DNA from: Sulfurospirillum sp. 1612
Lineage (GTDB): Bacteria > Campylobacterota > Campylobacteria > Campylobacterales > Sulfurospirillaceae
NCBI RefSeq assembly: GCF_036556685.1
Contig: NZ_CP140614.1
Location: forward strand, 1,674,001 to 1,738,000
DNA: 64,000 bases
Direction: 5' to 3'
The translations under genes and the position numbers were made by a program. Positions 1 to 64,000 of this stretch are shown piece by piece (the stretch's first letter is position 1; the number at the start of each line of letters is the position of its first letter). Under the pieces are notes generated by a model. It searched no databases. It was not told the origin of the DNA and was given only the letters and a program-made list of their open reading frames with translations.

Positions 1-709
1 ATTTTTTATACTTTAGATAATACGCATCATTCTTACGATTTGCCACGGCAAAATCGATTTTATTGGTTTTGAATAAATCAGCACCCCACATGACATAAAC
101 TTGAGTATTGGCCAAGATTTGCTCATGGGTTGTTTGCAAGGAATATACTTCAATATCACCCACGATTGTTGGATTGGTACGAAGCGCTGCTCCGACACTG
201 TAATCACCATCAGAATTAACTGATCCTCCTTTTACAATATTAAAAAATCTTCCCGCAAGAGTCGGACAATAATTGACCAATCCTGGATGAGCCCAACCAT
301 CTGTTGTACCATTGTAGATTTGATCGCGAGGTGTTTTTTTGAGTGCTCCTGCTACAAGATCGAGCGCTTTTTCCCAACTAACGCGTACAAATTCATCATT
401 GCCACGAAGCGCTTTATTGTCAGCTTTTCCTTCTAGATAGGTTTTTCTAACATAAGGATATTTGACTCTGGAATTCGAATAATTTCGATCTACCAAAGCT
501 TTCATCATTCCCGGTCTATCATCAGATTCTTGTGGCTCAACATCCACAATCTTGCCATCTTGAACATAGGCATAAAATGCCCCAAAATGACTGGCACTTG
601 GAATCTTTTTGACAGGAGAAAACAATTCGGTTGCACTCATGGTGGTGCTACCAAGTACTGCGGTCGCAGCAGCACTTCCTTTAAGAAAGCCTCTTCTTGA
701 TATTTTCAT
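1..709 (-). CDS. torA: TorA/BisC-type TMAO/DMSO reductase, 5' part (truncated by window edge)
   Basis: About 236 N-terminal codons are open on the minus strand and run off the window. ATG at 709 follows AAGGATATAA. The protein begins with a twin-arginine signal (SRRGFLKG), so Tat export of a folded molybdenum enzyme to the periplasm is expected. The following sequence resembles TorA/DorA/BisC-family bis-MGD reductases: a SHFGAF stretch near residue 40, RVKYPYVR, FVRVSWEKALD, GGSVNSDGDYSVGAA and YVMWGADLFKT correspond to TorA landmarks. Such enzymes reduce TMAO, DMSO or biotin sulfoxide as a terminal electron acceptor. No torC-type cytochrome is visible in the window and the active-site region is partly missing, so the substrate is uncertain. 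The symbol marks the family, not a proven substrate. Confidence 0.8.
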   Translation of the reverse strand, partial: MKISRRGFLKGSAAATAVLGSTTMSATELFSPVKKIPSASHFGAFYAYVQDGKIVDVEPQESDDRPGMMKALVDRNYSNSRVKYPYVRKTYLEGKADNKALRGNDEFVRVSWEKALDLVAGALKKTPRDQIYNGTTDGWAHPGLVNYCPTLAGRFFNIVKGGSVNSDGDYSVGAALRTNPTIVGDIEVYSLQTTHEQILANTQVYVMWGADLFKTNKIDFAVANRKNDAYYLKYKK

Positions 710-744
710 TTTATATCCTTTCTATAAATTTTAAAGTAGTATAA

Positions 745-821
745 AAGAAAAAAGAGGCAAAAAAGAGGCAAAATAATTCACCTACGGTTGAGAACCATAG
801 AGGATTATGAATGCCTCTTTT
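745..821 (-). terminator. Large hairpin between the DsrE-like gene and the torA-like gene
   Basis: On the minus strand, GAGGCA (817-812) pairs with TGCCTC (770-765). Inside lie TTCA/TGAA and an 8-bp stem, CTATGGTT/AACCGTAG, with a 3-nt loop. The 3' arm runs into a T6 tract, and the GCCTCTTTTTT unit is then repeated once. This looks like an intrinsic terminator for the DsrE-like gene. Because it also sits just before the torA-like gene, it could instead act as an attenuator of read-through. Confidence 0.7.
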
Positions 822-843
822 TGTGAAGCATCATGATAGAAGA

Positions 844-1269
844 TTAGGGTCTAATGTATCGATAGCCTTGGTCTTCAAGTTGTACAATACGCACAACGCC
901 AGCAGGAACCACTTCAACACCGTCACTCAAAGCGGGGAATTTGCCTGTTTTATTTTTAATTTTTTGCATCGTGTTATGGCATGCTGAAAACTTCACATCA
1001 CTCATCGCCAAACTCGATACGCGTTTTGAAAACTTACTCTTGCGCGTGAGGATACTCAATCCTGGACCATAGGCGACTATTTCTACCTTAACATTATCCA
1101 TACCATAAAATTTTTGAAGATTAACGGCATTATTTAATGCTAAATTTTGTGTTTTTAGATTACTACTATCCACCTGAATCACCACTTTTTTGATCGCATC
1201 ACTACTAGCATATATACTCGTGATACTGAGCATTAAAAGCACTAAGACGCTCCGAATCATGTTACTCAT
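844..1269 (-). CDS. Exported DsrE/DsrF-like protein
   Basis: 141 aa with a Sec signal peptide (about residues 1-21, ending near YASS). The mature part has the DsrE/DsrF-like alpha/beta pattern: KKVVIQVDS at the first strand, a VEIVAYGPG strand-loop, and a single conserved cysteine in the FSACHNTM segment near residue 97. DsrE-like proteins carry or sense sulfur on that cysteine; the exported, single-cysteine type is common in bacteria but has no fixed function. AAGGAG lies 7 nt before the ATG. It is upstream of, and codirectional with, the torA-like gene but separated by a terminator-like hairpin, so coupling is uncertain. It diverges from the lipoprotein gene at 1439. Confidence 0.75.
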   Translation of the reverse strand: MSNMIRSVLVLLMLSITSIYASSDAIKKVVIQVDSSNLKTQNLALNNAVNLQKFYGMDNVKVEIVAYGPGLSILTRKSKFSKRVSSLAMSDVKFSACHNTMQKIKNKTGKFPALSDGVEVVPAGVVRIVQLEDQGYRYIRP

Positions 1270-1303
1270 AAAGAGACTCCTTAATTTTTTATTATCATAA
1301 TAT

Positions 1304-1367
1304 TTTTTTATAAAATGATAGATTTGTTACATTAGTTAATATTATATCATAAGCATTTTATAAAAAA
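1304..1367. repeat. 14-bp inverted repeat in a divergent promoter region
   Basis: TTTTTTATAAAATG at 1304-1317 is exactly mirrored by CATTTTATAAAAAA at 1354-1367, and ATGATA/TATCAT pairs just inside with a 3-nt bulge. It lies between the divergent DsrE-like and lipoprotein genes. A candidate -10 for the lipoprotein, TATAGT, is at 1414-1419. It may be an operator or an AT-rich cruciform; the function is inferred only. Confidence 0.45.
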
Positions 1368-1438
1368 TACAAATTTCAGAAAAATATCACTATTTAAAAA
1401 ATCGTGCTAGAATTATAGTAACAATCAAGGAGGTTTAC

Positions 1439-1954
1439 ATGCTCAAATATTTTAAATTTCTCTCTTATGTGCTTTTGGCACTCTTTATGTTAGCAGGTTG
1501 TAGCCACAAGATTAATCCTCAAAGCATTAACACCAATATTTTACTCAAAGATGCTATCAGTATCCCCGATTTTATGGCATCAAAAACGTACAGTACCTAT
1601 GATAGTCAATCCGAGAAAATCACGATGTATCATTTTAAGAAGATTGATGGAGCACTGCAAGTCTCTGAGGTAATTTCTTATATTCCTTTTGATTTTTATC
1701 ATGAATTGTACCGTGAGTTTACCGATGTTCCTATGACACTAAGATCCCTCACCCACGGTCAAGAGAGCACGTTGGAGAGTGCGCTAGAGGCTGAGGCTGC
1801 AAGAAATCACTACACGCGACTCTTTAAGGATAAGGATGAGTTTATCATCGGCAATAACTTTGCCTTTGAAATTCAAACGGCTATTCGAAGATATAAAGAG
1901 AGAATGCAACGATATGAACGAGAAGATGACCGAGATAGGATCCGTCAACTCTGA
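1439..1954 (+). CDS. Hypothetical lipoprotein
   Basis: 171 aa, not recognised as a named family. A hydrophobic signal segment ends in the lipobox LAGC (Cys about residue 21), so it is probably lipid-anchored in the inner or outer membrane. The mature region is mixed alpha/beta, ending in a charged, arginine-rich helix (about residues 145-171). AAGGAGG sits 5-6 nt before the ATG, a strong ribosome site. It stands alone, 47 bp before amrS. No catalytic motif is visible and I assign no function. Confidence 0.75.
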   Translation: MLKYFKFLSYVLLALFMLAGCSHKINPQSINTNILLKDAISIPDFMASKTYSTYDSQSEKITMYHFKKIDGALQVSEVISYIPFDFYHELYREFTDVPMTLRSLTHGQESTLESALEAEAARNHYTRLFKDKDEFIIGNNFAFEIQTAIRRYKERMQRYEREDDRDRIRQL

Positions 1955-2001
1955 TAGTATGAGACCATTCTAAAATTTTGCTCTTTATGAGGAGGCACAC
2001 G

Positions 2002-2994
2002 ATGACCTATTATAAAACGATTGAGAACAGTGATCGTATTATCTGTCTTTTATGCCAGCATTATTGCAAAATTCCCCTCGGTGGTTTGGGTGTTTGTGGT
2101 GTCAATAAAAATGAAAATGGTGTGCTCAAAACACTGGTATATGGACATCCTAGTGCACTAAATATCGATCCGATTGAGAAAAAACCTCTCTTTCATATGC
2201 TCCCATCCACTCAAGCCCTCTCATTGGGCACAGTAGGGTGTAATTTCAAATGTCCCTTTTGTCAAAATTGGGAAATCTCTCAAGAACATACAATCGATGA
2301 ACGTATCATGATAGAACCTCAACAAATTGTCGAGCTTGCCATCAAAAAGGGAGCGAAATCAATCGCTTATACGTACAATGAGCCGACGATTTTTTATCCT
2401 TTTGCCAAAGATATTGGAGTGTTGGCCAAAGAGCATGGACTGAAAAACATCTTTGTCACCAATGGCTTTGAATCACCCGAAGTACTCAATGATATGCAAC
2501 AGTGGTGTGATGGCGCGAATGTCGATCTTAAAAGTTGGAATGAAGATTATTATAAAAAAACGTTAAAAGGCGGTTTGGATGCTGTCAAAAATACCCTAAA
2601 AACGATGGTATCCCTCGGTATTTGGGTTGAGATTACCACTCTTTTGATAGAAGGAGAAAATGACTCTAATGCGGATTTAAAAGCGATGGCCTCTTTTATT
2701 GCCGATGACTTAGGGGCCCATATTCCTTGGCATTTGAGTGCATTTCACCCTGATTACAAGATGCAAAATCATCACGCCACCACACTCAAAACACTCAAAC
2801 GGGCACAAAAAATCGCAACAGATGCGGGGCTTTATTATGTTTACATGGGCAATCTTCGCACACAAGAAAACACCTACTGCCCGAAGTGTGGCACCTTGTT
2901 GATAGCGCGTGAGGGCTTTCGTATCCTTCAAAATCATCTCACTCATAACCAATGTCCCACATGCCAGCGTGTTATCGAAGGAATTTGGGAGTAG
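2002..2994 (+). CDS. amrS: AmmeMemoRadiSam system radical SAM enzyme AmrS
   Basis: About 330 aa from the ATG at 2002, which has GAGGAGG 7-8 nt upstream; an in-frame TTG at 1978 would give 8 more residues but lacks such a site. The radical SAM [4Fe-4S] motif CNFKCPFC is at residues 80-87. Cysteine pairs near the N-terminus (CLLCQHYC) and C-terminus (CPKC, CPTC) suggest zinc or extra cluster sites, as in this PflA-like family. It probably generates a 5'-deoxyadenosyl radical; the physiological substrate of the family is not established. It is followed by amrB, and the two genes belong to the conserved AMMECR1/Memo/radical-SAM set. I see no AMMECR1 (amrA) gene in the window. Confidence 0.9.
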   Translation: MTYYKTIENSDRIICLLCQHYCKIPLGGLGVCGVNKNENGVLKTLVYGHPSALNIDPIEKKPLFHMLPSTQALSLGTVGCNFKCPFCQNWEISQEHTIDERIMIEPQQIVELAIKKGAKSIAYTYNEPTIFYPFAKDIGVLAKEHGLKNIFVTNGFESPEVLNDMQQWCDGANVDLKSWNEDYYKKTLKGGLDAVKNTLKTMVSLGIWVEITTLLIEGENDSNADLKAMASFIADDLGAHIPWHLSAFHPDYKMQNHHATTLKTLKRAQKIATDAGLYYVYMGNLRTQENTYCPKCGTLLIAREGFRILQNHLTHNQCPTCQRVIEGIWE

Positions 2995-3030
2995 TTTTAA
3001 CCTTTATCATGATAAAAAAAGGAGCGTGAC

Positions 3031-3837
3031 ATGACAATAAGAAAAACCGTTGTTGCAGGACAATTTTATCCAAACAGTGCAACAAAAATCCATGAAATGT
3101 TTGCCCACTATAATCAAATCATTGAAACCCACCGAGATTCGAAGGTTCGTGTCAATACAAAACCCCGTGCCATCATCGTCCCGCATGCGGGCTATATCTA
3201 CTCAGGATTTACCGCAAGTGTCGCTTATAGCTTGCTTCAAAACACTAAACCAAAGCGCATTATCGTAATCGGTCCGAGTCATCGTGCCTATATTGATGGG
3301 ATAAGTATTTGCGATTATGAACAGTATGAGACACCCCTTGGTGCACTAACTATCGATACCAATTTAGTAGAGGAGCTCAAAAACAGCTTTGATTTACACT
3401 TTCATCCAGAAGCTCAATTTGAACACAGTACCGAAGTACAGATGCCTTTTATTAAACACTATATTCCAGAGGCATCGGTGGTTGAATTGGTGTATGGAAG
3501 GCAAGCCCCAGAAGCATTGGCCAAACTCATCGCTTTGGTGCTCAAAGATCCCCAAAATGCTGTTGTGATTAGTACCGATTTAAGCCACTATTATGATATT
3601 AATAAAGCAAAAAATCTCGACACAGTTTGCTTGGACGCCATAGAGCATCTTGATACGGCCACCTTACATCAAGGGTGTGAAGCGTGTGGTATGATTGGCG
3701 TAGAGGCGATGCTTCTTTATGCCAAAAAAGCAAAGTGGCAACCGCTACTCTTAGATTATAGAACCAGTGCTGATGCTAGTGGCGATAAGAGCCAAGTGGT
3801 CGGCTATATGAGCGCGGCTTTTGTCCCTCGGGATTGA
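3031..3837 (+). CDS. amrB: Memo-like protein AmrB
   Basis: 268 aa, full length for the Memo family, which shares its fold with class III extradiol dioxygenases. Landmarks are AIIVPHAGYIYSG near residue 50, VIGPSHRAY near 90 and STDLSHYYD near 185. The histidines in these segments form the metal site of the family. AGGAGCG precedes the ATG at 3031. It starts 36 bp after amrS, consistent with an operon of two system members. Its 3' end overlaps the convergent UPF0178 gene by 34 bp. The biochemical role in bacteria is not settled. Confidence 0.9.
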   Translation: MTIRKTVVAGQFYPNSATKIHEMFAHYNQIIETHRDSKVRVNTKPRAIIVPHAGYIYSGFTASVAYSLLQNTKPKRIIVIGPSHRAYIDGISICDYEQYETPLGALTIDTNLVEELKNSFDLHFHPEAQFEHSTEVQMPFIKHYIPEASVVELVYGRQAPEALAKLIALVLKDPQNAVVISTDLSHYYDINKAKNLDTVCLDAIEHLDTATLHQGCEACGMIGVEAMLLYAKKAKWQPLLLDYRTSADASGDKSQVVGYMSAAFVPRD

Positions 3838-4286
3838 TGTTGTTGAAAACGGGTTAAAAAAGCATTGAGCTGATTGGCAAACTCATGCGCATCTTTACGC
3901 CCAAAGGGTGCGGGGCCTCGTGTCTTCTCACCACTATCTCGAATCTCTTGCATCAGATTTCGCATCGCTAAGTATTGCTTGATATTCTCCTTGCTATAAA
4001 GAGCGCCTCTGTGGTCGATGGCGTGTGCATTCTTGTCGATAATGCGATCTGCCAAAGGAATATCAGCCGTAATGATTAAATCTCCCGCATCAGCCATCTC
4101 GACGATTTTATGATCAGCCTCATCGGCTCCTGCTGCTACGATGATATAAGAGATGTGCTTTGATTTGCCGATATCCACACGCTTGTTTGAGATAACATAA
4201 GTCTCTAATCCCAGACGCTCGATGGCACGCAAAAGGATGGGTTTGAGAATATTAGGAAAGGCATCACCATCTACAAACACTCTCAC
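3804..4286 (-). CDS. UPF0178 (YaiI/YqxD, DUF188) family protein
   Basis: 160 aa, the normal length for the family. It begins with a GTG (AAGGATAACTAC upstream) and carries the N-terminal VDGDAFPN motif, the ADIPLADRII segment near residue 75 and an RGALYS stretch. The family has a PIN-like nuclease fold with conserved aspartates, but its physiological role is unknown. It lies 4 bp after the TusA-like gene, so it is probably the last gene of the E1-tusA-UPF0178 transcript. It overlaps the end of amrB on the other strand. Confidence 0.85.
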   Translation of the reverse strand: MRVFVDGDAFPNILKPILLRAIERLGLETYVISNKRVDIGKSKHISYIIVAAGADEADHKIVEMADAGDLIITADIPLADRIIDKNAHAIDHRGALYSKENIKQYLAMRNLMQEIRDSGEKTRGPAPFGRKDAHEFANQLNAFLTRFQQHQSRGTKAALI

Positions 4287-4290
4287 GTAG

Positions 4291-4518
4291 TTATCCTTTT
4301 TCTATCATGATACACCATCCGCCGGTTTTTTCCTCTTTTTTGGATAAGACTTTATGTCCTTCATTTTCAACAGAACCAGGCAGATTTTTGATAGCGGAGC
4401 CATCATCGATAAAGAGTTCTAAAATATCGCCTTGTTCCATCTGAGCCAAAACGAGCTTTGTTTTTGCAAAATTTACGGGACAGACAATCCCTCTGAAATC
4501 TTTTGTAACTTTTTTCAT
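4291..4518 (-). CDS. TusA/SirA/YedF-family sulfur carrier protein, variant CP motif
   Basis: 75 aa. The TusA fold is recognisable: DFRGIVCPVNFAK at residues 7-19 holds the active cysteine, followed by the helix and the DDGSAIKNLPGSVENEGH segment. TusA-like proteins carry persulfide sulfur for tRNA thiolation, cofactor synthesis or sulfur oxidation. The usual CPxP motif reads CPVN here, so the second proline is lost. It sits 2 bp downstream of a MoeB/ThiF-type gene, which suggests a sulfur-transfer pair. A second cysteine near the C-terminus (GWC) may matter for redox. The exact acceptor cannot be told from sequence. Confidence 0.8.
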   Translation of the reverse strand: MKKVTKDFRGIVCPVNFAKTKLVLAQMEQGDILELFIDDGSAIKNLPGSVENEGHKVLSKKEEKTGGWCIMIEKG

Positions 4519-4520
4519 CT

Positions 4521-5327
4521 CTATCCTTCACAAATTTGTTGTTCATAATCATGCAATTGCGTGATTTTATTTTTTCCACAGACTCTACATTCTGGGTTTT
4601 TTGTAAATTTAACTTTATCAAAATCCATATTTAAAGCATCACATATCAGTAATTGATTGGTTAAAAGCGTGCCCTTTGCCACTAAGTATTTAATCGCTTC
4701 AGTCGCTTGAATACTTCCTAATATCCCAGCAATCGTACCAACCACGCCCGCTTGCGAGCACGAAGGCACACTGTTTGCCGGAGGTGGAGCATCAAACACG
4801 CAGGCATAACAAGCAGAGACATCAGGTACCACGGTCATCGTTTGTGCTACAAATCGTAAAATCCCGCCATGAGAAAAGGGCTTGTTGGCTAAGATGCACG
4901 CATCATTGATTAAAAATTTTGTCGCAAAATTATCAGCGCCATCGATAATAAAATCATAGTCTGAGACAATCTCTAAGATATTTGAAGCATTCAAAAATGT
5001 ATCGTGCGTGATGATATTGATATCAGGATTAATCGCTTGCATTTTATCTTTTGCCGATTTGGTTTTCAAAACACCAACATCCTCAGTCGTATGAATGATT
5101 TGCCTTTGTAGATTACTCAAATCTACCCGGTCCCCATCAGCAATCCCAATCGTACCAACACCAGCTGCGGCCAAATACAAAGCCGCGGGACTTCCAAGTC
5201 CTCCCGCACCGATAATGAGAACTTTAGAGTTTAGGAGCTTTAATTGTCCTTCAATACCGATATCTTTGAGTATGATATGTCTAGCATAGCGCTCTATCTC
5301 ATCCTCTTTAAAATCTGTTTTTGGCAT
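4521..5327 (-). CDS. HesA/MoeB/ThiF-family E1-like adenylyltransferase
   Basis: 268 aa. The nucleotide-binding loop GAGGLGSPAALYL is near residue 41, then the D-x(n)-NLQRQ signature of MoeB/ThiF. Two CxxC pairs (CYAC near 170 and CRVC near 250) form the structural zinc site, and the SCSQAGVVG segment carries the conserved catalytic-region cysteine. Such enzymes adenylate the C-terminal Gly-Gly of a ubiquitin-like sulfur carrier (MoaD or ThiS). No MoaD/ThiS is adjacent; instead a TusA-like protein follows directly, so the partner is uncertain. GAGGTGAG precedes the ATG. MoeB or a thiamine-pathway ThiF are both possible. Confidence 0.85.
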   Translation of the reverse strand: MPKTDFKEDEIERYARHIILKDIGIEGQLKLLNSKVLIIGAGGLGSPAALYLAAAGVGTIGIADGDRVDLSNLQRQIIHTTEDVGVLKTKSAKDKMQAINPDINIITHDTFLNASNILEIVSDYDFIIDGADNFATKFLINDACILANKPFSHGGILRFVAQTMTVVPDVSACYACVFDAPPPANSVPSCSQAGVVGTIAGILGSIQATEAIKYLVAKGTLLTNQLLICDALNMDFDKVKFTKNPECRVCGKNKITQLHDYEQQICEG

Positions 5328-5397
5328 CTTTTCTCACCTCTATAATATTAAAAAAAATTATTTTGCTAATGGTACCCAAGGAGAACTAATATGTCAA

Positions 5398-6297
5398 CTA
5401 CATGCCCAAAAACATATTCCAAGCGACAATGCTCACAAATGAGACGAGGATACCAAGTGCGAGGGCATTGATTGCGAGATTTTTATTGAGCCCGCCTTTG
5501 ATGGCATAAACTGTAGCCATCGTCATCGGTGGCATGGCAATCTCTAAGAAGGTGACTTTTGACCATGTTTTTGTCATATCAAAAAACAGATGCATGAGGC
5601 CTAGCATCGCCAAAGGAGTTAAAAACATCTTGACAAACAATGCCAAAACGTTTTCTTTAAAATAACTCCCCAGCGATTTTAATTCGAGTTTCATCCCCAC
5701 AATAATCGTAACAAGCGGGATGAGTGTGGCTTGGAGTTTATCCAAAATCCCTTCTAAATAAGCAGGGAAATCAACCCCATGAAAATAGACGGCCACCACA
5801 ATGGCAATCAATGGAGGAGAGAGAAAGATTTGCTTGAGGACGTGCTCCTTGTGGCTATCTTGTTTGTTCGCACCCCATGAGATAATCGCAATCCCAAACG
5901 TCAACAATGCCACAAAAGTACCCAGTTGGTCATACACAAGCGCATAAACAACCTCTTTCATAGAATAAAGTGACTCTATATAAGAAAATCCCACAAAAGA
6001 GGTATTACCAAAGATAGAGACCATCATAAAAGTGGCTAAATCTTTGCGAGAGAGTTTCATCAATTTTCCCAAAGCCAAAGAGAACACAAAGGCGATAAAC
6101 ATGGCCACATAACTAATCCCAATCACTTTAAAGATAATATCATTGTATTCTAAATGTCGTATTTTAGACAGTGCGAGGGCAGGAAGTGAAAAGTAGATGA
6201 CAAATTCGGTGAGCTCATGAGAGATATCTTCTTTGGCAACTTTAAAGATATATCCTATCAAAACAAACAAAAATACCGGTGCGATTTCTTCTATCAT
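5398..6297 (-). CDS. AEC (auxin efflux carrier) family transporter
   Basis: About 300 aa with ten hydrophobic segments in the 5+5 arrangement of AEC permeases (N-terminal IAPVFLFVLIGYIFK, a half-repeat after about residue 150). Start chosen at ATG 6297, whose ATGA overlaps the aat stop codon (6294-6296); the longer reading back to 6414 is only the overlap with aat and has no transporter-like sequence. AEC proteins move organic anions such as malate or malonate in other bacteria; the substrate here is unknown. It is translationally coupled to aat, the last gene of a minus-strand run. Confidence 0.85.
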   Translation of the reverse strand: MIEEIAPVFLFVLIGYIFKVAKEDISHELTEFVIYFSLPALALSKIRHLEYNDIIFKVIGISYVAMFIAFVFSLALGKLMKLSRKDLATFMMVSIFGNTSFVGFSYIESLYSMKEVVYALVYDQLGTFVALLTFGIAIISWGANKQDSHKEHVLKQIFLSPPLIAIVVAVYFHGVDFPAYLEGILDKLQATLIPLVTIIVGMKLELKSLGSYFKENVLALFVKMFLTPLAMLGLMHLFFDMTKTWSKVTFLEIAMPPMTMATVYAIKGGLNKNLAINALALGILVSFVSIVAWNMFLGM

Positions 6298-6980
6298 GAC
6301 CAACTCCCAAAATAACTTTTTGTCTCTAAAGATTGCGCCAAAAGCTCCAAAAACTCCGCCCGCCTCATCTCCTGTGCCCCCATGGACTTGAGGTGATCGG
6401 TGGGAATTTGACAATCAATAAAATCTCCCCCTAAGGCATCGACTTTGGCACACAATCCAACCAAAGCAGCTTTGGATGCATCTGATTTGGTGCTAAACAT
6501 CGACTCACCACAAAAAACGCCCCCCAGATAGAGTCCATACAATCCCCCTACCAATACCCCATCATGATAGGTCTCCACACTGTGTGCAAAATGCTCTAAA
6601 TGTAGCGTATGAAAGAGTGATTGCAGTGCATCATTGATCCAGCTTTGCTCTCCTGATTGCACGCGCGTCATCCGGCACGCATTCATCACCGCATCAAATT
6701 GTGTATCATAGCGTATTTCATACTTTTTCATACTCTTTTTTAAGCTTTTGGAAATCTTTATATTTTGAGGATATAAAACCAAACGGGGATCGGGTGACCA
6801 CCAAAGAATCGGATCATCGGCATTATACCAAGGAAAAATCCCCTGGGTATAAGCACTCAAAACACGATCTTTGTTGAGATCCCCTCCCCACGCGAGCAAG
6901 CCGGTTTTATGTGCTAAGTGTGGATCAGGAAAGATATAAGAAAAAGTATCAATCTTCGGGATAAAGCTATTCTCACGCAA
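6294..6980 (-). CDS. aat: Leucyl/phenylalanyl-tRNA--protein transferase
   Basis: 228 aa, the normal length. The enzyme moves Leu or Phe from aminoacyl-tRNA to N-terminal Arg/Lys of proteins, making a type-1 (hydrophobic) N-degron. Diagnostic segments are GLLAWGGDL, YTQGIFPWYN, ILWWSPDPR, the GGLYGLYLGGVFCGESMFS core near residue 150 and FIDCQIPTDHL. The start is a TTG at 6980, 3 nt after the clpA stop. The position beside clpA and clpS is functionally neat: Aat marks substrates, ClpS recognises the mark and ClpA unfolds them. Confidence 0.92.
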   Translation of the reverse strand: MRENSFIPKIDTFSYIFPDPHLAHKTGLLAWGGDLNKDRVLSAYTQGIFPWYNADDPILWWSPDPRLVLYPQNIKISKSLKKSMKKYEIRYDTQFDAVMNACRMTRVQSGEQSWINDALQSLFHTLHLEHFAHSVETYHDGVLVGGLYGLYLGGVFCGESMFSTKSDASKAALVGLCAKVDALGGDFIDCQIPTDHLKSMGAQEMRRAEFLELLAQSLETKSYFGSWS

Positions 6981-6983
6981 TCA

Positions 6984-9167
6984 TCAATGTCCGTATCGAA
7001 ATGTTAAGTCTTTTTTCTTATAATCAATACTAACCGTACCGCCTTTTTTCAGCTTTCCAAAGAGTATTTCATCACTCAATGGTGTTTTGATTTTCTCTTG
7101 AATCACCCGTCTCATGACACGCGCGCCCAACTCGGTACTGTACCCTTCTTGGGCTAAGTATTTTTTGGCGGCAAGACTCACTTTGATGGTGATTTTTTTA
7201 TCTCTCAATTGTGCTTCTAATTCATCAATCATCTTTTGAACAATTGGGATCATAATCGCTTCACTCAAAGAGGTAAAATGGATAATATCATCCAATCTAT
7301 TTCTAAATTCTGGGGCAAAAAAGTCCTTGATAGCTCGGTCTGCTTGGAAGGTTTCCTCTTTTTGGAATCCCACATGAACGCCCTCTTTGGAACCCAGATT
7401 TGATGTCATGATAATGATGACATTTCTAAAATCGGTCTTGATACCATTATTGTCTGTCAATACAGCACCATCAAAAATCTGCAACAGAACATTTAACAAA
7501 TCCGGATGCGCTTTTTCGATTTCATCTAGCAATAACACAGAATACGGATGTTTTTTGATGCTCTCAGTCAACTGACCGCCCTCTTCAAATCCGACATAAC
7601 CTGGAGGCGCCCCGATGAGTCTGCTCACGGTATGTTTCTCCATATATTCACTCATATCATAACGCTCAAAATGCACACCCAATTCACTGGCTAACTGTTT
7701 GGCCACTTCTGTTTTCCCCACACCCGTAGGTCCTGCAAATAAAAAAGACCCGATTGGGGCTTGTTGGTTTCCTAAACCGGCACGAGAGCGCTTGATAGCA
7801 CGAACGAGGGCATGAATCGCATCATCTTGTCCAAATACTTTTGATTTGAGATTTTTTTCCAGATTTTCAATCACTTCACCCTCATCGGCATTAACATGAC
7901 GATTTGGCATGTGCGCGATTTTTTCTAAAATATTTTCAATATCACCAATGCTGACACTTTTTCGCTTGCGTTTTAACAAATGAAACGATGCCCCCACTTC
8001 ATCGATGAGATCAATCGCAGAATCAGGTAAAAAGCGGTCATTGATATATTTTTTTGCGAGTTCTACTGTCGTTTTTAAGACAGAGTGCGGGTATTTGACC
8101 CCATGATGTTGTTCGTAACGCTCTTTGAGACCGAGGAGGATTTTGTAACTATCATCCAAACTTGGCTCATCTATATCAATTTTTGAAAATCTACGACTAA
8201 GGGCGCGGTCTTTGTCAAAGAAATTTCGAAATTCTCCATAAGTCGTCGCCCCGATACACTTCATCTTGCCACTGGCTAGGGAGGGTTTTAAGAGATTGGA
8301 GAGATCCATCGACCCCCCACTAGTCGCTCCGGCTCCGACGATGGTGTGAATCTCATCGATAAACAAGATGGCTTTGTCTTCTTTTTCTAATTCACTCAAA
8401 ATCTCTTTGAGCCTTTTTTCAAAATCACCTCGATATTTTGTACCGGATAAGAGTGCCCCCATATCTAGCGCATATAATGAGGCATCGGCTAAGATATCAG
8501 GAACCTTTTGCTCAACAATCATTTGTGCGATACCTTCAACGACGGCTGTTTTACCCACACCGGGTTCTCCGACTAATAGTGGATTGTTTTTCTTTCTCCT
8601 GCATAAGACTTGAATCACCCGATCACACTCATCTGCACGACCGATTAAAGGGTCTAACTGCTGTTCTTTTGCAAGCAGGGTGAGGTTGATGCAGTATTTT
8701 TGCAACGCGCCCTCTTCTTGCGATGCCTCTTTGTTCTCAGGAGCACTCACATGGGTGATGGCTTCTAAGATTTCTAGTCGGCTAATCCCTTGTTTTTCTA
8801 GTAATGAGGCACTAAAAGAATTTTCTTCTTGAAAGATGGAGACCAAGAGATCATAAACACTCGCTTCTATCTTGCCGCTTGATTTTGAGTGAAGCATCAT
8901 ATTTTCGATGACTCGAGAGAGCGCGATACTCTCATAAGGCTCATAATCTTCTTTGGTTACCACCATAGGAGAGTACATACTGAAGTGTTTGCGAAGAGAA
9001 TCTGAGAGGGCATCCACATCAGCATGGCAGTAGTGTAACACCTCCAAGATGGATTTATTTTTTAGCATTGAGAAAAACAGATGTTCTATTGTGATGTATT
9101 CATAATGATGTTCTTTGACAAATTTTAGGGCATCACTAAAAAGTATATTTAATTCTTGACTGACCAT
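6984..9167 (-). CDS. clpA: ATP-dependent Clp protease ATP-binding subunit ClpA
   Basis: 727 aa. It has an N-terminal Clp_N repeat domain (about 1-145), a first AAA module with Walker A GEPGVGKT near 200 and Walker B LFIDEIHT, and a second AAA module with GPTGVGKTE near 475, LLLDEIEKAHPD and a C-terminal D2-small domain. There is no long ClpB-type middle coiled coil between the modules, which supports ClpA over ClpB. It feeds unfolded substrates to ClpP. ATG at 9167 follows GGAGTAGAAA. clpS lies 3 bp upstream and aat 3 bp downstream, so all three are likely cotranscribed. Confidence 0.95.
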   Translation of the reverse strand: MVSQELNILFSDALKFVKEHHYEYITIEHLFFSMLKNKSILEVLHYCHADVDALSDSLRKHFSMYSPMVVTKEDYEPYESIALSRVIENMMLHSKSSGKIEASVYDLLVSIFQEENSFSASLLEKQGISRLEILEAITHVSAPENKEASQEEGALQKYCINLTLLAKEQQLDPLIGRADECDRVIQVLCRRKKNNPLLVGEPGVGKTAVVEGIAQMIVEQKVPDILADASLYALDMGALLSGTKYRGDFEKRLKEILSELEKEDKAILFIDEIHTIVGAGATSGGSMDLSNLLKPSLASGKMKCIGATTYGEFRNFFDKDRALSRRFSKIDIDEPSLDDSYKILLGLKERYEQHHGVKYPHSVLKTTVELAKKYINDRFLPDSAIDLIDEVGASFHLLKRKRKSVSIGDIENILEKIAHMPNRHVNADEGEVIENLEKNLKSKVFGQDDAIHALVRAIKRSRAGLGNQQAPIGSFLFAGPTGVGKTEVAKQLASELGVHFERYDMSEYMEKHTVSRLIGAPPGYVGFEEGGQLTESIKKHPYSVLLLDEIEKAHPDLLNVLLQIFDGAVLTDNNGIKTDFRNVIIIMTSNLGSKEGVHVGFQKEETFQADRAIKDFFAPEFRNRLDDIIHFTSLSEAIMIPIVQKMIDELEAQLRDKKITIKVSLAAKKYLAQEGYSTELGARVMRRVIQEKIKTPLSDEILFGKLKKGGTVSIDYKKKDLTFRYGH

Positions 9168-9170
9168 TTT

Positions 9171-9479
9171 CTACTCCTCTTCCATAATAGCACGTAGCGG
9201 AAAGTTGTGTTCTTTTGCCAATGCATGTACTTGAGAGACTTTCGTCTCAGCAATCTCGTAGGTAAAAATACCGCAAACAGCCGATCCTTCTTCATGAATC
9301 TTAAACATGATGGCCGCCGCTTTTTCACTATTAAAATGAAACAATTCCATCAGTATCATGATAACAAAATCCATACTGGTAAAATCGTCATTTAATAATC
9401 GGACTTTATATAATCTTGGTTCATGTAACTCTAATTGTTCCGCACAATCACTTTCAAATTCTTCATTGATTTTTGCCAT
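9171..9479 (-). CDS. clpS: ATP-dependent Clp protease adaptor ClpS
   Basis: 102 aa with an acidic flexible N-terminus, then the ClpS core: the YKVRLLNDDFTSMDFVI stretch contains the N-end-rule pocket residues (N-D-D). The helix with HEEGSAVCGIFTYEIAE and the VHALAKEHNFPL end complete the fold. ClpS delivers N-degron substrates to ClpA. It lies directly upstream of clpA, the usual arrangement, and 8 bp after smpB. Confidence 0.95.
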   Translation of the reverse strand: MAKINEEFESDCAEQLELHEPRLYKVRLLNDDFTSMDFVIMILMELFHFNSEKAAAIMFKIHEEGSAVCGIFTYEIAETKVSQVHALAKEHNFPLRAIMEEE

Positions 9480-9487
9480 TTTTATTC

Positions 9488-9943
9488 CTACCTGTAATCT
9501 TTCATCGCTCTGGCTGTCTCTCGTTTGGCGTCTTTTTCTTTGAGTGCTTCTCGTTTATCATGAAGCGCCTTACCCTTCACAAGAGCGATTTGTAATTTAG
9601 CAAAGTTTTTCGAATTAAAATAGATACTAAGCGCTACGATACTCAAGCCGTCTTTTTTGACTTTCGCTTCTAACTTCTGTAGCTCTCTTTTGTGTAAAAG
9701 GAGCTTTCGGTCTCTTCTCTCATCAGGCGCAAAATGCATATTCACACTACTCATATGTGAGACATGCATCCCAAACAAAAATGCCTCTCCTTTGATGATT
9801 TTGACAAAGGAATCTTTGAGATTGACCCGTCCTAATCGTATGGCTTTGACCTCACTACCTTTTAATTCGATTCCAGCTTCATACTTCTCTAGTATCTCAT
9901 AATCATGATATGCTTTTTTATTTCTTGCTATTGTTTCACCCAT
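9488..9943 (-). CDS. smpB: SsrA-binding protein SmpB
   Basis: 151 aa, full length. Landmarks are ARNKKAYHDYEI near the N-terminus, GIELKGSEVKAIR near residue 29, and the basic C-terminal tail with KEKDAKRETARAMKDYR, which enters the decoding centre during tmRNA-mediated trans-translation. The ATG at 9943 overlaps the ispE 3' end by 8 bp. The truB-csrA-ispE-smpB order is typical of Campylobacterota. The ssrA RNA gene itself is not in this window. Confidence 0.95.
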   Translation of the reverse strand: MGETIARNKKAYHDYEILEKYEAGIELKGSEVKAIRLGRVNLKDSFVKIIKGEAFLFGMHVSHMSSVNMHFAPDERRDRKLLLHKRELQKLEAKVKKDGLSIVALSIYFNSKNFAKLQIALVKGKALHDKREALKEKDAKRETARAMKDYR

Positions 9944-10715
9944 TTTTATCCGTCTCTTTCATGCTAAAAAAACTACTGCCACTACCGCTAAAAAACCAAT
10001 CTTTTTTTCTATAATCCTCGATTTGTTTGTTGACTTTTATAGCCGGACTCAAAAGATCATTTAATTCATAATCTTGATATGTTTCTAGCAATGTTTTACT
10101 TTTCATGTGAGACATTTTATCAGATAATTCTAAATCAATCTTATAATGTTCCCGAAAAGCTTTATAAATTTCCGCAGTGTTACATTTAATATTAGGTGTG
10201 AACACGTCTAATTTCAAAGGAGGTTCTTCAAATGGCTCTACAATCTCACCAATACCGCTGACATTGGCACTGTGATAATTATAAACAAAAAAAGGCACAT
10301 CTGCGCCCACCTTGATACCAATTTGTGCGAGGGTATCATGATCTAAATTTAATGCGGCCATATCATTGACAAGATGCAAGAAACTCGCCGCATCACTGCT
10401 TCCACCGCCCAATCCGGCAAAAGAGGGAATGTGTTTTTCTACGGTGAGACTATAGCGGTCAAATAATGCCGTTAACGCGGCTTTAAATCCCGCTTCTTGG
10501 AGTGCAACATAGGCTTTATAGATAGTATTCTGCTGCAATGCACATCCAAATTCTCCATGCAATTCAAAGGGCTCTTCGGTTTTTTTCGGCGTGAGGACAA
10601 GAACATCATAAAGATTCTCAACGCGCATAAATCGTGATTGCAATTCATGATAATGCCCTCTTTTCCCTACAATTTTAAGAAAAATATTGACTTTGGCAAA
10701 TGCGTGATAGGTCAT
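9936..10715 (-). CDS. ispE: 4-diphosphocytidyl-2-C-methyl-D-erythritol kinase IspE
   Basis: 259 aa GHMP kinase of the MEP isoprenoid pathway. The N-terminal FAKVNIFLKIVGKRG segment and the ATP loop PSFAGLGGGSSDAA (near residue 95) are diagnostic, as is GADVPFF near 140 and a C-terminal SGSGSSFF motif. It phosphorylates CDP-methylerythritol at the 2-hydroxyl. ATG at 10715 overlaps the csrA stop codon (ATGA), so the genes are translationally coupled. Confidence 0.94.
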   Translation of the reverse strand: MTYHAFAKVNIFLKIVGKRGHYHELQSRFMRVENLYDVLVLTPKKTEEPFELHGEFGCALQQNTIYKAYVALQEAGFKAALTALFDRYSLTVEKHIPSFAGLGGGSSDAASFLHLVNDMAALNLDHDTLAQIGIKVGADVPFFVYNYHSANVSGIGEIVEPFEEPPLKLDVFTPNIKCNTAEIYKAFREHYKIDLELSDKMSHMKSKTLLETYQDYELNDLLSPAIKVNKQIEDYRKKDWFFSGSGSSFFSMKETDKNG

Positions 10716-10942
10716 TTTTTTAATTTTTGACTGAGTTGAGATAATTCTTGCAAATTGACTTTTTGCACCGCTTGAATATTTGAATCCTTCACCGCCTCTT
10801 CTAACTCTTTTCTGAGAATTAAAACATCTTTTGGCGCATCGATACCAATACGCACGACGCCTTTTGAAACCTCAACGACGGTGATAGATATCGTCTCATC
10901 TATCAGGATAGATTCTCCAATTTTTCTCGATAATATTAACAC
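10712..10942 (-). CDS. csrA: Carbon storage regulator CsrA
   Basis: 76 aa, the usual Campylobacterota length. The N-terminal MLILSRKIGESI and the IRIGIDAPKDV-type segment (here VRIGIDAPKDVLILR) form the RNA-binding beta sheet; the C-terminus is helical. CsrA binds GGA motifs in mRNA leaders and, in this phylum, is usually balanced by FliW, which is not in the window. Start is a GTG at 10942 that overlaps the last codons of truB; ispE overlaps its stop. Confidence 0.95.
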   Translation of the reverse strand: MLILSRKIGESILIDETISITVVEVSKGVVRIGIDAPKDVLILRKELEEAVKDSNIQAVQKVNLQELSQLSQKLKK

Positions 10943-11757
10943 AATTTTACCTTATTTAAAACATAATCTACCCCATCATCATGTAATTCAACGAGGGCAA
11001 ATTCATCATTATTTACAATCTTGTAAATACCATTGTCTTGCTTGTCAAAGTTTTGTTTATCCAATTTTCTGCCCAATATGATATCTTCCATTTCACCACG
11101 ATAATCAATCGATTCCACATTAATAAAATCAAGCGGCGCCAATGCTTTTTCATCATGATACTCAAAACGTCCCTCACTGAAGCGATGCAAAGCGCTCAAA
11201 ATTCCATCAACGCCTAGTTTTTGAGCGAAAAGATTGCCAATGCTTCGGACATATCCTCCCTCGCTGATACTGATTTCAAAGGTGAGAAAAGGGTGCATAT
11301 AATGCACAATTTTAAGATCATAAATCGTACTTTTTATTGTTTTGAGCTCAAAATCACACGCATCCCGTGCCAACTGATACGCCCGTTTACCAGCGATGCG
11401 TTTTGCGCTGTATTTGGGAGGTAAATATTCAAGCTCTCCGATGAAACTTTGAGCAACAATATTGATAGAATCCATAGAAAAAGGCATCAATGTTTTGACC
11501 TCTTCTACTTTTTCGATATCCAATGTGGGACTGCTCGCCCCAAGCCACAACGTCGCGCGGTATTTTTTGGGGGCCTTATCCAAAAAGCGAAAGAGTTTGG
11601 TGTATTGACCAAAGGCCATAATCAAAACACCCTCTGCAAAAGGGTCTAGTGTGCCGGAAAATCCTGCTTTTTTGACGCCGTATTTGCGTTTGATTTTCTT
11701 CAAGAAAAAATTTGACGAAATATTTTTCGGTTTATAAGCAACAAACAGTCTATTCAT
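10936..11757 (-). CDS. truB: tRNA pseudouridine(55) synthase TruB
   Basis: 273 aa. The catalytic motif GFSGTLDPFAEGVL, near residue 33, contains the essential aspartate; the YRATLWLGASSPTLD segment and GGYVRSIGNL near 165 are also family landmarks. It makes the T-loop pseudouridine of tRNAs. ATG at 11757 overlaps the stop of the helicase gene by 4 bp, and its own 3' end overlaps csrA. Confidence 0.94.
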   Translation of the reverse strand: MNRLFVAYKPKNISSNFFLKKIKRKYGVKKAGFSGTLDPFAEGVLIMAFGQYTKLFRFLDKAPKKYRATLWLGASSPTLDIEKVEEVKTLMPFSMDSINIVAQSFIGELEYLPPKYSAKRIAGKRAYQLARDACDFELKTIKSTIYDLKIVHYMHPFLTFEISISEGGYVRSIGNLFAQKLGVDGILSALHRFSEGRFEYHDEKALAPLDFINVESIDYRGEMEDIILGRKLDKQNFDKQDNGIYKIVNNDEFALVELHDDGVDYVLNKVKLC

Positions 11758-13796
11758 ATTTTTTCTATAAAAGAGGCTAAAATATCTCTCTTGGTACCGC
11801 TAAAATTTATCTTGAGTTTAAATTCTCGCTGCACCTTGCTAATCTCAAAGACGCGACCGATACCAAAAATCTTGTGTTTGACCAAATCACCCTTTTTAAA
11901 AGAGGTCGTTTTCTCCAAGATTAAACTCCCTTTACAAACCCCTGATTCTTTCAAAAATCGGCTCTTCATGAGCTCTGCTCGGCGACCTTTATAAAATCTG
12001 CTATTTACAAAACTGAGCACCAACTCCCGCTTCGCTCGTGTAATCGCCACATAGCCAAGTCTGCGTTCTTCTTCGATATCACTACCATCTCCAATCAGCG
12101 GGAAAAATCCCTCTTCCAAACCGATGACAAAAAGATATTCAAATTCCAAACCTTTACTCGCATGCACGCTCATGATAGAAATATTTTCATTATCAATCTG
12201 GTCTTGGTCACTTTGCAATGCCAAATCATTGAGAAAATCTTCAGCGCCCATATCAGGATGTTGCTTGACGTAATCTCTAAAAAGACCATAAAATTCATCA
12301 ATATTGGAAACCCGCTCAAGGGCATCGGGCATCATAGAGTAATATTCTCGTATCTTAATACAATTTTCTAATTCATAGATAAAATCATAAGTACTATCCG
12401 CACTGATTTCTTTGAGTTTTTGAATATTATGAATAAAATCCTCTAATGCGACAAAACTCTTCGCACTGGTGATTTTTTTGACTTCATCTTCATGCGTGAC
12501 GATATACTCATACAGAGACATTTTGTGCTCATAAGCGAGTTTAAACAGTTTATCAATGGTCACCTTACCAAGCCCGCGCTTTGGCTTATTGATAACACGC
12601 TTAATCGAAAAATCATCATTAGCATTGGTAATCACTCTAAGATAGCTAATCAAATCTTTGATTTCTGTTCGCTCATAAAATTTGACACCACCGACCATGT
12701 TATAAGAGATACCCTCTTTATTAAGCCCCTCTTCCAAAGATCGACTCAAGGCATTGATACGATATAAAACGGCGATATTTTTAGGCTCAACACCGCCTTT
12801 AATCAACTTTTTAATGCGCGCGGCAATATTTTTAGACTCATAATTTTCATCAGGAGATTCGATAAATTCAATCTCTTTACCATCGCCATGAATGCTCTCA
12901 AGTTTCTTGCCAATACGCTCTCTGTTGTGCTCAATCAATTCATTGGCCGCTTTTAAGATTTGGTTGGTGGAGCGATAATTGACTTCTAATTTGGTGACTT
13001 TAACCGCATCAAAAGATTTATGAAATTCCAAAATGTTTTTAATATTAGCACCCCGCCAGCCATAGATACTCTGATCATCATCTCCCACGACACAGAGATT
13101 ATTGTGCGCGGTACAGAGTTTTCGTAAAAGTTTGTATTGGAGTTCATTGGTATCTTGATACTCATCCACCATGATATATTGGTATCGTTCACTGATTTGA
13201 TGAGCGAGTTCATCATCAAGATCTAATATCTTATAGGTGAGTGCCAATAAATCATCAAAATCGACTAAATTATTACTGGTGATGTAGTTTTCATATTGCT
13301 CATAGAGTTTGGCTATTTTTTTATAATTTTGTTGTTCTGCTTTATCAAAGGCTTCTTTGGGGGTGATGAGTGAATTTTTGTAGCGAGAGATTTCACTAGC
13401 GACTAAAGAGAGTGGCATGTCGGAGCCAAAACTCTTGAGAATACGCTTTTTATCATCGGTGTCAATCACGACAAAATTATTACTGCGTTCTAATTTATTG
13501 ATATGAAATTTCAGAAACAAAAGTCCAAATTTGTGAAAAGTACACAACATCGGAGGGTAGCGCACTTGTCCTATCAAAGAGAGCGCGCGATCGCGCATCT
13601 CATTGGCGGCTTTATTCGTAAAGGTGAGGGTCAAAATATTTGCGGGGTCAATCCCTAAAGAAATCAGATAAGCAACTCGTGCTGTGATTGTCTTCGTCTT
13701 ACCGCTGCCCGCTCCTGCGAGAATCAAAAGCGGTCCATCAATGTGTTCTGCTGCTGAGCGTTGCTCTTGGTTTAACTCTTTGAGTATGTCTTGCAT
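11754..13796 (-). CDS. uvrD: UvrD/PcrA/Rep-type DNA helicase
   Basis: About 680 aa from the ATG at 13796 (residues MQDILKELNQEQ); an in-frame start at 13853 would add 19 residues unlike the family. Superfamily 1A motifs are in order: LNQEQRSAAEH, Walker A AGAGSGKTKTI, TFTNKAANEMRDR, VDEYQDTN, VGDDDQSIYGWRGA, NYRSTNQIL, SVHASKGLEFEYLF and AITRAKREL. The C-terminus has the basic FKKGDLVKHKIFGIGRV Tudor-like segment of PcrA/UvrD. It unwinds DNA 3'-5' in repair and replication. The symbol is a family label; PcrA or Rep would also fit. It is the promoter-proximal gene of the run. Confidence 0.88.
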   Translation of the reverse strand: MQDILKELNQEQRSAAEHIDGPLLILAGAGSGKTKTITARVAYLISLGIDPANILTLTFTNKAANEMRDRALSLIGQVRYPPMLCTFHKFGLLFLKFHINKLERSNNFVVIDTDDKKRILKSFGSDMPLSLVASEISRYKNSLITPKEAFDKAEQQNYKKIAKLYEQYENYITSNNLVDFDDLLALTYKILDLDDELAHQISERYQYIMVDEYQDTNELQYKLLRKLCTAHNNLCVVGDDDQSIYGWRGANIKNILEFHKSFDAVKVTKLEVNYRSTNQILKAANELIEHNRERIGKKLESIHGDGKEIEFIESPDENYESKNIAARIKKLIKGGVEPKNIAVLYRINALSRSLEEGLNKEGISYNMVGGVKFYERTEIKDLISYLRVITNANDDFSIKRVINKPKRGLGKVTIDKLFKLAYEHKMSLYEYIVTHEDEVKKITSAKSFVALEDFIHNIQKLKEISADSTYDFIYELENCIKIREYYSMMPDALERVSNIDEFYGLFRDYVKQHPDMGAEDFLNDLALQSDQDQIDNENISIMSVHASKGLEFEYLFVIGLEEGFFPLIGDGSDIEEERRLGYVAITRAKRELVLSFVNSRFYKGRRAELMKSRFLKESGVCKGSLILEKTTSFKKGDLVKHKIFGIGRVFEISKVQREFKLKINFSGTKRDILASFIEKI

Positions 13797-13927
13797 TGTG
13801 TTCCAATTTGTTGTTATTTGTAAATATAATACACTAGGGCTGTTACACATCAACCCTTTATTATTATATTATATCCAAAAAAAAATAAAACCTACAAATA
13901 GCTATTGTATATACCATCAATTTTAGT

Positions 13928-13933
13928 TATAAT
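13928..13933 (+). promoter_or_regulatory. Candidate -10 of the LysR-type regulator
   Basis: TATAAT sits 41 bp before the ATG at 13975 in a very AT-rich 120-bp gap between the divergent helicase and lysR-type genes. No clear -35 is seen, as is common in Campylobacterota. AAGGAGAATAT precedes the start codon. Confidence 0.45.
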
Positions 13934-13974
13934 TTAAAAATATAATAAATTGTAGTTATCATTAAGGAGAATAT

Positions 13975-14874
13975 ATGCTAAAAGATTTTACAAAACTCGA
14001 GACTTTTTTGACTGTAGTAAGAGAGAAAAGTTTCTCTAAAGCTTCAAAAAAATTAGGCATCAGTCAGCCTGCTGTTACGCAACAAATAAAATTATTGGAA
14101 GATTATATTGAAGACAAAATCGTGGATAGAAAAAAGAATGGTATCCGACTCACCAAAACGGGAGAAGAGTTGCACAAAATAGCCATCAAACTTGAAAAAG
14201 CCATCAATACCTCTGAAAAAGATATGATTAAGCTCATTGATAAAGATATCGCATTTATCATTGGAGCTTCTTTTATGATTGGAAATTACATTCTCCCGAA
14301 CTTTTTCAACAAACTCCAAGAAGAAATCAAACGCGAAATCATGCTAAAAATCGATGATTCTGAAGAAATTACTGAAGAATTAATGGACAAAAAAGTAGAT
14401 CTTGCTATCTTGGAAGCGCCTGTTTTTCGTGAAGATATCATCTTTAGAGAGTGGCTTGAAGATGAATTGTTTATCGTCAGTAAATCTCCCATTCCAAAAG
14501 TCGTCAAACCTGAAGATTTAGTCAGTTTTAGATGGATTTGTCGTGAAGAAAACTCTCACACACGCAAGATAGTCCAAGAGGCCTTTGATGCGATGGGTAT
14601 TGATTGTAAATCTTTTGACATGAAAAGCGTCGTCACCAGTTCAACGGCGGTCAAGCAAATGATTCTCAAAACTGAAGTTGATGAAATCCCAACTGTCTCT
14701 ATTATCTCCAAGCATATTATCAAAGATGAATTAGAAAGTGGTGAACTCTATTGCGCAAGAATCAAAGGTTACAAATTGGCACGCATTCTCTATATTGCCT
14801 ACCTAAAAGACAGAAAACACGATGCTACAATCGATTCCATTGTCTCATTTTTGATGAATCGTAAAAGAGTATAA
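13975..14874 (+). CDS. LysR family transcriptional regulator
   Basis: 299 aa, normal LTTR length. A winged helix-turn-helix is at residues 5-65 (FLTVVREKSFSKASKKLGISQPAVTQQIKLLE is split here as the HTH core SFSKASKKLG and ISQPAVTQQI). A LysR substrate-binding domain runs from about 90 to 295. The effector is not evident; CysB/CbbR-like binding cannot be separated by eye. It abuts the convergent gene at 14875 with no gap. The divergent neighbour is the helicase gene, an unlikely target, so the regulon is probably elsewhere. Confidence 0.88.
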   Translation: MLKDFTKLETFLTVVREKSFSKASKKLGISQPAVTQQIKLLEDYIEDKIVDRKKNGIRLTKTGEELHKIAIKLEKAINTSEKDMIKLIDKDIAFIIGASFMIGNYILPNFFNKLQEEIKREIMLKIDDSEEITEELMDKKVDLAILEAPVFREDIIFREWLEDELFIVSKSPIPKVVKPEDLVSFRWICREENSHTRKIVQEAFDAMGIDCKSFDMKSVVTSSTAVKQMILKTEVDEIPTVSIISKHIIKDELESGELYCARIKGYKLARILYIAYLKDRKHDATIDSIVSFLMNRKRV

Positions 14875-15327
14875 TTATTTCTTGAATAATTTTTTATTTT
14901 CGGGGTTGGATAATAAGGCTTCCATAGATTTTTTGACCCCCGCTTGTTTTTCTATCTCTTCTTTTTCAAAAGATGGGATAGAGAGATTGATTAAAATGGG
15001 AGTTTCTTCTACCAAAATTTGAAGAATACTCAGCAAAGGTACCGAGACAAAAGAGCCAAAATTATGGGCACCAAAGCCTGCTTCAAAGACAATCTTTTCA
15101 TCATCTAAAACCGTACTTTCAAAGGTATATCCCGCAATCACAAAAAGTGTAATTGGCTTAAAACTCCGCATAATCTCTTCAGGTAGTGGGGGGTCAAAGT
15201 TTACTTTTTCAATATTTAATAAAATCGAGAAGCTGATGCCTTTTGTCAAAAGATAATCAATGGTATCTTGTACATGAACTCTCATAATATCACAATATTC
15301 TTCATCACCTAACATCTCTTTAAGCAT
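14875..15327 (-). CDS. Conserved hypothetical protein, cytoplasmic
   Basis: About 150 aa from the ATG at 15327, chosen because AGGAGTGTGT lies just upstream; an ATG at 15333 would overlap that site. The protein has no signal or membrane helix. It shows a central hydrophobic beta region (ITLFVIAGYTFES; FEAGFGAHNFGSFVSVPL) and a charged helical C-terminus ending KKLFKK. I do not recognise the family. The gene stands alone, with pyrB 86 bp further upstream on the opposite side of its end and a convergent LysR gene. Confidence 0.65.
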   Translation of the reverse strand: MLKEMLGDEEYCDIMRVHVQDTIDYLLTKGISFSILLNIEKVNFDPPLPEEIMRSFKPITLFVIAGYTFESTVLDDEKIVFEAGFGAHNFGSFVSVPLLSILQILVEETPILINLSIPSFEKEEIEKQAGVKKSMEALLSNPENKKLFKK

Positions 15328-15413
15328 ACACACTCCTATCTTTTCTTCTTTTTTGGGATGTACTCAATTTTTTATTATAGCCAATTTTCACAAATTCCCC
15401 TCATGCACTCTGA

Positions 15414-16289
15414 TTATTTGGTGATGAGACTCTCTAATACGGCCATTCTCACAGCCACTCCATTTTTGACTTGTTCTAAGACTTTGCATCTTGGATCTTT
15501 CATCATGATATCATCAATATCCACATTCCTATGAACCGGTCCGGGATGCAATAGTAAAATATCACGGGTTCCTAATAACTCTTTGGTAATACAAAAATCC
15601 TCGGCATAATCTTTCAATGATGCATAAATTTGGTTCGTATGGCGTTCGGTTTGTGTTCTGAGGCTCATGATAATATCCACATCATCAATCACATCAGCAA
15701 TCTTATGAGAAACACGCAAGTTTGTCTTGGGCAAAAAATGAGGTGGCGCGACTAAAATCACTTCTAATCCGGCGCGACTTAAGAGCTCAATATTACTATT
15801 AGCAACGCGTGAATTTTTGATATCTCCCACGATAGCAATTCGCTTGCCCGCAATATCATCATGAAAATGTTGTCGTATTGTAAAAAAATCTAGCAGGGCT
15901 TGTGTTGGATGCGCATGCGATCCATCCCCACCATTAATAATGGGACAATTGACATGCTTGGATAAGATATGAGGCACCCCTGCACTTTTATGTCGCACGA
16001 CAATCGCATCTGGACCCATAGCATCTAGATTTGCAGCCGTATCAAAGAGGGTTTCACCCTTGCTTGAAGAGCTGTGTGAGACATCCAGACTCACCACACT
16101 CGCACCCAATCGCTTGGCCGCAATTTCAAAACTACTTCTTGTCCGTGTCGAGTTTTCGAAAAATATCGTAATAATCATGCGTCCTTGCAGAATATCGCGT
16201 TGCTTATTATCTAAAAACTCAGCGGCCCTAACAAAAAGGGTATCCACCTCTTGGAGCGTAAAATCTTGTGTATTTATCAGATGTTTCAA
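15414..16289 (-). CDS. pyrB: Aspartate carbamoyltransferase catalytic subunit
   Basis: About 291 aa from a TTG at 16289, chosen because GAGGGATGAG lies upstream and the protein then begins KHLINTQDF like other PyrB proteins; the open frame to 16394 adds 35 unconserved residues. The carbamoyl-phosphate motif [13 protein letters not shown] is near residue 47; further motifs are [37 protein letters not shown] and [13 protein letters not shown]. It commits aspartate to pyrimidine synthesis. No regulatory subunit (pyrI) is adjacent. It diverges from cls with an 84-bp gap. Confidence 0.93.
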
Positions 16290-16373
16290 AAGCTCATCCC
16301 TCAATATTTTTTGTAATTTTATCAGATTTTCTTTTGAATAAGTGTAAAATATAAAAAAACTTTGGGGGAATAT

Positions 16374-17762
16374 TTGAATTTTGACCTCACGCACATCATT
16401 TTATACCACAGTCTCATCGTTTTAGGTGAATTTATCATTATGTTTACTTTTGTACATATGATTTACAAGAGAAGATCTCCGGTGAGTATGATTGCCTGGT
16501 TTTTATTTATGATTTTATTGCCTTATGTGGCGGTAGTACTCTATTTTATCTTTGGTTTTAGAAAACGAAAAAGCCAATACCTCAAAAGACCCATATCGCT
16601 CAAAGAACAAACGTATCAGCAACACCATATCAACCCCATCTGTGATATTTTGAAAAGCTACAGTATCGCAGATGTCAGTATGCACGAACACTTTCGTCTC
16701 AGCAGCGATGCTCAAAAATCCTATGAATGGCTCATCGAACAAATCCATCAAGCACAAACGTCCATCTACTTCTCAACTTATGTCCTAAAATACGATTATG
16801 TCACAAAAAGAATCTTTGATGCTTTGATTCAAAAAGCCAATGCGGGAGTAAGCATCAAAATTCTAGCTGATACGCTAGGGTCTTGGCAACTCTATTTTTC
16901 GCCTTATCGACGCAAAAAACTCCAACGTGCGGGTATTGAGATTCGATTTTTTATGCCCATTTTTCAGATGCCCTTTCGCAACTACATTAATCTGAGAAAT
17001 CATCGTAAAATCTACCTTTTTGACAATCACAAAGTCATCAGCGGCGGCATCAATCTGGCAAGTGAGTATATTGGCTATGATGCCAATGTCTCACGCTGGG
17101 AAGATATGCTTTTTATGGTCGAGGGGCAATCTGTGGCACGTTATTTTGAGATTTTTACCTCTGATTGGTATTATGCAACAAAAGAGCAACTAGTATTTCA
17201 ACCACCCGATACAAAAGGCAAAGGGCACACCGCACTGCAAGTCGTCCCCTCCGGTCCAGATATGGAACATGATGTTTTGTATGAAGCATTGCTTAGTGCG
17301 ATTTACAGCGCGACAACACGAATTTGGATTGTCACGCCTTATTTTGTACCGGATGCTTCGATTTTACAAGCACTCATCATCGCGCAGCACAAAGGCATCG
17401 ATGTCAAACTCATCACGCCAAAACAGTCCAATCACGTCCTTGCAGACCTCGCGCGAAATTCTTATATACATGAATTGGAGGAATCGGGCATCGAAGTGGC
17501 CTTACATCATGGCGTTATGCTCCATGCCAAAGCTATTTTATTTGATGATGATAGCGTGATGCTAGGGAGTGTAAATTTGGATAATCGTAGCCTTTTTCTT
17601 AATTATGAAATCGCGACGTTTATCTACTCAAAAGATATTATTGAAGAGATAAAAACATGGATGCGCACATTATTGAGCGATTCATCACGTGACACCAAGG
17701 AGATATCATCAATCATGAAAATCTTAGAAAATGCGATGCGTATCGTCGCGCCCCAGTTATAA
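16374..17762 (+). CDS. cls: Cardiolipin synthase (phospholipase D family)
   Basis: About 462 aa. Start set at TTG 16374 with TTTGGGGGAA as ribosome site; a TTG at 16362 is an alternative. Two N-terminal membrane helices (about 5-28 and 38-60) are followed by two HKD catalytic motifs: [16 protein letters not shown] near residue 215 and [16 protein letters not shown] near 390. It condenses phosphatidylglycerol molecules into cardiolipin at the inner membrane. The stop codon overlaps the ATG of the next gene by 1 base (TAATG), indicating coupling. Confidence 0.9.
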
Positions 17763-18502
17763 TGTTCAAGCCAAATACCCAAATCCAGTGTATCAAAACA
17801 CACCAGAATCCACCCAAAGATAATTTGGTGATGCTCTGCTGGAATGTCGCAAAACTCACCAATAAGGAGACGTTTACAACCTACTTAGATAGCATTATCA
17901 AAGAAAAAAATGTCGATATTTTGCTCTTTCAAGAATTCAAAAAAAGTGTCACCAAAGAGTTGCAAATGGGAGGTTTTTCTTATATTTTAGCCCCCAATAT
18001 GCAAACTAAAAAAAATATTTTTGGTGTGTTGAGTGCCTTTAAAATTGACTGCAACACCATGCTAACACTCCTTAGCAAAAAACGTGAGTTGCATTATCTT
18101 ACGCACAAAAGTGCTCTGATTACTCGCCACACTCTTGATGACTCCCATCAACTTCTAATTGCCAATATCCATGCGGTGAATTTTGTCAAAAATCGTGATT
18201 TCTTTGATGAAATGAATCAGATCAAAGAGGCCATTTACACCCATCAGGGTCCGATGATAATAGCCGGAGATTTTAACACTTGGAACAAAAAAAGGATGCA
18301 ATTTTTAAAGATGATGATTCAGGAGTTATCACTCAAAGAAATTCTTCCCCAAGATAATCATTTTAGAAAGAAATTTTTCAAGCATCCACTCGATCATGTT
18401 TTCTATCGAGGCTTTGATGTGATGATGGCACAAGTTTTGAATAGTAGAAAAATTTCAGACCATAATCCGCTCTTGGTGACATTTAAAAATACAATTTGTT
18501 AA
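17762..18502 (+). CDS. Endonuclease/exonuclease/phosphatase (EEP) family protein
   Basis: 246 aa. The EEP fold is shown by LCWNVAK near residue 26, DILLFQEFKK near 55 (metal-binding Glu), IIAGDFNTWNKKR near 162 and the SDHNPLLV end near 235. There is no signal peptide. Members cut DNA, RNA or phospholipids or dephosphorylate inositol phosphates. Coupling to cardiolipin synthase recalls the E. coli clsB-ybhP arrangement, where an EEP-family protein also accompanies a cardiolipin synthase. That suggests a lipid- or envelope-related role, but this is inference from context. Confidence 0.82.
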   Translation: MFKPNTQIQCIKTHQNPPKDNLVMLCWNVAKLTNKETFTTYLDSIIKEKNVDILLFQEFKKSVTKELQMGGFSYILAPNMQTKKNIFGVLSAFKIDCNTMLTLLSKKRELHYLTHKSALITRHTLDDSHQLLIANIHAVNFVKNRDFFDEMNQIKEAIYTHQGPMIIAGDFNTWNKKRMQFLKMMIQELSLKEILPQDNHFRKKFFKHPLDHVFYRGFDVMMAQVLNSRKISDHNPLLVTFKNTIC

Positions 18503-18552
18503 GAAAAACATAGTAGAATGAGCTAGAAGAAATAATTTTTAGGAGGAATATT

Positions 18553-19062
18553 ATGAAAAAAATCTTATTTTTCACTTTGGTGGTCGCCTCTGTAACATCT
18601 TTGTTTGCAGAATCGTTCTCATACGAACAACATGTTCGCGTCATCAAAAGTACCCCAGAATATCGAACTGTTACGGTTAGAACCCCCTATCAAGAGTGTT
18701 GGGATGAACAAGTACCCGTGACAACCAATAGTGGTGGTAGCAATGATAATGTTGGTGCTTTGATCGGTGGGGTTGCCGGTGGTATTTTAGGTCATCAAGT
18801 CGGTGGTGGCAGTGGCAAAACAGCAGCCACAGTCGGAGGTGCGATTATCGGAACATTGGTGGGTAAAAACTTGTCTAACAATCAAAACGTACAAACCACT
18901 TCCTATCAAAATCAAAGACGATGTGTCACGCGATATAAAGAATCGACATCCAATAAATTTATCGGTTATCGAAATATTGCAAAATATAAAAACCAAACTA
19001 TTGTTAAATTTAGCAATTCTCCATTAAAAACCATCAGAGTTCACATCAACGTCTCTTACTAA
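18553..19062 (+). CDS. Glycine-zipper 2TM-domain envelope protein (first of two)
   Basis: 169 aa with a Sec signal (cleavage near LFAES). The core, residues 75-112, is a glycine zipper typical of SlyB/RickA-type 2TM domains (GGVAGGILGHQVGGGSG, then GGAIIGTLVGKNL). The flanks have one cysteine each (YQECWDE, RRCVTRY) that could form a disulfide. It is expected in the outer membrane or periplasm. AGGAGGAATATT precedes the ATG. A paralogue follows at 19226 with a nearly identical zipper but no cysteines. Confidence 0.82.
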   Translation: MKKILFFTLVVASVTSLFAESFSYEQHVRVIKSTPEYRTVTVRTPYQECWDEQVPVTTNSGGSNDNVGALIGGVAGGILGHQVGGGSGKTAATVGGAIIGTLVGKNLSNNQNVQTTSYQNQRRCVTRYKESTSNKFIGYRNIAKYKNQTIVKFSNSPLKTIRVHINVSY

Positions 19063-19097
19063 AAAATTAAAAAAACATACACCCTCACAATAAATTC

Positions 19098-19133
19098 ACC
19101 CCTGTTATAGAGTAGAAAGACTCAAGCAGGGGT
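19098..19133 (+). terminator. Hairpin after the first glycine-zipper gene
   Basis: ACCCCTG (19098-19104) pairs with CAGGGGT (19127-19133), with AGT/ACT inside. It lies 36 bp after the stop codon and has no T tract, so factor-independent termination is only a possibility; it may be an mRNA 3' structure. Confidence 0.4.
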
Positions 19134-19225
19134 ATGCTTGAAATATTTTTCTCCAAATATAGCGCTTCACAATCAATTCACGTTTAAATCATATCATTTC
19201 ATAAATCAAATATAAGGAGTCGAAA

Positions 19226-19675
19226 ATGAAAAAGGTACTTTTAATCATCTGTCTGACATTTGGAATGGCACAAGCAGATTCATGGAATCATCAAAACAAA
19301 AAAGCAGGATATAACACACAAAGGACGACGGTTGTCACCAAAACAATCTATGTCAAGCAAAACAGACAGCACATGAACCGAACCCAAGAAGTAAACCGTG
19401 TTCGTTATGTCACACAAAATCATCAAAATAATCGTGCCGTTGGTGCCGTTTTAGGTGGTGTTGTCGGTGGTATTATCGGAAATCAAATCGGAGGAGGCAG
19501 CGGCAATACTGTCGCCACTGTTGGTGGTGCTATCATCGGTACTGTCGTGGGTTCTAACCTTGCAAAAAACCACACAACACAGCGCGTTGTCTACTATAAA
19601 ACAAGACCAACCCATCAATATAAAAGAGTCGCATCTGTGTCTCATGATAGATTTCACAGAAGAACTCATCGATAA
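19226..19675 (+). CDS. Glycine-zipper 2TM-domain envelope protein (second of two)
   Basis: 149 aa with a short signal peptide (about 1-17, AQADS). The glycine zipper covers about residues 73-112 (GGVVGGIIGNQIGGGSG and GGAIIGTVVGSNL) and closely matches that of the upstream gene. The mature N- and C-terminal parts are basic and rich in Thr, Asn, Arg and His, without cysteine. AAGGAGTCGAAA precedes the ATG. A 163-bp gap with a hairpin separates the two paralogues, so each may have its own promoter. Confidence 0.82.
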   Translation: MKKVLLIICLTFGMAQADSWNHQNKKAGYNTQRTTVVTKTIYVKQNRQHMNRTQEVNRVRYVTQNHQNNRAVGAVLGGVVGGIIGNQIGGGSGNTVATVGGAIIGTVVGSNLAKNHTTQRVVYYKTRPTHQYKRVASVSHDRFHRRTHR

Positions 19676-19687
19676 TCCCTATAACAT

Positions 19688-19716
19688 CTCAGAAATTCTT
19701 TTGTAGGATTTCTGAG
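19688..19716 (+). terminator. Terminator-like hairpin after the second glycine-zipper gene
   Basis: CTCAGAAAT (19688-19696) pairs perfectly with ATTTCTGAG (19708-19716) around an 11-nt loop, followed by CCCCTTTATC. It lies 12 bp after the stop codon and before the RND gene, so it probably ends the upstream transcript. Confidence 0.55.
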
Positions 19717-19782
19717 CCCCTTTATCAACACATTAACAAATATTTGATAAAATCATACATCTTACTTTTTCAAGGTATATGA

Positions 19783-22700
19783 ATGAAAAAAATCATAAAA
19801 TTCTTCCTAGACAATTCTCGGATGAATTACACTTTCTTTGTACTTATTTTGGCACTGGGTGTCTATTCTTACACCAAAATCCCAAAAGAAATATTTCCAA
19901 CTTTTGATCTTGATAAGATTATGGTGAGAGGCAGCTACAGTGGAACCTCCATCAATATTTTAGATAAAATCGCTGTCAAAGATATTGAAGATGCTATCAA
20001 AGGTATCGAAGGTATTGATGACATGAATTCTGTCATTGTCCCGGGCTCTTTTTCTATCACACTTGATCTTTTAAAGGGATATGACAAATACAATATCGCC
20101 AATCAAATCAAAGATGCCATCAGCGATATTAGTCAAAATTTTCCAAGTGATATGAATGACCCCAAAGTGGTTGTCCTTAACACATCACGCAGTCTGCTCA
20201 CGCTTGCAGTCTCTTCAGATAAAATTCCACGCGCCCAACTTAAAAAATTTGTCAAAGATTTAAGAACCAAAATTCTCAATGTCAAAGATATCTCTGATGT
20301 GACGATTTATGGGGATTCTGATATGTATTATGATGTTAAAGTGAACGAAAAAAAGCTGGATGCATTAGGAATCAATAAAACAACATTTTTCACCGCCCTC
20401 TCAAATATCTCCTATATCTATCCGATAGGAAAAATCGAAGGAACGGGGCAGCATTTTTATATCTCAACTTATAATGGTGCCAAAAATGCAAAAGAGATGG
20501 AAAAATCGATTATTAAAGTAGGTAATAAAACAATCTATCTCAGCGATGTCGCGACGGTAGAAAAGCGTTATGAAGATGCCACGACTCTTGCGACCATCGA
20601 CACCCGCCCCTCTTTCAATCTCGCAATCACACAGATTGATGGCGGAAATGCGCTCAATGCAACAAAGAATATCGAAGCCATGCTCAAACCGATACGAGCC
20701 AAAAATAAAGAGATAAGCTTTCAAATCACGCGAGATGGCAGTAAAATTATCCGAGATCGTCTCAATATCGTAGTATCAAATATCCTCTTTAGTATGATTC
20801 TTGTCACCCTCTTACTGGCTATCTTGATCAATAGTAAGATGGCTTTTATCGTGGGACTTGGTATTCCAACCTCTATTATTATGGCGGTTGTCTATTTTCA
20901 TTTCTTTGGTTACACTATCAATATGATCTCACTCATTGGGGTATTACTCGCCCTTGGGATTTTAGTGGATGATGCGATTGTTGTGGCTGAAAGTATTCAG
21001 CAGTACGTTGAAAAAGGTTATTCCACGTATGAGGCAGCGCTCACGGGAGCCTCTGATGTGGCTAAGCCCGTTATCATGGCATCGGTGACGACACTGTTTT
21101 CATTCATCCCGGTGTTGATGCTCTCTGGTACCATGGGAGAATTTATGAAATTGATTCCCATTGCTGTGTCTGCTTTATTGGTCGCCTCATTGGTTGAATC
21201 TTTTATTTTCTTACCCCTTCATGCATCACACATACTCAATGCCAAATCCAAAGTACTCTCATGGGACAAACTAAACAAACTCTATAATTATATTATTCAC
21301 AAATTGATGACGTTCCGCAAAACATTCCTCTTTTTATTTTTGATTATCGTACCCGTTTTGACAGTATTGGGTATCAAACAGGCACGATTTCAAATGTTTC
21401 CGAAATTTGACTCTACTTTGATGACAATCTCTATGAAAGCAGACATCAATACCCCTATTGAGGAGACCTATAAAAAAGTCAATGCAATCGCACGAATTTT
21501 AAATCAAAACAAGAAAAAATTTGATATAGAATCCATCACAACCGTCGCAGGACATCGTACCAACGCAGAAGGAGGCGGAGAAACCTACCCTTATGTTGCC
21601 AATATTAATTTAGAACTCTACAAAATCAAACCAACGGATTTCGTGAACAAATTTGTCACCCCATATTTGAGTCTTTATTATGATAAAAGTGGACGAATAC
21701 GTACCCAATCATCACAAGAAATTGCCAAAGAAATACGTCAATTTTTGAAAAAAGAAGGATTCAAAAAGAAATTAAAACTCGATGAATTATTTGTAGCAGA
21801 AAGACGTGCTGGTCCAGTAAAATCAGATATTAAAATCGGTATCATCTCCAATAAAGTCAAAGAGACACGATATGCCATCACGCAGATCAAAGAGGCCTTG
21901 AAAAAATTAAAAGGTATCAAATCTATCTCCGATGATGCAAAAAGTGGTATCGATGAGATAAAATTGAAGCTCAACTCTTATGGCGAAGAGCTAGGGCTCA
22001 GTGAGAAATCACTAGGGTCCATACTGTCTGACTTTTTTCTAGAACGCAAAATCAGCACCGCACTTGATTCTACGGATTTATTAGAAATCAAAACTCAAAG
22101 TATTGACAAAAATAATCTCCAAGCATTAAAAGATATGCTTATTCCGCTGGGAGATGGTAGAAAAGTGATGTTGCACCAAATCGTGGATTTTAATATTGTT
22201 AAATCGTTTGAAAAAGTCAATAAGAATTTTGGTGAAACAACCTTTTATGTTTATGCCAATGTCGATCCGAAGATTCTCACCGCATCTGAAGCCATTGAGA
22301 AAATCAAACCAGTCTTGAACACACTGCAAGAAAAAGGAATTCATCTACGATTATTGGGGGAACAAGAAAAAAGTGCTGAACTCAAAACCGATATGCTCAG
22401 CGCTACCTTTGTAGCTATTTTATTGATTTTGCTCAGTCTCTTGTATCTTTTTAACTCCTTTAAAGATACATTTATCATTGCTTCAGTGATTCCATTCTCA
22501 TTTTTAGGCGTCATTATCGGGCATCAGATTATGGGCCTTAATCTTAGTATGCCTTCCATCATCGGCGCCCTTGGTCTTGCGGGTGTGGTCATCAATGACG
22601 GTATTTTAATGTTGACATACTTGCGCAAAACCAAAACATTGGATGAGTTTTTTGTCGAATCTTCAAAACGCTTAAGACCAATATTTTTGACCTCCATTAC

Positions 22701-22884
22701 AACGCTTTTGGGTCTATCGACTTTGATTTTCTTTCCAACAGGTCAAGCGGTCATCTTCCAACCACTAGCCGTATCATTAGGCTTTGGATTGGGTTGGGGA
22801 ACCTTCTTAAATCTCTTGTATGTACCAACACTTTATGCGGTATTGCACAAAAAACGTTACGAAAAAGAGTTGGCACAATATTAA
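19783..22884 (+). CDS. RND-superfamily transporter (AcrB/HAE-type), orphan
   Basis: 1033 aa. The duplicated RND layout is clear: TM1 at about 14-32, a large periplasmic loop (35-330), six TM helices (335-500), a second loop (560-860) and a last TM set (870-1020). The Asp pair for proton relay appears in GILVDDAIVVAES; the second half has GLAGVVINDGILM. It exports substrates from periplasm or inner membrane using the proton gradient. No membrane-fusion protein or outer-membrane channel is adjacent, unusual for a tripartite pump. Partners must be elsewhere, or it acts alone; the substrate is unknown. Confidence 0.88.
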   Translation: MKKIIKFFLDNSRMNYTFFVLILALGVYSYTKIPKEIFPTFDLDKIMVRGSYSGTSINILDKIAVKDIEDAIKGIEGIDDMNSVIVPGSFSITLDLLKGYDKYNIANQIKDAISDISQNFPSDMNDPKVVVLNTSRSLLTLAVSSDKIPRAQLKKFVKDLRTKILNVKDISDVTIYGDSDMYYDVKVNEKKLDALGINKTTFFTALSNISYIYPIGKIEGTGQHFYISTYNGAKNAKEMEKSIIKVGNKTIYLSDVATVEKRYEDATTLATIDTRPSFNLAITQIDGGNALNATKNIEAMLKPIRAKNKEISFQITRDGSKIIRDRLNIVVSNILFSMILVTLLLAILINSKMAFIVGLGIPTSIIMAVVYFHFFGYTINMISLIGVLLALGILVDDAIVVAESIQQYVEKGYSTYEAALTGASDVAKPVIMASVTTLFSFIPVLMLSGTMGEFMKLIPIAVSALLVASLVESFIFLPLHASHILNAKSKVLSWDKLNKLYNYIIHKLMTFRKTFLFLFLIIVPVLTVLGIKQARFQMFPKFDSTLMTISMKADINTPIEETYKKVNAIARILNQNKKKFDIESITTVAGHRTNAEGGGETYPYVANINLELYKIKPTDFVNKFVTPYLSLYYDKSGRIRTQSSQEIAKEIRQFLKKEGFKKKLKLDELFVAERRAGPVKSDIKIGIISNKVKETRYAITQIKEALKKLKGIKSISDDAKSGIDEIKLKLNSYGEELGLSEKSLGSILSDFFLERKISTALDSTDLLEIKTQSIDKNNLQALKDMLIPLGDGRKVMLHQIVDFNIVKSFEKVNKNFGETTFYVYANVDPKILTASEAIEKIKPVLNTLQEKGIHLRLLGEQEKSAELKTDMLSATFVAILLILLSLLYLFNSFKDTFIIASVIPFSFLGVIIGHQIMGLNLSMPSIIGALGLAGVVINDGILMLTYLRKTKTLDEFFVESSKRLRPIFLTSITTLLGLSTLIFFPTGQAVIFQPLAVSLGFGLGWGTFLNLLYVPTLYAVLHKKRYEKELAQY

Positions 22885-22980
22885 GAAAGAGAAGATGTGG
22901 ATTTCATGGTTAATGCTTGCAAAATTTTTCAAGGGGTCTACTCTTAAAGCGATACGATATCAAGAATCTAAAATTTAAGC

Positions 22981-23012
22981 TCACGCGCATCGTTCGTATG
23001 CGATGCGCGTGA
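22981..23012. terminator. GC-rich 12-bp hairpin between convergent genes
   Basis: TCACGCGCATCG (22981-22992) is perfectly paired with CGATGCGCGTGA (23001-23012) around an 8-nt loop. It lies between the 3' ends of the RND gene and batD and stands out in GC content. There is no strong T tract on either side, but position and stability fit a shared bidirectional terminator. Confidence 0.6.
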
Positions 23013-23019
23013 TTTGGTA

Positions 23020-24543
23020 TCAGTCAAGATTCAAAAAGTGTTCGATAATCTCTTTTTTGGAGATTTTATGTTCACCACCACCATAAAGATTTTCTTCAAG
23101 TTTTTCTACAATTTGATTGATATAGACATCTGCTTTATCCACGCCTAAGAGCACATCAAAGAGTTCTTTATCCCCCTTAGCTTTTTTGATTTTTTTAATA
23201 AGAGGGGTTTCTTGTTGGTTTGAATCATGACGTTTCAAGCGAAGCACCAAGAGCGTACCTCCGATTCCAATCAAAAGTCCTGCCACAAAATACCAATATT
23301 TCAGCATATAATTTTCTGTGTTCATAACGGGTGCGGGGTTCACTTTTGAAGTGTTCGTTGTTGCGACTTCTGCCCCTGATGCTTTATGGATTTTTGGTGG
23401 TGGTGTCGTAATCGTGCTGCCCCCTTTGACCGTGATAGAAATCGGTCGGGTCGTCTTGGTCACAGCTAACTTTTTGTCTTTATCAAAATAACTAAATTTT
23501 AGTGCAGGTATCACAAAATCTTTATCCGCTATAAGCGCGATTTTTTGAGTGAATACTCCACCGTACTCTCCTGCTTTAAAACTCGATTTCAAAGAGGGTT
23601 CATCTGAATATTCCACGACATTTGGCAAATTGATAGCAAATTTTTTGATATCATCAATATTGCCAACTCCTGTAATCTTGATAGTCATATTCACAGGCTT
23701 ATTGGCCACTGTTGTCGTTTTATCCACGCTGGCTTTGATATGAAAGGCCCCATAGACTTCTAAGTTATTTGGAAGGGGCTTGACATTGATGCTGAGTTGA
23801 TTGGAAAAAATCTTTCTCCATTGAATTTGAGAGTTAAAGGCATTAAAAAACGGATCATTAAAAAAGCTTCCTCGACTTCCATTGGAGCGAGCTACCTTGC
23901 CGATATTTGCGACAACTGGGTCTATCGTAAAAGTTCCACTTTTTTGCGGGAATAAGAGATAATGATAGGTTTGAGTGATGCGATCACCATTCATACTTTG
24001 TGTTGGATTCGCATCTTTTTTCACCCAAAAATCCTCAGCTTTTGGTTCACTCACCGAAATTTTATCGATATTGGCATTTAATTTGTATTGAATTTTGACA
24101 TCCAATCTCACCGGTTGTCCCACATATACTTTTGTGTGATCAGCCACAATGTGCACCGAATAAGCATCCCCGGGCTTTGAAGCGCTCGGCTTTACGACAT
24201 TGACTTGTATCGGATTGGTTTCAAAAGTCTTTCCATCACTTTGTACTTTGAACGAAGGAATCGTGAAACTTTTCGTTGGTGCAATCGTATAAGACTTAGA
24301 GATGACACTCTTATAATCACCGTTGATGATATTCACGCGTTGTGATGATGAGACACCAAGGATAGTATTGCCACCAATATCTCTGATGTCTGGAAATTTT
24401 GGATTTTTTCCATCGATACTAATAGTATAGTTTAGATTATCTCCTGCATAAACAGCACTTTTATCGACGGTGGCCTTCACCCCGGCAAACAGTGGCAATG
24501 CCAATAAAAATATTACAAATATTTTACCAAGGATTTGTTTCAT
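23020..24543 (-). CDS. batD: BatD family protein
   Basis: 507 aa with a Sec signal (1-20, LPLFAGVKA), several beta-sandwich oxygen-tolerance repeats (DKSAVYAGDNLNYTISI, then HTKVYVGQPVRLDVKI, DKTTTVANKPVNMTIKI), a TM helix near residue 415 (YWYFVAGLLIGIGGTLLVL) and a cytoplasmic tail. BatD proteins accompany MoxR/VWA modules and are thought to form a periplasmic part of a membrane complex linked to stress or envelope resistance. It overlaps the TPR gene by 20 bp and is last in the operon. Confidence 0.85.
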   Translation of the reverse strand: MKQILGKIFVIFLLALPLFAGVKATVDKSAVYAGDNLNYTISIDGKNPKFPDIRDIGGNTILGVSSSQRVNIINGDYKSVISKSYTIAPTKSFTIPSFKVQSDGKTFETNPIQVNVVKPSASKPGDAYSVHIVADHTKVYVGQPVRLDVKIQYKLNANIDKISVSEPKAEDFWVKKDANPTQSMNGDRITQTYHYLLFPQKSGTFTIDPVVANIGKVARSNGSRGSFFNDPFFNAFNSQIQWRKIFSNQLSINVKPLPNNLEVYGAFHIKASVDKTTTVANKPVNMTIKITGVGNIDDIKKFAINLPNVVEYSDEPSLKSSFKAGEYGGVFTQKIALIADKDFVIPALKFSYFDKDKKLAVTKTTRPISITVKGGSTITTPPPKIHKASGAEVATTNTSKVNPAPVMNTENYMLKYWYFVAGLLIGIGGTLLVLRLKRHDSNQQETPLIKKIKKAKGDKELFDVLLGVDKADVYINQIVEKLEENLYGGGEHKISKKEIIEHFLNLD

Positions 24544-25345
24544 GATGCAAATCTCCTTTTGATTTTAATGGAAGCATAAGAGTATTAACGCCTCTGTTAT
24601 TTAACATTTTTTGATATTTTCGCTCTTCCATATCACTGATTGGAGGAGCTTTTTTTATACTGCCTTGCGCTTGTTTTTTGCGCTGTTTTTTAGACTCAGG
24701 TGTACTTTTTTTCGCATCTTTATTCTGAGTTTTTTTCTGATTTTTATTGTGTTGCTCTTGGCTTTTGTTCTGTTGGTCTTTTTTCCTTTGGTCATTTTTG
24801 TTTTGATTGTTTTTATTTTGCTTATTTTGTTGATTCTTTTGATTTTGCTGATTTTTCTGATCATTTTTATTCTGTTTATTTTGCTGATTTTTACTGTTTT
24901 GCTTCTTGTCGTTTTTCTTGTTCTTTTGGTTTTTATTTTGTTTTTTTTGTTGCTCTTTTTTCTGTTTTTTCAGCAAATCCAGATTGTATTGGGTATCTTT
25001 ATCTTTTTTGATTTTGAGTGCTGCTTCATAGCTTTTGATGGCATCATCAATCTTGCCAAGATGTGCATACGTATTACCTAAATTGTGCAATTTTTTGAAT
25101 TCAAGCTTTTTATCTGTAATTTTTTCATACGATTCAAGTGCTTTTTTGTACTGCTTACTCTTATAGTAACTGTTTGCCAAATCATATCTTCCCCCTGCTT
25201 TATTTTCTAGCTTTTTATAGCTTTGAATCGCAGCTTTATAATCTTTGTTTTCATAACTTGTATGCGCCTTATTGACATCTAAAAAATCAAAAATTCCCGC
25301 ATGCAACAAGGCCATCGTACCTAATAGTAATAAAACACCCCTCAT
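24524..25345 (-). CDS. TPR protein of the Bat operon with a Lys/Asn/Gln-rich tract
   Basis: 273 aa. There is a signal peptide or N-terminal anchor, then three TPR-like repeats (about 30-120: YENKDYKAAIQSYKKL, YYKSKQYKKALESYEK, AHLGKIDDAIKSYEAAL). About residues 122-230 are almost only K, N and Q (units such as KNQQNKQNKNDQ), a disordered low-complexity tract. The C-terminus (PPISDMEERKYQKMLNNRG) is ordered-looking again and resembles the end of other BatB/C-type TPR proteins. It probably bridges the VWA proteins and BatD. ATG at 25345 overlaps the upstream stop. Confidence 0.8.
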   Translation of the reverse strand: MRGVLLLLGTMALLHAGIFDFLDVNKAHTSYENKDYKAAIQSYKKLENKAGGRYDLANSYYKSKQYKKALESYEKITDKKLEFKKLHNLGNTYAHLGKIDDAIKSYEAALKIKKDKDTQYNLDLLKKQKKEQQKKQNKNQKNKKNDKKQNSKNQQNKQNKNDQKNQQNQKNQQNKQNKNNQNKNDQRKKDQQNKSQEQHNKNQKKTQNKDAKKSTPESKKQRKKQAQGSIKKAPPISDMEERKYQKMLNNRGVNTLMLPLKSKGDLHHETNPW

Positions 25346-26307
25346 CTTCGCCTCCGATTAATCGAAAAAATACTCAAGAAAAACAATAAAATAGCCACAC
25401 CCAAAGGGTAATAAAACAACTCTTTTTTATCCACTATCTCTGTCTCTTTGGTGCCAATTGCCTTAAATTGAGATTTGATGGCATCACTCAGTGTCGTCAT
25501 ATCATGAGAAGAGAGCGAATCACGCAAATACGCCCCTCCGGTTTGAAGTGCTAGAGATTCAATATTTTTGTTGATTTTCACGACGACAATATTGCCATTT
25601 TTGTCTTTGAGAACGCCTTGTGGCGTCTTGATAACGCCTCCTTTTTCTGTTCCAATATTATAAATAAAGACAACAATATGATGGGCTTTGGCATACGCGA
25701 TCTCTTTATCAAATCTCTTTTTATCACCACCATCTGTGAAAATCAAAAAGGCTTTTTTCTCTTCATTGCCATACAAATTTTGTGCCGCCTCAAGCGCGCT
25801 TAGGATATCTGTCCCACGAAGGCTGATATTGTCCATCCCCATATTTTTTACCAAAAATTCTAAGGAATTATAATCTTCACTCAAAGGAGCGACCAAAAAA
25901 GCACGTGAACTAAATGCGAGTACCCCTACTTTTGCATTTTTTAGATTTTTTAATAGCGCATCGAACTTCTGTTTTGCAAAAGCAAGGCGGTTTGGATAGA
26001 TATCATTGGCAAACATTGAATTTGAGATATCAAATCCAACGACGAGATTAATAAAACTCGATTTGACCTTGACTTCGCCATTATTGATATAGGGTCTTGT
26101 GAGTGCTACAATCATAAAAAACAACGACAGTATCATCATGATATTTCGCATTTTTTTGCTCAAGCCTCGATTTTTGACACGGATTTTTTGTAGTACTTCT
26201 GCGGAAAAAATCATCTCCAAAGCATTTTTATTGCGTTTTAAAAAATAAAACAAAGGCAAGAGCAACAAAGCACCCCATAAATAATTCAAATGTTCGAATT
26301 CTATCAT
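25342..26307 (-). CDS. batB: VWA-domain membrane protein BatB-like
   Basis: 321 aa. TM helices lie near the N-terminus (about 10-24 and 55-72) and at the C-terminus (about 295-315). Between them is a von Willebrand A domain with an intact MIDAS: DISNSMF (DxSxS) near 94, a Thr in LRGTDILSA and the late Asp in IFTDGGDK. The domain faces the periplasm by this topology and would bind a metal-coordinated partner. It is one of two VWA proteins in the operon, overlapping batA by 4 bp and the TPR gene by 4 bp. Confidence 0.87.
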   Translation of the reverse strand: MIEFEHLNYLWGALLLLPLFYFLKRNKNALEMIFSAEVLQKIRVKNRGLSKKMRNIMMILSLFFMIVALTRPYINNGEVKVKSSFINLVVGFDISNSMFANDIYPNRLAFAKQKFDALLKNLKNAKVGVLAFSSRAFLVAPLSEDYNSLEFLVKNMGMDNISLRGTDILSALEAAQNLYGNEEKKAFLIFTDGGDKKRFDKEIAYAKAHHIVVFIYNIGTEKGGVIKTPQGVLKDKNGNIVVVKINKNIESLALQTGGAYLRDSLSSHDMTTLSDAIKSQFKAIGTKETEIVDKKELFYYPLGVAILLFFLSIFSINRRRR

Positions 26308-27200
26308 AGTGATTCCTTATTTCTCATGAGTAATAGTACCAACATCAAGCCCAATGCCCCAGCCAAAGGATAGGCAAATAAGTAACGTTTTTTCATGTAT
26401 TTATTAGCTTTAATTTGGCTTTTTTCCAAGCGATTAATAGTGTCATATATGGCTTGTAGTTTATTCACGCTGTTGGCTTCAAAAAACTTTCCGCCACTCT
26501 TTTGTGCAATCTCATGCAAAATATTTGGGTCATAATCACCGGGATTTCCAATCCCTACAGTATAGACTTTGATGCCATATTTTTGTACGGTTTTAATGGC
26601 TACAGAGAGGGGAATTGTATTGACATTATTCATCCCATCAGTGAGTAGGATTGCTATTTTTTTCTTGGCATGAGAATGTTTAAAAAGATTCGAACTCAAA
26701 AAGAGTGCTTCATACAATGCGGTGGCCTGACTCCCGGCAACGCCGACATTTAATCGTGACAGTAATCTTTTGATACTCTCTTTATCATAAGTCAAAGGCA
26801 CCGCTACATAGGCAAAATCACCAAAAATACTCAATCCAATCTTATCATGAACCCTTTTGTCTAAAAAGTTTCCGACAATCTGTTTGACAATGCCAAACTT
26901 GTTGTTTTCCGCCATCGAGCCACTCGCATCTAATATCAATGATATCTCATATCCTTTATCATTTTGGATACTGATTTCATCTTGTTTAATCGGTGATGCT
27001 AATGCGGTGCTTAATAACAATACAATTAAAAATTTGAGAATATTTTCTAGAAAAAGAGTTTTCTTGGCGGCTTTTTTCATAAACTTGATTGTAGGGAAAA
27101 AGAGCGCATCATTTTTTTGTTTGCAAAAAATTTGACATACAATAAAAACCAAAATAATCACAAAAGCAAGAGGATACTCAAATATGACTTGATTCAACAT
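26304..27200 (-). CDS. batA: VWA-domain membrane protein BatA-like
   Basis: 298 aa. Two N-terminal TM helices (about 8-25 and 52-70), a VWA domain with MIDAS residues DASGSMAEN (near 91), a Thr in SQATALYEAL and LLTDGMNN, then a C-terminal TM helix (about 272-292). It has the same architecture as the following BatB-like protein, so the pair probably arose by duplication and may act as a heteromer. It abuts the 125-aa gene upstream with no gap. Confidence 0.87.
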   Translation of the reverse strand: MLNQVIFEYPLAFVIILVFIVCQIFCKQKNDALFFPTIKFMKKAAKKTLFLENILKFLIVLLLSTALASPIKQDEISIQNDKGYEISLILDASGSMAENNKFGIVKQIVGNFLDKRVHDKIGLSIFGDFAYVAVPLTYDKESIKRLLSRLNVGVAGSQATALYEALFLSSNLFKHSHAKKKIAILLTDGMNNVNTIPLSVAIKTVQKYGIKVYTVGIGNPGDYDPNILHEIAQKSGGKFFEANSVNKLQAIYDTINRLEKSQIKANKYMKKRYLFAYPLAGALGLMLVLLLMRNKESL

Positions 27201-27578
27201 CTAATGTAACCTCCCAATAAAATCTTGGATCTCTTTTTTTAGTGCATCATCGAGCATCGGCACCTCTTTTTTGTATTTAAAACGTTCTAGTTTTTTTACT
27301 AATTCATTGTACTTGGCTTCATTTTTTTCATTCACAAAATAGATACTATTTAAACAAAATAGATAGGCTACTTCTTTTTGATTTTCAAAATTTATGTTTT
27401 TAAGTTTTTTTAAAGCTAATGCTTTGGCTGTGGGTTTTTTTCTTCTTCTCGGTTGCAAATACCAATATATCGCTAACCCTATTAATATCAAAATCACAAC
27501 ACAAAGTGCAATCAAATAGTAAAGAGAATAATCCGTAATAGCTACAATTCCCTTGATATCTCGTAGTTTTTCTGTCAT
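27201..27578 (-). CDS. Small membrane protein of the Bat operon (DUF4381-like)
   Basis: 125 aa. There is one TM helix at about 18-42 (SLYYLIALCVVILILIGL), then a basic RRRKK stop-transfer segment and a cytoplasmic helical domain. The position between DUF58 and BatA and the overall shape match DUF4381 proteins found in such operons; the family match is by layout, since similarity is too weak to be sure by eye. It probably links cytosolic DUF58/MoxR to the membrane VWA proteins. Confidence 0.65.
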   Translation of the reverse strand: MTEKLRDIKGIVAITDYSLYYLIALCVVILILIGLAIYWYLQPRRRKKPTAKALALKKLKNINFENQKEVAYLFCLNSIYFVNEKNEAKYNELVKKLERFKYKKEVPMLDDALKKEIQDFIGRLH

Positions 27579-27579
27579 A

Positions 27580-28413
27580 TTAAGCCTTTAGTATTTGAGA
27601 CATCTTGATAAAAACATCATCATCTGTATAAATTTTGCCATATTTAATACGGTGCATCAAAAAATGCTCATGAAGGGTTTCATCATGTGCTTGAATCAAT
27701 CTTTTATACTCAGCAATATTGCTTTTATCTAAATTTAAGTTATCCTCTTCCAATGTGACTGGATCAACCAATGAAAAGTCACCTCCTAAGTGAGGATCCT
27801 CTTCAAAACGATCTCGAACCATCAAGGCATAGACTTCATTTTTGTGAGCAATAGATGATAAATCAATATCTTCATAAAAATCTCCGATTAAAAAGATTAA
27901 TGATTTTCTCTTTAAGCTGATATTTATAAAATGACATAATTGCGTCATATCAATTTTTTTTGTCACAGGGTCTAGTGTCAATGCATGTTCAAGCACCTCA
28001 TCTACCAGTCCCAAATTTTTAGTCGGTTTAAATAGTCTCTCAAGCGCTGAATCAAAAAATAGCGTCGTCAAATTATCGCCATTTCTTAGGGCTGTATAAG
28101 AAAGCATCCCCAAGACTTCAGCCATCACCTCTTGTTTGACGCGTTTGGTACCGAAATTAATTGAGCCATTGATCATGAAAACCGTCACAATGTTGAGCTC
28201 TCTTTCTTCGTTAAAAACATTGACCTTCAGCCCTACGCCTTTGGCGGAAGATTTCCAGTTGATACTTCTAACATCATCACCGATAACATAATCTTTGATT
28301 TCAGAAAAATCTAACCCCGTCCCTTTGAAGGTGCTAATATTATTGCCAAGATTCCCGGTAAAGACCTTTTTTTTGGCTTTTAAGAGTATCTGCTTGAATT
28401 TTTTTTCCATCAT
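27580..28413 (-). CDS. DUF58 domain-containing protein
   Basis: 277 aa, soluble. The DUF58 hallmark segment is at residues 34-60: FSEIKDYVIGDDVRSINWKSSA, here with the R-x-I-x-W core. A VWA-like fold with degenerate MIDAS follows (TVFMINGSINFGTK). DUF58 proteins nearly always follow a MoxR ATPase, as here with a 9-bp gap, and are thought to be its client or adaptor. ATG-ATG start at 28413. Confidence 0.85.
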   Translation of the reverse strand: MMEKKFKQILLKAKKKVFTGNLGNNISTFKGTGLDFSEIKDYVIGDDVRSINWKSSAKGVGLKVNVFNEERELNIVTVFMINGSINFGTKRVKQEVMAEVLGMLSYTALRNGDNLTTLFFDSALERLFKPTKNLGLVDEVLEHALTLDPVTKKIDMTQLCHFINISLKRKSLIFLIGDFYEDIDLSSIAHKNEVYALMVRDRFEEDPHLGGDFSLVDPVTLEEDNLNLDKSNIAEYKRLIQAHDETLHEHFLMHRIKYGKIYTDDDVFIKMSQILKA

Positions 28414-28422
28414 ACGCTCTTT

Positions 28423-29370
28423 TTAAGGCGCTTTGATGGTGTTCATAATCTTTTGAATAACCGCATCGGTATCCATATTCGATGCTTCGGCCTGATAGCT
28501 GAGTATAATACGATGTCTCAAAATGCCATGTACTACTTTGGCGACATCTAGTGGTGTGACAAAGTCTTTCCCTCTTAGTAAAGCCATCGCTCGAGAAGCT
28601 CGGTATATATCGATAGATGCTCGTGGACTCGCACCAAATTCTATCATATCCTTGAGTGATTCTAAACCGTAATGTTCCGGCTCTCTTGTGGCAAAGATGA
28701 TTTTGAGCATATATTGTTGTAATTCATCATCAACATGAACGTGTTGCAATGTTTCTCGCAAGGCTAAAATATCCTGGACAGAAGCCACTTGATGTACGGC
28801 TTCAAAACCATTACTAGCGACACGTTTGACGATTTCAAATTCTTCTTCAATGCTATTGTATCCCACCATCACTTTGAGCATAAATCGGTCGAGTTGCGCT
28901 TCAGGGAGTCGATACGTCCCCTCTTGTTCCACAGGGTTTTCTGTAGCCATAACCAAAAATGGCTCATCAAGTTTAAAAGTAGTATCAGAAATCGTAATCT
29001 GTTTTTCTTGCATCACTTCTAAAAGTGCTGATTGTACTTTTGCTGGCGCTCTGTTGATCTCATCAGCTAAAAGTAGATTGGTAAATATTGGACCTTTTCT
29101 GATGACAAAACTCGCATCTTTTTGGTTGTAAACCTCAGTTCCTACCACATCACTAGGCAGTAAATCTGGAGTAAATTGTATCCTTTTAAAATCCAATCCC
29201 AACGATTTTGAAAGGGCATTGATTGCTGTTGTCTTTGCCAATCCCGGAACGCCCTCTACTAAAATATGTCCGCCACTAATCAGACCTATTAATAGTGAAT
29301 CGACGAGTTCTTCTTGACCGACAATGATTTTGCCAATCTCTTGTTTGATCTCTTCTATCTTGTTGTTCAC
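28423..29370 (-). CDS. MoxR family AAA+ ATPase
   Basis: 315 aa. AAA+ motifs: Walker A GVPGLAKTTAI near residue 39, Walker B LLLADEINRAPAKVQSALLEVMQE near 105 (read in two parts), sensor-1 MATENPVEQEGTYRLPEAQLDR and the FGASPRASI sensor-2 segment near 250. MoxR ATPases act as chaperones that assemble or activate VWA-protein complexes. The start is a GTG at 29370 preceded by AAGGAGAAAAGGCC. It is the first gene of the seven-gene operon running to batD. Confidence 0.92.
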   Translation of the reverse strand: MNNKIEEIKQEIGKIIVGQEELVDSLLIGLISGGHILVEGVPGLAKTTAINALSKSLGLDFKRIQFTPDLLPSDVVGTEVYNQKDASFVIRKGPIFTNLLLADEINRAPAKVQSALLEVMQEKQITISDTTFKLDEPFLVMATENPVEQEGTYRLPEAQLDRFMLKVMVGYNSIEEEFEIVKRVASNGFEAVHQVASVQDILALRETLQHVHVDDELQQYMLKIIFATREPEHYGLESLKDMIEFGASPRASIDIYRASRAMALLRGKDFVTPLDVAKVVHGILRHRIILSYQAEASNMDTDAVIQKIMNTIKAP

Positions 29371-29450
29371 GGCCTTTTCTCCTTGTTTGATGGTAAAATT
29401 GTAGTAGCAAAATTTAAATAAAATATTAACATCTGGTAAACTTATTTTGA

Positions 29451-29479
29451 ATTATAGCCCTTTTGTTATCTTCATTATA
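29451..29479 (-). promoter_or_regulatory. Candidate -10 elements for the MoxR/Bat operon
   Basis: On the minus strand, TATAAT occurs at 29456-29451 and again at 29479-29474, about 80-105 nt before the GTG of moxR. Either could be the -10 hexamer; no convincing -35 is seen. This gives a leader of roughly 70-95 nt. Confidence 0.4.
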
Positions 29480-29548
29480 GTAAAATATGTTTTTATAATC
29501 ATATGCCCTTGATTGTGGTAAAATCAAGGCTAACACGAGGAATGCCCT

Positions 29549-30181
29549 ATGATAAAATCTGTCATCTTTGATATGGATGGAACGTTGCTTGATTCCAGTT
29601 TTGCTATGACACAAACGGTCAATCAAATACGTGACACTTTAGGTTTGAAACCTATCTCGCAAGAATTTCTCGAATTTCACATCAATCAGCCGGATATTGA
29701 TTTACCGATGACATTTTATGGACTCAAAGAGTACACTCCTGAATACAGAGCACTTTTTAAAGATATATACATGCAAAATTCTACCCGTTATGTCAAACCT
29801 TATGAGGGAGTTTTTGAATTACTACACTATCTCAAAGATCATGATATTTTTATGAGTATTGCGACAAATGCGTCAGATTTTTTTGCCAATCATATGCTAG
29901 AAGATTGTCATATGCTCGATTTTTTTGATTTGGTCATCGGTGCCAATAATGTTCCCAATAAAAAGCCCGAACCGGATATGGTGCATTTGATTTTAGATCA
30001 AAGCAACACCCATAAAGATGCATCAATTTTGATAGGAGATAGTATTAAAGATGAGTGGGCCGCCAAGCATTCAAATGTTCCCTTTATCTTTGCGGATTGG
30101 GGGTATGGAACCAGCAACACCGCAACGATGAAAATCGAAACTATCTCAAAACTCAGCGACTATTTTAAGGAGGTACTATAA
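29549..30181 (+). CDS. HAD superfamily hydrolase
   Basis: 210 aa. HAD motif I is FDMDGTLLDSS at residues 7-17 (nucleophile Asp8), a cap domain follows (about 20-85), motif II is MSIATNAS near 110, motif III Lys lies near KKPEPDM (about 140) and motif IV is IGDSIKDE near 160. The subtype resembles phosphoglycolate-phosphatase/beta-phosphoglucomutase relatives; the substrate cannot be assigned. It is a single gene, convergent with the next. Confidence 0.85.
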   Translation: MIKSVIFDMDGTLLDSSFAMTQTVNQIRDTLGLKPISQEFLEFHINQPDIDLPMTFYGLKEYTPEYRALFKDIYMQNSTRYVKPYEGVFELLHYLKDHDIFMSIATNASDFFANHMLEDCHMLDFFDLVIGANNVPNKKPEPDMVHLILDQSNTHKDASILIGDSIKDEWAAKHSNVPFIFADWGYGTSNTATMKIETISKLSDYFKEVL

Positions 30182-30194
30182 GTTGATTGTCGCT

Positions 30195-30896
30195 TTAATT
30201 TTCGCCTTTACCGGCTAGATATAATGCAACCGCTTGAAATGGTTTCCCTTTGATTTTGCCGCAAAGGTTATTCTCTTGAATATACACTTTGGCTAATGCT
30301 GGTGTTGCAAATCTTATATCTGTTTTTTTACACATTTTGTTGTATATTTTTTTGCCCATCATGGCCATTTTGGCTTGTTTTTTCTTGATGCCCATAATTT
30401 CTTTTTTAAGATTTTTCCTGACAATTTTTGAAACTTGTGCATAAGACATAATCTTACCGCCAAATTTTTTAGAAAAATCCAACGCCGCTTTTTCTGTCCC
30501 AAAGGCATACTTACTTACCATAGACATGGTACTTGGTTTTTTAGAACCGACAACATAAAATGCTTTGTTGGCATCGATGAATTTCATCGTACTATTATCC
30601 ACAGCACGTGGTTTCACTACTTTTGTTCCTTTTAACATCGCTTCTTCTATCATACAGTGAATAGAACAATACTGATGTACTTTTCCATTGACCACTGCGG
30701 TATGATTAGTACGATAAAATGACGGCAATGTCATACCACACACCGGACAAAACATCTTGGCTTTACCACTTTGTTCAATCTGCGCAGTAGCTGGCGAAAC
30801 GGCTCTAAAGTCTTTCGCTACTTTCTTATCTTTTGCATTGGCTCCCACGACCAAAACCAAAGCCACACTCATCAAAGATAATAAAATTTTTCTCAT
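30195..30896 (-). CDS. Exported NosL-like protein with a C-terminal heme-less cytochrome-like segment
   Basis: 233 aa from ATG 30896, chosen for AGGAG 7 nt upstream and the signal peptide that follows (cleavage near GANAK); the open frame to 30992 adds an unrelated N-terminus. A NosL-like domain begins with MFCPVCGMTL (about residue 50), with a second cysteine pair in YCSIHC and the late FGTEKAALDFSKKFGGKIMSY element. The last 55 residues (GKKIYNKMCKKTD, NNLCGKIKG, AVALYLAG) recall a class I cytochrome c whose CxxCH has been lost. NosL proteins bind Cu(I) for NosZ maturation. It is a partial paralogue of the divergent gene at 31026. Confidence 0.75.
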   Translation of the reverse strand: MRKILLSLMSVALVLVVGANAKDKKVAKDFRAVSPATAQIEQSGKAKMFCPVCGMTLPSFYRTNHTAVVNGKVHQYCSIHCMIEEAMLKGTKVVKPRAVDNSTMKFIDANKAFYVVGSKKPSTMSMVSKYAFGTEKAALDFSKKFGGKIMSYAQVSKIVRKNLKKEIMGIKKKQAKMAMMGKKIYNKMCKKTDIRFATPALAKVYIQENNLCGKIKGKPFQAVALYLAGKGEN

Positions 30897-30923
30897 CTTT
30901 AACTCCTTTTTTAGATTTTGTGA

Positions 30924-30987
30924 ATTATAAGACAAGTTTGTTAAATTTGTGTTAATTAACATAAATTTAACAAATAAAAGATAGAAT
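30924..30987. promoter_or_regulatory. Symmetric divergent promoters around a 38-bp palindrome
   Basis: A 38-bp palindrome with one mismatch per arm covers 30937-30974, centred on TTAATTAA. Each arm holds two half-sites 11 bp apart (TTGTTAA-N4-GTGTTAA at 30938-30955 and its mirror at 30956-30973). Exactly 7 bp outside each end lies a -10-like hexamer: TATAAT on the minus strand (30929-30924) and TAGAAT on the plus strand (30982-30987). The architecture fits a dimeric activator covering both -35 regions. Confidence 0.65.
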
Positions 30988-31025
30988 TCCATAATATTTT
31001 TTATAAGAATAAAAAAGGAAACATC

Positions 31026-32150
31026 ATGAAAAAGGTTTTAATACTTGCCATACTTTTATGTGCGACTCATGTTTTTGCGCAGTTTTCAAAAGTCGCCACC
31101 CACACTCCAGTTTTAGTACAAGAGGCACACAATCCGTGGTGTCCTATCACAGGACAGAGTATTAAAGAGAACTATAAAACTTCTCTGATTGCTCGCTTGC
31201 AAACCAATGCAAGAGCACGACAATACAGTGCTTTAAGTGCTCTTGCCATCGACATGCAAGAGTATGGTATCGATACCAAAAGTATCCAAGCACTTGATGT
31301 TATCAGCCAAAAATATATCAATGCCAATAGCGCCTTTTTCTTAATAAATTCTCAAATCAAACCCACATTTGGTACCATCAGTGCGATTGCTTTTGCAAAA
31401 AAAGCCGATGCTGATTCTTATCGCAAAACCTATGGTGGCGACGTTGTTTCCTTTGAAGAAGCTCTCAAAAAAGTCACACAAAACCTCAAAAAATCTATCG
31501 CCTACATGAAGAAAATCTATAAGAAAAAAACCTATAAGATGGGAGAGCGAATTTACAAAAAAAAGTGTCAGGAGATAGACCCTACGGATTATATTGAGAT
31601 TAATGATTTGAAAAAGGAAATTGTAGATCAACACTTGTGCGGAACATTAAACGAGCGCTATTTGCAAGCACTTGCTTTATATCTTTGGAATGTCAAAAGA
31701 GCCGGAGATTTAGGAGAAAATGAAGAGCGTGTCAAAGTCAATGAAGATGAAAAATGCCCAGTTTGCGGTATGTTTACATATAAATATCCAAGATGGGCCG
31801 CTCAAATTTTCTTCAAACACAAAGATCATGAGCATCACTACTCTTTTGATGGTGTTAAGGATATGATGAAATTTTATTTTAATCCTTCAAAATGGGGAAA
31901 ATATGACTTTGTGACTCATGATAATATCACCAAAATGCTTGTGACGGATTACTACTCTCAAAAAGGAATCGATGCAAGAAGTGCATATTTTGTCGAAGGC
32001 AGTGATATTTATGGACCAATGGGACATGAATTAATCCCTTTTTCAACGCAAGACGAGGCTGAAAACTTCAAAAAAGACCACAAAGGTACTCGTATTTTGA
32101 CTTTTGACCAGATTAAAGAATCTGAAGTTTATGATCTTGATAACCGCTAA
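31026..32150 (+). CDS. Exported two-domain NosL-like protein
   Basis: 374 aa with a signal peptide (1-18, HVFAQ). The N-terminal NosL-like domain has a degenerate motif (WCPITGQS near residue 38, only one Cys). The middle carries GERIYKKKCQEID and QHLCGTLNERYLQALALYLW, a cytochrome c-like frame without CxxCH. The C-terminal NosL domain is complete: KCPVCGMFTYKYP near 240, a HEHHYSFDGVKDMMKFYF stretch and the YGPMGHELIPF-type end. It likely handles copper in the periplasm. It overlaps the 3' end of the convergent histidine-kinase gene by 4 bp and shares a palindromic promoter with 30195-30896. Confidence 0.78.
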   Translation: MKKVLILAILLCATHVFAQFSKVATHTPVLVQEAHNPWCPITGQSIKENYKTSLIARLQTNARARQYSALSALAIDMQEYGIDTKSIQALDVISQKYINANSAFFLINSQIKPTFGTISAIAFAKKADADSYRKTYGGDVVSFEEALKKVTQNLKKSIAYMKKIYKKKTYKMGERIYKKKCQEIDPTDYIEINDLKKEIVDQHLCGTLNERYLQALALYLWNVKRAGDLGENEERVKVNEDEKCPVCGMFTYKYPRWAAQIFFKHKDHEHHYSFDGVKDMMKFYFNPSKWGKYDFVTHDNITKMLVTDYYSQKGIDARSAYFVEGSDIYGPMGHELIPFSTQDEAENFKKDHKGTRILTFDQIKESEVYDLDNR

Positions 32151-33781
32151 TGGGGGAGTAAAATCACAAAAATCGCACCCGATTTCACATTGCCCGCTTT
32201 AATGGAACCGTTGAATTTGCTCTCAATCACCATACGAGCCATATAAAGCCCAATACCAGTAGATTTGATAATCTTTTTACTGTTAAAGGGCTTAAAAATG
32301 TCATCCACCGGTGAGACTTCAATACCACCAGCATTGTCTTGAATACTCAACATGATATGTTTTTTTACATCTTTTAATGAGATGATGATTTCGGGATTTG
32401 CGATTTTTTTCGCTTTGAAAATATCCACCGCATTTTGTAAAATTGACAAAACAACTTGTGCTAAGGTATTGGAATTCCCATAGATAGAAATCTTAGAATC
32501 CACGTGCTTGATGAGTTTGATTTGATTCAATTTTAATACAGAATCGAGAATATTCAGTGCTTGATTGATAGAGACAATGGGATTAAAGACGGTATTTTTA
32601 GTATTTTTATAAAAATCTTCAAAATTCGTAATGGTTTCTGACATAAATTGTATGATGTCTTCATTTTTTTGTGCTTCGGCAATCAATTCTGGGTCTTTGA
32701 GTTTATTTCTGACATACATGCAGTTGAAATTTAGCTCAGCCAAAGGTTGCCGCCACTGGTGAGCAATCACGGCAATCATTTCACCAAGAGCTGCAAATTT
32801 TGCTTGATGTTGCAGGAGCTTATCTTTGAGTTTTTCTTTGGAAATATCTTGAATATTAGCCACAATAGCAACCGTTTCATTTTCTCCACTGGTACCAAAT
32901 GATATCCGAATCGGAAACATTTGATTACGATTATTCACCCCTTCTACCTCTAATACTTCAGCTGTGGTGTCAAGCTTCAACGTCTTGATAAAATTTTCAA
33001 CACCCATTTGTGACAAACGCTCATATTGCTGGGGCACAATCTTTCCGAACGAGGATTGATGCAACATCTGTGCTTTTGTATATCCAAAAATCTGCTCCGC
33101 CATTTTGTTATAAGTATGAATTCTCAAGTTTTTATCAAGCGTGATGATGGCATTGGTGCTTGATTCAATAACGGCATTAGAATAATCTTTTTCTTCTGTT
33201 AATTCTTGTGTTTTTTTATTGATATTTTTATTGGCCGGTCTGAAGATAAGTATCGCTTCAAAAAACAGTGTCGTTAAAGTCAAGATAAAAATATAAAATT
33301 CAAACTCTTTTAACTTTTTTGTATCTGCTCTTGATTGTTCCAAATACAAAGAGACGGCTTTATCCAAATCTAAAAGAAGTGAATTGGAATGCTTCAATAA
33401 ATAGGTCAGACTCTTTCCATCGCGATGTTCTTCAAAACTTTTTGCATTTTTTAGATACGTTTTTACTTTCTGGTCCAACATCATAGGTTTACTAAAATAT
33501 GCATGTTCCAATGCTTTTGTCATTGGGGAGGAAATCAAAAGATTGTGTGATGATTCCATCAAAATAAGATTTTTTTTCAGATTTTTGATTTTATAATAGA
33601 TGGCGTGAAATGCTATCTGCTGCGCCAAAATTTTTTGTCGACTGCTAATACTAATCAGACGAGAATTATCTGATTGAATACTGATTAATTTGTCTAAGTT
33701 AAAGTAGGCTAAGGTTGACAAGGTGGCAGTGATACTCAGCGCCAAAACGTATCGTTTGGTGAAGCTGCTCGTTTTAAACAT
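32147..33781 (-). CDS. Sensor histidine kinase with PilJ/NarX-type sensor and PAS domain
   Basis: 544 aa. TM1 is at about 12-28 and TM2 at about 161-180. The periplasmic region starts with SRLISISSRQKILAQQI, the P-box-like start of the PilJ/NarX nitrate-sensing fold. A PAS domain runs from about 200 to 318 (VIESSTNAIITLDKNLRI). The phosphoacceptor motif AHQWRQPLAELN has His341, of the type common in Campylobacterota; the N box is QNAVDIF and the G box DNAGGIEV. It probably senses nitrate, nitrite or a related signal and pairs with the divergent OmpR-type regulator at 33875, close to nosZ. Confidence 0.85.
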   Translation of the reverse strand: MFKTSSFTKRYVLALSITATLSTLAYFNLDKLISIQSDNSRLISISSRQKILAQQIAFHAIYYKIKNLKKNLILMESSHNLLISSPMTKALEHAYFSKPMMLDQKVKTYLKNAKSFEEHRDGKSLTYLLKHSNSLLLDLDKAVSLYLEQSRADTKKLKEFEFYIFILTLTTLFFEAILIFRPANKNINKKTQELTEEKDYSNAVIESSTNAIITLDKNLRIHTYNKMAEQIFGYTKAQMLHQSSFGKIVPQQYERLSQMGVENFIKTLKLDTTAEVLEVEGVNNRNQMFPIRISFGTSGENETVAIVANIQDISKEKLKDKLLQHQAKFAALGEMIAVIAHQWRQPLAELNFNCMYVRNKLKDPELIAEAQKNEDIIQFMSETITNFEDFYKNTKNTVFNPIVSINQALNILDSVLKLNQIKLIKHVDSKISIYGNSNTLAQVVLSILQNAVDIFKAKKIANPEIIISLKDVKKHIMLSIQDNAGGIEVSPVDDIFKPFNSKKIIKSTGIGLYMARMVIESKFNGSIKAGNVKSGAIFVILLPH

Positions 33782-33819
33782 AGATAATGCCTTTAAAAGT
33801 TGACGATTAAAAGGTGAAG

Positions 33820-33844
33820 ATTATACCATTATTTATGTTATAAT
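33820..33844. promoter_or_regulatory. Divergent extended -10 promoters of the kinase and regulator genes
   Basis: On the minus strand, TGG-TATAAT (hexamer 33825-33820) points to the kinase gene. On the plus strand, TG-T-TATAAT (hexamer 33839-33844) points to the response regulator. Both have TG upstream of the hexamer. The two start sites would be close together, so the kinase and regulator are transcribed back to back, not as one operon. Confidence 0.55.
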
Positions 33845-33874
33845 CTATAATATTTCCCCCAAAGAGAGGTGATC

Positions 33875-34561
33875 ATGAAAGAATCCTATGAAATACTACT
33901 ACGACAAAGTTCCATTCTTCTTGCAGAAGATGACAAAAATGTCCGAGAGAGTTTCAAAAAAGTTTTACTGCTTTATGTCGATACCGTCTATGAAGCCAAA
34001 GATGGATACCAAGCCTATGAATTTTACAAAAAATACCATCCCGATATCCTCATCACCGACATTAAAATGCCCCTGCTCAACGGACTTGAATTAATCAAAA
34101 AAATTCGATCTGAAAATAGTGATATTCCCATCATTGTCACGAGTGCATTTGCCGACCAAGACTTTTTACTTGAGTCCATCAAGCTCTCACTCGTCGAATA
34201 TGTCATCAAACCTATCAAAGGAAGTGACTTAACACGACTTTTGGAAGAGTGCGCCACGATTTTGATGAAAAAATCACAAACCATCATCATGCTAGATGAG
34301 AGGAGCTCTTATGATTATAAGAATAAGATTTTTACCCATCATGATGAGAGTATTCCCCTCACCCACAAAGAAATTGAATTTTTTGAACTTCTTTTATCGC
34401 ATCGTGGCAACCTCGTCACAAAACGTAACATTGAAGATAAACTCTACATCTACGAAGAAGCACCCCCTAGTGCTTTGAAAAATCTTGTATTTAAACTCCG
34501 AAAAAAGCTAGGAACCGATCATATCAAAACCATAGGTAAACTCGGCTACATGATAGAATAA
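33875..34561 (+). CDS. OmpR-family response regulator
   Basis: About 228 aa from the ATG at 33875, preceded by GAGAGGTG; GTG at 33869 is an in-frame alternative. The receiver domain has the acidic pair AEDD near residue 17, phosphoacceptor Asp in ILITDIKMP near 60, Thr in IVTSAF and Lys in YVIKPIKG. A C-terminal winged helix follows (about 140-228: LTHKEIEFFELLL, KNLVFKLRKKLG, TIGKLGYMI). It is the likely partner of the divergent kinase. OmpR-type regulators bind direct repeats about 11 bp apart, and such repeats occur upstream of nosZ and in the nosL-like promoter. Confidence 0.88.
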   Translation: MKESYEILLRQSSILLAEDDKNVRESFKKVLLLYVDTVYEAKDGYQAYEFYKKYHPDILITDIKMPLLNGLELIKKIRSENSDIPIIVTSAFADQDFLLESIKLSLVEYVIKPIKGSDLTRLLEECATILMKKSQTIIMLDERSSYDYKNKIFTHHDESIPLTHKEIEFFELLLSHRGNLVTKRNIEDKLYIYEEAPPSALKNLVFKLRKKLGTDHIKTIGKLGYMIE

Positions 34562-34604
34562 AATCATTTTACTTAGTAAACTCCTTCTGTATTTCCCTCC
34601 CAAA

Positions 34605-34658
34605 GGTCTCTTTTTGGTCTCTTTTTAAATAAAAAGTAAACGGAGACCAAAAAGAGAC
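34605..34658. repeat. 16-bp perfect inverted repeat upstream of nosZ
   Basis: GTCTCTTTTTGGTCTC (34606-34621) is exactly mirrored at 34643-34658. The left side is also a tandem 11-mer, GGTCTCTTTTT twice (34605-34626), and the loop has TTTTT/AAAAA that can pair. It lies 43 bp after the response regulator stop and about 110 bp before the nosZ start site, so it is probably the regulator's terminator or an insulator. No T tract follows on the plus strand. Confidence 0.6.
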
Positions 34659-34683
34659 TCTAGATGCTGTAAAATTCTTAAAA

Positions 34684-34701
34684 GTGTTAATTTAGTGTTA
34701 A
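34684..34701 (+). promoter_or_regulatory. GTGTTAA-N4-GTGTTAA direct repeat upstream of nosZ
   Basis: Two GTGTTAA heptamers start at 34684 and 34695, an 11-bp period that puts them on the same DNA face. They lie about 70-87 bp before the predicted nosZ start. Period and orientation fit an OmpR-family binding site. The same heptamer with a near-copy 11 bp away occurs in the palindrome at 30937-30974. Confidence 0.5.
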
Positions 34702-34722
34702 ATGACATAAGATTTGTCTCTC

Positions 34723-34764
34723 TTGATACAAATCAAGGCTTTGCGAAAATTATCTTGTTATAGT
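34723..34764 (+). promoter_or_regulatory. nosZ promoter: exact FNR-type box and -10
   Basis: TTGATACAAATCAA (34723-34736) is an exact TTGAT-N4-ATCAA palindrome. TATAGT at 34759-34764 serves as -10, predicting +1 near 34771, which places the box centre (34729.5) at about -41.5. This is the classical class II position for activation by a Crp/Fnr-family protein. The resulting leader is about 49 nt and ends in AAGGAGGATGTGCA before the nosZ ATG. Confidence 0.8.
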
Positions 34765-34819
34765 TTTCGTTACACAATGTTGATAAGTTTGATTGTAAAT
34801 TTTTTAAGGAGGATGTGCA

Positions 34820-37423
34820 ATGAAAAGCATAATCACAAAGACATCATCTGTTCTAGCTACCGTAGCAATGATGGCAACGTTTGCCAGTGGTGCGACTGAG
34901 TTAGATAAGGTAATGAAAGAAAGAGGGTTGTCACAACAAGATCTCCTCGCAGCGGCTAAGACCTATACTCCAAGCGGCGGCAGAGACAAGTATGTGATTT
35001 TTAGTTCAGGTGGGCAATCTGGGCAAATGTTAGTTTATGGTGTTCCTTCAATGAGACTCCTAAAATATATCGGAGTATTCACGCCAGAACCTTGGCAAGG
35101 ATGGGGATATGATGATGATACCAAAAAGATTTTGGCTGAAGGAAATATCCGAGGCAAAAAAATCACATGGGGAGATACCCATCACCCGGCACTTTCAGAA
35201 ACCAATGGTGTTTATGATGGTAAATGGCTTGTCGTCAATGATAAAGCCAATCCAAGAATCGCTGTTATTGATTTAGAAGACTTTGTTACCAAACAAATCG
35301 TCGTCAACCCGGTACTAAAAAGTGACCACGGTGGCGCTTTTTTCACCCCAAATAGTGAGTATATCTTAGAAGCATGCCAATATGCTGCTCCATTTGATAA
35401 TGAATGGCACTCTATGGATGATTATGCAGAATCATACCGAGGGGGCGTTACCATTTGGAAATTTGACCCTAAAAAAGGTAAAATCGATACTAAAAAATCA
35501 TTCACTTTAGAATTACCACCTTATATGCAAGATTTAAGTGATGCCGGTAAAGAAGCGAGTGATGGTTGGGGTTTTACCAATAGCTTTAACTCAGAAATGT
35601 ACACCGGTGGTATCGAAAAAGGTCTGCCTCCATTTGAAGCAGGCTGTTCTCGTAATGATACCGACTACTTGCATGTTTATAACTGGAAAAAATTAGCAAA
35701 ACTTGCTGAAGACCCAAAAAATGTAAAAATCGTCAATGGCGCTAAAGTCATTCCTATGGATGTTGCTATTAAAAACAATGCATTGTTCTTAGTTCCTGAG
35801 CCAAAATCACCACATGGTGTCGATGTTTCTCCTGATGGTAAATACATTGTGGTTTGTGGAAAACTTGATACTCATGCAACCGTATATAGCTGGGCAAAAA
35901 TCAAAAAAGCAATCGATAGTAAAGACTTTGTCGGTAAAGACCCTTATGGTATTCCTATTATTGATATGAAAAAAGCTGCCCATTGTCAAGCAGAACTAGG
36001 CCTTGGACCATTGCATAATCAATTTGGTAAAAACTGGAAAAAACAAGGTGAAATCTATACATCATTGTATGTTGATTCACAAGTTGTTAGATGGGACTAT
36101 CTCACTTGTAAAGTTGTTGACAGACAAAATGTAAGCTACAACATCGGTCACCTTTGCGGTATGGAAGGCAAAAGTGAAGACCCACAAGGTGAATATATCA
36201 TCGCACTCAATAAATTGGCGATTGATAGATTTAATGAAATCGGACCATTGCATCCACAAAATCACCAGTTGATTGATGTGAGCGGTAAAAAAATGCAACT
36301 CCTTTATGATATGCCAATTCCTCTAGGTGAACCACACCAAGCAGTCGCCATTCGTGCATCAAAATTGCATACAGATATGCGATATAAAATGGGTATCAAT
36401 CCATTTACTGGAAAAATCCACAAAGGTAAAACACTAGCTGGTCAAGAAAAAATCGTAAGAAAAGGTAACCATGTTTACGTATATGGCACGATGGTACGAT
36501 CACACATCAATCCAGAACATGTCAATGTCAATCTTGGCGATACTGTTACATTTTATCTCACAAACCTAGAGCGTGCCGAAGATGAGACACATGGATTTAC
36601 GGTAGATCAATACAATGTTCATGCATCACTAGAACCTGGTAAAACCGTAGCCTTAACATTCAAAGCCGATCGCGAAGGGGTATTTCCATATTATTGTACA
36701 GAATTCTGTTCTGCACTTCACTTGGAAATGATGGGTTATCTTTTAGTTAAAGACCCAAGCAAAAAATATGTATCCGTTCAAAAACTAAAAATGGCAAAAA
36801 TGAGTCCTGCTCAACTCAAAGCAGAATATGACAAAACGGTTGCCACAAATAGTGCGACTGATTCTGTTATCCAAAGTGTTGTGAAATTTTTGAAAGACAA
36901 TCATTATGAGAAATACCCAACGGTAAAAAATCTCGTAACCGATGCGCTTGATCAATACAGTAAAATTGCAGAACAAAAGAAACTCTCTGATGAAGCAGTC
37001 AAAGCAGGCAATATCAACAAAGCGATTTTGTTTGAAAATATGATTTGGCAATATATGGTAAAAACAGCCGATGTTGGAATCAGAGCCAAAGATTTATTGG
37101 TTAAGAAAATTGCAACACCAATGAGTGCAGCAGCACAACGAGGTCATGCAGCGTACCTAGAAGGTGGTTGTAATGGTTGTCATGTTATCGGTAAAGTAAG
37201 CTCTGGACCGGATTTAGTCGGGGTACTTGGAAGACATGAAAATGGTGAAAAATGGGTCAAAGAGTGGATTTTACATCCTGAAAAAATGTATGACAACGAT
37301 TACATTAAATCTATGACAAATTACTTCAACCTTAGAATGCCAAACCAAGGTATGACAGAAGCACAAGTCGATGATATGATAGAATATCTAAAATGGATTG
37401 ATAAAAACGCAAACTTGTTTTAA
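34820..37423 (+). CDS. nosZ: Nitrous oxide reductase, clade II with C-terminal cytochrome c
   Basis: 867 aa, longer than clade I enzymes. The signal is Sec type (about 1-24, ATFASGA), not twin-arginine, which defines clade II. A beta-propeller CuZ domain (about 40-530) has conserved His motifs such as DTHHPALSETNG and SPHGVDVSPDG. The CuA site FPYYCTEFCSALHLEMMGY is near residue 620. A cytochrome c domain is fused at the C-terminus (CNGCH near 783, axial Met probably in LRMPNQGM). It reduces N2O to N2 in the periplasm, accepting electrons from c-type cytochromes. It heads the nos operon. Confidence 0.97.
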   Translation: MKSIITKTSSVLATVAMMATFASGATELDKVMKERGLSQQDLLAAAKTYTPSGGRDKYVIFSSGGQSGQMLVYGVPSMRLLKYIGVFTPEPWQGWGYDDDTKKILAEGNIRGKKITWGDTHHPALSETNGVYDGKWLVVNDKANPRIAVIDLEDFVTKQIVVNPVLKSDHGGAFFTPNSEYILEACQYAAPFDNEWHSMDDYAESYRGGVTIWKFDPKKGKIDTKKSFTLELPPYMQDLSDAGKEASDGWGFTNSFNSEMYTGGIEKGLPPFEAGCSRNDTDYLHVYNWKKLAKLAEDPKNVKIVNGAKVIPMDVAIKNNALFLVPEPKSPHGVDVSPDGKYIVVCGKLDTHATVYSWAKIKKAIDSKDFVGKDPYGIPIIDMKKAAHCQAELGLGPLHNQFGKNWKKQGEIYTSLYVDSQVVRWDYLTCKVVDRQNVSYNIGHLCGMEGKSEDPQGEYIIALNKLAIDRFNEIGPLHPQNHQLIDVSGKKMQLLYDMPIPLGEPHQAVAIRASKLHTDMRYKMGINPFTGKIHKGKTLAGQEKIVRKGNHVYVYGTMVRSHINPEHVNVNLGDTVTFYLTNLERAEDETHGFTVDQYNVHASLEPGKTVALTFKADREGVFPYYCTEFCSALHLEMMGYLLVKDPSKKYVSVQKLKMAKMSPAQLKAEYDKTVATNSATDSVIQSVVKFLKDNHYEKYPTVKNLVTDALDQYSKIAEQKKLSDEAVKAGNINKAILFENMIWQYMVKTADVGIRAKDLLVKKIATPMSAAAQRGHAAYLEGGCNGCHVIGKVSSGPDLVGVLGRHENGEKWVKEWILHPEKMYDNDYIKSMTNYFNLRMPNQGMTEAQVDDMIEYLKWIDKNANLF

Positions 37424-37435
37424 TCAAAACATCAT

Positions 37436-37469
37436 AAAGATGTCGGCATCACAAAGATGTCGGCATCAC
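37436..37469 (+). repeat. Two tandem 17-bp units forming a hairpin directly after nosZ
   Basis: The 17-mer AAAGATGTCGGCATCAC occurs twice back to back (37436-37452, 37453-37469). GATGTCGGCATC of the first copy (37439-37450) pairs with the second copy (37456-37467) along all 12 positions, two being G-U, around a 5-nt ACAAA loop. It begins 12 bp after the nosZ stop. Confidence 0.7.
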
Positions 37470-37471
37470 CA

Positions 37472-37515
37472 TTGTCTTAATTATGGTTATTTTAAAATAA
37501 ACATAATTAAGACAA
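37472..37515 (+). repeat. 44-bp palindrome between nosZ and nosB
   Basis: A 22-bp arm starting TTGTCTTAATTATG at 37472 is mirrored to 37515 with a single mismatch and no spacer. In RNA this gives a stem of about 20 bp. A-rich sequence follows, so it is not a standard terminator in the plus direction. With the preceding hairpin it forms a double structure between nosZ and the rest of the operon, suited to protect a nosZ mRNA 3' end after processing. Confidence 0.75.
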
Positions 37516-37538
37516 AAAATTAAACGTAAGGCAGAAAC

Positions 37539-38327
37539 ATGAAGAATTCACTCACGAAATCAAGGATTTTTTCTTTTGCAGCTCTTGTGCTTTTATTGTA
37601 CTTTTTTGTTATTCCTGCTGTATTGACTCACAATATAGTAGATTTACAAAAAGAAGATAAAATCGACAAGATATCCGCACTCAATACAAATGTTTGGAAC
37701 TACTACAGAAAAGGCCAATACATTAGTCCCACAATACCCAAAGATATTGCTCATGATTTAAAGAAACTCTTGGATGAAGATATGGAAATCGGCGTCGTTA
37801 CCACACCGATCTGGTATGTGGCACTCGAAGCACCCAATTATCCAAAAGAATCTTTTCCTGATGGTATTCCAGTGTATTATCATTTTGATGGTTTTAGCGG
37901 CGATGTTTTTGAAATGGAAACTATCAACCATTTTATCGGTATGGATCCTATGGATCGAGGCGCCCCATATCTACGTATGTTAGCACCTTATGCGCTCACA
38001 TTTGTTGCGTTAGTTATGGTTTTATTTATGCTTTATCGATCAAAATTCTTAAGCCTATTGATGCTCATTCCAGTTGCATTACCATTGATTTTTATCGGGT
38101 TTTATTCCTACTGGCTTTATTGGTTTGGACACCACATGCACGAATGGGGTGCCTTTAAGATCAAACCTTTTATGCCAACAGTTTTTGGAGATGGTAAGGT
38201 CGCACAATTTACGACACACTCCTATCCAACGACAGGTTTTTGGCTCTTAGTCATCATCAGTATATTGAGTCTTTTAGCAATTGTCTCAAAAAGAAAAGCC
38301 CTGAAACTAGAGGCGGATCAAAAGTAA
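37539..38327 (+). CDS. nosB: Nos cluster membrane protein NosB
   Basis: 262 aa. TM1 is at about 12-32, a periplasmic domain at 33-145 (with VVTTPIWYVALEAPN and GIPVYYHFDGFSGDVFE), and three further TM helices at about 150-168, 172-196 and 230-250. The third loop has a WFGHHMHEWGAF histidine cluster, a possible metal or quinol site. NosB directly follows nosZ in clade II clusters such as that of Wolinella; its role in N2O reduction is not established. It is separated from nosZ by two hairpins. Confidence 0.82.
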   Translation: MKNSLTKSRIFSFAALVLLLYFFVIPAVLTHNIVDLQKEDKIDKISALNTNVWNYYRKGQYISPTIPKDIAHDLKKLLDEDMEIGVVTTPIWYVALEAPNYPKESFPDGIPVYYHFDGFSGDVFEMETINHFIGMDPMDRGAPYLRMLAPYALTFVALVMVLFMLYRSKFLSLLMLIPVALPLIFIGFYSYWLYWFGHHMHEWGAFKIKPFMPTVFGDGKVAQFTTHSYPTTGFWLLVIISILSLLAIVSKRKALKLEADQK

Positions 38328-38331
38328 TATC

Positions 38332-39552
38332 ATGAAAAGGTTATGGATACTGTGTCTCACTGTTTTACCATTGTTCGCTGCCAATATCTTACAAGAGGCT
38401 ATCGATAAGGCAAAACCTGGTTCGTTACTAGAGTTGCCAGCGGGTGTTTACAAAGGGAATATTGTCATCAATAAACCTTTGATTATCGATGGCAAAGATC
38501 AAAAAGCGATTATTGAAGGTGATGGCAATGGTACGGTTGTGAGAATCAATAGCTCCTATGTTACCTTGAAAAATTTGACCATTCGACACAGTGGCGCCCA
38601 ACATGAGCGCGTCGATGCGGGTGTGGCTTTGAAAAAGCTCAAACATGTCAAAATTTTGCATTGTAAACTTCTTGATGTCCTTTTTGGTATCGATTTACAA
38701 GAAGCAAGCCATTGTACGATTTCATACAATTACATCACATCCAAACCTTTTAGTTTAGGTCTTAGAGGTGATGCGATTCGACTTTGGTATAGCAATGATA
38801 ATGTTTTAGATCACAATCATGTCTACAAATCTAGAGATTTTGTCGTCTGGTATAGCAATGGCAATCTCATCAAAAAAAATTTAGGGGAATATTGTAGATA
38901 TTCTTTACATTTTATGTATACGGGTAAAAATATGGTCGAGGACAATGTCTACAAACACAACAGTGTCGGGATCTTTTTTATGTACTCCCAAGACACCATT
39001 GCCACGGGTAATGTTGTGGAAAATTCATTGGGGACTACCGGTCTTGGTATCGGTCTCAAAGATGCTTCAAATTTCACAATTAAAAACAATACGATAATCT
39101 ATTGTGCACGGGGTATTTATGCAGATCGTTCCCCGTTTCAACCGGACACTTTCAATTATATTGAAAACAACAAATTGCTTTATAATAGTGAAGCCGTACA
39201 TTTTCACTCGTTGAGTATTTCTAATATTTTCAAAAACAATGTGATTAAAGGAAACATTGAGAATGTCATCAATGATTCTTATAATACAAAAGTGGAAAAG
39301 AATACTTGGGATGGAAACTACTGGGATGATTATCAAGGATTTGATAAAAATCATGATGGTATTGGTGATACGCCACATGTAGAGAAGTATTATGCTGATA
39401 AAATGTGGCTCTTTAATCCAAGCGTGAAGTTTTTTTATGGTTCTCCAATCATAACCATTATCAACTTTCTCGCAAAATTAGCGCCAATATCTGAGCCGGT
39501 TATATTAGCGGTAGATAAACACCCAAAGACCAAGATAGGAGATAAATTTTGA
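38332..39552 (+). CDS. nosD: Copper-site maturation protein NosD
   Basis: 406 aa with a signal peptide (1-17, PLFAANI). The body is a right-handed parallel beta-helix with CASH-type repeats (for example NVLDHNHVYKSRDFVVWYS, NMVEDNVYKHNSVGIFFMYS), the NosD hallmark. It is periplasmic and acts with the NosF/NosY ABC transporter in assembling the CuZ (4Cu:2S) centre, probably handling sulfur. The start is 4 bp after nosB, and the end overlaps nosG by 4 bp. Confidence 0.92.
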   Translation: MKRLWILCLTVLPLFAANILQEAIDKAKPGSLLELPAGVYKGNIVINKPLIIDGKDQKAIIEGDGNGTVVRINSSYVTLKNLTIRHSGAQHERVDAGVALKKLKHVKILHCKLLDVLFGIDLQEASHCTISYNYITSKPFSLGLRGDAIRLWYSNDNVLDHNHVYKSRDFVVWYSNGNLIKKNLGEYCRYSLHFMYTGKNMVEDNVYKHNSVGIFFMYSQDTIATGNVVENSLGTTGLGIGLKDASNFTIKNNTIIYCARGIYADRSPFQPDTFNYIENNKLLYNSEAVHFHSLSISNIFKNNVIKGNIENVINDSYNTKVEKNTWDGNYWDDYQGFDKNHDGIGDTPHVEKYYADKMWLFNPSVKFFYGSPIITIINFLAKLAPISEPVILAVDKHPKTKIGDKF

Positions 39553-40334
39553 AACAAGATGACAAAAAAAGAAGAGATTTCATCAAGCAAATGACAGGCC
39601 TTGGTATATTAGGGCTTGCCTGTGGTGCCGGTATATACTTTGCTCCTGAATTAAAGGCCAGTTCTCCAATCTTAAGGCCTCCGGGAGCAGTCAAAGAAGA
39701 AGACTTTTTGAAATTGTGTATCAAATGCGGCCAATGCCTCCAAGTATGTCCTTACGACTCAATTGAGCTAGAGGATATTGATGGAGGTGCGAGTGTCGGG
39801 ATGGCTTTTATTGACCCAAGAAAACGTGGCTGTTATCTGTGTGAGGCATTTCCATGTATGCTCGCCTGCCCTACTGGAGCACTCGATCATGAGCACGACA
39901 ATATCAAATACGTGCAGATGGGTATCGCCGTAGTAGCAGATATGAATGCCTGCCTCGCACTCACCAATAAACCCGTACCTAATAGTGCGGTTGATAGAAT
40001 CTATGAGCACACTAAAGTACTCACAGCAGAAGAGCAACACAATAAAAAAGTTGTGCTACGAGGTGATGATAAGGAAAAAGTAAAATTACAAAAGAAAGTC
40101 TTAGAAGACCTCGACAAATTTAGAGACCAACCGTGTACTATTTGTGCCTCTTTATGTCCTTACCCAACGCCTGAAGACGCGATTGGAATGGTCAAAAAAG
40201 ATGGAGGATTATTGCCAGAGATTCGAGAAGCTTGTGTGGGTTGTGGTGCATGTATTGAACTCTGCCCGACCAATGTCCTAAAAGTCATTCCTCGAGAAGA
40301 CTATCTGAGTGTCTATAAGAAAGGTCAACAATGA
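39549..40334 (+). CDS. nosG: NosG, NapG-like iron-sulfur protein
   Basis: 261 aa. An RRDFIKQMTGLGILG start resembles a Tat signal. Four ferredoxin-type cysteine sets follow: CIKCGQCLQVCP (about 57), CYLCEAFPCMLACP (about 97), CTICASLCP (about 197) and CVGCGACIELCP (about 232), so four [4Fe-4S] clusters are expected. NosG with membrane NosH is proposed, by analogy with NapGH, to oxidise menaquinol and pass electrons to NosC cytochromes. Start TTG/ATG region overlaps nosD; nosC1 overlaps the stop. Confidence 0.92.
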   Translation: MKQDDKKRRDFIKQMTGLGILGLACGAGIYFAPELKASSPILRPPGAVKEEDFLKLCIKCGQCLQVCPYDSIELEDIDGGASVGMAFIDPRKRGCYLCEAFPCMLACPTGALDHEHDNIKYVQMGIAVVADMNACLALTNKPVPNSAVDRIYEHTKVLTAEEQHNKKVVLRGDDKEKVKLQKKVLEDLDKFRDQPCTICASLCPYPTPEDAIGMVKKDGGLLPEIREACVGCGACIELCPTNVLKVIPREDYLSVYKKGQQ

Positions 40335-40924
40335 TGAATACAAAATCACTATTCGTATCTTTATGTGCTGCCGCATTGCTTTTCAATGGTTGTGGAGATA
40401 AAGATAAAAAAGATCAAGAATCAAAACAAGAGGTGACTGCCTCAAGTATCAAAGTAACTCAGGATGTCGTCAAGAAAGATGATACTAAAGAGGTTTCAAA
40501 AGAGAACAGCGGGCAGTTTTATTACTCTTACAATAAAGAGGGCAAATCAGACGAAGCTAAAAAGATCGACAAATATAATAGCGAAAGTTCAAAATCAAAA
40601 ACCACCATTGATGCATACTTGCATGTCAAATCTCCATATGAGCACGTGCAAATCACGATGATGATTAAACAACTCAGCAAAAATTACATTATCAAATGTT
40701 CACCGTGTCATGATGATTATGCCAATGGTATCATCGGACCTTCACTATTGGATAAAGATAAGCAATTTATTTACCAAAAAATTATCGATTTTAAAACCGG
40801 TAAAAGCAAAAATGTCCTGATGGAAGAACTAGTCAAGCAAATTGATAACAAAGAGCTTGAGGATATCGCAGGAGAAATTGCAAACTTCAACAAAGAAATT
40901 AGAGAAATGAGGAAAAAAAGATGA
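40331..40924 (+). CDS. nosC1: NosC1, monoheme cytochrome c lipoprotein
   Basis: 197 aa. The signal ends in lipobox FNGC (Cys about 21), followed by a charged Lys/Glu/Asp linker (22-100) and a heme domain with CSPCH near residue 128 and a helical end. A Met ligand is plausible in KNVLMEELVKQ. It probably ferries electrons from NosGH towards NosZ while tethered to the membrane. The start is ATG-ATG overlapping nosG, and its stop overlaps nosC2 (ATGA). Confidence 0.87.
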   Translation: MMNTKSLFVSLCAAALLFNGCGDKDKKDQESKQEVTASSIKVTQDVVKKDDTKEVSKENSGQFYYSYNKEGKSDEAKKIDKYNSESSKSKTTIDAYLHVKSPYEHVQITMMIKQLSKNYIIKCSPCHDDYANGIIGPSLLDKDKQFIYQKIIDFKTGKSKNVLMEELVKQIDNKELEDIAGEIANFNKEIREMRKKR

Positions 40925-41442
40925 CAAAACATATCATTGCAGCAGCAGCGACACTCTTAACATTAGCCGCTTTTATCTACATGTTTAATTCAGATGTAGA
41001 GGTACAAAAGATGAAGAATATCGCTACTTTGATTGAGAAGAGTAAGATAGAGGTCAAATTAAGTAACAAAAATGAAATCAAACAAGAGATCAAGCAAGAG
41101 ACAAGTGCGCAGTCCAATAAAAAAGAAGAGAGTGAGATGGACAAAAAGTTAAAAGCACTCAAAGACAAAGCGGGTAATATGGCAGCAATCAATGTCAGCC
41201 CACTCTACAAGAAAAACTGTTCTTCTTGTCATGGTACCGTGGGTGAGGGTATTATTGGGTCAAAACTTATTGGGAGATCTCATGATTATATCCTCAAAGC
41301 ATTGATGGATTTCAAATCGGGAGCAAGAAAAAACTATGTTATGTATGGCTTGCTTGGAAATTTGAACCAAAAACAATTGGAAGAACTTTCAACGGAGATC
41401 AGTTTATTTCAAGAGAAATTAGACGCAGCAACAAAGAAATAA
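40921..41442 (+). CDS. nosC2: NosC2, membrane-anchored monoheme cytochrome c
   Basis: 173 aa. There is an N-terminal anchor helix without a lipobox (about 4-21), a Lys/Glu-rich linker (30-80) and a cytochrome c domain with CSSCHGTVGEG near residue 100 and a Met in KNYVMYGLLGNL near 140. It is similar to NosC1 in layout (FKSGARKNYVM against FKTGKSKNVLM), so the pair arose by duplication. It works in the quinol-to-NosZ electron chain inferred for these clusters. Confidence 0.87.
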   Translation: MTKHIIAAAATLLTLAAFIYMFNSDVEVQKMKNIATLIEKSKIEVKLSNKNEIKQEIKQETSAQSNKKEESEMDKKLKALKDKAGNMAAINVSPLYKKNCSSCHGTVGEGIIGSKLIGRSHDYILKALMDFKSGARKNYVMYGLLGNLNQKQLEELSTEISLFQEKLDAATKK

Positions 41443-41452
41443 AGGGAATATC

Positions 41453-42364
41453 ATGAACAGGTATAGCGGCAGTGTTAGAGAACTAGTCAATGCTTCTTTC
41501 TTCTCAACATTCTTAAGTAAGAACAAAGACGGGAAGACAAGGCTCTCATGGAGAGGGTGGCGATGGATCAGTATCATTTTGATGAATCTGCTCTTTTTCC
41601 TCTCTTTTCATATTGATATTCAAGTACTTGAGGGGACTTTGAATGGTTCGAGACTTTTGGGTTTCCATCTCATTGATCCCTTTACAGCTTTGGAGATTTT
41701 TGTCAGTGAGCATGGTATGCATATCAATGTCATCATTGGAAGTTTGACTTTATTGTTATTTTACTTTTTTGTAGGAGGCAAGGCCTATTGTGCATGGGTT
41801 TGCCCTTATGGACTCCTGAGTGAAATCGGAGAGAAAATTCATCTCAAACTTGTGAGCAAAAAAATCATCAAAGAGAGAAAGTTTGACCCAAGAATTCGTT
41901 TTTTCTTTTGGATTGTCTTTTTATTGGCTGCTTTTATTGATGGGTATTTGGTATTTGAAGTCATCAATCCTATTGGTATCATCAGTAGATTTATCACCTA
42001 TGGCTGGAGCATTGCTTTGGTTTGGGTTGTGGTTATTCTTCTTTTTGAAATCTTTTTTTCAAGACGCGGCTGGTGTAAATACATCTGTCCGGTCGGTACG
42101 ACTTATAATCTCGTCGGATGGGTAGGACTCACTAGGATCAAATGGGACATGGAGAAATGTGACCACTGCTCTGCATGTATCGCGGTTTGTCCTGAAGATC
42201 ATGTTTTAGAGTTTATCAAACCAAAATACGATAAAGATAGAACCGCACAAGACAAAACAAAAGAGTACATCAAAAATGGTGACTGTATCCTCTGTGGAAG
42301 ATGCGCCGATGTCTGCCATACTGATGCATATAACTTAGATTTTAGACTGAAAGATTTGGTGTAA
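41453..42364 (+). CDS. nosH: NosH, NapH-like quinol-oxidising membrane protein
   Basis: 303 aa. About five TM helices (40-57, 92-112, 145-162, 182-203) alternate with two cysteine motifs of the NapH type at the cytoplasmic face (CAWVCPYG near 122, CKYICPVG near 210). The C-terminus has two [4Fe-4S] sites (CDHCSACIAVCP near 240, CILCGRCADVCH near 280). It is the membrane partner of NosG. An AAGGGAATATC site precedes the ATG. Confidence 0.92.
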   Translation: MNRYSGSVRELVNASFFSTFLSKNKDGKTRLSWRGWRWISIILMNLLFFLSFHIDIQVLEGTLNGSRLLGFHLIDPFTALEIFVSEHGMHINVIIGSLTLLLFYFFVGGKAYCAWVCPYGLLSEIGEKIHLKLVSKKIIKERKFDPRIRFFFWIVFLLAAFIDGYLVFEVINPIGIISRFITYGWSIALVWVVVILLFEIFFSRRGWCKYICPVGTTYNLVGWVGLTRIKWDMEKCDHCSACIAVCPEDHVLEFIKPKYDKDRTAQDKTKEYIKNGDCILCGRCADVCHTDAYNLDFRLKDLV

Positions 42365-42365
42365 T

Positions 42366-43007
42366 ATGTTAGTAGAAACACGAAACGTATATAAAAAATT
42401 TTTAGGAGAGAATGTTTTAGATAACATCTCTGTGGATATCAATCATGGCGATAGAATCGCCATGATGGGTCCTAATGGCGCAGGTAAAACAACCTTGATC
42501 CGTGCTATATTGGGATTTTATCATATTGACAAGGGTTCTATTCGTGTCAATGGTCATGATCCGATTAAAGAGCGTGTCAAAGTCTTAAAAGATATTAGTT
42601 TTATCCCACAACTTCCCCCACCCATCAAACTCAATCTTGATGAGATGATTGCTTTTATTGTAAAAAGTTCAAATATATCCAAAGAGATGATATTTGAAGA
42701 GGCTCTCAAGATGGATTTGAATATCGAGGGAAATTTGAATAAACAATTTTTTAAACTCTCAGGCGGTATGAAACAAAAGTTGCTCATCGCCATCGCACTC
42801 TCAAAGAAAAGTTCTCTTTTAATCTTTGATGAACCCACCGCCAATCTAGACCCAAAGGCACGAGAATATTTTTATAATCTACTACATGATTTAGATGATT
42901 CGTGCTCTACACTTTTTATTACACACCGATTAGATGAAATTAAAGATTTGGTTAACCGACAAATCTATATGGATTTGGGAAAGGTAGTTGAAGATGAAAA
43001 AATTTGA
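42366..43007 (+). CDS. nosF: NosF, ABC transporter ATPase
   Basis: 213 aa. Walker A GPNGAGKTTL near 35, signature LSGGMKQKL near 132, Walker B LLIFDEPTANLDP near 152 and a switch His in FITHRLDE. Together with NosY it energises NosD-dependent CuZ assembly. The final codons overlap the start of the following nosL gene by 14 bp. Confidence 0.94.
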   Translation: MLVETRNVYKKFLGENVLDNISVDINHGDRIAMMGPNGAGKTTLIRAILGFYHIDKGSIRVNGHDPIKERVKVLKDISFIPQLPPPIKLNLDEMIAFIVKSSNISKEMIFEEALKMDLNIEGNLNKQFFKLSGGMKQKLLIAIALSKKSSLLIFDEPTANLDPKAREYFYNLLHDLDDSCSTLFITHRLDEIKDLVNRQIYMDLGKVVEDEKI

Positions 43008-43476
43008 AATCCTCGCTAGCGTATTACTATTATTGGGGATTTTCCTCTCTGGATGTCAGAAAGAAAAATCAACAGACCCAACAAACATGCACTGGGATAG
43101 AGACATTTGCGAACGATGCAAGATGGCTATCAGCGAGAAAAAATTTGCATTTCAAATCGTCAATCCAAAAACCTCAAAAGTCTATAAATTTGACGATATT
43201 GGTTGTGGCGTTTTATGGATGGATGAAGAGAAAATACCATGGAAAGATAGTGCTATCTTGTGGGTGACTGATGCCAAAGATGGCAAGTGGATGAATGCAA
43301 GAACAGCACTTTACACTGATGATCGCATCACGCCAATGGCTTATGGGATTGCCGCATACAGAAAAGAGACGCTACCAAAAGGAGCGACGGTTATTACGTA
43401 TGATCAAGCGCGAGATGTCATTTATGAAATTGAAAAATTAAACGTTCAAAAATTACGAGAAATGAGAACACAATGA
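42994..43476 (+). CDS. nosL: NosL-family copper chaperone lipoprotein
   Basis: About 160 aa from the ATG at 42994 (TTG at 42988 is in frame but less likely). The lipobox is LSGC (about residue 20). The metal motif is ICERCKMAIS near 39, followed by KFDDIGCGVLWM and PMAYGIAAYRKE, the standard NosL outline. NosL delivers Cu(I) to NosZ at the membrane. It lies between nosF and nosY, inside the overlapping operon. The closest relative in the window is the gene at 47905. Confidence 0.87.
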   Translation: MKKFEILASVLLLLGIFLSGCQKEKSTDPTNMHWDRDICERCKMAISEKKFAFQIVNPKTSKVYKFDDIGCGVLWMDEEKIPWKDSAILWVTDAKDGKWMNARTALYTDDRITPMAYGIAAYRKETLPKGATVITYDQARDVIYEIEKLNVQKLREMRTQ

Positions 43477-44300
43477 AAAATCTATTTTTAGTTGCTTACT
43501 TAGATATTAAAGAGTCACTAAGGTCCAAGTGGTTTTATGTTTATGCTTTGGTTTTCGGTGGTATTATGGCCCTATTTTTCATATCCGGAATTTCAGATTC
43601 CGTGGTGATGGGATTTACGGGATTGAGCCGATTGTTGCTTGTGTTTATCCAAGTCACTATCATCATCTTACCTATTTTTATCCTCATCACTACTGTCAAA
43701 TCAATTGTGGGAGATCGAGAAAGTAATGTCTTAGAATACATGCTCTCCTTCCCGATTTCTTTGGGCCATTATTATTGGGGAAAGGTTATCGGACGGTTTG
43801 CTACGGTCTTTTTACCCATTATTTTTGCACTCATTTTGGGTGTTGTTTTTGGCTTCTCACAAGGTGGCAACCTTCCCTGGGCGATGGTATTACTCTATAG
43901 TGCCCTACTCTTTTCCATGTGTTTTATCTTTTTGGGTATTGCATTTTTCGTATCCTCCATTGTAAAATCAACCGATATTGCAATCGGGAGTTCTTTTGCA
44001 ATATGGATTATCCTATTGGCATTTATCGATATCGCACTCATTGGATTGATGCTACAAGGCGATGCTAATGATGGTTTGATTATCGGTATTGCGCTACTGA
44101 ATCCAATCGAAGTATTTCGTATCGGAGCCATCTCATTATTTGACCCCGAACTCACGGTTATTGGGCCAGTTGCATATTATTTACTGGACACACTTGGCGC
44201 CAATGCATTAATGGTATATTCAATTATTTACCCTATAATTATAGGATTATTATTTTCGTTTTTGGGATACCTTGCATTTAAGAAAAAAGATTTACTATAA
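43473..44300 (+). CDS. nosY: NosY, ABC transporter permease
   Basis: 275 aa with six TM segments (about 19-40, 52-75, 100-122, 135-160, 170-192, 245-268) and the ABC-2-type cytoplasmic loop VGDRESNVLEYMLSFP near residue 85. It pairs with NosF and works with NosD. The ATG overlaps the nosL stop (ATGA). The small gene after it starts 10 bp downstream. Confidence 0.92.
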   Translation: MKNLFLVAYLDIKESLRSKWFYVYALVFGGIMALFFISGISDSVVMGFTGLSRLLLVFIQVTIIILPIFILITTVKSIVGDRESNVLEYMLSFPISLGHYYWGKVIGRFATVFLPIIFALILGVVFGFSQGGNLPWAMVLLYSALLFSMCFIFLGIAFFVSSIVKSTDIAIGSSFAIWIILLAFIDIALIGLMLQGDANDGLIIGIALLNPIEVFRIGAISLFDPELTVIGPVAYYLLDTLGANALMVYSIIYPIIIGLLFSFLGYLAFKKKDLL

Positions 44301-44310
44301 GGAGAAAGTG

Positions 44311-44775
44311 TTGAAAAAAATTATTTTAATTCTGGCCGTTTTATCTATGAGTATGTTCGCATCACAAATCAAACTACTCGATCAAAATGCCAGCGATATT
44401 GTCTATAAATTACCTCTCAAAAAATATCCGCAATTATTGTGTGAGGCGACACTTGAAAATGGTGATACCTTGCAGTTTGTATCGGTAAAAGCGATGATGC
44501 AAGTATTTTTACATCAAGATTATTTCAAGAAACATCACCTCTTGAAATCTTCTATCAAAGAGATGTTTGTGCAAGATTACTTGACGAAAGAAAAGATAAA
44601 TATCAAAAATGCTGTCTTTGTATTTGGTAGTAAAATCATCGGCGCACACGGTGATGATTTGATTCCACTCAAAAACCAAGCCAATGCAAAACTTTTTGAA
44701 ATGAAATATGGTGGCACTAAAATATTGCCATACCAAAAAATCACTGTTGGACTCATTCGTTATTTAGATATGTGA
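44311..44775 (+). CDS. NosL-like exported protein lacking the CxxC metal motif
   Basis: 154 aa from a TTG at 44311 with AAGGAG upstream. A signal peptide (1-17, MSMFASQ) is followed by a NosL-like domain: VSVKAMMQVFLHQDYF, IKNAVFVFGSKIIGAHGDDLIP and the end motif KYGGTKILPYQKI are typical of the C-terminal half of NosL. The N-terminal CPxCxM motif is replaced by a single Cys (LLCEATLENG). It may bind metal differently or be a structural partner of another NosL. Confidence 0.72.
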   Translation: MKKIILILAVLSMSMFASQIKLLDQNASDIVYKLPLKKYPQLLCEATLENGDTLQFVSVKAMMQVFLHQDYFKKHHLLKSSIKEMFVQDYLTKEKINIKNAVFVFGSKIIGAHGDDLIPLKNQANAKLFEMKYGGTKILPYQKITVGLIRYLDM

Positions 44776-44789
44776 TAATTGAGATACAG

Positions 44790-45104
44790 ATGAATAAAAA
44801 ATTGAGCGTTTCTATACTATTTTTTAGTGCGACTGTCATTCTTTTGACGTTCATACAAATTGTTTATCTTGAGAGCAGAAATACTCATATGAGCGAAAAG
44901 CGTTTGCTTGTCAAAAAAACTGCATTGCCAGATCTTGCACTCTCTACCGAAGCGCATTTTATTAGGCATCGCAGTTTGAGTGATCTCTTTTCTATTTTTA
45001 GTAATGCTCCGATGTTATTAGAGTATTTCCCCTCAACCTTTGTGTATCACTATTCTGGTGTGACACAGCAAAAAAACCCGGCAAGGATCGAGCTTGAAAA
45101 GTAA
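44790..45104 (+). CDS. Small membrane-anchored protein of the nos extension, unknown
   Basis: About 104 aa from ATG 44790 (GTG at 44772 possible). One TM anchor at about 6-26, then a soluble domain presumably outside the cytoplasm with no cysteine, two histidines close together (HFIRHR) and FVYHYSG at the end. I do not recognise it. Its stop overlaps the TTG start of the FtsX-like permease by 11 bp, so production is coupled to that transporter, and an accessory role in it is the simplest inference. Confidence 0.65.
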   Translation: MNKKLSVSILFFSATVILLTFIQIVYLESRNTHMSEKRLLVKKTALPDLALSTEAHFIRHRSLSDLFSIFSNAPMLLEYFPSTFVYHYSGVTQQKNPARIELEK

Positions 45105-46281
45105 ATTAAACTTCTTATTGTTTGAATTTTCTCTCTCCTCTATTTTTAGGCATGGAGCAAAAAATATCTTTATTTTTTTTGTTTTTACCCTCTTGACCTT
45201 TTTGTTAAGTTCGGTACTTTTTGTCTCTAATTCAATCAAAAGTGAGCTTGATGCGACCCTAGATTCATTACCAGATATTACCGTGCAAAAATTACAAGCG
45301 GGAAGACAAACCAATATACCCGTTTCTCGTGTTGATGAACTACTGGCTATCCAAGGAGTTAGCAAAGCCGTTCCGAGAATTTGGGGTTACTACTATTTTG
45401 CTAAGGCGGGAGTCAATTTTTCAGTCTTAGGAATTGATAGTTTTGATGATCAATATAAATCTTTGTACCGCAAACTCGCAGATCAGTATGATTTTTCAAA
45501 TTTTGCTGACAAATCTTTGATGCTCGTAGGCAAAGGAGTTGATGGTATTTTAAGAGAGAATTATTATAAAGGCTATTTTAACTTTATCAAACCCGATGGT
45601 ACATTTGTCAAGATGAATATCGGAGGTATCTTCACCGGTGATACCAGAATGGAATCTAATGATTTAATTTTGATGCCAAAAAGCAAAGCTTTAGAGATTT
45701 TTGGCATGCACGATGATGAAGCGACAGACATCGTCATCCGTGTTGCCAATCCTGTTGAAATCCCAAATATTGCTACAAAAATTAGTCTCAAATATCCCGA
45801 TTGTAGGGTGATTACAAAAGAAGATTTGGTGATTAGCTATCAAAATATATTTGATTATAAAGGGGGACTTTTCTTGGCACTTTTTGTCATCAGTGGGTTT
45901 ACATTTTTTATGATTATCTACGACAAGGCCAGTGGGCTTAGCTCTGAAGAAAAAAGAGAAATTGGAATTTTAAAAGCATTGGGTTGGAAGGTTGATGATA
46001 TTTTAAAAGAGAAATTTTACGAAGCTTTTGCTATCTCCTTTCTCTCCTTTATCACCGCCATTTGTATGTCGATGTTTTTTGTCTATTTTTTAAATGCCCC
46101 ATTCTTGCGCAATATTTTTATCGGATACTCTACTTTAAAACCCGATTTTATCTTGCCTTTTAGTCTCAATTTTCAAACGCTTTCGGTCATCTTTTTTGTG
46201 ACCGTCCCAATTTATATCGCCGCCACAATCGTCCCATCATGGCGTGTGGCATCGATGGATGCAGATGAGGTGATGCGATGA
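45094..46281 (+). CDS. FtsX/MacB-type ABC transporter permease
   Basis: 395 aa from a TTG with AAGGATCGAGC upstream. TM1 at about 22-46, a periplasmic MacB-like domain (50-245) and three C-terminal TM helices (about 255-278, 305-330, 360-385) give the four-TM FtsX topology. The coupling segment is EEKREIGILKALGWKVDDI near 287. Such permeases work by mechanotransmission on periplasmic clients or lipoproteins, not by moving small solutes. Within a nos operon it suggests a periplasmic assembly or extraction step. The stop overlaps the ATPase start. Confidence 0.85.
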   Translation: MKSKLNFLLFEFSLSSIFRHGAKNIFIFFVFTLLTFLLSSVLFVSNSIKSELDATLDSLPDITVQKLQAGRQTNIPVSRVDELLAIQGVSKAVPRIWGYYYFAKAGVNFSVLGIDSFDDQYKSLYRKLADQYDFSNFADKSLMLVGKGVDGILRENYYKGYFNFIKPDGTFVKMNIGGIFTGDTRMESNDLILMPKSKALEIFGMHDDEATDIVIRVANPVEIPNIATKISLKYPDCRVITKEDLVISYQNIFDYKGGLFLALFVISGFTFFMIIYDKASGLSSEEKREIGILKALGWKVDDILKEKFYEAFAISFLSFITAICMSMFFVYFLNAPFLRNIFIGYSTLKPDFILPFSLNFQTLSVIFFVTVPIYIAATIVPSWRVASMDADEVMR

Positions 46282-46955
46282 TTGAGTTCAAAAATGTCAG
46301 TAAAGTATTTGAAGTCGGCAACAAAAACCGCGTCACAGCGCTTCATGATGTCAATTTTAGTATCAATAAAGGAGAAATTGTCCTTTTAGAAGGTCCAAGT
46401 GGTAGTGGGAAAAGTACAATTTTATCACTCTTGGCAGCATTGAGTAAACCAAGTAGTGGCGAAATCATCGTCGCACAGAAAAGAATTTCAAAACTAAGCG
46501 ATGATTTTACAGCAATCTTTAGACGTGAAAATATCGGATTTATCTTTCAAAAGTTCAATCTCATTCCCACACTAAGTGCAAAAGAAAATGCGATGGTACC
46601 GCTCATCCCATCAAATCCTGATGTCAAACAACTTGAAGCACACATTCATACCTTATTTGAAAAATTTTCGATTTTGCCAAAATTAAATATCATGGCAAAA
46701 AATCTCTCAGGAGGAGAACAACAGCGTGTCGCAATCTCAAGGGCGCTTATTAATAATCCCTCTATCATCATTGCTGATGAACCCACAGCAAATCTTGATA
46801 AATCGCTCTCTTTAGAGTTTATAGAGATTGTCAAAAAGCTCAAAGATGGTCACAATACTATTATTATTGCCTCTCATGATCCACTCTTTTTTGATTTGGA
46901 TTTTATCGATAGGCGCATTTACATCAAAAATGGAGAGATAGACTCATGCTCTTAA
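46278..46955 (+). CDS. LolD/MacB-type ABC transporter ATPase
   Basis: 225 aa. Walker A GPSGSGKST near residue 38, Q-loop FIFQKFNL, signature NLSGGEQQRVAISRA near 140, Walker B IIIADEPTANLD and switch ASHDPL. It is of the LolD/FtsE/MacB class and must pair with the upstream permease (4-bp overlap). It is distinct from NosF, so the operon encodes two different ABC transporters. Confidence 0.9.
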   Translation: MIEFKNVSKVFEVGNKNRVTALHDVNFSINKGEIVLLEGPSGSGKSTILSLLAALSKPSSGEIIVAQKRISKLSDDFTAIFRRENIGFIFQKFNLIPTLSAKENAMVPLIPSNPDVKQLEAHIHTLFEKFSILPKLNIMAKNLSGGEQQRVAISRALINNPSIIIADEPTANLDKSLSLEFIEIVKKLKDGHNTIIIASHDPLFFDLDFIDRRIYIKNGEIDSCS

Positions 46956-47908
46956 CGCCTGAAATTATTTCGATTTTAACGCTTGATTTTATCTTTTTAG
47001 CCTTTGGGTTGATTGCCTTTTTGATTAGTCTCAAAATCTATCTCAAATGGAATATCGATTCAACACGCCCAGAACAATACAAACTCGAAAAACAGAGCCA
47101 TTTGGTAGCGACAATTATCAAGTACATCTTTATTTTAAAATTGCCGTTATTCCTATTTTTTGTCTTCACCTCCGATAAACTCTCTCACGTCATACCAGGA
47201 GCCATGTGTGCCGCAGGTGTGGTGGATTCTGTGAATTTTAGTACTGAAATGTTTTTCTTCAAGATATTAAACTTATATATCTTTGGGTTTTGGTTGGTGC
47301 TACACTCTTATGATATCAAAAATGAAAAACTCCCCTTTACCCGGTATAAATTTTTGCTCTATTGTATCGGCTTTATTTTATTGGTCATTGAGATATTTTA
47401 TGAAATTTCATTTTTTACCTCATTGGATATTAGCAAAATTGTCAGTTGTTGCGGGACTATCTTTTCTACCGCTTCTACTTCAGGTTTGGCCTTTATCTTC
47501 CAAATCGATAACCGCTATTATGTCATAGCGTTTTATCTCTCATTGAGTGTAGTTTTTCTCTTTTATTGGCTCAAAAATGATTTGCTTTTTTTAATCTCAA
47601 ATTTCATTTATCTCATCTTATCCATCATTTCATTGATTATGTTTTTTGGGACGTACATCTATCAATTACCGACACACCATTGCCCTTTTTGCATGCTACA
47701 AAAAGATTACTATTATGTTGGTTATGGGCTATATATCAGTCTTTATATCGGGACATTTTACGGTATAAGTGGAGCCATAATGGGCTTAATACTTAAAAAA
47801 CAGCAAAAGAGATACTACAATATCTCAATCACTTTTAATATCATATATGCGCTCATTGTCAGTGCGTATGTGATGGTTTATTTTATAAAAAATGGAGTAT
47901 GGCTATGA
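46946..47908 (+). CDS. Eight-TM membrane protein with CxxC motif, unknown
   Basis: 320 aa with about eight TM helices (10-33, 52-74, 95-113, 128-150, 190-209, 212-236, 255-283, 288-315). Cysteines cluster near membrane borders: MCAAG (about 90), VSCCG (about 170) and the segment HHCPFCMLQKDYYYVGYG (about 244), which recalls the CxxC of DsbB/VKOR-type thiol oxidoreductases but with two histidines in front. I do not recognise the family. The ATG overlaps the ATPase gene by 10 bp and the end overlaps the next nosL-like gene. It may be a redox or copper-handling membrane protein, which is inference. Confidence 0.65.
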   Translation: MLLTPEIISILTLDFIFLAFGLIAFLISLKIYLKWNIDSTRPEQYKLEKQSHLVATIIKYIFILKLPLFLFFVFTSDKLSHVIPGAMCAAGVVDSVNFSTEMFFFKILNLYIFGFWLVLHSYDIKNEKLPFTRYKFLLYCIGFILLVIEIFYEISFFTSLDISKIVSCCGTIFSTASTSGLAFIFQIDNRYYVIAFYLSLSVVFLFYWLKNDLLFLISNFIYLILSIISLIMFFGTYIYQLPTHHCPFCMLQKDYYYVGYGLYISLYIGTFYGISGAIMGLILKKQQKRYYNISITFNIIYALIVSAYVMVYFIKNGVWL

Positions 47909-48423
47909 TTAAAAAAACGATTTTAATACTGCTACCTATCTTGGTATTAGCAGGACTGTTTTATTACAAAACAACACAAAATATGACAGCAGAAGATATC
48001 AAAAATACCGACAAAGTACCACTCGAGTTCCAAGACAATAAAATTCAATGCCCGGTATGTAAGATGTACTTAGTAGGGAAAACTTTTAGTGCGCAAGTCA
48101 TTACCAAAGATCACAAAACACATTTTTTTGATGATCCAGGATGCGTGGCACTATGGCTTGAGTCCAATAAAATCGATAAAAAAGATGTCACCATCTGGAT
48201 TTATACTATTGATACCAAACGTTACATCGATGCAACAAAAGCACATTATAGTATTTATGATTATGCCGATCCGATGCATTATGGATTTGGAGCGTATGAG
48301 CATAATAAAAAAGGCTTTATCGACTTTGATGAGATGGTACTAAGAATGCTGCGAGGTGAGAATATGACCAATCCAAAAATCAGAAAAAAAATATTACAAG
48401 ATTTAAAAAAGGATCAACAATGA
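47905..48423 (+). CDS. Membrane-anchored NosL-like protein
   Basis: About 172 aa from ATG 47905 (ATGA overlap with the gene before). One N-terminal TM anchor at about 4-22, no lipobox. NosL metal motif QCPVCKMYL near residue 49, followed by FFDDPGCVALWL near 75 and PMHYGFGAYEHN near 125. It resembles the nosL at 42994 more than the others. It is probably a second copper chaperone tied to the ABC/CxxC module. Confidence 0.8.
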   Translation: MIKKTILILLPILVLAGLFYYKTTQNMTAEDIKNTDKVPLEFQDNKIQCPVCKMYLVGKTFSAQVITKDHKTHFFDDPGCVALWLESNKIDKKDVTIWIYTIDTKRYIDATKAHYSIYDYADPMHYGFGAYEHNKKGFIDFDEMVLRMLRGENMTNPKIRKKILQDLKKDQQ

Positions 48424-48944
48424 AAAGACCAGAACCAAGAGATGAAGAGATCATCCTAAATAGAAATAAATATATCGAATCCCAAACCGACACCAAAGGA
48501 ATTATCACCGATTGTAATGATTATTTTGCCGAAATTTCAGGATATACCAAAGAAGAGCTCATCGGAAAAGCACACAACCTCATCCGACATCCCGATATGC
48601 CACGCATCATCTTTAAACTTCTTTGGAATCGTATTCAAAATGGTCATAACATCATTGCCGTTATCAAAAACCTGGCCAAAGATGGCAGATATTATTGGGT
48701 TTTTACACATTTTGAGATTATTCGTGACATCAATACAAAAGAGATAACAGGTTATCGGGCCTATCGTAAATATGTCTCCAAACATATCACGGCGGTCCTG
48801 ACTCCTTTGTATAAAAAGTTGGTTGAACTGGAAAAAGAAGGGGGCATGGAAGCGAGTGAAACCTATCTCAATGCCTTTTTAAAAGAAAAAGGTGAGCATA
48901 TTACAATCGACAATCTTATGGAAGAAATCTATAGATTTTATTAG
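48420..48944 (+). CDS. Stand-alone PAS-domain protein (Aer/CetB-like)
   Basis: 174 aa, cytoplasmic. The PAS domain covers about 15-120, with the Aer/CetB-type pattern ESQTDTKGIITDCNDYFAEISGY, then LIRHPDMPRIIFKLLWNRIQ and DGRYYWVFTHFEI (each shown in part of the family's FAD-binding PAS). The C-terminus is helical (120-174). Campylobacter CetB is such a PAS-only energy-taxis sensor that works with a separate signal transducer. The start overlaps the stop of the NosL-like gene, so it is made with the nos operon. Confidence 0.82.
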   Translation: MKRPEPRDEEIILNRNKYIESQTDTKGIITDCNDYFAEISGYTKEELIGKAHNLIRHPDMPRIIFKLLWNRIQNGHNIIAVIKNLAKDGRYYWVFTHFEIIRDINTKEITGYRAYRKYVSKHITAVLTPLYKKLVELEKEGGMEASETYLNAFLKEKGEHITIDNLMEEIYRFY

Positions 48945-48990
48945 TCTTAGTATGGTATCATAGCGTTTAATCCATATAAGAGAAGTCACC

Positions 48991-49614
48991 ATGAATCAAA
49001 CGCTTAGAGAATTAGAACTGTTTAAAGAATTAAATGATGAAGAGGTACAATATCTCGCTAGTATATCCGTATTGAGGTCTTATGATAAAGACAGTATCGT
49101 GTTTTATAGCGGCGAGGAATCCTCGTACCTCCATGTCCTCATAGAGGGAAGTGTCAAGATTTATAAAAGTACGCAGAAAAACAATGAGATTACACTCAAA
49201 AAAATCACACGCCCCTCATTAATTGCTGAATTATCCAACTTCAAACACATTCCATACCCATCAAATTGTGCCACGCTGAGTGACTCAAAAATCTTATTGG
49301 TGGATTATAAAAAGTTTGAAGAAATCATCTTGCAAAATAGCAGTTATCTCAGACGTTTTATGGATTCGATGGCTGAATCATTGGTAGACCTCAATAGAGT
49401 CGTCGCGACTTTTGCCCTCGATGCTACGGCCAAAGTGGCAAAATATATCTTTGAATTTGAAGAAGACTTTAAAAAAAATACCTTCATTCAATCCGCCACG
49501 CTTCTTAATATGACCCCTGAGACGTTCTCACGAAGTATCAAAAAGCTCAAAGATGAAGGAGCGTTGCGTGATAAAAAAACAGCCGATAAAGAGAAATTAA
49601 AAGACTACTTCTAA
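48991..49614 (+). CDS. Crp/Fnr-family transcriptional regulator of the nos operon
   Basis: 207 aa. The cyclic-nucleotide-type beta-roll spans about 1-115 and lacks the Fnr cysteine cluster (only one Cys, in NCATL), so it does not hold an oxygen-labile Fe-S centre of Fnr type. The C-terminal HTH has LNMTPETFSRSIKKLKDEG near residue 172; the E-T-x-S-R pattern matches the Fnr recognition helix that reads TTGAT. Nss-type Crp/Fnr proteins of Wolinella control N-oxide respiration, and this is a likely relative. It is 46 bp after the PAS gene and overlaps citG convergently by 18 bp. Confidence 0.85.
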   Translation: MNQTLRELELFKELNDEEVQYLASISVLRSYDKDSIVFYSGEESSYLHVLIEGSVKIYKSTQKNNEITLKKITRPSLIAELSNFKHIPYPSNCATLSDSKILLVDYKKFEEIILQNSSYLRRFMDSMAESLVDLNRVVATFALDATAKVAKYIFEFEEDFKKNTFIQSATLLNMTPETFSRSIKKLKDEGALRDKKTADKEKLKDYF

Positions 49615-50421
49615 GCGAGCAATCAACCACGTCAGACAGAGCAAATCCGCGCTACCTCCGGGGGAGAGATTTTTGGCGGTAAATTCCTGATCCAAGCGCC
49701 GTAATGCTGTATCTAAATCTGAGATTTTTGTGTTCTTGAGACATTGTTGTGATTTGTGCTGCACAAAAGTGAGCCCGGCTAATCCTCCTCTTGCAAAAAG
49801 ATTACTATCTTCAGATTGGCTCATGATAAACAGTAAGGTCATCTTTAAGGCGATGTCATCACCGTAGTGTTGCTGCTTTTCTAAGAAAAAAGGCAAGGAT
49901 TGATGAAAAATCGTAGGATACCCATTTTGAGCCTCCCCTCGTATACCGCTTTTTTTAGTATCATGATAAAACTGCTCACCATGCGTCATCGCGTGATGCA
50001 ATAAACCAAAATCTTTTTGTACCAAATCTTTACAGATTTTTTTGATCATCGTTTGCAAATTTTGATAGGTCAATGAAAAAGGACTCGTTTGCAACTTCCC
50101 CATGGCTCCTAAAATCACAGCAAGAGAGAAAACCATCCCTTTATGCGTGTTGATTCCTTGGGTTGCGGCAAACATCGCATCTTCACACAATTTTCCCACA
50201 CGTCTGAGTTCCTCAAAGAGATATTTTAACTCTTTATTTTGTGTTCCCACTTCAAAAAAAATCAGAGCAAACGGCTTGATGGCATGGGCACTTTTATAAA
50301 AAGTTTGGATATCCATATCCACATGGGCACCATTGTTCTCTTTATCAACCAAACCGGGTTTTGGGGTGAGTTCTACTTCTTTGATTAATGCCTCAAAGAC
50401 GAGTTTTTCGATTGTGCTCAA
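49597..50421 (-). CDS. citG: Triphosphoribosyl-dephospho-CoA synthase CitG
   Basis: 274 aa. Landmarks: EVELTPKPGLVDKENNGAH near residue 15, ARGGLAGL near 210 and the C-terminal SPGGSADLLCLTWLI. It makes the prosthetic-group precursor of citrate lyase from dephospho-CoA and ATP. The apparent start is a TTG at 50421 overlapping citX by 29 bp, with no clear ribosome site, so translation may depend on citX. Last gene of the cit operon. Confidence 0.9.
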   Translation of the reverse strand: MSTIEKLVFEALIKEVELTPKPGLVDKENNGAHVDMDIQTFYKSAHAIKPFALIFFEVGTQNKELKYLFEELRRVGKLCEDAMFAATQGINTHKGMVFSLAVILGAMGKLQTSPFSLTYQNLQTMIKKICKDLVQKDFGLLHHAMTHGEQFYHDTKKSGIRGEAQNGYPTIFHQSLPFFLEKQQHYGDDIALKMTLLFIMSQSEDSNLFARGGLAGLTFVQHKSQQCLKNTKISDLDTALRRLDQEFTAKNLSPGGSADLLCLTWLIARLEVVF

Positions 50422-50905
50422 AGTGTTCTACTTTTTCATGAATATGTCTCAATAATGCTGCCAGTGAATGGGTCTGTTCTCTAGCACACACAATAGCGGG
50501 TCGGTCGCAAAGGTAGCACGTTCGTTTGGCACTAAGTTGTGCCGCTCTTGAGAGAATCATGCCCTGCTCATCCATCACATCAAGATCCATAAATCGCCCC
50601 AATAAATGCGTCTCTTCTATCGAAATCATCGCATTTTTTAGCTCATGCGCGTTTGCATGAACACAAAAAATAGCTTCAAAACCACTAGGAGTATTGAGAT
50701 TTATCTCTGTCATGATATGAAATTTTTGCTGTTTTATCTCATGCAAAGCCGCTTCAAAAATCACACGAGCATCATGAGAGGATTTTTCTCGGCCGGGAAT
50801 ATTAATACTGATTGAAATCAGAGGAAGATGATAGGTGGCAATCATCTCCTTTTGTCTTCTCGCCCGTGCCTCTTTAGCTTCTAAGATTTGCTCCGGTATT
50901 ACCAT
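50393..50905 (-). CDS. citX: Apo-citrate lyase phosphoribosyl-dephospho-CoA transferase CitX
   Basis: 170 aa. The N-terminal ILEAKEARARRQKEMI stretch and LPLISISINIPGREKSS are typical of CitX, as is the LLGRFMDLDVMD segment near 115 and CYLCDRPAIVCARE near 140. It attaches the prosthetic group to the acyl carrier protein CitD. It starts 1 bp after citF and overlaps citG. Confidence 0.9.
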   Translation of the reverse strand: MVIPEQILEAKEARARRQKEMIATYHLPLISISINIPGREKSSHDARVIFEAALHEIKQQKFHIMTEINLNTPSGFEAIFCVHANAHELKNAMISIEETHLLGRFMDLDVMDEQGMILSRAAQLSAKRTCYLCDRPAIVCAREQTHSLAALLRHIHEKVEHFEHNRKTRL

Positions 50906-52408
50906 TTATGCCAGTGCCTTGACAACATCCAAAATAGACCCATCGCGATAACGAATCGTGGCGACTACTTTATCGCTGTATGCGATATCCTTTGGTTTAC
51001 CACATATTTTGATTGCTTTTTCATAAAGTGCATCGATATCAATCAATGTAATCCCTGCTTTTTTTAATCGTTGTTTTAATTCAGGATTCTTAGGATTCAC
51101 CGCAACGCCCTGATCGGTCACCAAAACATCTACGGTACTACCGGGTGTGATGATGGTATTGACGCGTTTCACCACAGTAGGAATCCGACCACGCGTCAGC
51201 GGTGCCACGATGATGGAGAGTTTGGCTTCAGCTGCCGTATCACAATGTCCACCACTCGCACCTCTAAGGAGCCCTTTTGAACCGGTGATTACATTAACAT
51301 TAAAATCTAAATCAATTTCAAGCGCACTTAAAACGACAACATCCAACTGTTTGACAGCCGCACCTTTGGAGCTGGGATTGGCATATTGATTGGCGCTTAT
51401 TTCGATGTGATTGGGATTTTCACCCAATGATTTGGCGGCAAATTCATCAAAACTTTGCACATCCAATAACGTTCTGACTTGTCCTTGTTTGAGCATATAT
51501 ACCAAGGTCCCCGTAATACCACCGAGTGCGAAACTGGCCGTTATATTCTCCTCTTGCATCTTTTCACTCAAGAAAATCGTCGTAGCCAATGAGGCACCAC
51601 CGGTACCGGTTTGAAGGCTGTATCCCTCTTTAAAATATCCAGAATTGACGATCACTTTAGCCGTCCTTCTAGCCAAAAGTAACTCTTTGGGATTGGTCGT
51701 CATTCGCGTCGCACCTTCGCCGATTTGAGAAGGGTCTCCCACTTCATCAACCAGCACAATAGCATCCACTTCATCTTGTGAAATAGAGGCTGGAAAATTA
51801 GGATACTCTTCCAAACTCTCGGTAATCATGACAACATACTTGGCATAATGTGCATCGCTCATCGCATACCCCAGTGAACCGCATTTTGACCGTCCCTTGT
51901 ATCCTGTGGCATTTCCAAATTTATCACTAATAGGCACCCCAATAAAGGCCACATCGATGTTAAGTTCTCCAGATTGTATCAAATGTACCCTTCCCCCATG
52001 GGAGTGGATTTGAACTGGCTTTTCCATGAGGCCATGAGAGATGGCTTCCCCCAGTTTACTGCGCAATCCTGACGTATAAATCTGTGTCACCACTCCATTT
52101 TTGATATGCTCTATTAAGGGGTCATGCACACTAGCTAAAGAACTCGGTGCCAAAGTCAAATCTTTAAACCCCATCTTGGCAATCACATCCATGACTTTAT
52201 TCAATACCTTATCTCCGCCACGAAAAGCATGGTGAAAGGAGATAGTCATCCCATCTTTGAGCCCAGAGCGTCGAATACTCTCTTCAATACTCGCACATAA
52301 TTTTGAATCTCTCTCAGCCTCTGTGATATTTTTCTCTTTTTTTTCAAAAAATTTTTCTTGATTTGGCGTCAATACCGCTTTATTTTTTATATCATTGTCA
52401 TTTATCAT
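50906..52408 (-). CDS. citF: Citrate lyase alpha subunit CitF
   Basis: 500 aa, near the normal length of about 510. Family segments include SIRRSGLKDGMTISFHHAF near 45, TYK-like GKATGYKGRSKCGS (here NATGYKGRSKCGSLGYA), TGTGGASLATTIF near 270 and the C-terminal TDQGVAVNPKNPELKQ. It transfers acetyl-ACP to citrate, giving citryl-ACP. ATG at 52408 overlaps the citE stop by 4 bp. Confidence 0.94.
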   Translation of the reverse strand: MINDNDIKNKAVLTPNQEKFFEKKEKNITEAERDSKLCASIEESIRRSGLKDGMTISFHHAFRGGDKVLNKVMDVIAKMGFKDLTLAPSSLASVHDPLIEHIKNGVVTQIYTSGLRSKLGEAISHGLMEKPVQIHSHGGRVHLIQSGELNIDVAFIGVPISDKFGNATGYKGRSKCGSLGYAMSDAHYAKYVVMITESLEEYPNFPASISQDEVDAIVLVDEVGDPSQIGEGATRMTTNPKELLLARRTAKVIVNSGYFKEGYSLQTGTGGASLATTIFLSEKMQEENITASFALGGITGTLVYMLKQGQVRTLLDVQSFDEFAAKSLGENPNHIEISANQYANPSSKGAAVKQLDVVVLSALEIDLDFNVNVITGSKGLLRGASGGHCDTAAEAKLSIIVAPLTRGRIPTVVKRVNTIITPGSTVDVLVTDQGVAVNPKNPELKQRLKKAGITLIDIDALYEKAIKICGKPKDIAYSDKVVATIRYRDGSILDVVKALA

Positions 52409-53286
52409 TCATCACCTCCTAGCATCCCCGATGCTTTGGCCAATTCTAACGTCCATTCTGCTCTTAGTATCACCGGTGCATCGACCATTTTCCCATCAAT
52501 GGACACGACGCCCAAATTATTTTCTTTGGCATCTTTTGCCGCTTCGATGACATCAAGTGCCCACTCAACATCTTTTTTGGAAGGGGCAAATACTTTATGT
52601 AAAATCGAAATTTGATTGGGGTTAATCAAAGATTTACCATCAAATCCCAACCCTTTGATATATTCGGCCTCATGAATAAATCCCTCTTTATCCTTGACAT
52701 CAGAAAAGACAGAATCAAAAGCATTGATTTTAGCAGCCCTAGCAGCTAATAAAATCTGGGCACGTGCAGCCACTAATTCAGATCCACTCTTGGTTCTTTG
52801 CGTGTGCAAATCACGGACAAAATCTTCAGCCCCCAAAGCAATCCCCATCAATCGATCACTACATCGTGCAATATCAACCGCATTGACAACCCCTTGCGCA
52901 CTCTCAATAGCGGCTAAAAGTTTGGTTTTTTTCTTGCTACCGATTTTCTTTTCAATCTTCTCCACCACAGCTTGCATTTGCAACACATCTTCCACGCTAT
53001 CTGTTTTAGGGAGTCTGATAATATCCGTCCCTGCTCGTATCACCGCCTCGATATCCAAAAGTCCATAACTACTATTGAGCGGATTAACGCGTACGGCGGT
53101 TTCTAAATTGGCATAAGTAAAATGTTGCAAAGCATGGTAAACCATCAATCGGGCAGAATCTTTTTCACTGAGTGCTACTGAATCTTCCAAATCAAACATC
53201 ACCGTATCGGGTCTATAAATAAAAGCGTTACAAACCATCGCCGTATTGGAACCAGGCACAAAAAGCATACTTCTTCTTAATTTCAT
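52405..53286 (-). CDS. citE: Citrate lyase beta subunit CitE
   Basis: About 293 aa from ATG 53286, which overlaps the citD stop (TATGA); an ATG at 53298 adds four residues. Landmarks are RRSMLFVPGSNTAMV near the start, MFDLEDSVAL near 35, ETAVRVNPLNSSYG near 64, AAIESAQGVVNA near 130 and the metal-binding GAEDFVRDL near 160. It cleaves citryl-ACP to oxaloacetate and acetyl-ACP. Confidence 0.94.
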   Translation of the reverse strand: MKLRRSMLFVPGSNTAMVCNAFIYRPDTVMFDLEDSVALSEKDSARLMVYHALQHFTYANLETAVRVNPLNSSYGLLDIEAVIRAGTDIIRLPKTDSVEDVLQMQAVVEKIEKKIGSKKKTKLLAAIESAQGVVNAVDIARCSDRLMGIALGAEDFVRDLHTQRTKSGSELVAARAQILLAARAAKINAFDSVFSDVKDKEGFIHEAEYIKGLGFDGKSLINPNQISILHKVFAPSKKDVEWALDVIEAAKDAKENNLGVVSIDGKMVDAPVILRAEWTLELAKASGMLGGDE

Positions 53287-53579
53287 AATTTTTCCCATGT
53301 TATCTCAGCGTCTTCACTCGCTCTTAAAATGGCCGCTTGAACTCTTGCTTTTATCACAAAATCCAAAGCACCTTTATCTTGCACCGCAATACTGATAGCA
53401 TGAACACCCAAGCGATTGACTACTTCCATAATAGAGGCTCTAATGTCATCACCATACAGCTCTTCCACACTGCTTTGCAGTTCGATTTTAATCGTATCTT
53501 CTTCTAAGGGCACCACTTCCACGAAGGCATCGCTAGACTCCAAAGTGCCGGCAATGGCGCGTTTTTTTATTTTATTCAT
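53283..53579 (-). CDS. citD: Citrate lyase acyl carrier protein CitD
   Basis: 98 aa, full length. The attachment motif AGTLESSDA is at residues 10-18, with Ser15 the predicted prosthetic-group site by alignment with the Klebsiella protein. Its stop overlaps citE, and its start overlaps the citC end by 8 bp. Confidence 0.94.
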   Translation of the reverse strand: MNKIKKRAIAGTLESSDAFVEVVPLEEDTIKIELQSSVEELYGDDIRASIMEVVNRLGVHAISIAVQDKGALDFVIKARVQAAILRASEDAEITWEKL

Positions 53580-54594
53580 GTATTCTCCTGTTGGTGTTTA
53601 AAAACTCAAAAGTACTCTTAGGTACCAATTCTTTTAAAAGTTCGAGATTATTATCGCACAAGAGTTGTCGTACTCTTGAGGCCGAAATGGGTAGTGAATG
53701 ATGCTGACATCTTGGCACTTCAATGACTTCGATTGGATCTGATTGTGAACGCTCATCTTCGAGTACTTTTTTCATATTTTGATTATAATTATCCGTAACA
53801 ACACAATACGGTTCTGTCCCCACAAACCGATGAGTAATCCCCAAAACTGGGGCAATATGATCCCTAAAAAGGCTCAAATCAAGCTGGGCATAAGTCGCAT
53901 CAATCTTTCGTTTGTCTTTGATAAAATAGGTCGGAAAGGTTGTCTTGGAGATAATATAATCAGACCCCTCATGAATCGTCACATTTTTTATATGAGCCAC
54001 ACCTTGCTTGACAAGTTCTAATCGGTCTTTGAATTTAAATTCGGAGGCATCCTCTCGCACAACAAAAAGGTGCAACCAATCACAGGCACGGCTAGCCTGC
54101 TCAGCCAAATATTGATGTCCTAGGGTAAACGGATTGGCATTCATGACAATACTGCCTATCGTACGCCCATTTTGTTTCTGTGATTTGAGAGATTGTTTAT
54201 ATTTATGAATATTTTGATTGTTTTCCATCAAAATGACACTGTTTTTGTATTTTTGAATGAGGTGAAAGCCACAGCCTTCAAAAAGAGCTTGATTGTTAGG
54301 AGTGCTAAAGAGAAACAAATCTTTTTGGTTTCTTTCATAGGCGATATTAATCAACCCCGTCATCAGTGCGAGGATAATCCCCTCACCTCGTCTCTGTGGT
54401 AAAACCGCGATACCTTTTAATATTTTGCCAGAGAGTCCTCCCACCGCGATGAGTTCATCATGATCTTTGGCCGTCACGAATATATCCATACCAGAAGGAA
54501 GTTCTAAACCAAGGTTTTCTAAAAAAACTTTTATTTTCTCAACGCGCCTGATATTTGAGCTATAAACTTCTGAAAATTTTATTTCTGGGTTCAC
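53572..54594 (-). CDS. citC: [Citrate (pro-3S)-lyase] ligase CitC
   Basis: 340 aa. An N-terminal GNAT-like domain (about 1-125; KGIAVLPQRRGEGI near 72) is followed by a nucleotidyltransferase domain starting IVMNANPFTLGHQYLAEQA near 150, with the HxGH-like loop, and SASRVRQLL near 310. It reactivates citrate lyase by acetylating the prosthetic group with ATP and acetate. The GTG start at 54594 follows TAGGATATTT. First gene of the cit operon; a TATAAT lies 33 nt upstream. Confidence 0.92.
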   Translation of the reverse strand: MNPEIKFSEVYSSNIRRVEKIKVFLENLGLELPSGMDIFVTAKDHDELIAVGGLSGKILKGIAVLPQRRGEGIILALMTGLINIAYERNQKDLFLFSTPNNQALFEGCGFHLIQKYKNSVILMENNQNIHKYKQSLKSQKQNGRTIGSIVMNANPFTLGHQYLAEQASRACDWLHLFVVREDASEFKFKDRLELVKQGVAHIKNVTIHEGSDYIISKTTFPTYFIKDKRKIDATYAQLDLSLFRDHIAPVLGITHRFVGTEPYCVVTDNYNQNMKKVLEDERSQSDPIEVIEVPRCQHHSLPISASRVRQLLCDNNLELLKELVPKSTFEFLNTNRRIHE

Positions 54595-54626
54595 AAATAT
54601 CCTATCACATCTATAAATTTCACGCC

Positions 54627-54632
54627 ATTATA
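54627..54632 (-). promoter_or_regulatory. Candidate -10 of the cit operon
   Basis: TATAAT on the minus strand (54632-54627) in the context CGTGCTATAATGG, 33-38 nt before the citC GTG. It predicts a start near 54620 and a short leader. I see no Fnr-type box or other clear operator between it and rplS. Confidence 0.55.
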
Positions 54633-54721
54633 GCACGTATAGCTTTTTATTAGTTTAGTAGTTATGAATTAGGATTCGTTTTCGTAGAATAAATCTATCC
54701 TCGAAGAGGAAAGGAAGTGTT

Positions 54722-54742
54722 AAGCGACCCTGAGGGCCGCCT
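54722..54742. terminator. Hairpin downstream of rplS
   Basis: AGGCGGCCC pairs with GGGTCGCTT (minus strand) around a TCA loop, nine pairs including two G-U. It lies 9 bp past the rplS stop and probably ends the ribosomal-protein operon, although the T tract (CTTTTG) is better placed for the plus strand. Confidence 0.5.
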
Positions 54743-54750
54743 TTTGTGGA

Positions 54751-55107
54751 TTATTTTCTAAGTTCTCTAATTTTTGCAGCTTTTCCGCGTCTTTCTCTAA
54801 GATAAAATAATTTAGATCTTCTTACACGGCCTTTTCTAAGCACAGTAATGGTATCAATGCTATCAGAGTATAGAGGAAAAATTCGCTCTACGCCGATTGA
54901 GTTTGCACCGATTTTTCTTACGATAAAAGTACAACCCGTACCCGTACCTCTTTTTGCAATACAAACGCCTTCAAAATTTTGAACTCTCTCTTTTTCGCCC
55001 TCTTTAATCTTAACAGCAACTCTTAGTGTATCGCCTGCTCTAAAATCAGGTACGTTTTTCTCAGTAACTTGTGCTTGTTCAAAAGCTTCTACATATTTAT
55101 TTCTCAT
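54751..55107 (-). CDS. rplS: 50S ribosomal protein L19
   Basis: 118 aa, full length. [27 protein letters not shown] (seen in parts), [20 protein letters not shown] and the basic [20 protein letters not shown] end are diagnostic. It sits at the 30S/50S interface. It follows trmD by 19 bp in the standard rpsP-rimM-trmD-rplS order. Confidence 0.97.
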
Positions 55108-55126
55108 CAGATAATCCTTTTTAATC

Positions 55127-55819
55127 TCAATGCTTTATATTTTTACGACAAAATAAGTCTGGTCTGAAATATTGCGTCTTCAGAATAGACATTTCATTTT
55201 TTAAGGTGCTGATTTTAGCATGATTTCCCTTTAAAAACTCTGAGGGGATTTCATAATCTTCATATTTTTTTGGTTTTCCAAAAGAAGGTGCTTCCAAGAG
55301 TCCCTCTTCAAAACTCTCTTCCATCAAAGAATCAACATTGCCCAACACGCCTTCGATGTTTCTGCTTATCGCATCACACATCACTAAACTCGGCAACTCG
55401 CCACCGGTGAGTACGTAATCTCCTATCGAAAACAACTCATCTCCAAATACTTCTATTACCCGTTCATCAATACCCTCATACCGACCACTGACAAAAACAA
55501 TATGCTCTTTTTTTGATAATCTTTTTGCATCAATTTGCTTAAAAGGCTTACCCGCCGGTACCGGAAAGACAATATGTGCTTGGGGGTCTTGTTGTTTTAT
55601 GTGACGTAAGACATCAAACAAAGGTTGAGTAAACATCAAAAGACCAGCACCGCCACCTGCTTGGTAATCATCAACTTTGTGATGTTTATTGCGGGTATAA
55701 TCTCTAGGATTTTCAAAATTGATCTCGATGATTTTCGCATCTAGGGATCGTTTTAATATAGAATCTTCAAAATACGGTGCGATAAGATTTTCAAAAAGCG
55801 TCACAAAGGTAAAGGTCAT
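55127..55819 (-). CDS. trmD: tRNA (guanine-N1)-methyltransferase TrmD
   Basis: 230 aa. SPOUT fold with [13 protein letters not shown] near residue 48, [15 protein letters not shown] near 112 and the knot segment [17 protein letters not shown] near 135. It methylates G37 of tRNAs reading CNN codons and others, preventing frameshifts. It starts 9 bp after rimM. Confidence 0.96.
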
Positions 55820-55828
55820 GATGATACT

Positions 55829-56362
55829 TTATGAGTGTTCTAACAATCCGTAGGCATCTTTCGTCAAGACGATTTTTGCTTCAGGATCAAATCGTTGGAT
55901 ATATCTTTCGATATAAGGGACATAAAAGATTTTGGGTAGATTTTGTGCCACGAGTTTAGGATCTGTTTCAATCAATAAATAATCACATGAGGCAATACGT
56001 TCAATATCTTGAACGACGCCTAACACTCGTGACTCTTCTTGGACTGAAGCTCCAATCACATCAAACCAAAAGAACTCATCTTCTTGTAGATGACAATGTG
56101 AACTTGAGTCTTCTTTGCTAGTAAAAAGATTGGCATTCACCAACGGGGCAGCGGATTCTCTAGTGTGATGTTCTTTGAAGATGACCGTACCTTTGGCAGG
56201 ATGATACGTCTCAATCGTCAATCGTCTATCATGATCACTCAAAAACGATGCGCCCGGCTTAAATTGCTCGGGAAAATCACATTGGATATGGAGTTTTAAC
56301 TCACCCCGTAAGCCGACAAGTCGCCCAATCTTGGCAACTTGTAATAGCTCTGTATCACTCAT
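55829..56362 (-). CDS. rimM: 16S rRNA processing protein RimM
   Basis: About 177 aa from ATG 56362 (MSDTELLQVAKIGRLVG), chosen because RimM proteins begin close to this segment; a GTG at 56377 gives five more residues. N-terminal GLRGELKLH, then a PRC-barrel (EFFWFDVIGASV, RVLGVVQDI, FYVPYIERYI). It assists 30S head assembly via S19. It overlaps khpA by 8 bp. Confidence 0.93.
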   Translation of the reverse strand: MSDTELLQVAKIGRLVGLRGELKLHIQCDFPEQFKPGASFLSDHDRRLTIETYHPAKGTVIFKEHHTRESAAPLVNANLFTSKEDSSSHCHLQEDEFFWFDVIGASVQEESRVLGVVQDIERIASCDYLLIETDPKLVAQNLPKIFYVPYIERYIQRFDPEAKIVLTKDAYGLLEHS

Positions 56363-56600
56363 CGTTCGCTTTAACACTCACTCTGTATGATTTTCCATCT
56401 TTTGCTTTGCATCCTGATATGATAGTCTTCAAAGAATTTATCATTTTTCCGTCTTTTCCTATCAATTTGCCAGTATCGCCTTTATTGGCAAAAATAGTGA
56501 TTTCACAAAAAGTATCATCAATGTCTTTTTTTTCGACTTTTACAGATTCAGGATTATCAACTAAAAGTCTTGCAAATTCATAAAAAAATTGATCGATCAT
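56355..56600 (-). CDS. khpA: KH-domain RNA-binding protein KhpA
   Basis: 81 aa, a single KH domain with the GxxG loop LIGKDGKMINSL near residue 50. KhpA binds RNA, often as a dimer or with KhpB (Jag). The position between rpsP and rimM is the standard one. The start codon lies inside an ATCATGAT octamer (56596-56603). Confidence 0.93.
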   Translation of the reverse strand: MIDQFFYEFARLLVDNPESVKVEKKDIDDTFCEITIFANKGDTGKLIGKDGKMINSLKTIISGCKAKDGKSYRVSVKANDE

Positions 56601-56602
56601 GA

Positions 56603-56833
56603 TTATATGCCGGAGATTTTTGCTACCCTGTCGCTTATTTTTGCGCCGACACTTTTCCAGTAGTTCAATCGTTCCATGTCAATATTTACGACTACTGGAT
56701 CTGATACTGGATTATAATATCCAATTGATTCAATCCAACCACTGTCTCTTCTTTTTCTACTATCTGTTACTACGACTCTATAAAATGGTTTTTTCTTTCT
56801 TCCCATTCGAGTTAATCTTACTGCTGTTGCCAT
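56603..56833 (-). CDS. rpsP: 30S ribosomal protein S16
   Basis: 76 aa, full length. [25 protein letters not shown] (in part) near the start, [13 protein letters not shown] near 37 and [12 protein letters not shown] near 62 are diagnostic. First gene of the rpsP-khpA-rimM-trmD-rplS operon, 2 bp before khpA. Confidence 0.97.
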
Positions 56834-56921
56834 TGATATGGTCTCCTTAAAAAAATTTACGACTTAGATGTACATGTAGCATCACATATACATATAAATA
56901 GTAGTATATTGCTCAACTATT

Positions 56922-58265
56922 TTATCTTGGTATGCCTTGTCTATTGGACGCCGATAGCATATTTTGCAAATCTTGCATCCCTCGTTTTCCTGAAAATTTC
57001 TTGGCCATTTTAGCTGCATTTTTAAATTGCTTCAAAAATCTATTGACTTCCATCTGGGAGAGTCCGGCACCTTCGGATATTCTTCTTTTTCTACTGTTAT
57101 TTAAAAGATCAGGATTTTCTCGCTCTTTTTGAGTCATGGAGCCAATCATTGCTTTGATGCGCTTCATCTCAACCGAATTTTCCAAATCGACATCTTTGAG
57201 TTGTCCGGCCACAGAAGAGAGTCCGGGAATCATTCCCATCAAAGATTTCATACTTCCTAATTTTTTCATTTGCTCCATTTGAGCTAAAAAATCATTGAAG
57301 TTAAATTGACCTTTTTTAATCTTGTTGGTGAGCTTTTTCGCCTCTTTTTCATTGATAACCGCACTGGTTTTCTCCGCCAATGTTTCAAGATCTCCCTCGC
57401 CCATCAAACGATTGACGATACGATCTGGCATAAAAAGTTCTAAATCCGCAACTTTTTCACCCACCCCGATAAATCGTAATGGCACACCGACTTGACTCGC
57501 AATACCAAGGGCAACACCGCCTTTGCTATCCCCATCATATTTACTGAGGATGACACCGCTAATGCCCATCTTTTCATGGAAGGTATTAGCACTGCGTACC
57601 GCATCTTGTCCACTGAGAGAGTCCGCTACATAAAAGACTTCATCCGGGTCTAGCGCCTTATTTACATCGCCTAATTCTTGCATCAATTCTTCATCAATTG
57701 CCAAGCGTCCTGCGGTATCCACAATCAACACATCATACAATCCTGCTTTGGCTTTTTTCAACGCTTCTTTAGCGATTTTGACGGGATTTGATTCTTGCTC
57801 ATTTGCATATAAATCAATCTCATTTTGCTCGCACAGTTGCTTGAGTTGTTCCACTGCTGCCAATCGCTGTAAGTCACACGCCGCAATCAAGACTTTCTTT
57901 TGTCGTTGCTTGAGATAATTTGCTAATTTAACCGTAGTGGTCGTTTTACCACTTCCTTGCAGACCAATCATCAAAGCCACCGTTGGAGGCTTAGAAGAAA
58001 AGACAAATCCTTGTCTTCCTGGTGCGCTTAGGATGGTGTTTAAGTTTGTTTTGAGAGATTTTAAAAAATTTAGCTGTCCAATGCCCGCTTGTTTTGTTTC
58101 TAATTCTACGGTTCTCAAAAGGTCTTTGACGACTTTATGATGAACATCAGCTTTTAACAATGATTTTTTGAGCGTATCCAAGGCTTTTTTCAAAGACTTT
58201 TCGTCATCTGCAAATCGAATTTTGTTAATAGCGGTCTTAAACGAATCAGTTAAAACTCCAAACAA
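56922..58265 (-). CDS. ffh: Signal recognition particle protein Ffh
   Basis: 447 aa. N domain (1-95), G domain with G1 GLQGSGKTTTTVKL near 106, DTAGR near 188 and SKYDGDSKGG near 240, then the Met-rich M domain (about 300-435; QMEQMKKLGSMKSLMGMIPG). It targets nascent membrane proteins to FtsY and the translocon. The start is a TTG at 58265 with AAAGGATAGGTA upstream. It lies 88 bp before rpsP on the same strand. Confidence 0.96.
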   Translation of the reverse strand: MFGVLTDSFKTAINKIRFADDEKSLKKALDTLKKSLLKADVHHKVVKDLLRTVELETKQAGIGQLNFLKSLKTNLNTILSAPGRQGFVFSSKPPTVALMIGLQGSGKTTTTVKLANYLKQRQKKVLIAACDLQRLAAVEQLKQLCEQNEIDLYANEQESNPVKIAKEALKKAKAGLYDVLIVDTAGRLAIDEELMQELGDVNKALDPDEVFYVADSLSGQDAVRSANTFHEKMGISGVILSKYDGDSKGGVALGIASQVGVPLRFIGVGEKVADLELFMPDRIVNRLMGEGDLETLAEKTSAVINEKEAKKLTNKIKKGQFNFNDFLAQMEQMKKLGSMKSLMGMIPGLSSVAGQLKDVDLENSVEMKRIKAMIGSMTQKERENPDLLNNSRKRRISEGAGLSQMEVNRFLKQFKNAAKMAKKFSGKRGMQDLQNMLSASNRQGIPR

Positions 58266-58400
58266 TACCTATCCTTTTATATATATTTAATGCGTATTAC
58301 CCCATTAAAGGAATGCAATAGTACACAAAAATTGCTTTAAGTTAGATAAAAGAAAATATAATACCCTCTTTGTCAGGACTCATTATTAAGAAAACTTAAC

Positions 58401-58406
58401 TATAAT
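58401..58406 (+). promoter_or_regulatory. Candidate -10 of the MATE gene
   Basis: TATAAT in the context CTTAACTATAATTCAT, 38 bp before the ATG at 58445. No clear -35. The 179-bp region separates divergent ffh and the MATE gene. Confidence 0.45.
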
Positions 58407-58444
58407 TCATCCAATAAATATCAATCAGGAAAGAGAACAATACC

Positions 58445-59776
58445 ATGGATACCGATCTCACTCAAGGCTCTGTAAAGAAACATCTTCATGCCATTGCCTT
58501 ACCCTCAGCCATCGGCTATGTTTTTCAGACGATGTTCAACGTAACCGATACTTTTTTTGCCGGTCAAATTTCAACACAAGCAGTCGCCGCACTCTCTTTG
58601 ACTTTTTCTATCTTCTTCATGATAATTGCACTCGCTGGTGGGATGAGTCAAGGGGTCACCGCCCTGATTGGCAACGCTCTTGGAGAAAACAACAAAGACC
58701 ATGCCAAACAAATGGTCATGCATTCGTTTATATTGTTTGTTGTCTTATCAGTGACACTGTGTATTATCGGACTCTTTTTTGCACCCTATCTCATGAGACT
58801 CTTAGGAGCTCATGGCGCCTACTTAAAAGAGGCCCTTGCTTATATTAATATTATTATCTATGGGTCATCATTTTTTATTGCCGTCTTTTTTACCAATGCC
58901 ATCCTCATCGCTATTGGCAATACAAAAGTCTTTCGAAATTTTTTAATTTTTGGATTTTTTTTAAATACCCTTTTGGATTACTGGTTTGTCAAAGGAGGAT
59001 TTGGTATCCCAGCTATGGGAGTGAGAGGGATTGGATTGGCCACGATTATCATCGAATTTATAGGCATGGTCTATTTATTTATCCATCTAAAACGTTCGTA
59101 TCTTTTAAAAAATATGCCACGATTCAAATTTGATAGTACGATATTGTATGCATTTGTCAAACAAGGCTTGCCCCCGACTGCCAATATGCTATTGATGGCC
59201 TTAGGGATGTTTATCATCACGTATTTCATCGCGATTTTTGGCAAACATGTCGTGGCTGCTTATGGTATATCGGTGCGAATCGAACAAATCTTTTTATTGC
59301 CGAGCATCGGTATCAATGTGGCCGTTTTATCCATCGTTTCTCAAAATAATGGCGCCAAATTATACACAAGAATCAAAGAGACTGTCGATTATGCGCAAAA
59401 ACTTGGCTTGATATTATGGATTTTAGGGATGATTCTTATCTATCTGTTTGGTAGGGATTTGATGCTTATTTTTACAAAAGATTCACAGGTTATTTCCGCG
59501 GGATTGGGATACCTCTACGCCGCAGCAACCTCTTTGTACGCTTATATGCTTGTCTTTATCAATATCTCGTTGCTTCAAGGCATCAAAAAACCAGCCCTTT
59601 TGGTCTATCTGAGTTTGGCGCGGCAATTGATTGTCCCCATTTTACTTTTTAGTGCGTTAAAATACTTTTCTATGCCTCTTATTTTTTATTGGTATGGTAT
59701 TGTCATGATGATTTGGTTGTCTGCTTTTTTTATCCTGTGGTATGCCAAAAGAGAATTAAATATATTAAATCTATAG
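58445..59776 (+). CDS. MATE family efflux transporter
   Basis: 443 aa with twelve TM helices in two MATE halves. Typical segments: LPSAIGYVFQTMFNVTDTFFAG near the start (partly shown), GMSQGVTALIGNALGE near 60 and the second-half QGLPPTANMLLMALG near 240. It exports cationic compounds or drugs with Na+ or H+; the substrate is unknown. GGAAAGAGAACAATACC precedes the ATG. Monocistronic by spacing. Confidence 0.9.
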   Translation: MDTDLTQGSVKKHLHAIALPSAIGYVFQTMFNVTDTFFAGQISTQAVAALSLTFSIFFMIIALAGGMSQGVTALIGNALGENNKDHAKQMVMHSFILFVVLSVTLCIIGLFFAPYLMRLLGAHGAYLKEALAYINIIIYGSSFFIAVFFTNAILIAIGNTKVFRNFLIFGFFLNTLLDYWFVKGGFGIPAMGVRGIGLATIIIEFIGMVYLFIHLKRSYLLKNMPRFKFDSTILYAFVKQGLPPTANMLLMALGMFIITYFIAIFGKHVVAAYGISVRIEQIFLLPSIGINVAVLSIVSQNNGAKLYTRIKETVDYAQKLGLILWILGMILIYLFGRDLMLIFTKDSQVISAGLGYLYAAATSLYAYMLVFINISLLQGIKKPALLVYLSLARQLIVPILLFSALKYFSMPLIFYWYGIVMMIWLSAFFILWYAKRELNILNL

Positions 59777-59782
59777 ATTTAC

Positions 59783-59810
59783 TTGACTTTAAAAATTATT
59801 TAGCTATAAT
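59783..59810 (+). promoter_or_regulatory. Sigma70-like promoter of the DUF4395 gene
   Basis: TTGACT (59783-59788) and TATAAT (59805-59810) are separated by 16 bp, the best two-element promoter in the window. It would drive the DUF4395 gene and the PLP-enzyme gene. Confidence 0.6.
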
Positions 59811-59843
59811 TCATAATAATTTCTAATATATGAAGGATTACCT

Positions 59844-60275
59844 ATGTCACAATCATGCCCGATATCAAACCGAAAAATCAATGGCAATCTGGTACGTGTT
59901 TATTCGATTCAAGTTGTCCTCTTAGGCATGCTCTTACTGATCACGACCATGCCGATATTTGCACTCATTTTATTATATGATTTTTCGATTAGAGCATTGC
60001 GTCTTCCCAATCTCAGTCCCATCCATTTGATTGGCAAATTTATCATAGAAACACTTCATATCAAACCCGAGATGACCGATGAAGCACCCAAGCGCTTTGC
60101 CCTTTTTATTGGACTCTTTTTTTCACTCTCACTCAGCATTTTATATGCAGGAGGATCATTCGTACTTGGTGCTGTGATTGCAGGTATCTTAGTTGTGTGT
60201 GCCCTTCTTGAGGCACTATTTAATTATTGTGTCGGATGCAAAGTGTATCAACTGTTGCAATTGCTAAAAAAGTAG
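59844..60275 (+). CDS. DUF4395 membrane protein
   Basis: 143 aa. A short N-terminal CPIS motif near residue 5 and R18 precede TM helices at about 24-48 and 90-128, and a cysteine pair ends it (YCVGCKVYQ), matching DUF4395 proteins, which resemble or accompany thiol-related genes in other bacteria. Function unknown. It is 6 bp before a Cys/Met-metabolism PLP gene, so a sulfur link is possible. Confidence 0.78.
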   Translation: MSQSCPISNRKINGNLVRVYSIQVVLLGMLLLITTMPIFALILLYDFSIRALRLPNLSPIHLIGKFIIETLHIKPEMTDEAPKRFALFIGLFFSLSLSILYAGGSFVLGAVIAGILVVCALLEALFNYCVGCKVYQLLQLLKK

Positions 60276-60281
60276 TGCCCG

Positions 60282-61529
60282 ATGGTAGATTTTGATTATT
60301 ATAATACGCTATTGGTACAACATATTGGTGACAAAGTCGGAGCAACCGCACCAACAATCACGCCATCTGCTTCTTATGGATATCGCGATGCCAACGAAGC
60401 TGAGGCCATTTTTGCGGGGAGAGAAAATCTCCCACTTTATGCTAGAGTCGGAAACCCCACCAATGCAAAATTAGAATCTGTTGTGAGCCTTGTAGAAGGC
60501 GGCGTAGGTGCGATTGCCACCTCATCTGGAATGGGCGCACTCTCTATGGTATTGACTGCGTATTTAAAAGCAGGAGATGAAATTCTTTGTATCGGTGGTT
60601 TTTTTGGAGGAACGTACTCTTTGGTTGATGAAACATTGCGTCGCTTTGGTATTACAAATAGCTTTTGCGACGTGGATGATTTTGCACACCTAGAATCGCG
60701 TTTGCAAGCTGGAATCAAGATGGTGTTGATGGAGAGTGTGGGCAACCCGTCTTTGCGTCTGCCTGATCTCCAAAAGATTGCAAATTTATGTGCCACCTAC
60801 CAGACATTACTCGTCGTTGACAATACCGCCACTCCTCTTTTGGTACAACCCTTACAATTAGGAGCAGACATCGTCATCCACTCATCAACCAAAAATATGA
60901 GTGGGCATAGTGCCGCACTGGGGGGCATCGCTGTCTTTCGAAAATACACCCCGGGTGATAAACTTCAAAACAAGAAGTATCATGATATCCATCCCCTGCT
61001 TGAAAAATTGGGGGAGAAGGCCTTGATGGGGATTGCCAAAAAAAGAGCGCTGCGCGATATGGGGATGAGCGCCAATGCCTTTGGGTCTTTTTTAACGCTT
61101 CTGGGTCTTGAAACGCTAGCACTCAGAATGCCACGTGTCAATGAAAACCTGACACAGATAGTCACCCAACTGCATGCTTCCATTGGTCATAAAATCGTCA
61201 TCCATCACCCCTCTTTAAAGACTGATAAACATCATGATAGATATGTACAGCATTTTGCTCAAGGTTGTGGTCCTATCTTTACGATTGATTGTCATACCAA
61301 AGCTCGCGCCTATGCACTTTTAAATCAGCTCAAAAGGGTCACATTAACGGCCAATATCGGTGATAACAGAACATTGGCACTCCATATGGATAGCACCATC
61401 TTTAGAGAATTTTCTCCTGAAGCAAAACGTTTCTTAGGTGTCAATGAAGGGTTGATACGCGTTTCTGTTGGGCTAGAAAGTCCTGAACACATTGTCCAAG
61501 ACTTTCTACAAGCCGCTTCGTATTTATAA
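60282..61529 (+). CDS. Cys/Met metabolism PLP-dependent enzyme (O-acetylhomoserine sulfhydrylase / methionine gamma-lyase type)
   Basis: 415 aa, full length for the family. The YARVGNPTNAKLE segment near 50, ATSSGMGALSM near 84, VDNTATPLLVQP near 182 and the PLP lysine motif IHSSTKNMSGHS near 206 are diagnostic, plus RVSVGLE near the end. It is a gamma-family enzyme; motifs alone do not separate O-acetylhomoserine sulfhydrylase, cystathionine gamma-synthase and methionine gamma-lyase. The 3' end overlaps the convergent cytochrome gene by 6 bp. Confidence 0.85.
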   Translation: MVDFDYYNTLLVQHIGDKVGATAPTITPSASYGYRDANEAEAIFAGRENLPLYARVGNPTNAKLESVVSLVEGGVGAIATSSGMGALSMVLTAYLKAGDEILCIGGFFGGTYSLVDETLRRFGITNSFCDVDDFAHLESRLQAGIKMVLMESVGNPSLRLPDLQKIANLCATYQTLLVVDNTATPLLVQPLQLGADIVIHSSTKNMSGHSAALGGIAVFRKYTPGDKLQNKKYHDIHPLLEKLGEKALMGIAKKRALRDMGMSANAFGSFLTLLGLETLALRMPRVNENLTQIVTQLHASIGHKIVIHHPSLKTDKHHDRYVQHFAQGCGPIFTIDCHTKARAYALLNQLKRVTLTANIGDNRTLALHMDSTIFREFSPEAKRFLGVNEGLIRVSVGLESPEHIVQDFLQAASYL

Positions 61530-62717
61530 CGCGATATCAGTATCAATAATAGGGTATTTTTTCACAAATATTGGATCTTTGATATGTAAAAGTGGTACCA
61601 AGCTTTTTTTGACCAAGCGGTACCAAATCGCAACCTTTGCTTGCGTTGCTCCGGTTGGAATTTTGAGTTTGTATGTTCGCTTTTCATAAGGGTTTAACCG
61701 TGTATCTGAAGCCATTTTCGTCGCGATATATGCCAATGTTTCAGCGCCATGCTTATCAACATAGAGCGTATTGATGCGTTTGATTAACGTCTTTAATCGT
61801 TTGGAATTTTGATAATATGAGACTTCAATCACAATCTCGCGTCCGGTAAAACCTGTGGGGAGTTTGTGTGGCGTGATATTCTCCAAATCTAACAGCAATG
61901 TATCATTATGTTTTGATGTTTGGAGTTTCAGAGCACTTTTGAGAATATCGCTATTTCTAGCCCCCTTGAAAAGATGCGCTCGAGTCTCTCTCTCAACGGC
62001 TTTGACTTTTCCTTGTACGATAGGGGCGATGATACTTTTTTCATGTTTTGACATGTGACAATCGACACATTTTTGATCACTTTTAACAGAATCGTATTCT
62101 AATCCCGTAGCATAAAAGTAGACCCCTTTTTCTTTGTATCCATCATGACAGACTTTACACAAAGTATTCACATCATCTCTAAAGTAACTTTTCTGAACCA
62201 TTTTATGATAGGTTGTCCGATGACTCTCTTTAAAAGGCCCTGACATCACGTTACTCGGCCCAAAAGTCACCGCTTCAAAACCACGGGTATTCAGATGGTG
62301 TGTTTGCTTGATATTGGCAATATTATGACAGATAATACAAGAAATTCCATCTTGTGCTGTTTCATTATGAATTGCTTGATGAACTGCTTTTGTCTCTTGG
62401 GTTTCAATGCCTAAAGCTTTTGAAATCGCATAAGAAGCATCCACCTTTTTTACGCCCATCTTTGGACTGTGGCATTGCGCACAATTTACTTCTAAATCTT
62501 CTGCGCTTTTATAACTCATTGAAGCCATATAATCTAATACCTTGGCATAAAGAATATTAGAACTCCTATTGGACCTCGAATGCCATGTACTTTTCCAATC
62601 TTTGCCTTGTTGAACATGGCACCCCACACAATATTTACTACTAGAATAACGCTCTGGAATTTTAGCCTCTAAAGTCTGCGCCCACAGAACCAAGAGAATG
62701 ACAAAAATACGTATCAT
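61524..62717 (-). CDS. Pentaheme c-type cytochrome
   Basis: About 397 aa from ATG 62717 (MIRIFVILLVL signal, cleavage near LEAKI); the frame to 62744 adds nine residues. Five CxxCH motifs (CVGCH, CAQCH, CIICH, CKVCH, CVDCH) lie in the first 230 residues. The remaining 170 residues are a beta-rich domain without heme (ITPHKLPTGFTGREIVIEV). The arrangement recalls cytochrome c554/HAO-like multiheme proteins. It is periplasmic or outer-surface; the redox partner is unknown. It has a tandem repeat in its promoter region. Confidence 0.85.
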   Translation of the reverse strand: MIRIFVILLVLWAQTLEAKIPERYSSSKYCVGCHVQQGKDWKSTWHSRSNRSSNILYAKVLDYMASMSYKSAEDLEVNCAQCHSPKMGVKKVDASYAISKALGIETQETKAVHQAIHNETAQDGISCIICHNIANIKQTHHLNTRGFEAVTFGPSNVMSGPFKESHRTTYHKMVQKSYFRDDVNTLCKVCHDGYKEKGVYFYATGLEYDSVKSDQKCVDCHMSKHEKSIIAPIVQGKVKAVERETRAHLFKGARNSDILKSALKLQTSKHNDTLLLDLENITPHKLPTGFTGREIVIEVSYYQNSKRLKTLIKRINTLYVDKHGAETLAYIATKMASDTRLNPYEKRTYKLKIPTGATQAKVAIWYRLVKKSLVPLLHIKDPIFVKKYPIIDTDIAL

Positions 62718-62761
62718 GATAACCACTCCTGAAGGGATATTCATTTATTATACTAATATTT

Positions 62762-62782
62762 TTATTAAGTTGTTATTAAGTT
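62762..62782 (-). promoter_or_regulatory. Tandem 10-mer with 11-bp period upstream of the pentaheme cytochrome
   Basis: TTATTAAGTT occurs at 62762-62771 and 62773-62782 (given on the plus strand), 45-65 bp before the cytochrome start. The 11-bp period places both copies on one DNA face, as for OmpR-family sites. The sequence differs from the GTGTTAA repeats near nosZ. Confidence 0.45.
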
Positions 62783-62802
62783 ATCATTTTAAAATAGTCC
62801 GG

Positions 62803-63282
62803 TTATACCCTCATCCAACCGTGCATTTTTTTAGCAGAAATAGCATCATATTCGGCATCTAAATCGATAGTATTAATCGCCACGAAATTATTCTCTTCCA
62901 ACAGCATAGCAACCATATCGGCATCTTGCTTTTTCACTACGATAAAGAGATTGGCTGCATTTTTAATCGCACGATAAATCTTTTTTGAGATCTCTTTTAA
63001 CCTACTCACATCATCCAAGTCCGCTAATAAAAATAAAAAATCGTATTGAAGAGATTTGCTATTATAAACCGCATTGTCAAAAGAAAAAGATTCTTCATGA
63101 ATCAACGCATCATGATAGGCATGAGGCATCTGTAAATATTTGATATAAAGGTTCGCCTCAATAGTATGACTGAAATCGACTAGTTTTGATACACTCTCAT
63201 GATGAGCATCATCGACAATCAGGGCGATATTTTGTCCCGGATGAGGAGGAATCACTTCAAACAACATTCCAATATCATACAT
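62803..63282 (-). CDS. Conserved hypothetical protein
   Basis: 159 aa, cytoplasmic, not recognised. The predicted fold is alpha/beta with strands NIALIVDDAHH, DFLFLLADLDD, NLFIVVKKQD and NNFVAINTIDLD separated by helices, a Rossmann-like alternation. No cysteine is present. It lies 1 bp after the NifX-like gene and 3' of rluA in one run. Confidence 0.65.
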   Translation of the reverse strand: MYDIGMLFEVIPPHPGQNIALIVDDAHHESVSKLVDFSHTIEANLYIKYLQMPHAYHDALIHEESFSFDNAVYNSKSLQYDFLFLLADLDDVSRLKEISKKIYRAIKNAANLFIVVKKQDADMVAMLLEENNFVAINTIDLDAEYDAISAKKMHGWMRV

Positions 63283-63283
63283 A

Positions 63284-63586
63284 TTAAGCTCCTAATTGAT
63301 GCAATTCTTTAAAAATAAAAGCTTCAACAATATCATCAACAAATCTTTGAGTCGGCGCCACCAACACTTCAATACCCTCATCTTGAAAGGGACGTACCTC
63401 TTCTTCTTGATGCTGTACGATAATATAATCTACTAACTCTGGTATGGCGCTATGTGAATCATAAAAACCTTGCTCTTTGATGGTACCACCTTCAAGGAGG
63501 ATTCCCATCCAAGAGACGCGATCTTTTAGAGGACAAATGGCAAGTTCATCGAGATCTTTTGAAGCCACCGGTATTATCATCATCAT
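63284..63586 (-). CDS. NifX/dinitrogenase iron-molybdenum cofactor-like small protein
   Basis: 100 aa. It starts MMMIIPVASKDLDELAICP and continues with VDYIIVQHQEEEVRPFQDEGIEVLVA (in parts), an outline of the NifX/NafY/MTH1175 fold (ribonuclease H-like). Similarity is modest and the role unknown; no nif genes are nearby. The start overlaps the rluA stop by 4 bp. Confidence 0.55.
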   Translation of the reverse strand: MMMIIPVASKDLDELAICPLKDRVSWMGILLEGGTIKEQGFYDSHSAIPELVDYIIVQHQEEEVRPFQDEGIEVLVAPTQRFVDDIVEAFIFKELHQLGA

Positions 63587-64000
63587 CCGGCAAACCTCGC
63601 AAACTCTTTGGGTTCAGGACTGATAAATTCATATCCTAAGAGTGAGATTTTATGGGCATGCAACATCAAGCGCTTGGATTCTCTGCCGCCATAGGTAGTA
63701 TCACCAAGAATTGGAAATCCAAGACTTTTGAGATGCACGCGTATTTGATGTGTTCGGCCTGTTTCGATGACAACTTTGATTTTGGATTGTTTGCCCTCCA
63801 CCATCATCGGCGTGATGTGCGTGATGGCATCTTTGCCATTTTTGCTGATTTTACTATAAACAATATTGCCTTTTTTAATGCTGATAATCGGCTCATTAAC
63901 ACTGATGGGCTCGACAATCTTGCCACTCACTACAGCAAGATACTCTTTATACACTGTTCTGTTTTTAAAAGCGCTAATCGCCTCTTTTTGAAAGGTTTCA
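63583..64000 (-). CDS. RluA family pseudouridine synthase, 3' part (truncated by window edge)
   Basis: The last ~139 codons lie in the window, and the frame stays open beyond 64000 (ETFQKEAISAFKNRTVYKEYL), so the apparent GTG at 63954 is not the real start. The family shows in VYKEYLAVVSGKI, TGRTHQIRVHLKSLGFPILGDTTYG and RLMLHAHKI (partly shown). The catalytic HRLD motif lies outside. It modifies uridines in rRNA or tRNA. Its stop overlaps the next gene by 4 bp. Confidence 0.88.
   Translation of the reverse strand, partial: ETFQKEAISAFKNRTVYKEYLAVVSGKIVEPISVNEPIISIKKGNIVYSKISKNGKDAITHITPMMVEGKQSKIKVVIETGRTHQIRVHLKSLGFPILGDTTYGGRESKRLMLHAHKISLLGYEFISPEPKEFARFAG

Follow-up and report, generated by a model that had tools for sequence, protein, structure and literature searches.

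A block of five overlapping genes, here named M2 to M6, lies within the clade II nos operon of Sulfurospirillum sp. 1612 and encodes a small anchored protein, an ABC permease and its ATPase, a predicted eight-helix membrane protein and a NosL-like protein. The block is not a product of chance, since its homologues are conserved across many genomes, and the constant partner of its membrane protein M5, both in the Campylobacterota and in a second phylum, is NosL. On balance, we favour the view that M2-M6 function as a NosL-linked ABC machine that would pass Cu(I) between M5 and carriers of the NosL type, and thereby serve several copper enzymes.

The added block of the nos operon

The block was recognized in a 64-kb stretch of DNA (the window, the whole of which was analysed) from a complete genome of 2.38 Mb, the nearest named relatives of which are Sulfurospirillaceae. 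The clade II nos operon of the window opens with nosZ at 34820, followed by nosB, D, G, C1, C2, H, F, L and Y; the genes named below are on the + strand unless otherwise stated. The product of nosZ (34820..37423) is a clade II Sec-type nitrous-oxide reductase with a C-terminal haem c motif (TIGR04246, 865 bits against a cut-off of 625), while nosF, nosL (encoding a lipobox and CERCKM) and nosY occupy 42366..44300. A preliminary description of this DNA, made from its letters only, placed six reading frames with coupled overlaps after nosFLY, and all six were found where they had been placed. The first, M1 (44311..44775), encodes a NosL-domain protein without CxxCxM (Pfam PF05573, E = 1e-13). 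It had been counted as part of the added block, but for 44 of the 49 nosY genes in the fetched loci, that of a Wolinella-type genome included, the gene directly after nosY encodes one such NosL-domain protein. M1 is thus a standard nos gene, and the added block comprises M2-M6. The CxM motif is absent from the M1 homologues (0/27), and M1 is similar to domain 2 of the double NosL described below (31% identity, E = 5e-16). It had also been remarked that the Wolinella nos cluster is not described with such a set, and this holds: genes like M1 and M6 are present in the Wolinella-type nos cluster, and M2-M5 are absent.

Each of the M2-M6 frames overlaps its neighbour by a few bases. A terminator scan of the block gave matches above those of shuffled sequences, yet none between M1 and M2, and the matches of a promoter scan were close to the chance level. 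M6 is followed, with an ATGA overlap, by a gene for a PAS-domain protein (48420..48944) and then by one for a CRP/FNR-family regulator (48991..49614). The PAS-domain gene is also the next gene in genome G330, where it is 80% identical, and homologues of it occur near other copies of the M2-M6 block. M2 (44790..45104) encodes a protein of 104 amino acids with a single anchor and the pattern LPDLA...RHRS...FPSTF; profile searches of Pfam and NCBIfam returned no family for it, and its homologues have the same place before M3 in other loci.

M3 (45094..46281) encodes a LolC/E-MacB-like permease (FtsX domain PF02687, E = 1e-9; NCBIfam lolCE, E = 5e-13), and M4 (46278..46955), joined to it through an ATGA overlap, encodes a LolD-like ATPase (PF00005, E = 5e-34; TIGR02211, E = 3e-56). 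In the AlphaFold2 model of M3 (pLDDT 80.9), one helix is followed by a predicted periplasmic domain (residues 58-254, approximately) and then by three helices, and a Foldseek search with this model retrieved LolE (E = 2.5e-15), MacB (E = 8e-14) and HrtB of the HrtBA exporter (E = 3e-8). Four predicted helices, a domain between helices 1 and 2 and an FtsX domain are the features of the Type VII (MacB/FtsX) ABC transporters, and the earlier suggestion of a mechanotransmissive type of ABC system is therefore sustained by the model. While the fold and topology of M3 and its LolD-like ATPase are like those of LolCDE, MacB and FtsEX, M3-M4 differ from these systems in falling below all of the family cut-offs (M3 with 48.7 of 362 bits for TIGR02212, M4 with 190 of 308 bits for TIGR02211), in having one permease gene, in being followed by M5 and in their linkage to NosL. 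A stronger lolCE-type match is encoded elsewhere in the same genome, and hence M3 is probably not the Lol permease of the cell. The known machine for CuZ assembly, NosDFY with NosL, is likewise an ABC transporter with the NosL copper chaperone at its periplasmic face. However, NosY is an ABC-2 type permease (PF12679) with NosD as partner, whereas M3 is of the FtsX/LolC-E type, and so stands outside the NosDFYL set, and has M5; nosDFY are separate genes of the same operon.

M5 (46946..47908) encodes a protein of 320 amino acids. Its earlier designation as an 8-TM protein is backed by the AlphaFold2 model, in which eight helices are predicted (pLDDT 84.6, pTM 0.81). Neither Pfam nor NCBIfam profiles place M5 in a family; no PDB relative was found by sequence, and the best hit of a PDB fold search (E = 0.43) was no match. 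Six residues, C88, C168, C169, H244, C246 and C249, are invariant and reside in the loops that follow helices 2, 4 and 6, the corresponding motifs GAMC, CC and HxCxxC being kept in 136 of 136 M5 homologues and in the copies from the second phylum too. Lys and Arg sit in the opposite loops, and the Cys/His loops are thus all predicted to be on one face of the membrane, the periplasmic one. A role in thiol or sulfur chemistry would suit these Cys and His residues equally well.

NosL-type proteins of the block and upstream of nosZ

M6 (47899..48423) encodes a membrane-anchored NosL-like protein with CPVCKM that shares 33% identity with the NosL of the operon (E = 2e-17). It was matched to NosL by similarity but missed by the Pfam NosL model, and a search for sequence relatives in the PDB found none. 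Two further NosL genes form a divergent pair, 33 bp apart, upstream of nosZ: one on the - strand (30195..30992) encodes a NosL-type protein of 265 amino acids as called, with CPVCGM (PF05573, E = 1e-14) and a true start more likely near residue 33; the other (31026..32150, + strand) encodes a tandem double NosL of 374 amino acids with a Sec-type signal and CPVCGM in its second domain (PF05573, E = 1e-34). Membership of the NosL family is thus given by PF05573 and motif for the upstream proteins, and for M6 by similarity together with its motif. In two loci of family f8, Sulfurimonas-like as judged by named relatives (L039 and L040), short NosL, double NosL, M2, M3, M4, M5, NosL and a CRP regulator make up one continuous cassette. 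Since this cassette is headed by the same two NosL genes, the window contains the whole set, split around nosZ; of the set as originally delimited, the M2-M6 block stands, and the two NosL genes at 30195-32150 had lain outside it.

NosL binds Cu(I), probably via CxM, and for clade II NosL the CxxCxM sequence is the likely Cu(I)-binding motif (PMC6530538). This motif is kept in 80 of 81 double-NosL homologues and in all 26 of the short NosL proteins, and the M6 proteins of mcc operons have lost CxM in about half of cases. By a simple pattern search, 40 of 48 NosL proteins of nos operons are predicted to be lipoproteins, and the NosLs of the module rarely are (double NosL, 2/81; short NosL, 1/26); for M6 the figure was 24/62, and for the M6 of mcc operons 0/12. 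At another locus (L189:7594-10329), a 911-aa protein fuses 4Fe-4S (Fer4_5) and NosL domains and adjoins a second NosH-like gene.

Distribution of the block and its known counterparts

Among 347 Campylobacterota genomes, M5 was found in 136 and nosZ in 109; the sulfite reductase MccA, counted as true where its identity to the S. diekertiae protein reached 63% or more, was found in 51. NosZ, like MccA, is a periplasmic copper enzyme (PMC7558416). All 51 MccA genomes possess M5, the distance from mccA to M5 was 9.6-13.3 kb in each of the 27 genomes measured, and the mcc-type copies constitute one clade of the M5 tree (99*, the star denoting a well-supported branch). With nosZ the association is looser: the two occur together in 86 of the 109 nosZ genomes (Fisher p = 9e-25, a statistic which, like the other co-occurrence values here, counts genomes and not independent events, the pattern being repeated in the second phylum), and at least 20 genomes have their best M5 no more than 25 kb from nosZ. 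The remaining 23 nosZ genomes have no M5, which is therefore not needed for NosZ as such; conversely, 50 of the 136 M5 genomes have no nosZ, and 38 have neither nosZ nor mccA. The position within nos operons also varies: the block is found after nosY-M1 (the window and genomes G330 and G194), between nosL and nosY (S. cavolei, S. diekertiae), upstream of nosZ (L038) and between nosF and nosL (L142). In the tree of M5, the nos context must have changed at least 20 times on well-supported branches, although loci shortened by contig ends may explain some of these changes, and it would thus appear that the block has entered and left nos operons many times. Copies borne on plasmids were looked for and none was found. 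In the Sulfurospirillum genomes G205, G208 and G247, M5 is present in as many as three copies, of nos-linked, mcc-linked and free-standing kinds. In a Wolinella-like genome (G166; L133:5522-9425), a 396-aa reading frame on the opposite strand splits nosZ into two halves.

The 38 genomes with M5 and neither enzyme were searched for other targets. No target enzyme was found to adjoin the block or its NosL genes, the neighbours of the latter being mostly housekeeping genes with no common enzyme among them, and a lactonase-type NosZ gave no match above cut-off in these genomes. Campylobacter-type genomes without M5 commonly encode a group of MccA-like octahaem paralogues (46-52% identity); as a candidate target this group was rejected, its association with M5 being negative (M5 in 7 of 40). 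What all 38 genomes do possess is a PF05573 protein, mostly the double NosL, compared with 3 of 20 M5-negative genomes tested, all three of which have nosZ (Fisher p = 6e-12).

The same partnership was observed in a second phylum (the first genome was filed as Acidobacteria, and the phylum name is used as filed), where M5 is present in 5 of 149 genomes. High-scoring NosL (E below 1e-20, a limit chosen after the scores were seen) was found in 5/5 of these genomes versus 1/144 of the others (p = 1e-8), and nosZ in one of the five, being absent from the other four. The order NosL, FtsX, ATPase, M5 is maintained in most of these loci; one copy (L127/L207), close to those of the Campylobacterota, may represent a misbinned contig or a transfer. 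Genes like hemA and hemC lie within about 10 kb of the module at L202, and a radical-SAM gene was seen at L203. The earlier association of the ABC system with thiol or metal proteins is thus upheld by a NosL-type protein in 38/38 Campylobacterota genomes without nosZ or mccA and in 5/5 M5 genomes of the second phylum. As to occurrence apart from nosZ or copper genes, a point that the preliminary description had raised, the block is widespread without nosZ, and NosL was present in every case tested.

Homologous sets had been seen before. The nos cluster of S. cavolei was noted in 2016 to contain an insertion of five genes, an ABC permease, an ATPase and others listed as hypothetical, to which no function was given (PMC4794192). 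Located between nosL and nosY, this insertion (a hypothetical gene, the permease, the ATPase and two hypothetical genes) corresponds to M2-M6 as found in loci L034, L093 and L136 of that group; it differs from the block of the window in its place in the operon, and the paper gives no wider distribution (PMC4794192). A second counterpart is the downstream part of the mcc cluster of Wolinella succinogenes, where NosL, FtsX, LolD-like, M5 and M6 genes have the order of the window block. In the Wolinella-type locus L131 the genes run mccA, 4Fe-4S, NrfD-like, CcsBA, UPF0093, Sel1, NosL, FtsX, LolD-like, M5 and M6, so that mccA, the 4Fe-4S gene and mccD all precede the copy. Relative to the window block, no M2 was detected in the Wolinella mcc copy and its M5 is 33% identical; mcc copies in general have an M6 without CxM in many members and would serve MccA rather than NosZ. 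The order from NosL to M6 is common to Wolinella-, Sulfurospirillum- and Campylobacter-type mcc loci. By counting letters, the Wolinella mcc copy would correspond to mccH to mccL, and MccL has been termed a copper chaperone. In the open-access literature, no paper was found that assigns a function to the Wolinella-type ABC and M5 genes or that treats NosL and either FtsX or LolD as parts of one system. Accordingly, the earlier term "undescribed" was nearly right: it applies to the function, and not to the genes, which had been noted in S. cavolei and have a homologous set in the Wolinella mcc cluster.

Proposed function and alternative readings

Given that both enzymes, NosZ and MccA, contain copper and that the carriers keep CxxCxM almost without fail, Cu(I) is the simplest common cargo, and an ATP-driven transfer of Cu(I) between M5 and the NosL-type carriers is therefore proposed. 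Two copies each of M3 and M4 would form a pump of the LolCDE/MacB type in the inner membrane, with M2 presumably a further subunit of the complex. M5 would stand beside this pump, its predicted periplasmic cluster of five Cys and one His being a likely Cu(I) site. Hydrolysis of ATP by M4 would move the periplasmic domains of M3 and thereby allow Cu(I) to pass between M5 and the carriers, namely M6, the double NosL, the 265-aa NosL and NosL itself. These in turn, if the direction of transfer is as we suppose, would bring Cu(I) to the copper enzymes: to the CuZ site of NosZ in this operon, to the haem-copper site of MccA in mcc operons and to some other target elsewhere.

Other readings of the same genes have been weighed. 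That M5 and the pump instead keep the NosL cysteines reduced, or supply sulfur for copper-sulfur sites, with a cargo other than copper, would be in keeping with the five invariant Cys of M5, which include a CC pair and HxCPxC, with the thioredoxin-like gene after the Wolinella mcc copy, and with the presence, in 11 loci, of a gene for a DsbD-type membrane protein (PF13386) in the neighbourhood of the block, often right after M6. We nevertheless think this rather unlikely: M5 has no relative among Dsb, VKOR or DsbD proteins by sequence or fold, its constant partner is NosL and not a thiol carrier, and we know of no need for sulfide at the haem-copper site of MccA. The loci with the DsbD-type gene near M6 include L043, L050, L123, L156, L158, L164 and L170. 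A more distant prospect still is an HrtBA-like exporter that handles haem and was recruited to haem-protein operons, as might be suggested by the HrtB-like fold of M3, the CcsBA-type haem lyase of mcc operons and the hemA/hemC genes within about 10 kb in some second-phylum genomes; NosL is no haem protein, M2-M6 contain no CxxCH motif and the haem genes are near in some genomes only, and this reading is very improbable.

Two further possibilities had been put forward in the preliminary description. The extraction of NosL lipoproteins from the inner membrane by M3-M4, acting as a LolCDE, has been weakened and is unlikely, despite LolC/E and LolD being the nearest relatives of M3 and M4 and despite the lipoprotein signals of most nos NosLs. 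The NosLs of the module seldom carry such signals, M3 and M4 score below the Lol cut-offs in a genome with another lolCE-type gene, and the scheme leaves M5 without a role. A role confined to NosZ, in its copper loading or repair, would account for the location of the block in this operon and near nosZ in others, yet we give it little credence. With M5 in every MccA genome and beside mccA where measured, in 38 genomes with neither enzyme, and without nosZ in 50 of 136 Campylobacterota and four of five second-phylum genomes, service to NosZ specifically is refuted as the general role.

Transfer of Cu(I) between M5 and NosL-type carriers hence remains the reading that we prefer, and more tentatively it may be extended. 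M3-M4-M5 might constitute an unrecognised and general ATP-driven periplasmic machine for Cu(I), acting for NosL chaperones in two or more phyla. M5 would then found a new membrane copper protein family, and the operons of NosZ and MccA would have adopted the block, those of NosZ repeatedly. M5 represents, in any event, a protein family without a model in Pfam or NCBIfam. NosZ is the enzyme by which the greenhouse gas N2O is destroyed biologically, and the block is shared by the operons of N2O and sulfite reductases; its conserved ABC system and Cys-rich M5 thus provide a testable candidate for the step by which copper would reach NosL and then CuZ.
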